Source: Thozetella sp. PMI_491 (taxonomy: Eukaryota; Ascomycota; Sordariomycetes; Chaetosphaeriales; Chaetosphaeriaceae). Taken from it: 64,000 nucleotides of DNA. Within the stretch, counting starts at the first letter, position 1, and each line of letters starts with the position of its first letter. The notes beneath the pieces are model-generated. The model searched no databases, was not told the origin of the DNA, and saw only the letters and a list, made by a program, of their open reading frames with translations. Location of the stretch: positions 372,001 through 436,000 of the forward strand of contig MU270067.1 in assembly GCA_021432635.1 (NCBI GenBank). The letters are read 5' to 3'. Made by a program: the position numbers and the translations under genes. Positions 1 through 64,000 of this stretch are shown here, piece after piece.

Positions 1-1577
1 TGACAAATATTGGCCCTGATCGTGTGAGCCGTGTGTATTCTCGTGTATGTAGTCCGTATGGGAGGTCGGGGCTCGGCAGGCACTCCTGGCTTTGTATGTC
101 AGCCCTCACCGAAACAAGGACCATATGCCGTGGAACAAGGAGGCTAGATTGCGGCGCTTGGCTGGTAGTGCAGCAAGGTTGTTGGGAAAACATGCATACT
201 CCGTGTAGGCATGCGATGGATTCGGCAAGCGCCCGCCTAGTCGTCTCTTACCACTACCTACCTGCTCTAGTGGTGTAAACCTCTGTCTGAGTGCGGGATT
301 CTTCCCTTTTCGGGTAAACATGTGAGCGACCCACCGCGGTTTTGCGCATTTCTCATTCGCAGTTTTCGCAGTGCACTGGCCAGAGAAATAGGTCCAGAAG
401 AAGGATAGCCCCGCAGCCCTGACAAACTGCCATGTCGTCACTCGAACCAGCCACATGGCGCTGTAGTTTGTCGAGACACAGCCGATATTCACACTAATCC
501 AGTAATTCATCCTGGCGATAGCTTCACTCTAAATTTCCTCTCTTCTTATCTTTCCTTGAATTTGGTCAATTTTTTGAAGTTTTTTTTCTTCTTTTTTTGG
601 CCCCCTTCCCTCTCCCTTCCGTTATCGCTCTTTCCCCATTCCCCCCACACTCACGCGCATATGTAGTCGACTAACTAGGTATCTAGTTGGGACCTTAATA
701 GTACCTCGGGTATGGCACACTCACTCCACATACTCGAGTCCTCCGTGGGAAAAGCCGCGGCTCTGGCGCTGGCTAAGGAATCCAAAGTACTACGTAGTAA
801 CCTAGAGCACCTATCAATTGAGGAACTGCTCGGGCGACATCTCCACCTTGCTTCTTGCAGGCGGGGGAGGTCATTGGACAATCCCACACGTTGCGCCTGC
901 CTTCCCCCCAGATCAAAGAAAATAAAGATTGCCATGAAAATCCCCAGGCGTTCCTTCTCCACCTCCTCCCCAGTGTGTTTCTCCTCGCTCTCCTGCCTCC
1001 CTTGCTTCACTACCGCCTCTTGCATCGCAAGGAGAACGTGTCTTTCTCGTACGCGCTCGCAGAAACCGGCCGCCAGTGTCTCGCTGTACGCGCAAGGCAT
1101 TGGAGAATACCTTATTCTGCCTTTCCAGCCCCTTGCCCTGCAAGCTATCGGAATCCGGGGGGCTCAGCGCCTTCGCGCCTCAGACTAGCACCTCGTAACC
1201 ATCAACAGAGGGCACGCAACTGTCGTTTTCACCGCCATAGTATAGCAAACCAGCGGCGTCGCACTGCGCTGTTTATACCTATTTCGTTTTCTCTGACCTT
1301 GGCACACCCCTAGAGAGTCCCAATCGCGGCCCCCAATGGTCTTCGTGGTTGAATTCTTCAGCCTCCTTCTAAAGCAGATCTACTAGGGCCTATCGGTATC
1401 GCCCAGCACGCACCATCTGTATCTGCCCGCTCCTTCATTCGCAAAACGGACCAAGGCCGAAGTCTAAGCCTCCTCCAACGCCCCCCCGCCACCCCCCTCC
1501 CCGTCTAGTTGCTGTCGGCCAGGGGTTAGCATTGGACGGCACGCGCCCACTTGCCCGGTCTGCCTCCCTACCCGAAA
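1..1577. other. Intergenic region upstream of the amino acid permease
   Basis: No supported gene. Short open frames on both strands (for example 712-1188 plus and 675-1100 minus) overlap each other, have mixed composition and resemble no family I know. A T- and C-rich stretch at about 530-640 and further C-rich DNA at about 1480-1510 resemble fungal promoter and leader DNA of the permease that starts at 1578. The left edge may carry the flank of a gene outside the window. Confidence 0.6.
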
Positions 1578-3585
1578 ATGGCCTCATCCGGCATTGACCT
1601 CGGCTCCGCCCGGGCGAGCTCCGGCCCGGACGAAGAGAAGAGGATCGAAGGGTCGATCCGCGACGGCGCCGACGTCTCGTCCCTCGAGACTGTTACCGGC
1701 GACAAGACGAAACGCACCCTAAAGTCTCGGCATATTCAGCTTATTGGTACCACCGGCGTTTCCATTTTTTTTTTTTTCCTTCTCTCTCTCTCTCTCCTTA
1801 TCTGCGCACCGTGACTGACATACCCCTTTGTGCCTAAGGAATTGGTGGTACGATTGGAACGGCCCTGTATGTGCAAATTGGAAAGGGCATCCTCAATGGG
1901 GGACCCGGGAGCCTCTTCTTGGCTTTCTCTATCTGGTATGTAGAACCAAGTCTGCAAGGAGAACCATAGAGGTTTGAAAGGCTAAGCTACCCAGGTGCAC
2001 TGTCATTCTCGCAATTACCATCAGCATGGCTGAAATGGTCACTTACCTCCCCATCTCGTCGCCGTTTATCCGTTTCGCTGGCCGCTATGTCGACGAGGCT
2101 TTCGGTTTCGCCGCTGGCTGGAACTTTTTCATCTTCGAGGCTGCCATGGTGCCATTCGAGGTGACCGCCTGCAATTTTATTATTCATTATTGGAGCGATG
2201 CCGTCCCAGCTGGAGGAATCATTGCCATCATTATCGTCTCCTATGGGTGCGGCCGTTCCCCCGTTTTCCTTGACCCTCTTCGCTGCCCCGGAAATACCTT
2301 TCTTACGCGCTCGACAGCTTGATAAACCTCATCGGGGTGCGTTGGTACGGGGAGACCGAGTTTGTAGCCGCCTCGGGCAAGGTCTTGTTGTCCGTTGGCC
2401 TCATCTTGTTCACGTTCATTACCATGCTGGGTGGCAACCCCCTTGGGGACCGCTTTGGCTTCCGGTATTGGAGGGATCCTGGCGCCTTTAAGGAGCTGTA
2501 CTATGATGGCTCGCTTGGGCGCTTCATCGGCTTCCTCTCATGCTTCATCCAGGCCGCCTTCACCATCGCCGGGCCCGACTACGTCTCGATGGCCGCCGGT
2601 GAGACGGAGAACCCCCGACAGGTCATGCCGCGGGCCTTCAACGCCGTATTTTACCGCCTCACCGCGTTCTTCGTCCTGGGTGCCTTGTCGGTCGGGATTC
2701 TTGTCCCTTACACGGACGAGGATCTCGCAGCCGCATACAAACAGGCTCTCCCAGGCGCGGCTGCGAGCCCCTACGTTGTCGCTATGGACCGTCTCCAGAT
2801 TCGCGTGCTTCCTGACATCGTCAACGCCATGGTGCTCACCGCAGCCTTCTCAGCTGGTAACAGTTATGTGTACTGTGCTTCTCGCTCACTCTATGGGCTC
2901 GCGCTCGAGGGCAAGGCGCCATCGGTTTTGGCCAAATGCACGCGGGCCGGTGTGCCGATCTACTGCGTATTCGTCGTGCTGGCCTTTGCGCTTCTGGGCT
3001 TCTTGCAGGTCTCAAACAGCGCCGCCGTCGTGCTCCAGTGGTTTATTAACCTAATGACGGCTAGCCAGCTTATCAATTACAGCGTTATCGCCTTCACATA
3101 CATTCGCTTCCACAAGGCCATGAAAGCGCAGGGGGTCAGTCGCGACAGCTTGCCGTACAAGGGGTGGGGACAGCCGTATGCAGCCTGGTACGCCTTCTCA
3201 GGATGCTTCGTGATGACCTTTGTGAGCGGCTACACTGTCTTCTTGCCCGGCCAGTGGGATGTCACGTCCTTCTTGTTCTCGTGAGTGGCCCAAAGGATGG
3301 TTATAGAGGAGAGATGGCGACGCTGACTTTGCGAGAACAGCTACTTAATGATTGGTGTATTCCCTGTGCTGTTTATTGGCTGGAAATTCATCAAGGGGAC
3401 TCGGGCGTACGCTCCCCAGGAAGTTGACCTGGTTAAAAACTTGGAAGAGATCGAGGAGTACCAGCGCACTTATGTGCCGTCAAAACCGAGGTACGTTGAG
3501 AGATGGGAGTGGACACTCCTACAGTCACGGCTAACGAGCCTATAGCAATGGCTTTGACAGGGTTCTTGATTTCCTCTTTGGCTAG
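1578..3585 (+). CDS. Amino acid permease, YAT (yeast amino acid transporter) family
   Basis: Predicted plasma-membrane proton/amino acid symporter of 556 residues. Six exons restore one frame: 1578-1746, 1839-1935, 1995-2246, 2318-3280, 3341-3490 and 3546-3585; every junction is GT-AG and phase-compatible. The start at 1578 follows AAA and precedes a short hydrophilic N-terminal tail. Exon 1 ends and exon 2 begins within the first-helix signature of the family (K-S-R-H-I-Q-L-I-G then G-G-T-I-G-T-A-L). The C-V-I-L-A-I/S-M-A-E-M and F-A-A-G-W-N-F-F segments follow, and alternating hydrophobic stretches fit the usual 12 membrane helices. The short hydrophilic tail (K-N-L-E-E-I-E-E-Y) faces the cytosol in this family. 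Length is normal for YAT permeases (about 530-600). Intron 1 has a long T run before its acceptor. Substrate cannot be read from sequence; general or dicarboxylic-type amino acid uptake is possible. It lies tail to tail with utp21, 229 bp away. Confidence 0.9.
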
Positions 3586-3814
3586 GAGATAAATGAATAG
3601 GTTGGCATTGAAAGGGGGAGGGGATGGAAGTGATTGGTCTCAAATTTGGCAAGCCATCTCACGGATGATTTATCCCATTGAGGAGCTTCATGCTTGTGGC
3701 TTTCAACTAGCACAAGGGCGATTTGGTGGAATGCTGGCGAGGGTAGAAGCGCGCCGAATAGGAGGGAATACAAATTCAACATTTGGAAAGTTGTTATTTG
3801 AGGATATCTAGTCT

Positions 3815-6800
3815 CTAGGTCCTCGGGCTACGCAGGAAGCCGACGACACCACCGCAATATCCGACCAGGTTATCTAACCGGTCCTGCTCTCTCTCTTGAA
3901 GCGACTTCCACACTTGCAGGGCCTTGAGCAAGGCCTCATTCCCCGTGACCAAGTCGAAATGTAACCGCAGGAACACGGTCATCCAGGCCTGCGTCAGCTC
4001 GTAGTCGCGCCGAGCCACGAGCCTGCTGGTCAGTGCGCGGACGAAACACAACAGCTCATTCGAGTCGTTCTCAGAACCATCGCCGATTGACAGCGACCGA
4101 AGCTCCAGGTCAGCGGTGGAAGGGGAGAGAGACTTGAGGTGCTCGATGAAGTCGCTGACTGCTCTAGGTTAGTACCGGATCGGGGCACGTAAGGGGAGAG
4201 GCGGTAGCGCTTACACTCTCCAGAGGTGGCTCCCAGCCGGAGTTTAGAGGTGAAGACCTGTTCAGAGCGACTTCGGTCCAGCTTCGTTATCCTAGATGTT
4301 GGTTCGTCCGTCTTAGCCACAGCGGTGAGTTCAGTGGCCAGTGGGTTAGCTTCTCCTAGTGAAGGGAGGAAGAATGGAGCTTTCTCCGGTGCTTTGGGGG
4401 CCTCCTTCGGTTTGTTGCGCTGCTTGATAAGATCGATGTGCAACAGTGTCTGCCACCGGCTCTTTGGGACCAAGCTGAGCGTCATCATGTCTTCGCTAAG
4501 CTGTTCCAGCGTTGGTGCAGACACAGCCTCGTCCTCGTCCGCTGCCCCTTCGTCGAACGCCCCCTCGAGCAATCCCTGGCCGCCTTCGCCGGAAGTGGTG
4601 GGCGCAGTTATCTGGCCGATCGTCTTTTCCGAGATCTGCCTGGTCGGGACGTGTTTGAACAGGGTCTTATTGGTCCAGATATGGACACCGAGCTCCCCTT
4701 CCGTCGCACCCGCGAGGTACTCGCCCGTCACCGAGAAGGCCAGGGCAGTACACGGCCGCGCGAGGCGGAAACCGTCGATAAGATGGCTTGTAGGCAGGTC
4801 CCAGACCCGGATGACGGAGTCCTGGGAGGCAGCAACGATCCATCGCCCGTCATTGGAGAAGCAAAAGTCATTGATCTTGTCCTGGCACCCCCAGAACTCT
4901 CTGATTGTCTTCTTGGTCTCGATATCGACTACACGGACCGAGTGATCGTCGCACGAGAACGCAATCAGGTCGCTCCCCGCATGGTAGCGGCAGCCGGTGA
5001 TCTTGGTCATAGGAGCCCAGTCAATCAAGTGGAGGAGGTGGCCGGTCAAGAAATCCCAGAACTTGATGGTGCCGTCAAGCGAGCACGAGATGACGAGCTT
5101 GTTCATTGAGTCGACTATTATGCCGGTAACAGCGCCCTTGTGCTTCCCTACACCGGGTGGGAACGCTGTGCTTGCTCGCGATTGCAGATGTATGACATCG
5201 TCCGTCTGCCGCAGCCGCTGCACCTGCATCTGTTTCGCTTGCGCAGGGGTCAGCTTCGAAGGGAACCGTTGGCGATGTTGGCCAGACTGGAGATTGAACA
5301 TGTCAAGGCTTCCGCCTAAAGATCCGACGAGACAGAAGGTACCGCACGGGCTAATCGCCACACTGGATACGTTGGTGCCATCGCTCGTCTGAAAAGCCCA
5401 GCGGCCAGCTCGCCTGCGGCCCCAAAACCAGGTGCGTGCATAAGAGTCGTCCTTGTGGGCCGTGACGACGCTCTCCCACCCCGTTATGCCGCTAGTCTCG
5501 GCATCGGACGCCTTGGATTTATCATAACCCTTCTGCCAGATAACCTGCTTCCCAGGCATCGCACCTATGCCACCGTCGCGGTTGATCGAGGAAGCAATGC
5601 ATGTAATCTCGGGTGCCTTGAGATCGTCGAGCGACGTGGTGGGGCCGCTGGTGAGCGCCGAGCTTGCGAGCAGACCAAACTTCTTCGCTTTCTTTCGCAA
5701 AGCGCCCTGGCTGAGCTCGGCACTCTGGCCATCTCGGCGCAAGCTCCAACCCCACAGGCTTCGGTCCTGACCACCGCTGAGAAGCCATTTGTTCCCTCCT
5801 TCAGAACCATCGAAGTCGGAAGGCAAGAATTGCAAACAGCTCACGGGCGCCGCGTGGCCACTTCGCTGATGCAGTATCCTCGGCACCGGGGAGAATGGTA
5901 CCTCGTCAAAGATCCAGGATTTCAGCGAGTTGTCGCGGCCGCTGGTCATGATGACCGGCTGGCCTGGCAGAAAACCGATCTTGCTAATCCCGCCACGAAC
6001 GACTGGCCCGTCGCGAGAAGGCGGGTTATGCGCGCTGCGCAGGACTCCCATTATTCTGCCACCCCGGTTAAGATCCCAGAAGGTAACATCCCCGCTGGCC
6101 TCCGTGGCGGTGGCCATGACGCCATCTTTCCTGCCATCGTCGCCCGCGCCGTGAGCGTCACTCCGGAACGATATCGACGTGACCGGGGCATCAGGATTTC
6201 CAGCAATCAGCTGTATGGTGGGCTTGTCGGTCAGGACGTTCTGGATGACCAGAGGCCCTTCCGAGTAAGCTATGGCGAGAAGCGAGAGGGCTGGGGTGGG
6301 TTCGAGGCAAACAACAGCGCCGCAATTGGGGGACGGGGGCAAGATAGTATAGATAAGCCGGCCCGTACTGACGTTCCAGATTTCTACCCATCCGTCCCGC
6401 CGTCCGACGAAGATCTTGTTGAGATAGGTCGGCATGGTGCAGATCCCCCCGGTGAGTTCGTTGTCTCCCTTCTTCCCGGCGACTGAGTGAATCGTGGTGT
6501 AGTGTTCTAGCGTGCCCGATTTCCATACCTCCACTCTCGTCGAAGCGCATGCAATGAGCCACGACCCAAATACGAGGATCTGCTTAATCGGCTGGTCGAG
6601 GTCCGCCGGGAGATCGAGCTCAGCTATCCTCCTGCCACGCTGGAATACCCACAACCCTTGAGACTCGCCATTGCCTCGGTCTCCCCAGGCCGCGAACAGC
6701 TTCTCCTTCCAAGCATAGGTGGCTGTGATGTTGTTTGGCGTCTGGGGACGAGTGACGAAGACGAGGTTTAGGCCGCGCTTGAGATCGTATGTCTGGAGGG

Positions 6801-7064
6801 CCTTGCCGACTGACGTAGTGATCTGGAATGTCGTTTTGCCTAGAGGCACAGACGTAAAGGGTACACTTGTCGGCGAGACAAGCCCAACTGTCTATACAAA
6901 AGACTTGTTAGCGACCATGGAGACCTTCCCGGCTGGAAAGGAAATGGACGTACCCGGAACGGAGCAAAAATTGACGAGCCTCGAGGGGAGGTAGCCGAAG
7001 TCTTTGTCGGAGTACCAACTCTCTGACGCTTGGTCAGAGGTTGGTCGCGGTGTGAATGAGGCAT
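3815..7064 (-). CDS. utp21: Utp21 (WDR36), WD-repeat component of the U3 snoRNP / SSU processome
   Basis: Nucleolar scaffold for early cleavages of the pre-rRNA in 18S rRNA maturation; Utp21 belongs to the UTP-B subcomplex with Pwp2, Utp1/6/12/13/18. Exons on the minus strand: 7064-6954, 6891-4215 and 4158-3815, giving 1043 residues. Exon 1 encodes 37 basic residues. Exon 2 opens with a conserved stretch (L-V-S-P-T-S-V-P-F) and carries the double WD40 propeller, with many GH...WD units such as S-G-G-Q-D-R-S-L-W-G-W and S-C-S-L-D-G-T-I-K-F-W-D. From about residue 820 to the end is the Utp21 C-terminal domain (S-R-W-Q-T-L-L-H-I-D-L-I-K; F-I-E-H-L-K-S-L-S-P-S). The second intron donor is the less certain one: the GTAAGC site at 4214 keeps frame and family sequence. 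The protein is slightly longer than yeast Utp21 (about 939 residues), mainly through linkers. The promoter contains twin TTATCGATAA sites (separate entry). Confidence 0.93.
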
Positions 7065-7213
7065 CTTTTCGTCTGAAATTGAAGCGCCACCAACATGCGG
7101 CGTCCCTGGCGGCTTCTCTATCTTGAATTATCTTCAATTGCACACTTCCTGCGAGCGAACTCTAGGCCAGCTTAGGCTCACGGTGGTTGATACAGAAATT
7201 TTGGTCGTCGCTG

Positions 7214-7244
7214 CTTATCGATAAGGTAATTCTTTATCGATAAG
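7214..7244. promoter_or_regulatory. Twin palindromic TTATCGATAA sites upstream of utp21
   Basis: Two perfect 10-bp palindromes, 7215-7224 (extended to CTTATCGATAAG at 7214-7225) and 7234-7243, with 19-bp centre-to-centre spacing, about 150-180 bp upstream of the utp21 start codon. Each is two back-to-back GATA cores and also contains TATCGATA. I noticed no other copy of TATCGATA while reading the window. A transcription-factor site is inferred from position and symmetry; the binding factor is unknown. Confidence 0.45.
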
Positions 7245-7687
7245 AATATGCTGTCCCACATTGCCCCACCACCCTTTCGTTTTTGCCGAAGCCGCAACCG
7301 TCATCTTCACATGGGCGGAATCAGAAGTGGGAGAAAATTCGGTAGGCACACAAATACGAGCTCCAGATTGGCTGCGCTGCACAGATAAGTGCATGCATGT
7401 GGTTCAGCCAAATAAAATAAAATAAAAATTGGCTCTAATAAGAGAAAGACACCCGATAGAAGACTTTTTTGGCCTATTTCGTGGTGACATGCCAAACTCT
7501 GCTGTGTTTGGCTAAGAAGAGAACGGTTGGTCGTTACAGCCAAAGGATGCGGTGGCGGACGGGCAAAACTTTGATACGAGCGAGCGCTTGGACGATGGCT
7601 CCTCCATGGAAAGAACAACTCTCCAATGAAATAGGGCTTAACCATGTGCGTGTGCGAATGGCGGCCGGTCAACCGAACACCTGTCAC

Positions 7688-7713
7688 CCTGAGTAACCTT
7701 CCTGAGTAACCTT
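7688..7713. repeat. 13-bp direct tandem duplication
   Basis: The unit CCTGAGTAACCTT occurs twice in immediate succession and is followed by CCTAAGGTACCTACCTAC, an example of the AGGTA-type motif seen in other intergenic parts of the window. Lies in the utp21-vip1 spacer. Confidence 0.8.
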
Positions 7714-8937
7714 CCTAAGGTACCTACCTACATACGGATAGTTCGTCCCGCCTGTCCAACCGGAGCAAGGCCGAAGCAGTTCTTTCCCTTTAGACCAGTG
7801 GCTCGTACGGCATTAGCACCTCCCAGCGGGTTTCCCCCTCCTTTCCTTTTTTCTTTGGTTGTGCAATTGGAGTCGGAAGCCAGGACGAACTGGTATGTAC
7901 TAGGGGCACACTAGCTAGCCGATCTAAGAAAGCAACCTTGGAAAGCACGGCCAATTGACCAGTTACTACGTGTACAGACTAGGCGTACCCCGCCGAAATC
8001 GCGAGGTGCCAAGCCTGTCTTAGATGGCGCATGCGGCTGACCGCTGTTGAACCCCCCCAGGCGTGCAATGCCATTCGCCGGAACCGGGCAAGCTGGGGGG
8101 GGCCGGCCCCCTGGGGAGGTCTGCTAGCCCACCTTTGCCTGTCTCTCTCCAAGGGGGCACGTCATGGCTCCGGGGGTTATTTTTGCCCCTCGTCTCCGGC
8201 GCGGCGCCCACTGCAAGGGCCGCCAGCCAACCGGCGCTGCATTATCGCTAGACAGGTGAACCCTGAACACCTCTCGGCTTCTCTCCACTGGGACCGCTCA
8301 AAATTTTAACTCGCGCGCCTTGGTTTGATTGCGTCGTGCACTGCCAGTTCCTCCTGGTCGGGAATAGCGAGGGACCAGAGTCCCTTTTTTTTATTGCTAT
8401 TTTTCTTAGCTTGTGCCCAAGATGCCTGAAAAAGCGCTGGGATGCCGTCTGACTGCTACATCATGACTTCTTCACCTGACCCTTGAGCCAGCCATCCTCC
8501 CGCCACCCCTCCACCTCCCCTCCTTTTCTCGTTCTTTGTCGCGGCGAAAAAAGAACGGTCCAGATAAGGCCATCGCCTCCGCATACGAGCTAAACCTCTG
8601 CAGTGGTGTCCCTCGGGAGGTTGTTTTGGATATTTTCTTGCCCCGTGAAACTATCGCGGCATCTGAACCGAGTTCCTCTCGGTATTGGCATATTGGGCCG
8701 GGCCGAGCTGCAATCTTGGTCAGCTTTGGGCTTCCGCATCGAGGGCACCAGCCTTCAAGTATCTGATCGCCCGCCTTCGGAACCGAATTTTGCAGCATTC
8801 TTTGGCTAGCTTCTTGGTTACTGTACCACGGTGCTGGTGCTGTGCTGGGACCAGTCGTGCGACACGCTTCCGGAGTGGTCTCCGCCTAGCAAGACCGCCC
8901 GCTCCCGTGTGGCTTTCAGACATCTAACTCCTCCACC

Positions 8938-11900
8938 ATGGAGGCTAATCCTCGTCCCAACTTTAGCTCGGTGGCGACCATGGAAGGGACATCTGTCGAC
9001 AGCAGTCAACCTTCCAATCCCTCTATCCAGCTGTCCCATCGTGACTTCGCTGAGCCCGCACGCCCTCTAATCCAGCCCGAGTCTACCGTTGCCTCCTCCT
9101 CTACTCCCACAAGTCGTGCACAGCCCAATCCGGCAGCTGCTCACGTGTCCACCTCAGCGGTAGCCACACCACGCGCCAGGCCACAACGAGCCCCTTCCCA
9201 TTCGCACAGTCTATCCACGTCTTCCCTCAGCAGCAGCATTGCTAGCCGCAAGTCTCGCCACGTCGAGGCCGGCGCTACCGAGACCCACGCGGACCGGGCC
9301 AGCCTGTCGATGCCCCCTCCCCTCGCGCGGCCCCAGCAGCAACAGATCCACGCTCATGCACTGAGGAGTCCGCGGTCCTCTCTTCCCCAAAGCCGGAGAC
9401 AGTCGTCCCACTCGGACGCTTGGAGCGAAGACCTTGTTCTCCCCCCCAGCTATCCTGCATACGACCCGAGCGCACCCAGCACCAGCAACCTGCAGTACTC
9501 CCTACGAGACTTCGCCATCGACCACATCACAGATCTCGACGACTACGACACGCCCCGCATGGTTGCCGGCGGGAATCCAGATCACCCTCCCCACCACAGC
9601 CTCCCCGAACCTGCGCTAACCAGCAATCGGTCGTCATTCTCTGACGTTGAGGCGAGTAAGCGCATGAGCGTGAGCTCCATCCTGAGCATGGCTTCTGCTC
9701 GTGGCGTGGCTAGCTCCGCGGCATCGGCCGCCGGCAGCGATACCAACGTGGGTGCCCCGGGAGGCCCAGTGCCTAGAGTCGTGTCAGGTCTCATCGGGTC
9801 GACTGGCAAGGGCCTCGGAGACTCTGGCGTGTCTAGCATGACAGTGACGACAGGGAGCCAGGGCTCGTCCGGAGCCCTTCATCTGACTCCACGAGAGCAC
9901 ATCCACCACCTCGACCTCATAAAGCGAACCCATACCCTTCCCACCAGGGTCGAGCCGACGAGTGCGCCTCGACAGCAGCCGACTCGGTCTCGGAGCCGGG
10001 CCAAGCGCAGGTTCAGTAACAGTACCGCAGCCAGCAGCCACAGCCCTAGCAGTGACCGCGCTGCGCCCTATAGAGCCGAGAAGGAAGAGGCAAAGCCGGC
10101 ACCATGGGGCGTGATTGGTGTCTGCGCCTTGGACATCAAAGCAAGAAGCAAGCCGAGCAGAAACATCCTTAACCGCCTGATAGCCAACCGCGAGTTCGAT
10201 GTCTGCGTATTCGGTGATAAGGTTATTCTCGATGAAAGTCAGTCGCAGCCCTTGCTTTCACGTATTTTATCTTCTCCGCTGACTCGCTCGCAGAAATAGA
10301 AAATTGGCCGATATGGTGAGTCTTCGGGAGCAACCCGCGACCAAACACCCTTGAGCCCTACCTTGCCAGGGCATCGCTGATCTCAAGCAGTGATTATCTC
10401 ATATCCTTCTACTCGGACGGCTTCCCTCTGGACAAAGCAATTGCATATGTGAAAGCACGCAAGCCGTATTGCGTGAACGATGTACCGATGCAGAAGATTC
10501 TCTGGGACCGCCGTTTATGCCTTCGTCTGCTGGACCACATTAATGTACCCACACCGCGACGCATCGAGGTCAATCGAGACGGTGGCCCCAGCATATTGAC
10601 CCCCGAAGTTGCGAAACATATCAAGGACATTAGCGGAATCGTGTTCGAGCCCACCGACACTGACCCCGAGGCCAAGAAGGCCAAAGCACCTCGGAAAGTT
10701 GAGCTCCTTGACGATGGAGACATCCTCTCGGTAGATGGAAGCCTGCTTAAGAAACCCTTTGTAGAGAAACCCACCAGCGGCGAGGATCACAACATCATCA
10801 TTTACTTCCCGAAGTCCTCGGGAGGGGGCGCACGGAAGCTGTTCCGCAAGATCGGTAACAAGAGCAGCGAGTTCGTTCCTGACCTCATCGTCCCCCGAGC
10901 CATCACGAATCCCGACTCTAGCTTCATCTATGAGAGGTTTATGCAAGTAGACAACGCTGAAGACGTCAAAGCGTATACTGTCGGGCCAACATACTGCCAT
11001 GCGGAGACGCGGAAGTCGCCCGTCGTCGACGGCGTGGTGCGGCGCAACACTCATGGCAAAGAGATTCGATATGTCACCGGTCTCAGCCCCGAGGAGAAGG
11101 AGATCGCGAGCAAGATCAGCACGTCTTTTGGGCAGCGCGTCTGTGGCTTTGATTTCCTCCGCGCTGCTGGCAAGAGCTATGTGATAGATGTGAACGGATG
11201 GAGCTTCGTCAAGGACAATGACGACTACTACGACCACACGGCGGCCATCCTCAAGGACATGTTCATCAAGGAGAAGCTGCGTAAGGAAGGGTTGACGCCA
11301 CCAATGCCCTCCCCGGCGCTCTCGGATGCCAACAAGGAGAAGGAATTGGGTGCCTTGATAGCGATCGGTGCAAAGTCCAGCGCCACCGTATCGTCCATAG
11401 CGTCGGACAAGCAAGCCCTGGATCAAAAGGCGACTGAGATGCGGGCCCGGAACGGTGAGCTGCCAGGCCCGGTAAAGTCAGAGAGCACGCTAGCTTCCAA
11501 GCTGGGTAGCATTACCACGAGCCCCTTGATGACACACACTTCGAGCAATATCGAGAGCAACCCGTCGACAGCGCCATCAACCATGCCAGCGACTCCATCC
11601 ATTCTCCCAGACCCGATGCTACCGGGAGTGGAAGAACAGGATCAGACGCCATCCGAATTGCCACCGCCTCCTCCGAAACATTCATGGCGACTCAAGGGTG
11701 TTGTCTCCGTCATCCGCCACGCAGACCGCACTCCCAAGCAGAAGTACAAGTTCACGTTCCATACAGCCCCTTTCATCGACCTCTTGAAGGGACACCAAGA
11801 AGAGGTCCTCCTGATTGGAGAGCCAGCGCTAGCAAGCGTGCTCAATGCCGTCGACGAGGCCATGCGGGCTGGCATCGAAGACCGCGGCAAGCTAAAGGCG

Positions 11901-14171
11901 CTTCGCAATGTGCTGGTCAAGAAGGGGGGCTGGGCCGGGACAAAGGTACAGATCAAGCCCATGTTCCGCAAGAAGAAGAATGAAATCAAGCTGCCCGAGG
12001 GAGACGGCCCACCCTCCATATCCGCAGAGCAGGCGCCGAACGACCAGGAGGGAGCAACCCCTCAAGAGCCGTTGGAAGAAGAGGGGACACCGACTGGCCC
12101 GTATTCGCCTCGTCTGCCGCCTAGGAGGCACGACTCCCTCTCTGGGGTGACTATGTCCAAGTTCACGGCTGCCGAGAACAGTCTTACTCTCGACAAGCTG
12201 CAGCTGATTGTCAAATGGGGTGGCGAACCGACGCATTCGGCTCGATATCAGTCCCAGGAGCTAGGCGAGAGCATGAGGAACGATCTGATGCTGATGAACC
12301 GCGATGTCCTAGACGAAGTTCACGTCTACAGTAGCAGCGAGCGCCGTGTCACGACCAGCGCCCAGATCTGGGCTGCGAGCTTCCTGGGCCAGAAGGAAGT
12401 CCCTTCTGATTTTATTACCGTCCGCAAAGACCTCTTGGACGACTCCAACGCGGCCAAGGACGAGATGGACAAGGTCAAGAAGAAGCTCAAAGGCCTCTTG
12501 AGGAAGGGCAACGAGCGCCCCTCGCAGTTCGCCTGGCCCGAAAATATGCCTGAACCTGCGGAGGTACAAACCCGCGTCGTCCAGCTCATGAAGTTCCACC
12601 GTAAGGTGATGCAGCACAACTACGGCAAGCTGTATAGCGGTGCCGTGAACTCTCTGAATGCACTGAAGAATCCCAGCGTCGAGAGGATTCCCGGCGACAG
12701 CTCGAACACTTCCATCTCGTCCTTGTCCCAGGTCAACGCTGTCAACAGCATCCAGGCGCGTTGGTGCTGCGGTGAGGATGCTGAGCTGTTCAAGGAGCGG
12801 TGGGAGAAGCTTTTCGTCGAGTTTTGCGACGGGGAGAAGGTCGATCCGAGCAAGATCTCCGAGCTGTATGACACGATGAAGTTCGATGCCTTGCACAACC
12901 GTCAGTTTCTCGAGTGGGTATTCACGCCCCCAAAGCAGATGCTCGAAGAGGACTACGGTATTGCCGTGAACAAGGACGGTAAGGCGTCCCCTGCGACTAA
13001 GGAGGCAGAAGAGGCAGGTGGGACTTCGCAAAAGGTGTCGGAGGACAATAGGTCGGAGAAGAGCGCGAGCGGGATTGTGGCGAGCGACAAGCCAAAATCC
13101 GACAAGAATGCAAGCGGTGGGTCTGAGAAGGCCGAGAAGACGGAGAGTACGGGAAGCAAAGCGGTCAAGCGCATCTTCCGGCGGCGATCATTCATGAGCG
13201 GGCTGAGACACGCGGCCGGCGATGCACCAGAGCAGTACTTCCACCTGCACAAGAGCAACAGCCAGACCAAGGCCAAGACGGATGCGCTTCTCGAACCTCT
13301 CCGAGAGCTGTACCAGCTCGCCAAGGTTCTTTTTGACTTCATATGCCCCCAGGAGTATGGCATATCCGACAGCGAGAAGCTCGAGATCGGCCTCCTGACT
13401 TCACTACCTCTGCTCAAGGAGATCGTGCAAGACCTCGAGGAGATGCAGGCATCAGACGAGGCCAAGACATTCGTCTATTTCACCAAGGAGTCACACATCT
13501 ACACGTTGCTCAACTGCATCTTTGAGGGTGGCATCGAAACCAAGATCAAACGGGCCACCATTCCCGAACTCGACTACCTTTCACAGATATGCTTCGAACT
13601 TTACGAGCTGGACACGACGGTCGACGAGACGCCCTCGTATACCTACAGCATCAAGATCACCATCAGCCCCGGGTGCCACGTCTTCGACCCTCTGGATGTG
13701 CAGCTCGATAGCAAGCACTGCATTGGGTGCGCACCGCGTCGGACCTTGGTTCCGCACGGGGACTGGATGAATGTTATCGAAACGCTGAGGGCCAAGTTTC
13801 ACACGTAAGTTTATCCCCAATGCCAGGCCCGTTTCCACGGCTCTTGACATCATGGGACCGGGCTGACCACGGGATACAGGGTGAAACTCCCCAAGACATT
13901 CCTCGCCATCAATCTCTCAGACGCCTTTTCCTTTCAAGAAAGACAGGCCAGCGAGAGCGACGTCCTGGAAATGCGACCGCTGGCGGCAGACCGTGTTGCA
14001 CACACAACCACGGCTGCTAGCGACCCCGGCGATGCCTTAGCACCTGAGACTGGACTAGAACAAGTGGAGAGCGCTCCCCCCGCTCTCGGCGATGCGCAGA
14101 CCGCCCAGGAAGCCGAGGCGAGCAGGGATCCCGCCGACGCGTCGCTCGAAAATGGAGGCGCTCAAACCTAA
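8938..14171 (+). CDS. vip1: Vip1/Asp1/PPIP5K: diphosphoinositol polyphosphate kinase with histidine-phosphatase domain
   Basis: Bifunctional cytosolic enzyme. The N-terminal ATP-grasp kinase adds the 1-position pyrophosphate to IP6/5-IP7 and the C-terminal phosphatase removes it; the family controls microtubules, phosphate sensing and polarised growth. Four exons (8938-10237, 10294-10315, 10391-13804, 13880-14171) give 1675 residues. Residues 1 to about 385 are a Ser/Pro/Gln-rich region without a recognised domain. The kinase begins near P-W-G-V-I-G-V-C-A and ends after [14 protein letters not shown]; Asp707 of D-V-N-G is the expected metal ligand. The phosphatase starts with R-H-A-D-R at 883-887 and keeps S-S-S-E-R-R-V and a late G-C-H motif. 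An Asp/Glu/Lys/Ser-rich insert (about 1305-1375) interrupts the phosphatase. Exon 2 is only 22 nt. The tail beyond the phosphatase (exon 4) is Ala/Glu-rich. Start 8938 is the first ATG of the open frame; a downstream in-frame ATG at 8980 is possible. Confidence 0.93.
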
Positions 14172-15330
14172 ATATCGCCGTCAGCGAGGCTGAGGCCCCT
14201 TGCCTGGTGATCTTGGCTATATCGCAGCGACAAGGACCTCGATGGAGAAGCCTTGCCGCGCCTTTCCAGCCTCCCTTGCCGTGAGAGGACAAGTTTTACA
14301 GCCTCAGCTCGGCCAGTCCGCCTTCGGAGATGAGGTAGGACGGCGGAAAGACGTCATGGCAGTTAACGCATCGTGAGGTCCGATGAACAAGGTCACAAGG
14401 GGGAGTCTCGCCGATAATGGCATATTCGAATCTTGGGTTCCGAGTCGGCCGGCACTCTTTCTTTTTCTCCCTTCACCGCCAATCCTCTTGCGAGCACGGA
14501 AGTCTTCCGTTTTCCCGAGGCTGGAAGATCCAGAAACGATGCGCCCATGGTTCAGCACTAGGTCGGTTGTTGTATCTGGTGTGGAAAAGGGGGGTGAAGA
14601 AAACTATGTACCGCGGCTGTTGCCCTCTAGTGATGGCACTGTACATATAAGCTCACATTGTATAGGGGGGATGGGGTCGGAAAGAGGGGGCAATGGCAAT
14701 AGCGGCTGACTTGGCAGCTGTGTCTCGTGTTATTATTGAGCGTAGTCGGAGCATCCGTATCGTAGTTAGCGGCAAGTGGGCCGGGTGGAAGGGGGGGAAT
14801 ATGACTGCTCAGAATCTACAAGACCCCGGAACCCTGTGGGAATGTCGGCGCAACCGACGGTTTGCGTTCCGCGGTCAGACGGGGGGCCAATGTCGTCGGC
14901 CCTTGGGAGCAAACCACGGTCCCGTTACGGTGATCAGCGGCGGGAGACGAACGGGAAGACCTGTGACGCATTAGGGCAAGGTAGCCATTGCGGAGATTTG
15001 CCCTCGGCTACCAGCTCCCTTCAGCCAGGACCAGCTAGGACTCGCCTATGCCATTAACGGCACGACGGCGATGATGCTCGCCTATCGCTATGGGAATGAC
15101 TGATGGCCGTGAGGTTGTGTAGTGTTTGCTGCCTTTCGCTGAGCTCCTACGCAATAATGTCCTGGCTCAGCGTCAGTGGCACGGGCCCCGTTTGTTTAGT
15201 ACCGGCGCCGTGTATTCCGTGTTTGGAACGTGGGCAGGGAGATGAACCAGGCTCGCGGCGCCTAAGAGAGCAATGGGCCCAGCAGTGCGTGCAGGCAGCC
15301 GAGCAGGAACAAGGGCCCATCACTGGCTGG

Positions 15331-15377
15331 AAAAAAAAAAAAATTTAGCCCGGGGGGGGGGGGGGGGGGGGGGGGGG
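15331..15377. repeat. Homopolymer pair: A13 followed by G26
   Basis: Thirteen A (15331-15343), a short TTTAGCCC spacer, then 26 consecutive G (15352-15377). Such a G run can form G-quadruplex or triplex structure and is also a common site of length error in sequencing. Confidence 0.9.
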
Positions 15378-18300
15378 AGGGAGGCGTTCTACTTAGAGGG
15401 TGACACGCGTATACGGCCGGGCCCCCCTGCACCTTCGTCTTGGGAACCATTCGGTGGCATGCTGGCCACCTGTTGCCCGGGATCGTGGAAGGCTTCCAGC
15501 AGCTCTAGAAGCCATCAGATAACTTGCTCATGGCCCCCCCGCAGGCACGAGCCACGAACAAGACAGCAAAAAGCTCCGAAGTGTCTCGTGTGCGACCGGG
15601 GGTCCTGGTCTGACACGATCGGCCCAGGCAGTCTTCCGATTATGCGAGTAAACTATCGCGAAGCAGCGCATGATGTGACATGAGCCATCAGTTCTCATGA
15701 CCGTCATAGAAAGCGAGCTATCCGGAGAATTGACGTCGATTGGCGAACAATGTGGGCATCCTGGGCTAGTAGGGCAGTTTAGGAAGTTCGTAGATCACGA
15801 CGGCCGGCCAGGCGCATTGATGTAAGGCCGAGGGCATCTCTGGCCGTTCATCTGTTGTTGGCGGTATGACATAGTAGGGTTGGCTTGGTCACAAGAAGCC
15901 ATTGTGTGTGCGAACCATGGTTTGCATGCTACTGCTGATCCTGAAAAGGCGAATGGCAGCGTGCCGACTGGCTAGCATTTAAGTCTTCGGGCCTACGACG
16001 CAGGGATGACCGGCTGGTTGCTTTGCCTATAGCGAGCAGCATACCTCTGTAGTGCCCATTTCAACTTTCCTCGATGTCACGGCGGCTCGGAGCTCGGCCT
16101 GTTCTTGGAGATGAAGCAGGGCATGATGGGTCTGGGCAAATCCAAGACCAGGTGCAAGATAGGGGCAATAGACCAGACGTTCCCCGGCCTCCCATGCGGG
16201 GGATAGGAGACTGGCAAGGACAACCGGAAGACTCTGTGCCGCCGTGGAACATCCGCGGCACACGAGGCTGCGAGTAACCTCAGCGACGACATGTCATCTA
16301 GGCGGCTACAAAACATAACGCAGTGTATTCTGACCCCGGGCAGTCCCTTCGTTGAGAGCAAGGGCCAAGGTGCAACAGGGCAGGCCTCGTCCTCCTCATC
16401 ACTGCGTCGAGAAGGGAGCTGAACAAGCGTGCGGCATCAGATCTGTGCAGGAGAGATGATGGAGGGGCGGCATATCGGGGGAGAAGCCGTCATGTCCAGG
16501 CATAGCCAACCAGAACTGAGACTAAGCAAGGTTTTCCCTCACCGAGAAGACGGGACGAAATGGTATGAGCGTTTAGTCGGCTCATCTCATTGACCGACCA
16601 CTCCCAGGGCAGGAAATCGGGTCAGTACTGTAACAGAGAAATCGACAGATCAGAAAGGCCGATGCCAACTCGCTTGGCGATGCCTTCAGGTTACACCACG
16701 CTCTGCATTATGATATGCTTCGCGCGTCACCACGAGTGTCATCTAGGCGAGAAGGAGAAGGTAACTAAGAGCTATCATGGCAGTTCCAGGCGAGCCCAAC
16801 CGTGGGACAAATATGTAGGGGAACTTTTGCTGAGCGAGGAGGTGTGGTGTTAATACGCATACCGAGATACACCTGGCTCCGAAGTTCGATACAAGGCTCT
16901 GGTCGACTTTGCAGGCAGAACTGCCGACGGCCGACTAGCACCAAGCGACGGCTCAGCGGGAGATCAAAATGATATACAATACGTGAGAAGCCAGTGTCGA
17001 GTTCCAGTGTTCATCTCGGATCTCGGGACGTGGTAAAAGGCCAAAGCGTTAGCGTTGACGCAGCCCTCAGGAGAAAGCAAGAGAACCCCTCTCCTCCAAG
17101 CCCAGCGTCGATACAATACTGAGCACAGAGCCGGGGTGCATAAGCAAAACGTCACCAGGGAAAGACGACATGCCAGCTACACAGGGGAGTCGTCATCTTT
17201 TGGGCCGTCCCAAGCAGCGTCCCACGTCCTCTTCCGCAGCTTTGGCAGCTACTTCGGCAAAGATGAGCTGTCCGGGTGTGCTTAATGCCATCTGGCAACA
17301 TCCTTTGCAAAGACTGCAGCTCATTCTCTTCGTGCCGTCCGTTTCATCTGGGGATAATGGTGCGCTGCTGATCGGAAGGTTCTTGCGTGAGCCTCGAGTC
17401 CTGGTCCCTGCTTGATATAGTTCTAACGGTCATCACTCGGAAAGGAAGCCCATTTGTCTGGAACTTCCCGCTGGGGAGCGTCTAGAAGAGCTAGCAGGGA
17501 TGACCTACATCCACTAGAGATGTCTGGAGGGCCTATAGGCTGTCACAAAGGAGCAGCAGCGCGTGTTAATGCGGTAAGGAGAGGGTGAGATTGATGGACG
17601 GCACGCTCGCGGCCCAATCAAGGCGAGAAACGCCGCCATGAAAGTTTAGCCATCCGCTCGACGGAATAGGAGCCAAGATGCCCCGACTGCTCTTGAGCTG
17701 AGGCCGCCTCAGACGGCGAACACAGCGAGAGCCTGACCGAAAGTATAAGTGAGTGCATTAGTGGACCCATCAGTAAGAGCTAAAGGAGGCTCTAGGGGGG
17801 ACGAAGGGGTCTTGTCAAAGCGCGCTCCCTCGGGTCGATAGGCTAAGCGGAGTACTCCTCGCAGGCTTCTTAAACCCCTGCCCCACGGCAGCCAGAATTA
17901 GCTTGAGGAGCCATGACGGCTGGTAAGAAGAGTGTATGTAGTAAAAGAGGCCAAGTGTCGCAGCAGGGGACTGTCCAGCAAGGTAACCCGGAGATAAAGA
18001 CGGAAGCCAGCAGTTGGCCCGATCGAGACAGCAAAATTCACACAAATGGCGGACTCGGGAAATCTCCGCGCGACGCTTCCGTGCTTTCTTCTGCCCCCAG
18101 GCCAGTTCGGCTCGGCGTGGGCGGTACAATCAACGCAAGTGCCGAGGAACTGAGGATATGAAACACACGATAGCCGGCGGCGACCTGGGCCGGTTTGCAG
18201 GAAGAGGAGGGGGGGGGGAAAGTTTATCTTGGGCTTGACGAGTTTGTCAACAGGGAACTAGCCTCGGTGCAATTCGGTTGGCGAAGAGGCTTTCGCCGCC

Positions 18301-18980
18301 GGGTGTTGCAAGCACGTGTACAGACGGTTTTAGGTACCAGGGCCAAGCTAGAAGGCGGGAGGAGGTGTGTCGTGCCTCCCTACAGCATAGCTGCAGAGCT
18401 GCTCCTGCAATTTTTCTTGCCTCTGGCAACCAGGGAAAGCGGGAGGGGTTGCATGTCGCACAAACCTAGTTACCTGTGGGGGTAGGTGGGGTTAACGAAA
18501 CGTCCTGCGGCCGTCCGGGAAGCCCTCTAAGAACTTTCTCTCGCCTGCGCTCGTGCATACTGCAGGTCGACGAATCCAGCTGAGCTGCAGGCAGGAGGAT
18601 ACCTCTTTGAGGCACACTCGTCACGCCATGCCCCTGTATGACACCTTACGACTGCCCACCACCAAACGCACAGATGCCGAGACCAGGCCTGCTCTCTTGC
18701 CTCTTCCTCTGGCCCTCTCTAGCCTTTCCCTATCTCGTATTGTGCTTGTCTTTACCCGCCTCGCGAACAGGAACGCACAGTTCTCATTTGCATGCGACTC
18801 AAGTCCCGGCTGAAGCCTGTTCGTTCCGGGGCGCCTAGGCGCCAACAGAGAGACTGTCCAAATTGTACTACATGCCGAAGTACAATTGCCATAGGGGAGG
18901 AGGGGTCCGGCAGGCCGAAAATCCGCACCGGTCGGCGATAGTCGCACATGGGAGGGCCATCGGGAAAGGAAGGGAGGCGA

Positions 18981-18985
18981 TGTGT

Positions 18986-19017
<32 letters not shown>

Positions 19018-19020
19018 GTA
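18981..19020. repeat. TG dinucleotide microsatellite
   Basis: A nearly pure TG run with TATG interruptions at both ends. Encodes only Val/Cys or His/Thr repeats in the frames that cross it, which argues against the long frames called over it. Confidence 0.9.
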
Positions 19021-19637
19021 TGATGATTGCAGTCGTACGTAACCATGCGTGTGTCTTTCGTGGTTGTGGTGGTTGTAGAGGGAGTGCAGTGGGGGGGGGT
19101 GGAAGGTGGGCGCAAACCGAACACGCGAGGTGGTGCGAACGGCGAAACGGCAGTGCTGGGCCAGCTTCACCGGTCTCCGATCGTTTATCGTGCCAATACC
19201 TCCTCGCTCCTCTCCATCGCTCTGGCCCGGGCGGGCCAGGCGGCCTTGTGCTGGGCCGATGGCTCGTGCCATTTGCAGGGCGTTGGGAGTGTCAGAAAAC
19301 ACTCCCTCCTTCCGGCCCCAGCCAAACTTTTCAACATCTGGATCTGTCACCCCTCGCCCCTCCGAGAAACTGGTCAATAAGAAGACGACAACCGCCAGAC
19401 TTTTTAGCCGTTCCACGATACCTCAGCATAAATATACCCCCCCAAGTCGACAAGAATGGCCAGCTGTGGCCAGAAACGGCTGGTCCAGAACCCATTTAGG
19501 GAAACTTGGGGCCGCTGACGAAGGCAGGGTTATCCGCGTAGGCAGTACAAAGTGCCGCCTCCAGGGCGCATCCCGGTACGATTAAGACGGGACAGGGCCC
19601 CCCATCAGGAGAGGGAAAAAAGAGAGGGGTTTTTTTC

Positions 19638-19667
19638 TCTCCCGCAGTCTCCCGCAGTCTCCCGCAG
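19638..19667. repeat. Triple 10-bp tandem repeat (TCTCCCGCAG)
   Basis: Three exact contiguous copies of TCTCCCGCAG. Non-coding context. Confidence 0.85.
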
Positions 19668-20810
19668 GAGCAGGCTCGCTACTTTAGCCACAGACGTGGT
19701 AGTGCCCACGGAGAGGACGAAACCAGTCGCCAACTTGTCCTCCGGGCCAGCGTCCTGGTAATTACACGTGAACGGGCCAGCGGGGCAAGCAAGAGCGGAC
19801 CTGGTCAACAGAACAACCCAGTTGGGCACAGAAATGCATAGCCGGGGCGGAGAAGCGATACAGCATTGAGAATGTGCAAAGAGAGGAAATACCTTAACAA
19901 CATCCGCCCGTCCTCCTACTTGTTCTTCTCCCTGCCGAGCAACGAGCGTGACATTCGGTCGGCCAAACCGGCCGAGGCGTAGGTTTGGTACTGATATGGC
20001 GCTGCTGCTGCTGTTAATTGTTACTGCAGGAAGAGCAGGGCAAGAGGGAGAAAAGGAAGAGAGGGCGAGTAGCAGGCCTAGCTGGGTTAGGAGCTAATCA
20101 CTACTACTACCTTAGGTAGGTACACGTTGGTCGGGTGTACTGTGTACTGTACTGCATGTAGGTAAGCTTGAGTAAGGTTGGTACAGTACGTTAACAAGCT
20201 TCCCTTCCATGAACCATGCTACGAACACCCCCCTAAACCCCCCCTCCTCCCCATCCTCTGCGCTTGCAGGCCGCAAACCCCCCCACCCCTCCAAAACGAA
20301 CCAACCTGATCCAACTTTGATCCCAACCCAGACCAGGCCGGCCCTACTACCTACACGGCGGCACCTCGCCGACTTATACCCATGCATGGCCTGGTTCCCA
20401 GAGAGAAGCTACCGTGCTTTAGCCTGCCTATGCCCATCCTCCGGCGGGCGGGGTGTTTGGCCCAGACAAGGGGCGAGGGTGAAGGCAGCACAATCCCAAC
20501 CAGATATCTGCAAACCCAAGTCCGCACGTTCGACATGGCATGCGCCGGGCCCATGCCCCCCCTCCAATCACCACAATTATGGGGGATTATACCTTGGCTC
20601 CCTGCCGGCATTCAAATGCCTGCCATCGCAAGCGTCATGCCGCTCCCACCCACGCAAGGTAGGTACCTAGCTACGGATGGATCTTTGCTACGATACCCAA
20701 CCTACAAATCCCTGGGTCTCCCGCTACCATTCCCGTCCCGCAAGCGGGCGGCCCCTTCCCTGTCCTCCCTTGTCCTTTCCTGTCCTGTCCTGTCCCTACC
20801 TTGCCTGGCC

Positions 20811-20854
20811 GTGTGTGTGTGTGTGTGTGCTTGTGTGGGTGTGGGTGTGGGTGT
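20811..20854. repeat. GT-rich microsatellite, degenerating into GTGGGT units
   Basis: Pure GT repeat followed by three GTGGGT/GTGTGG units; in one frame it reads as alternating Val/Cys/Gly and inflates a spurious 268-codon open frame. Confidence 0.85.
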
Positions 20855-21812
20855 TTGCAGAACCTTTCACATGGGCGCCCCGTTAAATACCAGGCCTTTC
20901 CTTGCTCCCGCCCAGGCTCCTCCTTCGGGCCCAGCGTTGGCCGTCTCGCCGTCTCGTTCTCTTTGGGTGACCTCCACTGGTGCTGACGAAACAGCATCAA
21001 AGCTCCAGCTGCCCAGTAGCCACCTCCCGGCTGCCCCCTTGTATTCATCATATCATCACCTGCCTTGGCCTGCCTTGCAATCAGACTTCCCGCCGTGGAT
21101 CTCACGCCGCCCCGGAACAAACACATTGGTAATCCAGAACCCAGTTTTCACTGGCTTTTGGCGAGACTCTGTGTCTCGGCCAGGTTGAGACAAGGGCTTA
21201 CAGGATTGGGTGTTGAGGTCCATAAAAGGAGTCTTGCTGCCCTCGTTGCGACAACCTCGTGCCAGCAACTAGACCAGAGCACCGCATCTCCCTCATCTGC
21301 GCGAACTCTTCCTCGCCTTCTTTCTATCTGTTGACCTGGGGCTTCTAGGCAAGGACCCCATCTCAAAGTCTCTCCCTCTCCTCCGCCTCTTCTCCCACCT
21401 GCTCTCTCCCTCGCCAACGCTGTCTCTCCCTTTCGAGGCTCACCGGGCACTGTCTGCTTCACCGGTGCGTACCTCCCCCAAGCAGTGTCTCTGGCGTTGT
21501 GCCGGACATCATTCCGCGCTCACTAGCGAGTTAACGCGCACGGCTTAGACCTCCCAAAAAGCCACTTACACCGGCAACACCACCAAACTACGCGTTACCA
21601 CCTTCTCCTACCGCTGGCTCTAACCCCTCACCAAAACTGCCACTACCCACGGTCCACCGCGCTCTTTTCTATCGCCAAAGAATAGGCGATCTTGATTGTA
21701 TCCACTACTTCTTTTTTCTTTTAAAAAAAAAAGAATCCTTGGCCCCCCGGCCTACATCAACGGCCTCCAGCGATCCTTGTCTCGCGCGGCTGCACGGCAA
21801 GAGGGTCCAAAG

Positions 21813-21977
21813 ATGGCGCACGCGACAAACTGCGCACACTCATTCAAGATGATCAAGACCGACAACACGCTCATCCAATGGACATGCCAGCTCTGCCATT
21901 CGGGCCCTCACTGGTGGATCTTCGAGTGCCAGTATTGCAAGCTGCACACGTGTCGTGCTTGTACCCAGAGCGCTTAG
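21813..21977 (+). CDS. 54-residue Cys/His-rich protein, C1/DC1-like zinc-binding pattern
   Basis: A short uninterrupted frame whose ATG has A at -3 and G at +4 and is the first ATG of the frame. The ligand pattern is very regular: C7-x-H9, C25-x2-C28, C39-x2-C42, H45, C47-x2-C50, with aromatic residues (W23, W34, W35, F37, Y41) in the spacers. Eight ligands fit two zinc ions in a cross-braced arrangement; the order H, CxxC, CxxC, LH-x-C, C resembles the core of C1/DC1 or ZZ fingers, but much reduced. No signal peptide or membrane helix. It stands alone: nearest genes are 7.6 kb upstream and 4.5 kb downstream. A CT-rich leader and GTGCGT donor-like sites upstream suggest a long, possibly spliced 5' UTR. 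I have an impression that similar short proteins occur in other Sordariomycetes, but cannot check. Function unknown; protein or RNA binding is a guess. Confidence 0.7.
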   Translation: MAHATNCAHSFKMIKTDNTLIQWTCQLCHSGPHWWIFECQYCKLHTCRACTQSA

Positions 21978-24900
21978 CCCAGCAACAACGGGATACTGCC
22001 GGGACACGGGACTGGGTCTGGCCGGCCGTCCGGGCGACCGCCACCTCTGCCCTGTCCCCGGTGCTTGGAAGGCGTGGCTTGTGCCGTGCGTGGGGGTTGC
22101 GACGGGGCTCCGATGGGCCACCGAAGACATGCAGGTGAGTTGTTCCGCAGGCGCCGCCGCCCAATCTCACATCCCACCACGTCTTTTTCGGGCAGCTCCA
22201 GGTGTGACCCTAAGATTCAAGGAGGGGGGTTCGTGCGGCCAGCCTCGGTGACATTGACCACCACCCCTTGGGGGTCTCGCCCTTCTGGAATGGCCAACCA
22301 GTGGCGGCTTGCCCAAAAGACTGGAAGCGAGCAAGCGAACGGCAGGCACAGGCCAGGCGCAGGGAAGAAGAAAACGCAAATAGCCGACGTTTCAGCCCGC
22401 CGTCCATGCTCTGTTGCCCTTGGCCAAGAAGCTCACCTGCCATGTTGCGCTGCCCAGGCGTGGCGCTGGATCCCACGATGCACACCTTGGTCGAGAAAAT
22501 GCGCTGACTTCCTGCAATAGGTGGGCGGGCACCCGTCACTATGGTTCAAGATGCGGCTTTTCCGCACGCACCGCGCCGCCTGCAGCCAGGTCAGCAATCC
22601 CGCGGCGGGATGGGCTCTTACCTCTCAGCAACCCACACCGTCTTTGTGGCTTCAATCTTCACTCCTTCCTGCGATCTCTCCCCCCATTTCTCTCTTCAGA
22701 CACTCGGCACGTGGCACCATATGGCAGGACCGGACCAAGGATCGCCACATTTCGCCGCCCGCCCGCGCGCCCGTCCACGTCGCCATGACCTGCGAGATGT
22801 ACGGCCGCATGACTTGAACGCAGCCCAAACGATGCGCCGCCGCTCACCTTGGACCTCCTGTGCAATGCACGAGGCCGCATCTTCCTATTCCGGCAGCCTT
22901 CGGTTCCAGGCGGGTCCTGTCCCACAGCCTTGGGGTCGGAATCTGTCAGCTGGACCCGATCCGATTGGCCCCTGAAACGCCAACCTCACGCTCACACTGG
23001 CGGGTCAGCCTCAGCCTTCTCGCGCTGACGACCTAGGACTGCTGTCGGTTGCCTCGGCCTCAAGATTATCTTGCTAATATTTCGAACTCGGTTTCTTTTT
23101 GGCGTTATCTCTACACGGTCTTCCTTCTCTCGAAGGGGTTTTTTTTTTCTTTTCCTTTGTTTTCTTACAGATCCCTCCTGCTGTCGGAGAACTACGTGCT
23201 TCCGCAGGATTTGATAGAACAAGGCTTAGAGTGTGGTAGGGGTTAAGGAGCCTTTGGTCAGCGTGGTTTGCACCGTTCGGCGCGTGAAATAGGGTCTACA
23301 GCTAGAGAGGGGTGGCAAGGGAAATGCTCGGAAGCGCACGACAAGTGAAATAAACGGCTGGGGTGGAAATAGGAATGGAAAATTGGCGTCGGAAAGCTCA
23401 CGAAGGAAAAGCAACGGATTTGGCACGTCGATTGGCTTCACCTCACTCTTGTTCACCCCCCTTAGAAACTCTTGCTTTTTCCCTTCCCTTTCTTTTCATC
23501 CCCCACCCCCCTTGCTGCTTGCCGTTGGTTTCTTTTCCCTTCCTTGGTGTGTTACATGTGCTCGTCGTTGCAAGTTGGACAAGTTAAAAAAAAAACAAGT
23601 ACGCAAGTACGTGGGGTTGGGTACGTGGTTTCGTCATTATTGGTCTCCGAGCTCTCTAGACTTTCACCTCCAGTGCCAGCTGGCTCTCTTCCCACAAAGG
23701 GAAGAACGAATTATGCTTCATGACATCACACTCAGCGTCCGCGATTACCTATAGCGGTGATCTCTGTCACGACTAGCCTAGCGAGTAACCTAGGCTTTGG
23801 CTTCTATGTCGGATGCCTCTCATGACAAAATATCGTTGTTTAGATGGGACTATCGCGGCCATCTTAGCTACCTCGTCGAGGTACCGCTCATCCGAGAGCC
23901 AAAAGTCAAGTAGTGGCCCCCATTCGTCTTCTAATATGACTACTTATGGCCTTCCTCGTACTCCTCTAGCCTCCTGGGTGTAGAGGAAAGCGCAAGATTG
24001 TGTAAGCCCCCTTCCTGCTCCAAGGCCCAGCAAACTTAGTAGCAAGCCTTGTATTTCCGCTCATGCTATGTCGTGCAGGGGGTTGACCCCCACCATTCCT
24101 CGCATCCGTGCCATGCTGACGAAGCCAGCAACGTAGCGAAATCCGTGCTGCCACGTGGGAGAGCAGTTTCGTTTACTAGTGATGGGGCGATGAAGAGCTC
24201 CTGCCATGGGTCGCCGCCGGTGTCCAAAACGGAACATCAGGCTCACTGCTGCCGCTGCCCTGGTTAGCACGTCGGGATCTGACAAGACCCGGGGCAGAGG
24301 GGCTAGGGGAAGGGCGTTGGGGGGGGGGGTGAAAACGATTCCATGTTTAGAAGACAATGGGCGAGAAAATGCGCGGCCTTGGCTGCAACTACTGTTCCCC
24401 TTGCCCGGCACGTACCTTCAGACAGATCTACCTTCCCATGCTCCATGCCCGGAGAAATAGTTAATGTGCACTGGCCGCAGGAAGAGCCGACAATGCTACC
24501 TCGTTTGACCGTCTACAGAAGGGTACAACGGTCCCGCCAGCCAGCCATAGCCCGGTCCAAAGTCCTTCCTGGCCTACGCTCGAAACTCACGCCATCGCAA
24601 TCGCCTCATTTTCTTCCTCTTCTTGGATCAATATAGTATAGAGCCGACCGGGCCTTCCCTACCTAGTGTAGATGGGTCTCCGATGTACACACTGTAGCTG
24701 ATTCGCTGCGTTTAGGTAGGATCTCAGTATCCATCGAGGCTCCCAGGTCTAGGCGAGGATAAATAGCAGCCTGCGCCTCGAAGGACTCTGTTGGCCGGGA
24801 TGGGGATGGGTCGATGACCAAGCGTGCCGGAAAGCTCACTCGGATCCTTCAAAACGAGACTCCGTGGTTGGGCATGCCTATCCCTCCCATGACAAGGAAG

Positions 24901-26484
24901 GGGAGGAAGCAAAGCATGTGCAAATACCAGCCTATATCCTTCCACACGTGCCTGATCTCCCCTCCCAAGGTGATTCCCATACTTCCCTTGCTCCGAACCG
25001 GATCTCGGACGCAGGAACCCCCCCCCCCCCCTGGCAGTCCAACGGCAGTTTACCCCGGACGCTGAAGCTCGTCCGGCAGTGGAATCCTTTCAGTTACGGG
25101 CCGGTGGTCTGTCATTTGGCTGAAAGCCGAGTGCTTGAAGCGAGAAATAAACGAGGTTTGACAGCACGACCCCTTACCGCACAGGGGGCAAGGGCGTAAG
25201 CACAAACCATAGGCGCTCAGCCTATCTTGAGTTTCGGTGGCTTCCCTGCCGAAGCCTTGATACTTGCTTTTTTTTTTTCAATTTTTGTCCCTTGCCGTAA
25301 TACGATCCTTCTGTAATACTGTTTACTCTTCTGGTCGGCTCCGCGTGGCTATATAGCGTTCTAGAAATGGGGCCGGGGCGTCTGATTTCTGATATGTTGT
25401 GCCGTGACGCTACCGCAGCGGAACGTCTCGTGCCTTAGCCAGCCTAATGACTCACATCAGCATGCTCTTCTTCTTTCTTAACGCCAGCAGCGAGTCCGGA
25501 TCTCAGATGACAGGCTACCGCCGACTGAGTAAGATGGATGGGTGAAGCTTCTCGGGGCGGAAGATTAAAACCTGAGCTGCAGGGCTAAGGCCGCCCTCGG
25601 GCCATCGTTGGCGCCACCGTCATCATGTGCCGCAGCATTGCTGCGGCCCCCCGGGCAGGGAAGGAGGGGGCGTGCCCCGACCTACGCTGCTAAGCATATG
25701 TAAGACGTGATGACGTCGGATCTGATGTGTTCGGAACAATGACCTGATAGCCTACTAAGAGATACGAGCTCGCTCAAAATGCCAGGACAGGAATCCTCCG
25801 CCGACAATGCGAGCTGTTGGGTTCGTTTAATGGCAATGGTGCCAGAGCAAGAGGGGCTAAGCAGAATCTTGAACCCCACCCCGATTCCTGTGGCTTTCCA
25901 CATACGAGACGGCTAGAGGCAGTCGCACAAATGTCTAGAGCCTTGCCAAACGCTTCGAGCCTTTCTGGCGGCGCGGTTTAGGAAAGCCTCGAAAGACACG
26001 GGTTGCCATCTCCACCCCCAAAAGTATGCGACGGCCAAGGGATCGTTATCCTTCTCAGCGAGTATTGGGGGTGATTTTGGATCAAGGGATATTTGGGGGG
26101 GGGGAATGGTGCCATGAATTGGAGGTCTTCCTTCTGTCGTTGCTTTCGCCCTCTAATGCCTTCGTCAACCCTGCTCTATGCATATGTACACTGACTTTTA
26201 GGTCCCCTAAAGAGGGAAGATGTGGCGAACTAACTGGCGCCCTACCTCCCGCATCCCATGCTTCCTGCTGTTCGAATAGACCTCGCTCCTCGAATATGCC
26301 TCGCCAGATCCCAGTTTCTCCGCGAAAGCACGAGCACAACGCGCCACCCTACACCCCATAGGCCGAATTGTATGCGCGTGGTCTAGTGTCGTTGGGGCTC
26401 CAGATAAACCTTGTTCCCTGCCTCACTCTAGCCAGCGTCGCGGGTGTCACGGCAGGGGGTGTAGAAGGCCCTGCTCAGGATTCT
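21978..26484. other. 4.5-kb gene-poor intergenic region
   Basis: No supported gene. Short frames on all strands. A pyrimidine-rich stretch ending in a TTTTCTTACAG acceptor-like sequence at about 23136-23170 hints at a spliced non-coding or UTR transcript. A C14 run lies at 25018-25031, a G-rich run at about 26093-26105, and AGGTAGG/CCTACCTAG motifs near 24658 and 24715. The right part is the 3' flank of mtr10. Confidence 0.5.
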
Positions 26485-29400
26485 CTACCCCTCGAAGTGA
26501 AACCTAGTCGCTTCAAGCTGGCCGAGGCCATCTCTCGGCGCCACATATCTCCTGCGGTAGGTGTTTGTGAAGTCTTGGAGAGTGACACGCACCTGCCTCA
26601 GACCGGAGGGATCGGAGCCTTGCAGGCGCTCCTTGATCTTCACCATGAGGCGACTGGCTTCCACCTGAGTCACGGTCCCCTCTGGGAGCATGTGAATGGT
26701 CCTCTCAACCCATTGCGCCGTCTGCTCCGGGAGGAGCTGGAACATACCGAGCAGCACGCCGCTACCGTCTGCGAAGCAGTCCCGTGGGAAGGTAATCATC
26801 ATGCCGGCCATGGTCTGCTTGATTAGCGCCTCCCCGTGGGTCATTAGAAGCTGTCTGATAATCTGACGGATTTGTTCGCCGTTCGGTCCTAGATTTGTTG
26901 AAGAACCCGCCGGGTTGTCACCACCATAGCTGAGCAGGTCTCTGATATAATGAAGCGTCGCTGAGAGCGGCTCTTGCTGTTCCAACGCCAAGGCCGATAT
27001 GGCGGCCTGGAAGATGGGGGTGAATAGTGGCGAGGGCACAATCTTGTGGGGATAGTAAAGCAAAGCATCGATGAGAAGTCGGAAGAAATCCTCAATGACG
27101 TCGGGGAGATCCATCGGGGGTATGTCGCTCATGATGCGAAGTGTCGTAGTCGCTTGCGCCTCAAAGAACGCATAGATGTTGTCCGAGGTACTCTCGCTCA
27201 CATGTTCGCGGTCGTCGGAGAACTCGCGAATGATCGCGCTGGTAGCCCATAGGAAGCAGCCCTGCTTCGAAGCAGAGAATCCTTCGGCAAGTTTGTTCGC
27301 CATTTCGGCCAAGACCGGTGTAATACCTGTCCGGTACGAGATGACCATGGCCCTCCAGAAACGGCAGATTCGCTCGCAGATGGGCACAAAGCTGACGAAG
27401 CTGTCCAGAACTTTGGAGAAGATAGGGAACACCTCCTGCCAGTACTTCACCGCCGGGTTCTCTTGTCCATCTGGCACATTCGGTGCGACAATCTTTACAA
27501 AGGTGGTGATGAGCTGGATGTGGTCTGTTGGAATGTGTTAGCTCAGGTCTCTCCGGGTCAATGTTGTCGTCTCTTACCAGCCAGAGCATATTTGCCAGGA
27601 TCGTTGGTGGCATTGTTCGCCTTGGTCATCAGCCTCTGCACCAGCGGGTCGCAGTATAACTTCAGAAGCTTGTACGTGTCCTCTGGCTTCTGCACGGCGA
27701 CCACGTTGGCAACACCCTCCGTCATCTCCTCCTGGCTAGGTTCGGGAAGCCTGTCAAGGATCTGGTCGTAGAAAGCCTGCAGCTCCAAAACCTGCTCGCC
27801 CAACAGGCGCCTGCAGTCGTGACCGAAGTACTTAATCGCCTGGGCGGCAGCCCTGACGATTTCCTTTGAATCGGTCTGGAAGGAAGAGACGATGTAGTTA
27901 AACTGCGGGGTGAGGAACTCCGGGTGCTCCGCCGTCCATTCAGTGTAGCGACCTATCACCATGATGGCAGCAAAGCGCAGCTTCTCATGAGGCGGGATTT
28001 GCACGAGGAGAGGCATAATCTGGGGGAGGACCACGCTCTCGTCGTTTTCAACCATCCGGCCCATGGCCCTCATTGAGAAGAGCGGCGCCTCCAGCGACTG
28101 CCAGTGAGGCACCGAGGTGGCGCTCGCCTGGCCAGCGTACTTCTGCATCCAAGCCTGGATGGCCTCTAGCACCTTTGTTAGGCAGGCGGCAGTACCCATG
28201 ACCTCGCATGCATCTTTCAATGTGTCGCCGATATGGTGGCGGAATTCGCGGAACTTCTCCTCCTGCTCGCGATCGCCGTCGAACAGATCCAGTTCGTTGT
28301 TGTTGTTAGACTCCGGATACTCCAGCAGCCTAAAGAAGACATCAACGAGCTTCGAGTAGACGTCTACCAATTGCAGCCGGGCCTGGATGTACTTCTCCAA
28401 GACAATGTACTGCTTTAGCTCGTACCAAAAGCCGAACGTGTACTCGACCACGTCGCGATCCTGGTCTCGAGCTACGCACTCGAGGAGAGCATCGACGAGG
28501 CCTCCAAAGTGTTGCGGCTCGCGAGCAATCGCAATCACCCAAGCATCTCCTGCATCCGCAAACACCCGAGTGAGAGCTTTGAACGACTCGATATCCTCAT
28601 CGTCGACCACCTTTTTGATGTAGGGCCGGAGCTCAATAATTCGGGGAAGGAGAACCTGGATGGTCTCGATATTGTCATCCACATCCCTCGTCTCTCTGCA
28701 TATTGTACCGAGACATTCTGATGCAGCCTGAAGGGACTCGTTGTTGGTCATGCCGTTCATGACGACGTTAAAGAGTGGCGAGTTCACGATGGTGGATACC
28801 GGAACCTCACGCAGCCACGAGGTGATGCAGTCGAATAGCTGGGGATTCACCGCGGCGGCAGCTAAGAAAAACACGGTTAGAATCGGCATCTTGACCCTAT
28901 GAGCATCGGTAACCCACCGGATGACTGAGCGTAATTGATGAGTAGCTGCACGACCTGGTCGGCGTTGTCGGCTAGCAATTCCGATGTTCTCTGCGCAAGC
29001 TCCTCTTCCTAACACGAGAGAATTAGACACTGATCCCGGCTGACGATCCAAAAAATACGGAATGCCGGGTTGGGTGTGAGGCGAGTTCGTGGTGTTTCGA
29101 TCGACATACAGACAAGGTGATTTTGCGGCCTTCCGTGACCTCCTCTGGGAGGACTCGGAGGAAGTCTAGGATGCAGGCGTGGCTAGCGACGTCGTCTCCG
29201 AGGGCAGACACAACGGTCGGCAGTACATCCTTCCAGGACCTCATCTGGATCGCGAGTATCGCCAAGCATACACAGAGCTGGACTCGCACGGGCTTGGGGC
29301 CAGGTGCGAAGCGCTTCAGCAGCACCAGAATTTGGTTACGCAGAGCTGGCAGATCAGCCTCGGGGACCTGTGTCGCCAGGTCATACGTGATCTGTTGACT

Positions 29401-29754
29401 CCTATCAGCCCCTATTGATACGGCGCGGCGTGTGGTGCTGCCGAAATATACATACTTTTCCCTTCAGCGTCGTCGCCGCGAAAACGAGCGCCTCCCCCTC
29501 GGTAGTTGCGGCGGACTGGAGGATAGTGATGGTAGTGGCCCAGGCATCGTTCTGCACAAAATAAAACGTTAGCCGCGTGCCTGTTCAAGCTCTAAGGTGA
29601 TGCGCGATGGGAGAGGTCCACTGACAGACTTCTGGAACCTGGTCAGATAGTCCATGGCAGCCTTCTTCTTAGCGGCCTCGCTGCTTCGCATCGTGAGCAT
29701 AGCAGCCAGAACATTCTGGGCCGCAAAGGCGTCCTGTGCGCCGTTCGAAGCCAT
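26485..29754 (-). CDS. mtr10: Mtr10 / transportin-3-type importin-beta (karyopherin)
   Basis: Nuclear import receptor; the yeast orthologue (Kap111) imports SR-like mRNA-binding proteins such as Npl3 and takes part in tRNA and telomerase RNA traffic. Six exons on the minus strand: 29754-29626, 29551-29456, 29391-29110, 29008-28918, 28861-27578 and 27524-26485, giving 973 residues, practically the length of yeast Mtr10 (972). All junctions are GT-AG and in phase. The N-terminus (A-L-x-A-M-x-T-M-R-S-S-E-A-A-K-K-K-A) is the family importin-beta N-terminal helix pair. It is followed by N-D-A-W-A-T-T and E-A-L-V-F-A-A-T-T-L-K-G-K, typical of TNPO3/Mtr10. The rest is helical HEAT-like sequence without other domains. 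Start chosen at 29754 because it matches the family start and the frame closes upstream. Divergent from sme1. Confidence 0.92.
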
Positions 29755-30431
29755 GGTGAATGCGGAATCTTTCGAATCTCCGATTCAACCGAGATGCGCG
29801 GCTTGTCGCTATGCGGCCTCGCAAAGAGTCCAAATGCAAGCGCAGCGGCGATGTTGACCAAGTGCCCCTCCTCGCTCCGTCTCAATCAACCTTAAATATT
29901 TGGCCGGAGGGACACGGGCAGAAACAGGAAGGAAGAAGGCGTGAGCCAGGCCGCCGCGCTCTGGAAGTCGGGCTATTTGAGGGCGAGTTGCTTCCTTGGA
30001 TCAAAAAGGCGGTGCTTCGTGGTGTGGGTGACTCGGGGGATGATGCCGATGCAGGCAGCGCGCAAAGAAAATACAAAAACGTCAGGCTTCAAGGAGCAAC
30101 CCCACCTCGCCTCTATGAGCAAACTGGTTGCCGTGGGCGCGTGGGCCACCAGGGGTGGGGTGGCGGAGGGGGTGAGAGGGAAGAAGGGGCTCTGGCCGGA
30201 ATATTGGTTTGGCCGGTACTCCGCAGAAAAAACCCCAGACCTTCACTTGGCGCAACCAGCAGCTGGAGCTTTGGACTGGTATCACTATCATTTCGCATAG
30301 CCACTGTCTGCGACACGACAAGCTTTCCCGACCTATCCGACAGCACTTAGACTCTTCGAATCAGTATCAGATTTCGGAGTGAAAACTTTTGAAGACTAGC
30401 TCACTCCCACCCTCAACAGCCTCCAAAAAAA
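29755..30431. promoter_or_regulatory. Shared divergent promoter region of mtr10 and sme1
   Basis: 677 bp between the two start codons, without a supported gene. Both products act in nuclear RNA biology. No TATA element or strong palindrome is evident; the stretch 30100-30190 is G-rich on the plus strand. Co-regulation is inferred only from arrangement. Confidence 0.5.
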
Positions 30432-31106
30432 ATGACTGGCCGAGGCGGCGGTGGAGGCAGGCGCGTCCTTCTTCCTCCTGTACGTGTGCCACAGCGCAGA
30501 GCTGGCTCGATGACGCGACCTGAAGGCTAACGGCGCTTAGATCAACTTCATTTTCAAGTGTCTTCAGTATGTGCTTCACATCCCAGCCTACACGGCTCCT
30601 CAGATCCTTTTTCTGCGGCTCCCGCTCGGCACGCGGGCGAGAGGCTAACACAGCACAGGCAGCACTCGACGGTCCAGGTTTGGCTCTATGAGCAGCTCGA
30701 GATCCGTATCGAAGGGAAGATCAGGGTGAGTGACTCCTTGGACCGCGGTCTGGTCAACATCTACTAACAAGCGAACAGGGCTGTAAGTCTCTCGGCAAGG
30801 TTGTGTCTAAATAGACCCTACTGACCCAGCATAGTCGATGAGTTCATGAACCTTGTTATCGATGATGTATGTTTCCCCGCCCAGCTCTGACTCCGTTGGG
30901 GGCTCGCTGACCGCGATATGTGTGCAGGCCGTGGAGATTCGGCAGATTACCAAGACAAACGACAAAGAAACCCGGAGATCTTTAGGTACGAGACCTCCTC
31001 ACGTGTTGAACCTCCCCCTCACCCTTTGATCGTCGCTGACCAAGTTGCAGGGCAAATTCTGTTGAAAGGTGATAACGTGTCTCTGATCCAGAGCCTGTCG
31101 GGTTGA
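30432..31106 (+). CDS. sme1: Small nuclear ribonucleoprotein E (SmE), core Sm protein
   Basis: One of seven Sm proteins forming the ring on the Sm site of U1, U2, U4 and U5 snRNAs. Seven exons give 96 residues: 30432-30479, 30541-30566, 30659-30725, 30779-30782, 30835-30866, 30928-30985 and 31051-31106. The protein starts M-T-G-R-G-G-G-G-G-R-R and continues with I-N-F-I-F-K. Sm1 has V-Q-V-W-L-Y-E-Q and R-I-E-G-K-I-R-G-F-D-E-F-M-N-L-V. Sm2 has G-Q-I-L-L-K-G-D-N-V-S-L-I-Q. The fourth exon is just GGCT, supplying Gly and the first base of Phe in the conserved G-F-D-E; without it the frame is lost. Six introns in a 291-nt coding sequence is dense, but all are GT-AG with good branch points (for example CTACTAAC at 30761). 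Divergent from mtr10; tail to tail with the next gene, 157 bp apart. Confidence 0.95.
30779..30782 (+). other. sme1: Four-nucleotide microexon of sme1 (GGCT)
   Basis: Flanked by a 53-nt intron (30726-30778; GTGAGT...CTACTAAC...ACAG) and a 52-nt intron (30783-30834; GTAAGT...CTACTGAC...ATAG). Joining the neighbouring exons directly gives AGG-TCG, shifting the frame; reading through the first intron meets TAA at 30766. Only inclusion of GGCT gives the conserved R-G-F-D-E-F-M-N of Sm proteins. Confidence 0.88.
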
Positions 31107-31263
31107 AAAACAGGTCTGTGGCCAGAGCTGGCACTGTTGGCGAGCGGGCCGCGCACCAACTACAGTCTCACTCACTCTGCAAGAAGGGATCGAGGCACGG
31201 CACTCGGGAGCGAAAAGCTGTATTTTTGGGAAGGCGTTGTTGGAAGCCTGATGGCCGGGTCGT

Positions 31264-32104
31264 CTATTTCGTTGCGGGGGGCGTTTTGATCGCGCCATTG
31301 CCGAGGATGAGACCGTCTAGGCCTTGATCCAGGGGACCAACAGGTACCTCACCCTCAGATGGAGACGATAGGAACTGCTCAGACAGAGCTAAGCCATACA
31401 ATAGTACAGGACGACCCTTGGCTCTCGATGCCTCTTTTTCGTTGTGGCGGTTGATGAAGTAGTCGTAAAAGCCCTTACCGTGGCCGAGGCGCCGGATGGA
31501 TCCGTCGGTCGGATGAATGTCGAAGGCGACGCCAGGCATGAGTATGAGGTCCAGCGCCGCCTGTTCGGAGTGGTGTGCATCGGGTCCTCCCAGGATCCGT
31601 TGCCGTTCGTGCACTGTGGCGGGATCAATGCTCGGGATGCCCCAAGAATCTCGTTTCAGAGATTCATAGTCCTGGAGATTCTTTAACCGCACCATGTCCA
31701 TAACCCTGGCGGGGACGTCCGCGGACGGCGGCAGAGGGTTTCTATGCAGATAGGGCACAAAGACATGCTTGCCGGACTCTAGGGCATGGTGGACGATAGC
31801 ATCTGTCTGTATCTCCCCAGAGGGCATGGACAGGAACACGCTCACGCTTCTGGCCTCGAGGTAGGGCGGAAACTCCCGGAGGGTGTTGAGTACGACAGCA
31901 CCTGCAAGGGGGCAGCTCTCAGCAGCTGCACATGAGAATCGAATGACACGTGCAGGTGGGATCTATTGTGCAACGCCTACTTTGTGATAACGCCGAGTCA
32001 TGGGCCACGGCGCCAAGGCGCTGCTTCATGACGGCGCGGAGCTGCTGCTTAGCCGCAGAGAGAGAGGCCATCTGGAACTGCTCCTCCACCTGGCTGGGGG
32101 GCAT
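31264..32104 (-). CDS. fau1: 5-formyltetrahydrofolate cyclo-ligase (MTHFS, FAU1-type)
   Basis: Converts 5-formyl-THF to 5,10-methenyl-THF with ATP, returning folinic acid to one-carbon metabolism; cytosolic or mitochondrial in fungi. Exons 32104-31981 and 31901-31264 on the minus strand give 253 residues. The family signatures are clear: A-A-K-Q-Q-L-R near the N-terminus, V-F-L-S-M-P-S-G-E-I-Q-T substrate region, D-L-I-L-M-P-G-V-A-F-D, and the ATP-binding loop R-R-L-G-H-G-K-G-F-Y-D-Y. The junction codon (A + GT, Ser) keeps phase. Start: the first ATG is at 32104, but Met12 at 32071 (M-A-S-L-S-A-A-K) matches the usual family start and has G at +4, so the first 11 residues may be leader. The 3' end lies 157 bp from sme1, so transcripts may overlap. 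Confidence 0.93.
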
Positions 32105-33595
32105 GGGATCGGAGCGTTGAGGGAGAGGGGGGGGCCCGGAAATGAGGGGTGGGCGGTAGGACAGGAGGCGGGGATGGGTAGCAATAGGGCAGTTGTGGAC
32201 GGCTCAGGCGGCTGGTTTTGTGCGACTGGCTAGCGAGATGGTGAGCGAGGACCGGCGGTGTGTGCTGGGGGCGGGAGATCTCACACGAGACCGGGGCTAC
32301 CAACCGATCGATATGGAGACCGTGGGCCGGGTCACTAGCAGGGGCGCTGAGAAACTGGCTAACCTACGTCACATCATGGTCGTGGCCTAGAGATGCAGCG
32401 GCGGAAGACGCGCCCGGCCGGGCTGCGGAGCTGCCAGCTGGCGGGTTCGTCCGAACTCGCATGACTTGGTGTTATAAGATAGCGGCCTTGGTACCCGGTA
32501 AGGCAGCGGGTAATTATGTGGAAGGTTGCCAGGGCTGCATGCAATTATGCAATATCCCTCCTACAAATCCACAACATACGTCACGTTGTGTAAGTCAAAG
32601 GCTCTAAATATGACATTCGCAAAGGAAGAAGAGGGGCAACGGGCTTTGGGCCTCTGGAGCCATTGCTCAATGGAGGGGTTGGCTGGTATCGTCTCCCAGC
32701 CCGAATCGAGGCCCCGCGCAGCGCCAAAAGGGAAGCAGGGAGGGGTGTTTTCTCTTTCTCCGGCGCAAAGCAAGAACTGGGTCGCCCGGCTTGCTTGGAT
32801 CACACGGCTTGTAGTTCCGATCCATCGCAGCTGCGACCGCCTCGGCTATCGCCATGGCACGATTCCAGTGGACAGGTTTGGGCCCTGAGGTGGGAGGGCA
32901 GACAAGCAAATTGCCGGATTCGTGCGTCCTAAAATTGGGGTGCGGTATGCACCTGGAGGTGCTGCTAGATGTATTTACTAGATGTATCTAGGTACTGGAT
33001 GTAACGGGCAGTACAGTATGTACAGGACAGTACAGTATGTACAGGACAGTACAGTACATACCTACAGCACCGACCCTTACCACACTTGCCATATAAGCAA
33101 CATAAGCATGGATAATGCCTATGCCCGCACTACCCGCGTGGTCGGTGTTGTTGTCCCATTTGCTAGGGCTTCCCTGCTGCTGCAGCGTGCCGCGGCGCCA
33201 CGACCCGCCCCCCAGCAAAGGAAGGCTGGCGGGCAGGCACCAGGACGCATTTGGGGCATTTGGCGACTTTACCATGTCGACCGACCCGTGGCAAGCCGCG
33301 TCCCGCGCCCTTTCCGGCGCCCGTGCTGCCGACCCAACTCGCAGCTGCAAACACACATCCCACACCCTCTTCCGCCCTCCCTCCCGCGTCCCGCCGGTCA
33401 GTTTAGAGGTCAGGAAAGAGACGAACAGCTATCTCGCGTTCGATTGATCTTGTTTAACGCTGCTCGATTGAGCAGGTAGACGGATAGGGAGCCTGCTCTG
33501 GTTGCCGCCCCTGTCAGACGCGGAAGAATTGGCCCGCATTTTTTTCCTTTCCCACTCGTGCACTCCAAGCGCTCCTGGTGCCTTCTTGCTCTCAG
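32105..33595. promoter_or_regulatory. Divergent intergenic region between fau1 and the OPT transporter
   Basis: 1.49 kb without a supported gene. Contains the 19-bp tandem repeat rich in GTAC (33009-33056) and neighbouring AGATGTATCTAGGTACTGGATG-like sequence, plus GC-rich DNA towards the transporter. A TCTCAG acceptor-like sequence directly precedes the OPT ATG, so a 5' UTR intron is possible. Confidence 0.5.
33009..33056. repeat. 19-bp tandem repeat, about 2.5 copies, GTAC-rich
   Basis: Unit CAGTACAGTATGTACAGGA at 33009-33027 and 33028-33046, exact, then a 10-bp partial copy. The unit contains an imperfect palindrome around TGTAC/GTACA. About 550 bp upstream of the OPT transporter start. 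Confidence 0.85.
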
Positions 33596-36500
33596 ATGGG
33601 TGCGCCCCCAAGCACGCTGGTCGATCGACTGCGCAACGTGACTCACCCCGGCCCAGCGTTAGTGACAGCCGACGTGTCCATCCTTCCATGCCCTCCCCAA
33701 GCCTTCCCGGACAGCAGTGTCCCAGCCAGCAGCCCACCACCTGTGCTGGATCCCAGGGACCCCCATTCTTTCCCCCTCCGCCCGCTGGCGGACCCGAATC
33801 CAACCGTCCCACGCCGCCCGTGCCCCACGCCGGACCCTCCTGCCCTGCTCACCGACACCACCCTCCAGCCCCTCCCCCCTCGCTCGACTAGTCAGAGACC
33901 TGCATCACTGCCGCTTGACCGGCCTGGGGGAGGAGCCTCAAATACAGCCGAACCCCATGGCACCCGGCCCAAGGCCCAAGGGCAGACGCCCGACGACGAA
34001 ACCGTGACCGACATCGACCCGGGTGAGCACTCGATGCCCGCCTCCGACCCGATGAACAAGAAACCCCGCTTCCTGCGCGACACCACAGCCTTCCGGTCGC
34101 CTACCTATGGATCCATCTCCGGCGCCTCGGACGCGCCCTCAGAAGCCAGCGCCGACGCCTCGGCCGCCTTCGATAGCGACAGCGATTCCACCCGGGTCGT
34201 CATGGACCACCCTATGAACAACTTCGGCGCGCGGCGACGGAGCGAGGGCTCCGCCAAGTCGGCTGGCAAGCTCTCCATGCGCCACTCGACCGAACTCGGC
34301 GGCTCGACCACCGTTGGCGGGCTCGAGGGTCGCTTCGGGACCGCCGAGACCTCGCTGCCGAACGACCTGGCTGGCAGCTCGAGGACGAACAGCCAGGCGC
34401 CCAGCGACGACGACCGCCTGCTGGACGACCACCTCGGGACCGACAGCGACGACGATGACGACGACGACGAAGACCCTCCTGACAACTCGCCTTACCCTCA
34501 GGTGCGAGCCTCGGTGTCTCCCACCGACAACACCACCCTCTCCATCAACACGCCCCGCATGTGGACGCTCTCCGTCCTGTTTTCTATATTGGGTTCCTCG
34601 ACCAACCTCTTCTTCTCTTTGCGATACCCCAGTGTTGCGATCACGCCCGTCATAGCTCTGCTGCTGGTACACCCCTTGGGTCTTCTCTGGGATCTCTTCC
34701 TCAAGCGGCGGGACGACCCCACCGAGGAGTATGTGGAAGGCATCCGGAGCGACAACACCTCGATACTATCCAACGAGCAGCCTCATTTTGTCCCCCTCCA
34801 GGAGCGAGGCAGGCTGGAGCGCCTCCGTCTCTGGCTCGCCCAGGGACGCTGGAACGAAAAGGAGCACAGCTGTGTCTACGTGAGCAGCAACGTCTCGTTT
34901 GGGTTCGCCTTCGCAACCGACGTCATCGTCGAGCAAACGCAGTTCTACAAGCAGGACGCGTCGATCGTCTATCAGCTGCTACTCACGCTGTCGACCCAGA
35001 TCCTGGGCTACACCTTCGCCGGGCTCACTCGTCGCTTCTTGGTGCGGCCGAGCGGCATGATATGGCCCGGCACGCTAATGTCTGCCGCCATGTTCACGAC
35101 CCTCCACAAGGAGGAGAACAAGCCGGCGAACGGTTGGCGGATGACGCGGTGGAACTTCTTCTTCATCGTCTGGCTGTCGGCTTTCATCTTCTACTTCCTC
35201 CCCGGGCTCCTGATGCCGGCGCTGAGCTACTTCAACGTCATCACTTGGTTCGCGCCTGACAACGTGGTCGTCGCCAACCTCTTCGGCGTATCGTCAGGCC
35301 TAGGCCTGTTCCCAGTAACCTTCGACTGGGCTCAAATCGCCTATATCGGTTCCCCACTGCTGACGCCGTTCTGGGCCGCGATGAACGTCGTCGGTGGCTT
35401 GGTGATCGTCATGTGGGTGATCGCCCCCATTGCGTACTACTCGAACTGGCTCTTCTCGTCCTATATGCCCATCTTATCTGCTGCAGTGTTCGACAACACG
35501 GGGAAGGTGTACGATGTCAGCAAGATCCTGACAAAAGACTTCGTCTTCGACAGGGAGGCCTATTCCAATTATAGCAGGGTATTCCTCCCCATCACCTATG
35601 TGCTGAGCTACGGGGTGCAGTTTGCCGGCCTTGCCTCGCTCCTGACCCATACGCTGTGCTGGCATGGCAGCGATATCTGGACGCAGTGGACCAAATCGCT
35701 AGAGGAGGCAAAAGAGGAGTCCAAGGCTGCATATCAGCCGGTCTCTGCGAGCCTCGACGACCGACCGCCCACGCGCACCGCCCAGCGAAACGGGAAACGA
35801 TATGTCGTGCGGTCTGCCACCAGCATGGAGAACCTCATGAACCGAGAGGATGTGCACAACCGCTTGATGAAGCGGTACAAAGACGCGCCAATGTCGTGGT
35901 ATCTGGCGACCTTTATATCCATGACAGCCATCGGCATCTTCGTGGTGGAGTAGTACGTTCTGCCCGCCTCAACTGCTCCCTCTTCCGCAATTCCCTGTGC
36001 TGACGCTGTAGCAGTTATCCCGTCCATCTTCCCTGGTATGGATTGCTCCTTGCTCTGGGTATCTGCAGCATCCTCTTCATCCCCATTGGGATCATCATGG
36101 CCGTAACGAACCAGCACAGCAGCATCTACTTGATATGCCAGCTGGTAGCCGGGGCTCTATTCCCAGGCCGACCGGTTGCAAACATGGTCTTTGTGACTTA
36201 CGGCTATATTTCGTCGGCTCAGGGCATCAAATTCGCGGCAGATCTCAAGCTAGGGCACTACATGAAGATCCCGCCTCGAATTCTCTTCTCAGTCCAGATG
36301 GTGGCGACCATTGTCTCGTCGCTGACGCAGATTGCCGTCCTCAACTGGATGTTCCACAACGTGCCCGGGATCTGTACCCCGGAGGCGATCAACGGGTTCA
36401 CTTGCCCCATCGCTCGGGTCCATTTCAACGGCTCCATTCTCTGGGGAGTTGTCGGTCCGGCCGAGTTCTTCGGTCCCAACGCGACGTACCGCGCGCTCGT

Positions 36501-36918
36501 CTGGGCGTTTGCCCTGGGCGCTGTCTTGCCGATTCCACTATGGCTATACTCGCGAAAGCGAAAGGGAAGCATTGTGCGCAAGATCAACCTCCCAGTGCTG
36601 TTCGGTTCACTGGGGTGGATACCGCCCGCTACCGGGCTTAACTTCTCCGTCTGGGCGGTGGTTTGCTATTTGTTCAACTATCTCATCAAGAACCGCGCGC
36701 AAGCATGGTGGGCCAAGTATACCATGACGCTTAGTGCGGCACTCGATTCCGGCCTTGCCTTTGGCATTGTCGTCGTTTTCTTCGGCTTCATCTACCCCGG
36801 GTGGATGGCTAACTTCAGCTGGTGGGGGACGGAGGTGTACAAGCAGGGCTGTGACTGGCAGGCCTGCTCATACCTCACAGTACCGGAGGGAAGTCATTTC
36901 GGGCCTGATACTTGGTGA
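33596..36918 (+). CDS. OPT-family oligopeptide transporter
   Basis: Predicted proton-coupled importer of small peptides (or metal-peptide or glutathione conjugates) in the plasma membrane. Exons 33596-35952 and 36015-36918 give 1086 residues. About 320 N-terminal residues look disordered: Pro-rich to about residue 110, then Ser/Asp-rich, ending in a run of eight or more acidic residues. The OPT signature S-P-Y-P-Q-V-R-A-S-V-S follows, and the first membrane helix begins near Met322 with N-L-F-F-S-L-R-Y-P-S-V. Later family motifs include S-G-L-G-L-F-P-V-T-F-D-W, P-Y-x-L-P-W-Y-G and G-R-P-V-A-N-M-V-F. The intron junction restores Tyr-Tyr-Pro; an alternative acceptor three bases upstream would add one Ser. 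Start uncertain: 33596 is the first ATG, but Met147 (34034) or a later one would still retain the conserved core. Substrate not predictable. Length is above the OPT norm (750-950) because of the tail. Confidence 0.9.
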
Positions 36919-37743
36919 GGGACGAGCTGGCCGCTGGGTCCCGGGCACGCACCAGGGCGTTCCTTGCTGTTAATGAGTTATGATAGATGGCATTTGCGGC
37001 GGCGTTCGGTTCTTGGGAAAGAAAGCGCGAGCAATTGTAGATGGGGTGCTGTTTTGGGGGATACCACTTTGGTTGGGTTAGCATACGGCTCTTGGGATAT
37101 CAGTGCCACCTGGGTTATTATGAATGCGCATTTGTCTGCTTTATCTATGCCGTTTTTTCCAATAGTTATTCTGTCCTCGTAGTGGTCTGTGTGTCTCCAA
37201 CCACCTTACTATCCGGCTACATATATCCAGGTCTAGACTAGTACATCGATCTAATGCATAGCACTTGTTCCCACCCGCATTGGGAAGGCACAATATCCTA
37301 TCTTCGTACTTCGTATAGTGCCACTCTGGCTCTTTCCCCGTAAGATGTATGAACACTCTACCTGGTACTTTTCTGCAGGCGAGTCGAGCACGCTAAGCGC
37401 CAAGTGGATTCTCTTCGCCGAGGCCCTCCGCCGAGGCCTTGGGGAGCCCGAGCCGACTAAATCACTATCTCGGTGCACTAGTATCTTGCCCCGCCTTCCA
37501 ACGGTCCACCGCTCGGAGATGGGATTGCGGGCGGTCTAGCTGAGGGAGGGAGGCCAAGCGGATCCTAGCCAACACAAATAGCATACCCCGACTGAGAGCC
37601 CCGGAGACAGTGAGCTCGAAGGGAACCCATCATCTCAGAACAGCCCGTATCGCTCTTAACAGTGAGACGTAATTACGAATAAAAAATACCAGGCCCGTTT
37701 CCCATCTTATTCTAAATCCGAGCGGCTCGCTTGACTCGCAGCC
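36919..37743. other. Intergenic region, OPT transporter to GNAT
   Basis: 0.8 kb holding the transporter 3' flank and the promoter of the acetyltransferase. A CCGAGGCC sequence occurs twice at about 37420-37440. No gene or strong element seen. Confidence 0.5.
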
Positions 37744-38427
37744 ATGGGTGAAGAAGGGGCAGGATCTGGCAATACCAGCTATAGCCACATCAACACGCGC
37801 ATCTCATCCCCTACCCTCTCGCTTGTCCTCCGTCCCTTGGAGCTGCAGGATGCCGCCGCTCTGGCGGGCCTCCTCTCGGACCACCGCAACATGCTCTTCG
37901 AGTCGCCCGAGCCGCCTAAGCCTATGAGCACGGAGACCGGCACGATCGTTATCACGCGCATGCGCGAGAGCGCTGCCACCCCCACCGTGGTCGGGCCCGA
38001 CGGGCGGGTGCTCAGCGGACCCGGCCGCGTGAACCTTGCCGTAGTGCACACCGCCCCCGATGCGGAGGACATCTTGGTAGGCCTCGGCGGGTTTGGCAGC
38101 ATCAAAGATCTGCCCATCACTTCGGACGAGGAGCAGCGGACCGAGCGTGTCGGCGATGTCGGTTGCATGTTGGACTCGGCCTACCGCGGCAAGGGGTATG
38201 CCGTCGAGGCCATGCGCCTGGCGATCGAGTGGGCGTTCCGCAGCGCGGCCGAGGGCGGCCTCCAGCTGGACCGCGTTACCGCCGGGACCCTGGTGGAGAA
38301 CGAACCCATGATTGCCTTGATTGAGAAGAAGCTGGGCTGGAATGGGACGAGGCAGCAGTCCGCTGAGCGGGAGGGCAAGGAAGAGATGGTGTACAGCGAG
38401 ACCAAAGACACGTGGAATAAGTCGTGA
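37744..38427 (+). CDS. GNAT-family N-acetyltransferase
   Basis: Intronless gene for 227 residues. The GNAT fold is visible: beta1 L-V-L-R-P-L-E-L-Q-D-A-A at about 20-35, then G-C-M-L-D-S-A-Y and the acetyl-CoA pyrophosphate loop Y-R-G-K-G-Y-A (R/Q-x-x-G-x-G/A type) leading into an A-M-R-L-A-I-E-W helix. Next come the V-T-A-G-T-L-V-E-N-E-P strand-helix and the terminal L-I-E-K-K-L-G-W, as in RimJ/Acetyltransf_3-type enzymes. An insertion between beta1 and beta4 (about 60-110) is Thr/Val/Pro-rich. Fungal relatives act on small molecules or protein N-termini; the acceptor here cannot be named. Start at 37744 has GCC before ATG and G after it. No membrane or targeting signal. Confidence 0.88.
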   Translation: MGEEGAGSGNTSYSHINTRISSPTLSLVLRPLELQDAAALAGLLSDHRNMLFESPEPPKPMSTETGTIVITRMRESAATPTVVGPDGRVLSGPGRVNLAVVHTAPDAEDILVGLGGFGSIKDLPITSDEEQRTERVGDVGCMLDSAYRGKGYAVEAMRLAIEWAFRSAAEGGLQLDRVTAGTLVENEPMIALIEKKLGWNGTRQQSAEREGKEEMVYSETKDTWNKS

Positions 38428-39958
38428 AGTGGTCAACTCGACAAGATCGATGCAAGGGCGGAGAGAGAAGCATGCTCAAGGTTCATGACAGGAGAAGGCC
38501 CGAAGGCTGCATCATCCCAGAGACCGAGGTGTCTTATATCACGTGTAGATGTCGGCTACGCACCCTTTTCCGGGCCGAAGTATACGCTGCCACCTGAGCC
38601 AAGGCTGGTAGAGAAGAGGTTCTAGTCTAGGTAATCCTTCCACGTCGGCCTACTATCTGTGTTGCCCGCGGCTTCGTTCAACCGCCGTCCATGCTTTGAG
38701 TAAACCTAGACAAACATAATGCTCTCAGAAGAAAATGAAATACGGTAAGGATATGCGCGGCATGTCCATGTTCCTTGGCCGGCATTAGAGCTACTGCATG
38801 ACCTTCTGCGAAATGATACAGAATATGGCATCCTCGAATGTATCCTGAAGTGCTCTTCACTGTGTAAAGACTATCATTCAATGTATGCTATCACGCTTCC
38901 GCCAGCAGCAATGCTGCCGTATTGCTACAATGACGTTAGGGGGAAGGGGCCAACGGTGGGCAAAGGGTAGGAGCATCTATCTTTGCTTAGGAGGAACAGC
39001 AGGGATAGTGTCCTCGGGGCCACGTGCGCTGGAGATATCTGTGAGGCAAGTAGTGAACTACCCTGGGATCTCGGGAGAAGGACCGTACTCCATCTAGTCT
39101 TCTGTAGATCTGCCTAGGCTCTTCCAATATAATCAAGCCCGGGGGGGTTATCGAGGATGTATGCACTGAACTGGGACGTGCTCATGAGGCTTGATAGCCG
39201 TGAAGTTAACATAGCTACTGTAGAAGTATGGCGTTGTGACCATACTATGCTTGCTAACTCTAGGACCAATGGGCCAGAACATTGATCCTTCATGGGACGG
39301 GTTCGCATATGCTAGTCTAGGGAATGTAACTCAGGGACTCGCAGCTGCGGGATCGAGATGTGTGACATTTCTGTGTGTGCGTGTCTCTGTGCGTGTGCCT
39401 GTAGGATTTGCAAATCTTCCCATCGTGTCCAATCTATGTGAGTGGTAACGGGCGACTCTCAGGGCCAAACCGACGAGCAACAGTCTTCCCGCGGAATACC
39501 ATATCGGTGGTTAGATAGGTATATACGCTGTGTATTTTGGTCGGTTCAGGCCCTCGGAACCTTGGCGGCCCCCTTGACTAGTCTAAAGGTCGGCTAAGCC
39601 TTGCACTGCATCGAAGGCATCTACTGCTATTCCATCGCGGCAAGTCTGTCCTGCACTTACCCCGCCTCTGCCTTGATATTCGGGCAAAATACACGTAAAT
39701 TCATTAGCGTTTCTTGCTAGACCTGCAGATGTGACCCGATGTGCTTCTCCTGGCACGAGGGACGGCGCATTCCTACGGCGCTCGGCACCGTCGGAACGCT
39801 GCTGCCATCCATCCTCGTTTCATGTTGACCAGCTTCCCTCGCCGTACATCATCGCCCACGAGGCGAAAACGCCACCGCCCTAGGACACGCGTGGCCAGTG
39901 CCGGCCAACGAGGCGTTACAGCCCAACCAGCTGCGAAGACGCGGGAACTATAGGAAAA

Positions 39959-40345
39959 ATGAGTCTGTCTTCTTGGCAAACTGCCTTGCAGGTGTGTCTC
40001 TTGGCAAGGCGCTACTACTGCGATGCTACGATACGGAGGATGGACGGCCTTACAGAAAAGCACTCTTTGGCACATCACACCAACGGGAAGGAGAAGCAAG
40101 ACGACCTGTTTGCTGGCAGCCCGAGTTCCTCCCTAGACACGCAGAGAACCGACCGGCTAGACGTGGCACGCATGCTCGACTCTCTTCGGGTCGCCGGCTT
40201 TTGGGTGGAAAACGAGCGGGAGCCCGATGGAGCATTTAGCCTTCAGGATGGCGTCTTTGTCAGACGATGGGGTCCGCAGCCCCCCAGCACAATGGGTTTG
40301 TCGGCCATGTGGGAAGTGGGCTCGATGCAAGGGATGGTCCAGTAG
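39959..40345 (+). CDS. Doubtful 128-codon open frame
   Basis: Starts at an ATG preceded by AAAA (good -3 A) and runs to TAG before a CATATATAGAA tail. The protein is hydrophilic, with a more ordered central stretch (D-V-A-R-M-L-D-S-L-R-V-A-G-F-W-V-E-N-E). I recognise no family, and an overlapping frame (39898-40239) is also open, so this could be chance in GC-rich DNA. Kept only as a candidate. Confidence 0.15.
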   Translation: MSLSSWQTALQVCLLARRYYCDATIRRMDGLTEKHSLAHHTNGKEKQDDLFAGSPSSSLDTQRTDRLDVARMLDSLRVAGFWVENEREPDGAFSLQDGVFVRRWGPQPPSTMGLSAMWEVGSMQGMVQ

Positions 40346-40448
40346 CCATATATAGAATACCTAGTATTTCACCCGCCCACAGCTGTGATGCGACCCTTCT
40401 TTCTTCGGCTGAGGCCATGACTGCCGTTAGCGTGCACGTCAAAAAAAA

Positions 40449-40452
<4 letters not shown>

Positions 40453-40485
<33 letters not shown>
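40453..40485. repeat. AG dinucleotide microsatellite
   Basis: Uninterrupted AG repeat of about 16 units, preceded by an A-rich run. Purine-only strand could adopt triplex DNA. Confidence 0.95.
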
Positions 40486-40490
<5 letters not shown>

Positions 40491-41654
40491 GGGATAGGAG
40501 AAGGCACCCAACCAGCTTGTGCGATCTACTCCTACAGCACAATGCCTTTTCTTGCGGAAGAGGTGCCATTGGTGCCTTCTCTTCCAGGTTCCTTCAAACC
40601 CGAGTCTCGCACGCGAGCCAAGCCAAGGGCGAGACGGGCGAGACGTGGCGATGGTTTGCATGTCCTGCGGCAGGAGACGACTACCGGCCCCCGTGCATTG
40701 CGCTGCCCACCGTTGTTGGCCAACCACGCAGGCCACGGGCGTCTTGGCTAGCCCGCCAGCCTATCCAAGAGGGGAAGCTGTTACGACTGGCGCGCAAGGT
40801 CGACCGAGTCGATTACGAAGAGGGTGAGACTGAAGGGAGAGAGTGTGGGAAATAAAAAAGATTGGGATGCATCGGTGTGCACAAACATCAAGCGAAAACG
40901 ATGCCACCAGGGCGCCGCTCTTCTGGCCCGACAGCGAATCGGTGTCGGATTCGGCGGTAATCGTCAGCCTCCAATGCGCAGAACTGTCTGGCACCACTGC
41001 TCAGTACATAGGTTTGCTCTCGACAGTTGGTCTGCGAACGAGTAGCTGAAAAGCTGGCGGGTGCACCGGCCCCCACCAGCCAGCGGCCGCCCGCGCTCTC
41101 CCTCGCATGCACGCGCGCGCTTCTTCTACTTCTCCTCGGTTGGACGCCTGTATATGCTCGTAATTAGTTTGGGGGCTTGGTACTAGACCTGCACGCTGCG
41201 CGCGCAGCTCTTCGCCATGATTCTACGGAGCAAAGACGGAAGAGCTCGATCTCTCGGCTTACTTCGGACATGGCCTCGGTGCTCGAAAGCCGCCCGAGTG
41301 CTGCTGAGCTGGTTAGATTGATTGGACCCCATGCTGCCATGCGAAAAATTGAGCCGGGGCCACAGGGGCAGATCGATCGCGACGGCAGTTGATTGGATCG
41401 CCCCGGGTCGAAAAGCCCAAGATGCCAATTTGATCGACCCTGGAAGGCCAGTGAAAAAGGGCCAAGCCACCCCGGGCCGGCGTCCGTGGGTTCAGGCAAG
41501 GGCCCAGGGTGTTGGCATTCTGGAACAGGAGACACGTGGTAGGCGCCAGGTAGTATTTCTGGGGCTGGTTAGAAAGTGTTTCCCTAGCTTGCTTGGGTCC
41601 CATCGTGGGCGACCTGGCGAGATTTCAGATCGAACTTTCGACAGAACGAGCCGG

Positions 41655-41681
41655 GCTGCTCGTGCTGCTCGTGCTGCTCGT
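41655..41681. repeat. Triple 9-bp tandem repeat (GCTGCTCGT)
   Basis: Three exact contiguous copies. In frame it would read Leu-Leu-Val three times, which gives a false hydrophobic segment in the overlapping open frame. Confidence 0.85.
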
Positions 41682-42292
41682 GTCGCAATCTGCGGAGCCG
41701 GGACCGGGGGCTCGCATCTCAGCCTCCCCCCTTCTTCTCCCTCGCCTCGCCCCTTCACGACGTGCGGAATCACCGGAGCCCATGTCGTTTCCAGACGAGC
41801 CCCGCTTTGCCCATTTGCCAGGCATGGGGTTGCGTCGTCGAGCGCGCCTCTTTCCTATCGCAGGTCGGGGAGGCGACCGAGACCGAGGACCTGACGGAAC
41901 GGCTGGGAAGAGGAGGAAGAAGAAAGTGGTGCGGTACAGTACTTCCACAGCATACAAATTTCCCCCTTCCGAAAGTCCCATGCCGGCCTACGTAGGATTC
42001 CCGGTCGCTCCCCCTTGCGCGCTCCGGGGTGCAGCCACGAGCAGAGAGAGACTCTGGTAGCCGCGCATTAGAGCAGGCAGATATTAGCTGGAAGGTTAAA
42101 CCACGAGACAAGACAGGGCCTCCTTTTTTTCTCTCGAAAAAGTTTGATGTCTGAAGGGTCCCACATGTTTCGGCAGCCAGAAACGGGACGCTTTGCTGCT
42201 CAAGAGTGTTCGAATTCGGTAACCTCCGCAGCTCCAGCAGGTTGCAGCACAGACATTGGGTTGCGCGAAGGGCCATTTTATTATCATGCGAA

Positions 42293-42335
42293 ACGACGAG
42301 CATTGCTCGTTTGAGAACGAGCAATGTCCCGTCGT
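42293..42335. repeat. Long inverted repeat / hairpin, 17 paired bases
   Basis: The arm ACGACG-AG-CATTGCTCGTT pairs with AACGAGCAATG-TCC-CGTCGT: 11 bp next to a 4-nt loop (TGAG), a 2/3 internal bulge, then 6 bp. About 2.5 kb upstream of gna-3. It lacks the U-tract of a bacterial-type terminator, which would not be expected in a fungus. Could be RNA structure or a protein-binding site. Confidence 0.7.
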
Positions 42336-44472
42336 AATATCGTGAATGCACCGATCCCTGGGCCGCAGCCTCGGGATCGGTCCTCGCTCGTGTGCACGAG
42401 CCTGGGCGCACCTCGTGGCAGGTCGCCGAGATTGGCAGGCTTAGTGGCCCCTTGCCGCGATGGCGATGCCTTCACCGCATGTCCGAGCAGACGGAGACAC
42501 GGCGAGCCGATCGAGGAGCGCCGGACGGAACTGAACAGGTAGGTAGGTAATCATTTATTACCCACGGCGATCGAGGGAGGGTCTTTCGGGTGGGGCGGCG
42601 GGCTGGCGGCTCCTGCGCGTCCTTTCCCCCCCTTCTATCCCACCCCAGGAGCCGAAGGATTTCCAGCTTCATGCTCTTATTTGTCACATCGGTGCTGCAT
42701 GGGCCTTCGAGCCAGCGGATGAGCGCGGAACCAGCCAGGCGTTCGTTGCCTATAGAGAAACTCGCTCAACATCAGGAGAACGTGGTATGTAGCAGCATTC
42801 TCTGGATCGTCGCTGCAAGGTTGTCGAGCGCGCTTGTCCTCTGCGTGCACGCACTGCTAGGCGGCCACAGGTAACGGGAACGCTGTGCAGCCTAGGAGCG
42901 GGAAAAGCCCAGGCCGAAAGAGCTGATGGCTGGCCCCGTCCGTCAGAAAAGCTTAATATTCGGCCGCAAGACACGGGCGGCTGTTCCTGGGGTCAGCGAT
43001 GTCGGCCTCACGAGCCCGCAAGCCACGGTTAACCCGCGATCGACGTGACATTCCAGATGGCGAGACAGAGTGCGCAAGGAGCGAAAGGGCATTGGGGGAA
43101 GGCTGGGAAGCCGGGGCCGATTGCCATGAATGAATTGGGTGCGGGGGGTCGGTCTGCAGGCGGCCCCCTCACCTGTCGCCATCCACTGCGAGGGTCTCGG
43201 AGAGCTAGACAGGTTTGCGGAAAGGTGCGCGTTGCGCCTGGAGTTGGAGCCGACCGATTCGCTCATCAATTCCGTTTACAGCCATGCCGCCTATATCCCG
43301 GCCGCCGCCATCCGCCGTGGCCATTCATCAGCATGCAGAGGAGCGCATACGAATGATTTTTTTTTCTCTGGCAGGGCCGCAAGGGGCATATATTAAAAGT
43401 ATTAGAAAAGGGGCACGTACATGACGCCGGGCTGGCTCGTGGCGGGCATGCTCGGTAGCTGCCTAGACGTCGCTGGACGGACCAGTGCGCAGCGAGATTC
43501 GAGGCCGCTTGGCAGCCTTGTACAGTGGCACAACAGATGCTGTGAAGTGGAGCAGGGGCCACACACCCGGAGGTGAGGACTTCTCTAGTACTTCCTTTTT
43601 CTGATGAGCAACATCGTGCCTGTGGCCCAGCGACAGGGGCCTGTAGGGAAAGGCCCAAGGCTCAATCCTACCTGGGCAAGCTGGACTGCGCAGCGGAAGG
43701 GAGTGGAGACGACTAGATCCCCTCCTCCCACCCTCAGGTTGGCTCAGTTGGCTCTGTTGGCTCTGCTGGACCCTCTCAGTCCGCACCCCTCCCTCCCTAG
43801 GCCTAGCACAGCCAGCCCGTGAGCCTGTCGGATGTGAGGCACCGCAGGCGCCGGAGAAAATGTAGAACAAAAGTCAAGTGCGTAGCGGGTTGCGCTGATT
43901 GATTGAGTAAAAGCCACCCCCCCCGGCCCGCCCTGCCTCTCATCCTCTCTCGTACCCCGAAATCATCATCCCAAATTTCTTGCTTCCGCAACCCGTCAGC
44001 TCCTTTGCAACCCCCGACATAGGAAGGGAAGAAAAAAAAGAGAGGGCAGAGGCAGGCAAAGAAAAGACGACGCCCTTTCAGCCTCACTGTCTCCCGTGTC
44101 GCCCTATCCCGCCGCCGTGCTTTCCTATCGTGGTCTTTATTCCTCCTCTTTCCTTCGCACGGGCGCTTCGCTGTGGACTGCCGCTCCGCTACTTTGGGCT
44201 TGCGCGCCGGGAGTTTCCAGTGTTCGACGGGTCCTTACCACTGCAAGTGCCATCATAGGCCGCACTATCCGACTCAAACGTCACACTTCCGCTGGCTAAA
44301 CGAAGCCACCAGCTTGGCTCCTCGCACACACCCGACCCTTCACGGTCGCTCTCCACACTCCATCACCCGCCGCCAGTCGAAGCTTGCCCGCACTAGAAGG
44401 CCCTCGAACTCGACCTTAGTTTTTTTTTTTGGCTGTCACGAAGCTGTGCTCCAGCCGAGCATCTCGCCGTCG

Positions 44473-44676
44473 GTGAGTTTTTTGTCCTGCGCCCTCCGCC
44501 CTCCGCCCTTCCGCCCTCTCCCTCCCCAAACTCTAGATGCCACACTGCACGATTCCAGCCCGCCACCGAGCCCCCGACTCCGCATTCCAGCGACCGTCGA
44601 CACTGACACTGAGAGCAAACAGCACTAGAGCATTGACCGCGAAGCACCTCGCTGCTCTCATGGGTTTTTAGCGCAG
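44473..44676 (+). other. gna-3: Probable 5' UTR intron of gna-3
   Basis: Donor GTGAGT at 44473 and acceptor TTTTTAGCGCAG ending at 44676, with CTGAC-type branch candidates between. The intron would end 130 nt before the gna-3 ATG. Inferred from splice consensus only; the length (204 nt) is greater than that of the coding introns. Confidence 0.4.
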
Positions 44677-44806
44677 ATCCGTCGACGAGCGAGAATTGGA
44701 CGCCGCAGCCTGTTCGTGCAAGCCAATCATCACCACTCCGCCGCTTAGGCGACGCTCTCATTCGACCACAACCTTCCCGGCTGCCGACGCCCCGACGCCG
44801 TCCACC

Positions 44807-46272
44807 ATGGGTACCTGTATGAGCACGAACAGCGAGGAGACGGAGCAGAAGAAGAGGAGCCAGAAGATCGACAAGGACCTCGAGGAGGACTCGAAGCGGC
44901 TGCGGCGAGAATGCAAGATCCTGCTGCTCGGTGCGTTCTTGCTCCGGAATTGATGAATGATTAACCCCCAACCGCGCGCCGTGTGCTGACCCCCCTTCGC
45001 TCGCAGGCTCCGGCGAGAGCGGAAAGTCGACAATCGTCAAGCAGATGAAGATTATCCATCTGAAGGGATACTCGGATGACGAATTGTACAATTACAGACC
45101 AACCGTCTTCAAGAACCTGATCGAGTGCGCCAAGGCCGTTATCCTCGCCATGCGACAGTTCGAGCTTGAGCCATCCATCGAAGCGAACCGCGCCTACTGC
45201 GACTTCTTGGTCGAGTACACGGTCGAGCCCGGCCCACAAGCGCAGATCGATCCCAGGGTCGGCGAGGCCGTGCAGTCAATATGGAGCGATCCCGTCAAGG
45301 ACCAGTTGATGGACAGGCAGACCGAGTTCTACCTCATGGACTCTGCTGAATAGTGCGTACCTCTCGGCTGCGCTTCCCACCTCCGGGGGGTGCCCAACCC
45401 AGGGCCCCTTGACCCGCGCTAACCATTCCACAGCTTCTTCCAGGAGGCCAGCCGGATCACCGACCCCAACTACCTTCCAAACGAAATGGACGTGCTACGC
45501 GCCAGAACCAAGACGACGGGTATCTACGAGACGAGATTCCAGATGGGCCAGCTCAGCATCCAGTAAGTCGCCGCTGTGGCGAAACCTCCCCCCCCCCCCC
45601 CCCATTGAACCCCCTCTCCGAGAGCCGAGTCTGACGCTGCGTCAGCATGTTTGACGTGGGTGGGCAGAGAAGCGAGCGTAAAAAGTGGATTCACTGCTTT
45701 GAGAACGTGACCTCCATCATCTTCTGCGTTGCCTTGAGCGAGTACGACCAGGTGTTGCTCGAAGAGAGCAGCCAGGTATGACTAAAATCCACCCCGCCGC
45801 CCAGGCCACGAAATACGGTGGCGTGCTGACCTTGGCGGACAGAATCGCATGATGGAGAGCTTACTCCTATTCGACTCGGTCGTCAACTCGAGATGGTTCA
45901 TGAGGACTAGCATCATTCTGTTCCTCAATAAGGTGGACATCTTTAAGCAGAAGCTGGGCCGTTCGCCGCTGGGCAACTACTTCCCCGACTACTCTGGGGG
46001 TAACGATGTGAACAAGGCTGCCAAGTACCTCCTCTGGAGGTTTAACCAAGTGAACAGAGCACATCTCAACCTATATCCCCAGTAAGTCTCTTCCACCTTC
46101 CCTTCCCCGTCTCCCGCGCCCAGCGCAAGGGATAGCCCCGGGACAGCCAGCTGACCCCTGTCGCCTGAACAGCCTGACCCAAGCCACCGACACGTCCAAC
46201 ATCCGCCTCGTGTTTGCTGCGGTGAAAGAGACGATTCTCAACAACGCCCTGAAGGATTCCGGCATTCTTTGA
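44807..46272 (+). CDS. gna-3: Heterotrimeric G-protein alpha subunit, group III (GNA-3 type)
   Basis: GTPase that in Neurospora supports adenylyl cyclase activity, nutrient sensing and control of conidiation. Six exons (44807-44930, 45007-45352, 45434-45562, 45646-45775, 45843-46081, 46173-46272) give 355 residues. M-G-T-C-M-S carries the Gly2 myristoylation and Cys4 palmitoylation positions. G1 is G-S-G-E-S-G-K-S-T (42-50); switch I has [13 protein letters not shown]3 is D-V-G-G-Q with catalytic Gln207; G4 is N-K-V-D. G5 reads T-Q-A-T-D-T where most G-alphas have T-C-A-x-D-T. The C-terminus D-S-G-I-L lacks the Cys four from the end that marks Gi-like subunits; this separates it from the GNA-1 class. 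Intron 3 carries a 16-C tract (45588-45603). ATG context is CACC-ATG-G, close to ideal. Length agrees with the 356-residue Neurospora protein. Confidence 0.96.
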
Positions 46273-49200
46273 TCTCAACCTATGCTTCCCCCCTCTCGGC
46301 ATCGCACTTGGCTTCGAAATAATGTTTAGATCGAAGGGCCTATGGTCGGCTACTACATGCATCACTCGGCGTTAGGGAACGACACGGTCGATATCAGGCG
46401 TTCAAACGGGTGTGCGCCATCATTCATTCCAGACGTGCACTAGGCATGACTCGATCGGTCATTTTGTTTTTAATTCGGTATCTTCACGGGGCGCCGGGTT
46501 GGCGACGCCAGTGGGTTCCTCTGCTGGCCAGCTCACGCATTCCTTCGTACCCGGCTGCTCTACGGTGCAGCGGATGGATGATGGCAAGGATTATTACGAC
46601 TGGGCGGTTTCCTGTTTGCAAACACAAACCGGGATGACTACTGGCTACCTGGATGAACGGCGGAAAGGATAGGAACGGCTGAACGGGTCCTCTGACCACG
46701 GTGACGGCTCGAGACTCTTTTCCCTCACTTTTTCTTAGTTGTTTTTGTTCTAGCGGGCGCCTGTCTTTCCCGACACGTTATTTTTGTCCGCCACCACGAA
46801 GCTGAGACTCCGTTGTGTGGTGCCACGACCCAACCCCTTCAAAATGAGATCTCTTCGGACCCGACGATGGAATAACCGGAGCGGTGTTCTTTGCGCGTCC
46901 TCTATTTTCGGCAAGGTCACTACAGGAAAGAGGTATCAGGAGTCGGAAAGCGGCAGCAGCAGTGGTGGTTAGTGGTTGGTGAGGATACTTGTTCTGGGCT
47001 AGAGAGAAAGCCTGGTTTCTACCTACAGTCGTGGCTCCGCTCCCCTTACCATGCAGTCGATATGCTGGGTTGGGGCCAAAAAGAAACTCGCCGCAATAGC
47101 AAACCAATAAACGAGACTCTGCTCCGGTTGACGCCACACTACTCGGTCCTGCTCCCTTGCGCTTGCCTAAAAGGCCTAGAAGCCATCAGAACATGGGTGT
47201 GAAAAATGATAGCCTCAAAGGTTTTAACGCCGCGGGGGCGGCTGGGACGTTCATCCAAATATTAACGTGCCGCCCTTAGCAGATCACACGGCACAGTCTT
47301 CTAAACGGGTCTGGCTAGGCTCACTCGCATGAACCGCCTTATTGGTGCCACGGCGAAAGAAAAAGAAATGTCCGGCCCGGGGCCATGGCATGGGTCGGAG
47401 GCTGACTTGGATCTTGTGTACTCTGGCGGAGCACGGCCGCCTCCCAACTCACTCATACCGCTAGTTCCATGGAGCTGAAGTTAGAAGTAGAATGTAGGAT
47501 CGTAAATATACACCTCTACATGGTTCACTCCCTATGAGAGACCGGACGTTATACATGAGGTGTGAACGAGAGAAGACTCTCGAATATCCCTCCTCTGGCA
47601 TTAGGCCACATCTTCTGGTCCTCTGGCGAGTGGCTGTGCCCAACTAGCATTTAGAAGGCACATTACTATTCAGTCAAGCCATCACCAACCTCACATACAT
47701 TTACAGCGGCCTAGCGGGCTATCTATGCGCCAACCATACGCACCGGGGGTGATGTCTCGAAACGCTATGGTGTGAGAAGAAGGCCAACCAGTGATGGGTG
47801 GGTTGTCTAGCTCGTCTCGAGACACGCATCAGCCTGCCGGCTGGGAGAAACCGCGGGTCGCGCTGTCTCGGAGTCTTGTCATACTTTTCAGTCGTAGAGG
47901 GCGCAATGATCCCAGTGCCTGCGGATTGCATATCCAGTGCATATTATGTGACAGCTCCGCCAGAACGACACCTCCAGCCAGTCGCCGACTAGGGCCAGCC
48001 AACTCGCTGTCTGTTTCAGATCTAAACTATCCAGCATACCTGCTTGAGTCAGCGTCAACCAATATCAACCTCTCGGCAAATATGCTCAATCGAGCCTCCC
48101 ACTCTTCTCGACTTTGTGAATGGCGTCCTTCTGCCTGCTGGCTTGACTCATGGGCGCGCCAGGATGCGTACTGAGGCTGGCTGTGCGTCTAGATAAGAAG
48201 TCTAGGCGCAACTAATACGACGGGCCGTGTAAGCTGAGCCTTGCCCATGGGTCGCCTAGGTTATAAGACAGCAGTGCCTATGGCGCGTCATGGTCTCCGT
48301 CGCTATCAATCATCTACCTTTCCGTCTCGTGCATGCCTGTCATCGCCTACAGCCCGCATGTGTCTCCATGCAATCTAATAGGATGCCACTTCGACTTGTG
48401 GCCAGCTGGGGGACGCATGGCCACCCATCACCCCGTGCGAAAATGGGGTGGTCAGGAACAAGAGTTGTGGTCAGCCGGTCTCGAGGGAACCCGGTTTCGA
48501 TGAAGCCCTGTCACAGCAGCAGAAGTCCAGATATTGGGTTATATTGCGAGGCCGGATATCGGACAGAGCCGCAGCAGAAGGCAGATTGTGCCATCCGCCG
48601 ATCGCTGGTGGGGGGGGAAGGGGCGGGGGAGGAGCAAGCACTGTCTGGGCTGGGGAACAGGTCACTCAGGTTCGATACCCGTTGATAACCATGACATGTC
48701 GATCACCACGAGCGGCCCACTAAAAAAGTGCTAGGCGAAGGGGAGGGGGGAAGGAGCGGGGGCCATAATGCCGGCCGGGGAGCAGGGGCCGCTGGCTGAT
48801 CATCACGGGCTGGCCACAAACTTCATCTAGTGGGGTTCAACTCCATGATGGTGATGTTGACACCACCCCATAAATAGCTGCACTCGCTGGCACACGCACG
48901 CAGACATGTGCATGCAGTTTACGTGACCGCTCTCGCTGAGCAACCTCGAGCCATGCGGGCGAGAGCACCCAGCACAGTGCCATGGTCGGCTGGGGTAGAG
49001 GCACGCCGACTGCCGTTGTAACGGTGTCTGCTCTTGGTTGGGCGGAATGCGAGCCATTGGGTGGGGTCGGTGGGAGAAAAGCGCTCTCCGTTCTGCGTCT
49101 CCTGGCCTCTTCTACCCCCCATGTCGGCTGCACCGCTCCGGAAGGTGCGCAGAGCTGCAGGTGTTGCTAGGGTCAGGAGCACAATGACATCGTCTACACA

Positions 49201-50011
49201 AAGGCCGAGCCCGCCGGCCCAGGAAAGAAGTTCCAGCGCCAGCGCTCAGAGGCATCTGGCCAGCCCGCGCACTGCAGCACAATCCAATCAGAGCCGCGAG
49301 GGAAAAAGCGAGCGATATTGGAAGCTGCAGCCCAGAACAAGGACGGCCGCGGTCATCATCGCATGTTCCACCCTCTCTAACCTGTTGAACAAGTGGGGAG
49401 GGGCGCTTTCCGTGGCGAGCCTGGTCTCTCTCATGATTCCTCCTTGTTATAAGCTCATCCTGCCCCCGGGGCAGCGATCCATCTCTGCTTTCAACTTCTA
49501 GCTTGCCATTTGCTCAACCCCTCCCCCTCCTAAAGTCTACAACCGATTCTGGTTCCCCCCTCATCTCTCTCATCCTTCTCGCCGTCTTCTCGCCGTTGCT
49601 GGGGCGCACTGCTGCTAGCTTCTCTTGCCGTGAAAGGTACCAATTCGGCATCTAGCCTGGCCTGGTTCGGCTGCCGCTAACATAGACGAAGCGCTCGTCT
49701 GCATCGTGGGCGGATCCTGCTGAGTGAGACGGCCAAGCAAAGGAGCTGAAGCTACCCCACCCCCCGCATTAGCTTCCACGCCGCCTGCTCGAGGAACGAA
49801 GTGTGAGCACAAGCTCCTGAAAGCTGGGCGAGGTAAAAAGCTCCTGTCCGGCCAGCCTGCCATTGATAAATCCCCTTGCTGGCGCCGAAGCTCTACCATC
49901 ATCTCCTTCCTTCATTTCTTCTTCCCGCTGGCCGCCGCTAATCCCCTGCCTCCGTTCAGAGCAAGAATCAGAGCGTTGTTCATCCCTCACAGCGGCAGAC
50001 TCTGTGACAAC
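46273..50011. other. 3.7-kb intergenic region, gna-3 to glycogen phosphorylase
   Basis: No supported gene. The right-hand 570 bp hold likely promoter elements of the phosphorylase gene: TTATAA at 49446, three CCCCT motifs at 49518-49561 and a CT-rich leader. A G-rich run occurs at about 48609-48630. Short overlapping frames are not convincing. Confidence 0.55.
49518..49561 (+). promoter_or_regulatory. Cluster of three CCCCT (STRE-like) motifs before glycogen phosphorylase
   Basis: CCCCT at 49518-49522, 49524-49528 and 49557-49561, about 450-495 bp upstream of the start codon and just after TTATAA (49446-49451). In Neurospora the C2H2 factor SEB-1 binds STRE (CCCCT) of the glycogen synthase gene, so a stress-response role is plausible. 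The region is C/T-rich, so chance matches are likely too. Confidence 0.3.
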
Positions 50012-53000
50012 ATGACGACTGAACGCATTCCCCTCAGGGAGCGACGGCCGTCGACCGGGGCTCCCCTTGTCGACATTCAGGGCTCTGTCGGGCCTGCTGG
50101 CATCTCCCGCCCCAAGCACAAGCGTACCTTCACCGGCTTTGGCGCCGGTGATATCAAGAGCGTCGAAGGTGAGTTTGTCTACCTATCTACCCATCCTCCC
50201 TGATGCAATTGGGCCCGAGAAAGTGCGTTATTCAGCCAGAGCTTCCGGATGGTGCGGGCGGAGCTGGATTGAGGGGTTCATGATAAGCGCCGATAAGGTG
50301 GGGTGAGCCCATGCCTGTACAGCCAGCTAACGAGCTTCTGCCCGCCAGCTTCGATTCCTGAGCCGCAGAGGGCGGCATGGACCAAGCACCAGGTCAATGG
50401 CTTCCAGGACAAGGACGGTTTCGAGCAGGAAGTGGTTCGTCATGTCGAGACCACGCTGGCCCGTAGCATGTTCAACTGCGATGAAGTTGCCGCCTACTCA
50501 GCTACCAGTCTCGCCTTCCGCGACCGCCTCATTCTTGAGTGGAACCGAACCCAGCAGCGCCAGACATTCGCCGACACCAAGCGTGTCTACTACCTGAGTC
50601 TGGAATTCCTCATGGGACGAGCGCTAGACAATGCTATGCTGAACATTGGGCAGAAGGATGTGGCCAAGTGTGAGTGCTTTTGCGATGGATCAAATCCCCC
50701 ACCCGAACCCCAACCATGTGACCGCTAGGCTAACCGCTTATACGCCGCTCTGCAGCCGGTCTTGCCGACTTGGGCTTCCGAATTGAGGACATCATTTCCC
50801 AGGAGCATGATGCCGCGTTGGGAAACGGTGGTCTTGGTCGCCTGGCGGCCTGCTTCCTCGACAGTCTCGCGTCGCTGGACTTCCCTGCCTGGGGCTACGG
50901 CTTGCGCTACCGGTACGGTATCTTCAAACAGGAGATCATTGACGGCTACCAGGTTGAGGTGCCTGACTACTGGCTTGACTTCAACCCCTGGGAGTTCCCT
51001 AGGCATGATGTCACGGTTGACATCCAGTTCTACGGACAGGTCAACAAATCGACCGACGGCTCCGGCAGGACCGTCGCTACATGGGACGGCGGTGAGCACG
51101 TCACTGCCGTAGCCTACGACGTACCGATCCCGGGCTACGCCACTCCCTCCACCAACAACTTGAGGCTGTGGTCCAGCAAGGCCGCCAGCGGCGAGTTCGA
51201 CTTCCAAAAGTTCAACAGCGGCGAGTACGAGAGCTCGGTCGCCGACCAACAGCGGGCTGAGACCATCAGCGCTGTGCTGTACCCCAACGACAACCTTGAG
51301 CGCGGCAAGGAGCTGCGCTTGAAGCAGCAATACTTCTGGGTCGCCGCCTCGCTCTACGACATTGTCCGCCGTTTCAAGAAGTCCAAGAGGGCTTGGAAGG
51401 AGTTCCCCGACCAGGTAGCCATCCAGCTGAACGATACCCACCCGACGCTCGCCATTGTCGAGCTCCAGCGCATCCTTGTCGACTTGGAGGGCCTCGAATG
51501 GGATGAGGCTTGGTCCATTGTCACCGAGACTTTTGGATACACCAACCACACCGTGCTGCCTGAGGCGCTCGAAAAGTGGCCCGTCGGCCTGGTCCAGCAC
51601 CTGCTCCCGCGTCACCTCCAGATCATCTACGACATCAACCTGTTTTTCCTCCAGGGCGTGGAGCGAGCCTTCCCCAACGACCGCGATCTCCTAAGCCGAG
51701 TCTCTATCATCGAAGAGTCCCAGCCCAAAATGGTCCGCATGGCGTTCCTCGCCATTGTCGGCTCGCACAAGGTCAACGGCGTCGCCGAGTTGCACTCGGA
51801 CCTCATCAAGACCACTATCTTCAAGGACTTCGTGACCATCTTCGGCCCGGACAAGTTCGCTAACGTGACCAACGGTATCACGCCGCGCCGCTGGCTCCAC
51901 CAGGCCAACCCCCGCCTCTCAGAACTGATCGCTAGCAAGGTGGGCAGCCACGATTTCCTCAAGGACCTCACACTCCTCAACAAGGTCGAGCTCGCCCTTG
52001 ACGACAAGGAATTCCGCAAGGAGTGGGCCGAGATCAAGTATGCAAACAAGGTTCGTCTTGCCAAGCACATCAAGGCGTCGGCCGGCGTGACGGTCAACCC
52101 TGCCGCTCTCTTCGACGTCCAGGTGAAGCGTATCCACGAGTACAAACGCCAGCAACTAAACATCTTCGGCGTCATCCACCGCTACCTAACACTCAAGGCC
52201 ATGAAGCCCGAGGAGCGCAAGAAGGCCCTTCCTCGCGTCTCCATATTCGGTGGCAAAGCCGCGCCTGGATACTGGATGGCGAAGCAGATCATTCATCTGA
52301 TCAACAATGTGGGCGGAGTGGTCAACAACGACCCCGACATCGGCGACTTGCTCAAGGTTGTGTTCCTCGAAGACTACAACGTCAGCAAGGCTGAGATCAT
52401 TATCCCGGCATCCGACATCAGCGAGCACATTTCTACGGCCGGCACCGAGTAAGTTGACATGTATTTGCCGTGATACTACTATGAACACTCTGCTAATACC
52501 GCCTCGCAGAGCATCGGGCACTAGCAACATGAAGTTTGTCCTCAATGGAGGCTTGATCATTGGAACTTGCGATGGTGCCAACGTGAGTATCCCGTATAAA
52601 AGACCCCTTGGGAGCGGTTAGCTGAACATGTGCCTGTAGATTGAGATCACGCGTGAGATCGGCGAGAATAACATCTTCCTCTTTGGTAATCTTGCAGAAG
52701 ACGTGGAGGACCTGCGACACACTCACACGTATGGCACCCACTCGATCGACCCCGACCTTGCGAAGGTGTTCGAAGCGATCGAGAAGGACACGTTCGGTCC
52801 GTCCAACGACTTTGCTGCTGTCATTAGTGCAGTCCGCGACCACGGTGACTATTACCTAGTGTCGGATGACTTCCACAGCTACATCGAGACGCACGCGTTG
52901 GTCGACGAGGCCTACCGCAACCAGGACGAGTGGATCACCAAGACCATCACCAGTGTGGCCCGCATGGGTTTCTTCAGCTCGGATCGATGCATCAACGAGT

Positions 53001-53077
53001 ATGCCGAGGGCATCTGGAATATCGAGCCTCTGCTCGTGGAGAAGAGCAAGACAGGCTTGCCTGCTGGTGAGCTGTAG
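50012..53077 (+). CDS. gpn: Glycogen phosphorylase
   Basis: Releases glucose-1-phosphate from glycogen in the cytosol, using pyridoxal phosphate. Five exons (50012-50168, 50349-50669, 50756-52448, 52510-52582, 52640-53077) give 893 residues, close to yeast Gph1 (902). The PLP lysine is Lys732 in E-A-S-G-T-S-N-M-K-F. Other signatures are L-E-F-L-M-G-R-A-L-D-N-A (glycogen/AMP side), G-N-G-G-L-G-R-L-A-A-C-F-L-D, Q-L-N-D-T-H-P and D-V-Q-V-K-R-I-H-E-Y-K-R. The N-terminal tail contains K-R-T-F-T-G-F; Thr41 aligns with the R-x-T-G-F threonine phosphorylated in the yeast enzyme, so covalent activation by kinase is expected. Introns fall in conserved blocks with correct phase. A phosphorylase kinase or PKA link fits the neighbourhood of gna-3 but proximity is no proof. 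Confidence 0.96.
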
Positions 53078-55424
53078 AACAGCGCCAGCGTCTCCAGTCC
53101 AGGAGCTCCTCGGCCTTGCGAGCCCGGAGCTGCCACAGAGGCTTCCACTAGAGAGCCGAGCCGAGGTTTTCTCGCTTCTGTTGTCGCACCTAATGCGAAG
53201 AACCTGCATGGTGTCAAACTCTGTGGGTTGGTACCGGGAAACTTATCTACGGCGCGTGGCCAGAGTGAAAGCGTCTAAGCATGGCCGTCGGGGCTTGGGG
53301 CGAGTTGCGCCGCTGTTGGATTGTGGTTTCCTTTCTCTTTGGGTATAATGGCAGGTATAGCAAATCAAATTGGGGATACGGTATCAGGGCTTAACTTTTC
53401 CTTCTCAGTGTGACGATGACTTATGGCTCCTTGGCTGGATCAAGCACCCTCCACTTACCCTATGGCTTCTAAATGGTCACTCCTGTTACGCCCAAATCAT
53501 ACGCTACGCAAGCAATAACAATCAACAGTTTACGATCTCTATCTACGGTGATACTGCGTTGAAGGTACGTTAGAACGAGGTATCCTATCCGATCATGAGT
53601 GTGGCAAGTGATAGGGCGGCTGGGGCATATGTCTAAGTTGGTTGCGAGCGACCCGGCAAAGCGCACCGGACCACCGTACAGGCAAAGAAAGCGGAGATAG
53701 TGGAAAGGGAGGTACAGGGCAACAAAGACTGCTGGTTACATTCGTTGAATGGTACGACCTTGGGGTGAGGGGTGCGTGCCAAGTATCATTGTGAATCCGG
53801 CGTGTGGGGTTAAATTTGGCCGACCTGTACTGAATTGCGTGTGCGATCAAAGTGGTACCTCACCACCGACTCTATGCCAGCGCAGTACCAAGTACTTTGG
53901 ATGCAGGGACCGGACCAAATGCTCCTAGACTAGGACAATGAGGACCTTTCGACCGCTTGGAGGAGCGGTCAGGCGACAGCGGAAAGAATGCAAGGTCGCT
54001 TGCCGGCAGAGATGGGGACCAGATACGAATGCTGTATATTCGCGGCCTGCGCTGCCTTGGTTCTGGGACATTCTCTGCATCGGCTGTCCCAAAAGGGACC
54101 AGAAGGGGGCAGTCGTCTCGTCAGGGTGCATCTACGTCATCGTACAGCTGTGATCTAGAACCTGCCCGGCTAGGACATCGCGTTATCCCCCGAGCTATAT
54201 GCATGCAGGGCTAAGGGTCCTGGAGCCGTGCTGGTGCGGAGACGTGGGCAACCACGATCATAGTGTCTAGAATCTTCGGTCCTGGGCAGCCCCCCTGGCT
54301 GCTACAATGAAGATCCGGGGGCCCGTAGCGGGAGCCCGGGAGAGAGGTTGGAGCAAGCAAGCGGTATATAGGATGAACAGGGTGAGCCGCGGTCTACACT
54401 ATATTGAAGAGGCAGACCCAATGTTCTGGCAGCTCAAAGCGCGAGCGCGTGCCTGCTGATCTGATCCAAGGCGAGGGCTAGCAGCTTTGGTAACTCTCAA
54501 GGATGGCGCGTAGGGTAGTGGGGTCCGGCGTTGGGGTTTCCGCCAGGAAGCTCGGCCGGCGCCGGTTTGGGAATCCAGGGCGGGTGCCGAGACTATTAGA
54601 GACAGAGTCGCCGGCCCAACCTAAGAGAGCGAGAAGACCGGCTGCTATGCTACGATGCGGTCATTCCTCAGCCCAGTCGGGGAGTACAGCTCTAGTGAGA
54701 AAAGAGGCTGGCGCGTGCGAACCGATGATGGTGTCTGCCTCAGCCAGAGACCCGAAGGAAGGCGGCACTGGTGCCGTTGTACTTTTGGGCGGGGAGGGGT
54801 GCATGCTAGGGGGAACGGTGCGAATGTGCAGGCTCATCCGTCATGCAGCAATGCAACAAAAAAAAAGGGTACACAACAGGAGGGAACAGGCAAAAGCCGC
54901 AACCCAATGGGCACCTGCTCAGCGCGAGTGAACCACACCATAAGACAGCCCAGAGCCCCATGGGCCGAAACAGTGGACTGTCATGCCCCGGTGCTGGAGC
55001 GTAGGAAAGGTGAAGAGAAGGACGTGACCGCCAAAAGGCTGTAGACTCGATGACAGGCGCAAATGGCGATTTCCGGGACATATCTGGAGGTTCCAGTCAT
55101 CGACGGATTGGTCCATGCTGACCGGGGGCAGGGGTGCGACAGGAACGGGAACCCCACCATCCACCTACGTCATAGGTTTTGTCGCGCATCAACCAGCGCC
55201 CAACGGGGTCAGCGTCAAAACACACCAGCGTTCTCCGCCATCGCGGCCTGGAGCGACACAGTGTGCCCTCTGGTTGGGTCCAGACGGAGGCGCTCTTCGC
55301 CTCCCTCCCTAGCAAGATATGAAAGAAAGAAGATAGATCAAAACAGGCTTTGTGCGGGAGATCAATGGGCGGCCTTTGTGCTAAGCAAGGCGGGACGTGG
55401 CAGATTGAGAGGCAGTGAGAGGGG

Positions 55425-55428
<4 letters not shown>

Positions 55429-55455
<27 letters not shown>
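55429..55455. repeat. A27 homopolymer
   Basis: Twenty-seven consecutive A after GGGGGTTT. May be a retro-inserted poly(A) trace, but no cDNA-like sequence or target-site duplication is evident on its left, so a simple homopolymer is favoured. No promoter role can be inferred. Confidence 0.9.
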
Positions 55456-55456
<1 letters not shown>

Positions 55457-56785
55457 CAGCCGAGTATTAGGTGTGGCACTTATTCGTACATTACGCCCGG
55501 CCGTAGGGGGTATAGCTTACACGACCACCACCACGGCACGAGCTGAGAGAGCTATGGACGCGAGCCAGCCACTAAGAAGCTCGTCGAAGGGGTGCGCACG
55601 TCGAAACGCGAGGCTAGGCTCGGAAAGGGGTTGGAGGGGGAGAAGGAGGGGGGGAAACAGACGGGACGGCGGGAGGAGCATGGGGCATGGAATTTCCAAG
55701 ATCAGGATCCTGATGGCCTTGCCTATTCCTGTTCTGTCTCGGCGGTTTGGCCGTTCCGCCATGTTGAAGCTCCAAAAGGCCGGATGCTGGCCCCTCTTCC
55801 CCCCTGCTGCTGTGCCTGCTTCATCCCAGCCCACTACGCCCCCATACACTGCGTCTCTGACCCCCCCTTCAAATTCCCTGCGACCTTTCGGCGGTAAGAG
55901 AGCTGCCCACCTGCTCCTAACTCTTATTGCTTTGCTGCCGGTGCTGTTGCTGCTGCAGCTACTGCTACTACTACTTCTACTACTACCTGGCCTGCTCCTA
56001 CTCTCCCCTCCTCTCCCTCTCCACCTCTCTTCCCTCTCGACACCAAGCCTACCCACCAAACAAGACGAAGAACGAACCTATTAGCAACTACATCTGTTAC
56101 AGCTGTGGTCGCTCTGCCTCTTCGTCAACCACTGGCCATCACTGCCCGTCGAGACTAGAACCCATTGCGCGCATCAGCTCTGACCGAGACCGCGTCCGAT
56201 ACCTGAGCCCGTTGCGCGTATCTTACGGCATACTCTCCTGAAAGACACGGTAGCTTGCGCCAGTCTTCAAAGACCTGACTCCAGCCAGTCCTGATCGACT
56301 CGAGATTGGACCTTCCTAGCGAGAATTTCAGCCCAGACGAGAAAGAAGGAAAAAAATAAAATTATATCTGGGTCGAGTCTGAAGAATACCATTCTGCAGG
56401 CTATCGGGAATTGATCGCCACGGCACGCGTTCAGCATCCTGGCAATTCTTGGTCGGTTGGGGTTCCATCCTCGACAGCAGCACCTTGGAGCTCTGGCGGC
56501 GTTCCGTTGATCGCTCAAAGCAGTACAGATCGGCCCGCCCCTCCTCTCTCGGCCCCTCCCCCCCCCTTCCACGCCCCAGTCGCTTCCTTCTTGTCCGTCG
56601 CCACGACTTCCCAGCGACCGGTCAGAGCAGAGTGCCACCCACTTTCTCGAACACTGGACAAAAGCTTCATTCACTCCTCTTGCCTGCCAGAAAGGAAAAC
56701 TGCCACAGCAGCAAGAAAAAAGACCGTCCTGTGTCGTCCCAGTTTTCTCGACACGCACCCTCGCTCGTTCTCCGGCGCTTGTAGT

Positions 56786-56924
56786 GTGAGTCCCGCCCCC
56801 CGCGCCTGTCCCTTTTCCCCTCCAATGGGCCCCCTCGAATGGCGGCGCCCTGTGGCCCTATTGCCTCATAATTACGCGCTTCCTGAACGGTCTGGACTAA
56901 GCCAAAGTCTGTTTTCGTCTCTAG
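56786..56924 (+). other. os-2: Probable 5' UTR intron of os-2
   Basis: Donor GTGAGT at 56786 and branch/acceptor GGACTAAGC...TTCGTCTCTAG ending at 56924; an alternative acceptor GCATGCAG ends at 56932. The resulting leader would join CT-rich upstream sequence to the 246 nt before the ATG. Consensus-based only. Confidence 0.4.
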
Positions 56925-57170
56925 GCATGCAGTTCGGTGCATAACCCTGCGTCCAGCAGCTCTCGTCTTTCTCTGCGCCAGCGCAGCATTCTCCCGGCGG
57001 CAAACCGTTCCGCAATCACGTCCGATTTTGTCCCTTTCTCCTCGCCACTGCCCCCCGCTTGCTTTGCGACAGCAGCCATCACTCGGGCGTCGGATTGATA
57101 GCTTCGCACGTCTTGCCCACCCAGTTACCTTCGTTTTCCTACTCGGTATCTTTAGAACGAGTCCGTCACC

Positions 57171-58714
<1,544 letters not shown>

Positions 58715-61314
58715 AAATGGCACGGCGTCGGATCGGTCATTTACGACCCCCAGGATTGAAAGGGGTTCAAGGGCCATTTCTGCGGAATGATACCAACGAG
58801 TCCATGTGGCATGTTTTCAATACAACGGCCTCTCTAGGGTGGTCTTGGCGTGTTGGGGGGAGGCGGGTTTCTTTATCGTTCAGTACTTCAGCCCACAAAA
58901 GAATACACGAGGGTATGCATCGGATTACAACGGGTACGGTCGAGGACATTCACCCCGGACCCTGGGCTTGCTTGCCGAACACCGCCGACTTGCTTGCTGG
59001 GCAGGCGGGGTTGAAAGAAGGAAAGAAGGACCATTCCCAGGCAGGGACGGTTAGTGGTGCTGATTGCTGAGATGATGAGAGCCGACCTCGAAGCACGAGC
59101 GGTCGCTGGCCACGGCCTGCAACTGCATGTGGTGTGTTGGGGCGGCCGCCGAGTGACTCGTGGTTGCCCAGCTCGGTGCAGCGTTGCCGCCTGGATGACA
59201 GTATACGATAACAAATAGATATGGTATTTCACGATAGCTTGAGAGTTTCTTTCTCTTCCCAGACAAGACGCGATGACCACAAGCTGGGTCCATGTGATCG
59301 GGAGTACGGGTTAACACAGCTGACCGGCTACCATGGCCTATTATTTTCCCAAATCCATGTGCTGCTTTGCACGATCAGCGGCTGCAGGAAGCCGTTTCCG
59401 CCCTCTTTCAGGATGACCGGCACACGCACACACAACCACGCGCACGCAGACATGCATTGCTATCTGCGAGGATCCATTCGATAGCCCATTTGATGGGAGC
59501 CGGAGACAAGATCTGGTCCGCAGTGGGGGGGCGGTGTGGCGTGTTGGATATCCAAGCCGGCTTAATATATACCTATCGGTGGCGATCAATGGTATGCGGG
59601 ATGGGTGCACAAGCCATCTACTGGGGTTAGCTTCGGCGGTGGTTTGTGGCCTTGGTGCTGCCCGCTGCCTCATGCAATGCAAGACACGCTGGCAGGATGG
59701 AGAAACCCCTTTTAGAGGTGGGGGGAGGAGGGCCCCAGCGAGAGCGAGCCTAGACTTTTGACGGGGAGAGAGGAGGCATCGTTATATTTTTTTTTATTCC
59801 CTCCATCAGTGGCACCACATATTGCTAAGTCGGTCTCGCTTGAATGCTTTGCTGCGCTGGCACGGGGCCAAGGTTTTGTATGCATACGTTCTGTTCCTTC
59901 TTTCTGGCCTTCCACGGGTCTTTGCGTCTCGCCAGCAAAGACCAGGACCCCTCACCTCCCTTAGTGTGTGTACGTAGGGTAAACTTGGTTGGAAGGTAGC
60001 TGCTCGGTGCTTGCCGTGTGCGACGTGGTATTTTTCTGAGCTGATCGTCTCGAAGCTTGCCATAGACTAGCTCCATCAGAAGCAAAGCTGCGAAGTGCAA
60101 AAAATAGAGCCCCCCTCCCTTGCCCCCTCCCAAAGCTTCTTGTGTCAATGTGCCATTGATGCCAGCGGCGTGTTCTGCGTAGATCACCTACCCCCCTTTC
60201 TTCCCCACGTGATATACGAGGCGCCGCCCGACGAATTGGAACACGACCCTTTGGGAATTGGCGGGGACGAGCTTGAAGTTGACGGCCTGGGGGGTGTGCA
60301 AACGAGGAGGGGTCTCGCCTGCTCTCGAAGAAAAAGGCAGAGTAGACGCTGTATCTGCAGTACACGCCCCCGTACCTGGCGAGGCCTCGACGAGCCGTCG
60401 TCTGCCTGTTAGCTCTGCTTTGGCACAATTTTTTTTAACACTTCGGCCCTCGGTCGTCGCTGCTCCTTCTTTCTCTCTTCCTTGATACCACTCCATTGCT
60501 CGACGCTGTGCTGTTATTATACGAGGATCCATCCGTCCCACCCCTGATTCTTTTTTTCCCTCCCCATCGCCTTTCCACGAGCCGTCTCCATTTGATCTTA
60601 CCTTGCATCTCTTAGCGGCTTTTGCCTGCTCCAGGGTTGTAATCCGGAGCATCGCTTGCCAGCGTGGACAGGGCTTGGCATTGGACTCAACAAGCCGCCT
60701 ACTAAGCTCCACGGGGCTGGTAGCTCCCCCTCCCAACGACTAGCCATCTATCTATTTTTTTTATTCCTCTGTCCTGACCGCCTCCCGCTCCAAAGAGCAC
60801 CAGCACCTAAGGGGCAGACGCGGAGCCGTTGAGAAAAGGGACTCGGATGCGGCAGACCTTTCGCGGCCCCTGACGTCGATTCGTGTCAGCCCGCCGGAGC
60901 ACAACACCTAGCTTTGACCTGCCCTCGAAAGCTGGGCCGATCCCGGTAAAATTACCCGCCCCGATCAACACCGGCGCCGTGCCCTTCGCCAGGGGGGATC
61001 CCGACTCGATCCCAGGGGTTACACTTGAGCCTCATTCCGGCCACGAGGCCTTCTGACTTGAATTGGCTGCCCGGAGATTATCTTGCCCACCCGATCATTT
61101 GCGAATATCGAAGCCTGTCTGCCCCAGCAAGCATCCTCGACCTCGACCGCCTTGATGGCATCCGTATAGAAAGCCCTGTCCCCTGCCCAAGAACGCGCGA
61201 GGAACGGGCGCGGTCTTGCCCGAGAACGAACCTACCGACTTGAATCCTCCTTAATCCCTCCTCCCACGGGCCTCCTAATTGCTGCTTGTCTGCCTGGGGG
61301 CGACACTCGATACC
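58715..61314. other. 2.6-kb intergenic region, os-2 to avl9
   Basis: No supported gene. Low-complexity A/C repeats (CACACGCACACACAACC-type, about 59418-59455), T-runs near 59788 and 60427, and C/T-rich DNA near avl9 suggest leader sequence. Open frames of 100-180 codons on the minus strand (for example 60188-60736) overlap others and have unnatural Arg/Gly-rich composition. Confidence 0.5.
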
Positions 61315-63772
61315 ATGTCGACGCCGGCTACGCCTACAAACGGCACCATGACCCCGACTGAGGGCGCTGGTGGGGCTGGCCAGAAGCCCGGCATTGCGCC
61401 CTTGGTGTGCATCGTCGACTTCCACCACGCGCGCGGCCCCGAGGTCGAGAAGTGGTTTGGCGTCTCCGAGGGTACAGATCCAGCCGTCGACTTCGATTGG
61501 CCGCTGCTCCCCTTCATGGCGCTCAGCGATGGCGCGCATGCGTGAGTCGCCCGCACTCGGTCGCGCAGATGCTCTATGCGCCGTCCGGACCTACGCCCGC
61601 CTCAGTCCTCCCTCCTTTGTGTGCTAACGATCCTCCTTGCCCGCAGCACGACCGAAGACTTCTCCTACTTCACCCTCCTCCGCCCCGCAACCAATGACAT
61701 CCCGGCGACCTCCCTCTTCGGTATATCCTGCACTCGGCAGATGGATGCGTCCAAACTGCTCAACCGCCCGCCCGAGGTGACGCGATCGACGGTGCAGAAG
61801 GCGGTGGTAGTGATTGCCGATACGCCCCAGCATTTTGGAATGCTTCGGGAGCGCCTCAGTGTCGTGACCAAGGCGTGGTTCGACCAGCGCGAGTTCACCG
61901 ACGTAGAGATTCTGCGTCGCTTCCAAGAGAGCCTTGCCGAAGAGAAGAAAGAAGAGGATCGGGATGAATACCTCGGTATGAACCTGCGTGTTTTGATACA
62001 TGAGTACAAGTGGCAGACGCTGGTCCTACTAAAGTGCTGCTTGCTGCAGCCAAAGGTATATTCTTCCGAGATGCCCCCCTCTCTCCCCGCTGTGAAGCTG
62101 CTTCTGACGGGGTGCGTCCTAGATGCTTTTCTTCGGCTCGCGGTGCGAGCGCTTGTGTATGGTGCAGTTTGCACTCGTCTCCTTGATACCCGGGCTGTTG
62201 CGCAACCTCCAGGACTGTGCCGGCCCAGACCTGAACAGTTACGAGAAGAGCCTGACCAGGCCGACAAGCCTGAAGACAAGCGACCGGAATTCTCTTCTTT
62301 TATACATGGGCTTGCCGCTTCAGATATTTGGACGGGTAGGCGGACCAACATTCCCTCACGGGCTTGACCGATCTGTTTTCTGACACCGTCTCCAGGGAAG
62401 CTTGTTTGGGCCATACACACCCTTACAACAGCTGGATATATTGGCCGACTTCGGTACCAAGTCGTACATTGTGGGCAGCACAAACTCGCTGCTTCTGCAG
62501 CAGAAGGATAAGTACAGCGATATCCTCATTAACTTGGACGAAGAGACGATCAACATCACTTCGAGCTCGCTCAGAGCTGCCCTTACCCTTACGGTTGCCG
62601 ACAGGAGGTGGATTGACTTCATCACCCAGGGCGTCAACGACACCTGGGATGAAGCGAATCCAGAACGGCCCAAGACGATGGGATATGTCGGCAGCGAGTC
62701 GTTCATCCGTCTGCAGTTCGAGGAGTATCTCCTCTCCCTCATCTCGTCCGCCAAGTACCACAACCACCTCGCCAAGTACGGGAACAACCCAAAGATGATG
62801 CTCCCGCATATCGAAGGCGACCCGGCACTCGACTATGGTCTGGATTTTATTGACTACTGGGCACGCACTGAGAACTACCGCATGTGGGATGCCAATACCG
62901 ACGCCTCCCTCTTTGACATCATCGAGCCGAAGCACCCGTGCGCAGGTGGCCTTACGATGGACGACATCCAGAGGCGCATCTCTCAGCAAGTGCAAGACTT
63001 GCACTTGGACGAGCGCTTTGCGCAGGGCCGCGAAGTCATGGGCCGCAACCTGGCGGCGGGGCGCGAAAAAGCAAGCGCCATGTTTAATAAATTTTACGCT
63101 GATATGGAAGCTTTGCGGGAAGCGCAGCGCGAGGCGGCAAGGAAGCGCGCAGAGGAAGCAAAGGAGAAGGGCCTCCCATCACCAGACCCCCGTAACGGAG
63201 GCAACTTCCCGGCGGTTGACCTCGGGGCCGCTCAGAAGACGATGCAGTCTGTTGGTACCAAGGCTGGCGCCTACATTGGCAGCTGGGCGGCCTGGGGCCG
63301 CGAGAGGAGCAAGGCAGGTTGGGGACGGCCCCCGAGCACGACAAGCAGTGCGACAAGCAACGGCGGCGGCTGGGGCTCCGGCTGGGGCAAGAGCAAAAGC
63401 CGGACATCGTTAGCCAGTCAGTCGGATGCAGGCTCAGACCATGCGCTCAAGAGCCCTCGCATGTCGATGTCGTCGCCGCTGACGGGCCGTGGCGAAGAAA
63501 AGCCCGAGGAGCGGCCACTCACACAGGGTAGCTTCAGCGAGAGCATCTTCGACGCCGCCGAGTCCGAGAGCGGGGCATCCTCGAATCCGGGATCATCGCC
63601 CCCGCGGAAGACGGGGGTGCAACCTGGTGGCTATGCACCGCTAGGGAGCGGTATCGACAGCGTCGTTGCTAGTGACGCAACCCACGAGGACGGCACCCTG
63701 AACGGAACGAAGACCCCGACAGCAGACGGGGAGGCTAAGCTCCCTGAATCTAAGGTCCCTGAGGCAACATAG
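61315..63772 (+). CDS. avl9: AVL9 protein, late secretory pathway
   Basis: Conserved eukaryotic protein required in yeast for exocytic traffic between the Golgi and plasma membrane; human AVL9 affects cell polarity and migration. Related to DENN-type proteins. Four exons (61315-61541, 61647-62055, 62123-62335, 62396-63772) give 741 residues. The AVL9 domain (about 28-500) opens with L-V-C-I-V-D-F-H-H-A-R-G-P-E-V-E and contains W-P-L-L-P-F-M-A-L-S-D-G-A-H, F-G-I-S-C-T-R-Q, V-L-L-K-C-C-L-L-Q-P-K, and G-S-L-F-G-P-Y-T-P-L-Q-Q. A highly charged helix (A-R-K-R-A-E-E-A-K-E-K-G, about 505-545) and a Ser/Gly/Thr-rich disordered tail follow. At 61976 a GTATGA looks like a donor, but reading through (L-G-M-N-L-R-V-L-I-H-E) is needed for the family sequence. 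Start at 61315 follows TACC. Confidence 0.92.
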
Positions 63773-64000
63773 GAGCTGCCTGTGGGGGCCACAGCGGCAT
63801 GGAGCACCCCACGCCAGCCGAGGCCAGCGGGTTAGTCCGCTGCTGGGCAGGGAGGTCGGGCGTGGAGGAGACGGGCCATTCGCTGGATACATGCAACCAT
63901 GTAATCCCGTACGCGGGGCAAGAAAGAGTCTTGGAGCGAATAGGACTAAATGCCCGGTCAGGAAAGCAGGGAAGGAAACGAACGACACGGCCAAATCAAT

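Follow-up and report, generated by a model that had tools for sequence, protein, structure and literature searches.

The stretch of DNA analysed here (64,000 nucleotides, hereafter the window) is part of contig C53 in a genome assembly of 72,315,471 bases in 157 contigs. A 226-residue piece of the ribosomal protein uL3 of this genome has its best PDB matches in chains 7r81_E1 (458.4 bits), 8oo0_LB and 7olc_LB (451.2 bits each), with the other matches listed at 398.6 bits or less; as 7r81 is from Neurospora crassa and 7olc from Chaetomium thermophilum, the host is probably a filamentous ascomycete. At 30432–31106 on the + strand it carries a gene for the Sm protein SmE, composed of seven coding exons of 48, 26, 67, 4, 32, 58 and 56 nt, the last figure including the stop codon, and six introns of 61, 92, 53, 52, 61 and 65 nt. 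Exon 1 (30432–30479) opens with the ATG, and the joined translation aligns to PDB entry 9l5r_a from residue 1. It is followed by exon 2 (30541–30566), exon 3 (30659–30725), whose 3′ end GGG AAG ATC AGG encodes GKIR, the four-nucleotide exon 4 (30779–30782), exon 5 (30835–30866), exon 6 (30928–30985) and exon 7 (31051–31106), which ends in a TGA stop at 31104–31106. Upstream, on the − strand, lies a gene of the Transportin-3/Importin-13 family (26488–29165); human Transportin-3 imports SR splicing factors. The downstream, convergent neighbour (31267–31962, − strand) belongs to the 5-formyltetrahydrofolate cyclo-ligase family, and its frame ends ~160 nt from the SmE stop. Further + strand exons in the window encode a carbohydrate (glycogen) phosphorylase (50734–52449), a G-protein alpha subunit (44961–45350) and a protein kinase (57699–58223).

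The joined coding sequence specifies 96 amino acids, which match 9l5r_a over residues 1–96 (E = 1.3e-42) with 74% identity across 96 columns and match the Pfam LSM domain with 60.3 bits. The first nine PDB matches are all SmE (E = 1.3e-42 to 1.8e-12), with LSm5 next at 2.7e-6. From their entry codes, we take the matches after 9l5r_a to be the SmE proteins of S. pombe and human. A full-length match that is better than that to other Sm proteins identifies the gene as the orthologue of snRNP E. We found no second copy in the 72.3-Mb assembly, using searches that score the best candidates only: the DNA search returned one match, the gene itself, and the protein search returned four, all of them exons of this same gene. 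Viral contigs scanned for SmE yielded no relative among 22 pattern matches, and a four-sequence SmE alignment run against bacterial and archaeal genomes produced 270 pattern matches and 50 loci, all with archaeal names.

The fourth exon consists of GGCT, in which GGC encodes Gly48 and T opens the codon of Phe49. Intron 3 before it (30726–30778, 53 nt; residue 48 phase 0) has the donor AGG/GTGAGT, a CTAAC motif starting 15 nt before the intron end and the acceptor AACAG/G. Intron 4 behind it (30783–30834, 52 nt; residue 49 phase 1) has the donor GCT/GTAAGT, a CTGAC motif starting 14 nt before its end and the acceptor CATAG/T. The original prediction had placed GGCT between two such introns, each with its own donor, CTRAC motif and AG, and this arrangement and its coding assignment were borne out. 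As an internal exon of ≤30 nt with its own acceptor (AACAG) and donor (GTAAGT), GGCT falls within the definition of a microexon. Two of its signals are modest: the intron 3 acceptor scores 3.4 bits, at the low end of the training range (18 introns, 3.4–7.4), and the intron 4 donor is preceded by GCT, not by a CAG-like end.

Translation also agreed with the prediction that skipping GGCT shifts the frame, giving a product that ends in KIRSMSS, and that retention of the first flanking intron introduces a stop; retention of any one of the six introns gives a premature stop. The prediction erred in calling the sequence G-F-D-E universal in Sm proteins, as paralogues in the same genome read AYDS (LSm3), AEDN (SmD3), SIDS (SmF) and AFDK (SmB) at this place. 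Within SmE, Gly-Phe is present in all three reference sequences and in all five alignments displayed (the first five of eight), two of which are identical over the Gly-Phe stretch.

We enumerated all GT- or GC-to-AG introns of at least 30 nt within 30659–30866, taken as none, single or paired. This gave 2,656 arrangements (156 candidate introns, 2,499 pairs and no intron), of which 261 are open in frame. Scored against three SmE references, the GGCT model has the top protein score among these 261, 140.0, followed by three arrangements at 125.0; the references themselves score 141–148 against the reference set. Its splice-site score, 23.7, is the highest among the arrangements listed, under a model trained on 18 introns that were picked partly by the same consensus. 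The interior of 30726–30834 was also shuffled 20,000 times at the dinucleotide level, with the first and last 6 nt fixed, in a test designed after the case was seen and with a pattern derived from Gly-Phe and the frame. AG-GGNT-GT with at least 40 nt on both sides arose in 0.28% of shuffles, a GTRNG(T/C) donor in addition in 0.01%, and a CTRAY motif in both introns as well in none of the 20,000. The SmE gene almost certainly consists of seven coding exons, one of them 4 nt long. We put the probability that GGCT is a real coding microexon, included by default in the productive SmE mRNA, at about 92%.

One competitor is an arrangement that the original prediction had missed. The main donor of intron 3, GTGAGT, carries a second GT at +5 (GTGAGTGACT; the GT, at 30730–30731, of a weak donor GTGACT 4 nt beyond the main one), which can be joined to 30835 by removal of a single 105-nt intron (30730–30834). 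This adds GTGA, drops GGCT and keeps the frame, so that a 96-residue SmE results with Val48-Ile49 in place of Gly48-Phe49. Three junctions tell the outcomes apart: ATCAGG-GGCT-TCGATG with the microexon included, ATCAGG-TCGATG upon skipping with a frameshift, and ATCAGGGTGA-TCGATG for the +4 donor. The +4 donor product reads ATCAGGGTGATCGATG against ATCAGGGGCTTCGATG for the form that contains GGCT, and GGGTGATCGATG marks the +4 junction, in which GGCT is absent. Among the single-intron arrangements it ranks first, and its frame is open; its protein score is 125.0 against 140.0. Residues 48–49 are Ser-Ile in the paralogue SmF and Ser-Val in LSm6 and LSm2, and a GT at +5 belongs to the donor consensus, being present in 11 of the 18 listed paralogue introns. 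Against it, the combined splice-site score is 6.3 bits, of which the shared acceptor contributes 5.0, leaving ~1.3 bits for the donor, below all 18 training donors (4.7–10.4). The Val-Ile protein would also depart from the Gly-Phe of the three SmE references, and the GTAAGT donor, CTAAC and CTGAC would all have to be accidental. We consider it very unlikely as the main form and regard it as a minor product or a pitfall for aligners. It need not reflect any special design, since the donor consensus itself carries GT at +5 and can thereby offer an in-frame way out wherever a microexon of 4 nt follows. That the gene yields two full-length proteins, Gly-Phe with GGCT and Val-Ile through the +4 donor, is less probable still. 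If true, the microexon and the donor consensus (GT at +1 and +5) would form a frame-preserving pair, whereby weak splicing alters the composition of the Sm ring while sparing the mRNA.

A regulated switch was also weighed, in which a change in splicing capacity leads to skipping or retention, an early stop and nonsense-mediated decay, thereby tuning SmE. The early stops that follow from the skip and from each of the six retentions do make the gene sensitive to splicing faults, and autoregulation through a poison exon is known in the Sm family for SNRPB. Sensitivity to retention, however, is expected of intron-dense genes generally. The SNRPB scheme is negative feedback; if low spliceosome activity caused the skip, SmE would fall further, which is positive feedback and the opposite of homeostasis. 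No regulatory element is known at SmE from our search, which covered splice signals and an Rfam scan; the latter returned no RNA family at gathering score in the window. We hold the switch to be very improbable, and the idea raised in the original prediction, autoregulation of SmE through GGCT, found no support. The least probable of the readings is a stwintron, in which an inner intron interrupts a splice signal of an outer one and the whole of 30726–30834 is excised, GGCT included. A pair of neighbouring short introns separated by a minimal spacer does recall this arrangement, and stwintrons have been reported in filamentous ascomycetes. Here, introns 3 and 4 each carry their own complete signals, and removing all of 30726–30834 shifts the frame; we rejected the stwintron on both counts.

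If GGCT is spliced in as a microexon, introns 3 and 4 would each be recognised across the intron, from donor to branch point and AG, and not across the exon. With only 4 nt between the intron 3 acceptor and the intron 4 donor, sequential removal of the two introns is most likely. Whichever goes first, the neighbour that remains would be workable: exon 3+4 with 71 nt or exon 4+5 with 36 nt. The modelled paralogue introns (n = 18) measure 51–113 nt with a median of 66, placing the SmE introns of 52–53 nt at the short end. Four matches to FF domains, a domain type found in Prp40, which bridges across introns, lie at two places in the genome and mark candidate Prp40 genes. The assembly also holds four U6 snRNA copies above cut-off (contigs C39, C49 and C9), two of them ~1.3 kb apart. 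In C. elegans, microexons have been proposed to rely on intron definition, with PRP-40 as a bridging factor for small exons, and a short flanking intron relieved the PRP-40 dependence of one microexon (PMC8378409). A human MPC1 minigene splices even with its exon cut to 0 bp, as long as both splice sites are intact (PMC9929638). Taken together, these reports indicate that neither the length nor the frame of GGCT is paradoxical. The original prediction had argued that 4 nt is at or below what exon definition can recognise, leaving intron definition or sequential splicing as the only routes. Intron definition is indeed natural for introns of 52–53 nt; the implied length limit was weakened, as MPC1 and a Fusarium exon described below show that 4 nt is no hard limit.

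To place the two introns within the family, we compared them with the other Sm and LSm genes of the same genome. All 14 proteins sought (LSm1–8, SmB, D1, D2, D3, F and G) were recognised by eye from peptides using family motifs, SmG and LSm3 also by protein search. Models were built by hand and cover only introns between recognised exons. The top-scored intron was taken, except for the second intron of SmD3, where one scoring 15.7 was chosen over one scoring 16 for the sake of the protein; ties in SmF and SmD2 were settled by eye, SmD2 being the least certain. The first LSm5 intron entered the training set in its top-scored 82-nt form, which has no branch-point motif, while an alternative of 73 nt retains three further expected residues. 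LSm5 (locus L069, 1350–1607, contig C39) has two small exons of ~30 (or 39) and 28 nt between short introns; small exons thus recur in the Sm/LSm family of this genome, with the first-intron acceptor of LSm5 uncertain. The SmB gene (locus L068, 1442–1500, contig C21) has an apparent GC-AG intron of 59 nt (AAG/GCATGT, CTAAC, TATAG/CAT), which was found by eye and excluded from training.

In the 17-residue core around G44–N54 (SmE numbers), 10 of the 14 paralogues have an intron; LSm2, LSm4, SmD1 and SmD2 have none. SmE intron 3 coincides in position and phase with the intron of LSm3 (residue 48 phase 0), and SmE intron 4 with that of SmD3 (residue 49 phase 1). The SmF intron falls between them at 48 phase 2, and the remaining paralogue introns are elsewhere. 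The chance that two randomly placed SmE introns would both hit occupied sites is ~0.035 (10 of 51 sites) or 0.048 (7 of 30, in the dense part), so the coincidence is suggestive, not proof. Intron positions in Sm/Lsm genes are described as unusually conserved by Veretnik and others, in whose survey Lsm3 has an intron position in common with SmE, as does Lsm5 in a different phase, and LSm4 is the partner of SmD3 (PMC2650416). An intron position common to Lsm3 and SmE had thus been published before, in passages that name no microexon or residue (PMC2650416). We propose that SmE has both positions occupied that LSm3 and SmD3 use singly, and that GGCT is the coding sequence left between them. In the simplest history intron 3 would be old, with intron 4 either gained or inherited at a distance of 4 nt. 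An old origin of intron 4 is opposed by LSm4, the partner of SmD3, which has no core intron in this genome, and a simple old origin also by LSm5, the partner of SmE, whose core intron lies at residue 54 phase 1 and not at 48–49.

The comparison with paralogues offers a testable origin for the microexon, as a remnant between two intron positions that occur singly in sister Sm/LSm genes. The locus would further provide a natural test of the exon-length floor for fungal intron definition, inside a core spliceosome gene. It also carries a warning for annotation: GGCT is likely to be overlooked by gene finders, whose models may show either a frameshift or the Val-Ile SmE.

Fungi, plants and humans are already known to have exons of 1–6 nt (PMC12940212, PMC1184071, PMC8831610, PMC9929638), and in 2024 knowledge of fungal microexons was called limited (PMC11121469). 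In a narrow search of the open-access literature we found no report of a microexon in SmE/SNRPE, which does not establish its absence in print. One close parallel is an exon of 1 nt in the CYP621A genes, which has read support in two Fusarium species and was aligned in 20 orthologues (PMC12940212). It shares with GGCT a filamentous ascomycete host, an ultra-short length, an essential role in the frame and a part in a conserved glycine codon, and differs in being 1 nt and not 4, in lying in a P450 gene and in having orthologue and read support, whereas GGCT is predicted from its sequence. The human MPC1 microexon is likewise 4 nt, no multiple of three and, as is probable for GGCT, constitutive; it has exon-defining elements in its proximal introns, while both SmE introns span only 52–53 nt (PMC9929638). 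In plants, microexons of 1 nt occur in APC11 and VPS55, and rice has one of 4 nt; these resemble GGCT in being tiny, within conserved coding regions and overlooked by annotation, and differ in their hosts and in the conservation and RNA evidence presented for them (PMC8831610). Small exons of Phanerochaete P450 genes, the shortest 6 bp, are similarly fungal, very short and accompanied by short introns, although from a basidiomycete and another gene family (PMC1184071). The Xlr2 microexon of Trichoderma, also in a filamentous ascomycete, is switch-like, being alternative and glucose-dependent with two isoforms, whereas inclusion of GGCT is probably constitutive (PMC11121469). Set beside these systems, the SmE microexon is real on the evidence of its sequence, ordinary in kind and mildly interesting in place.
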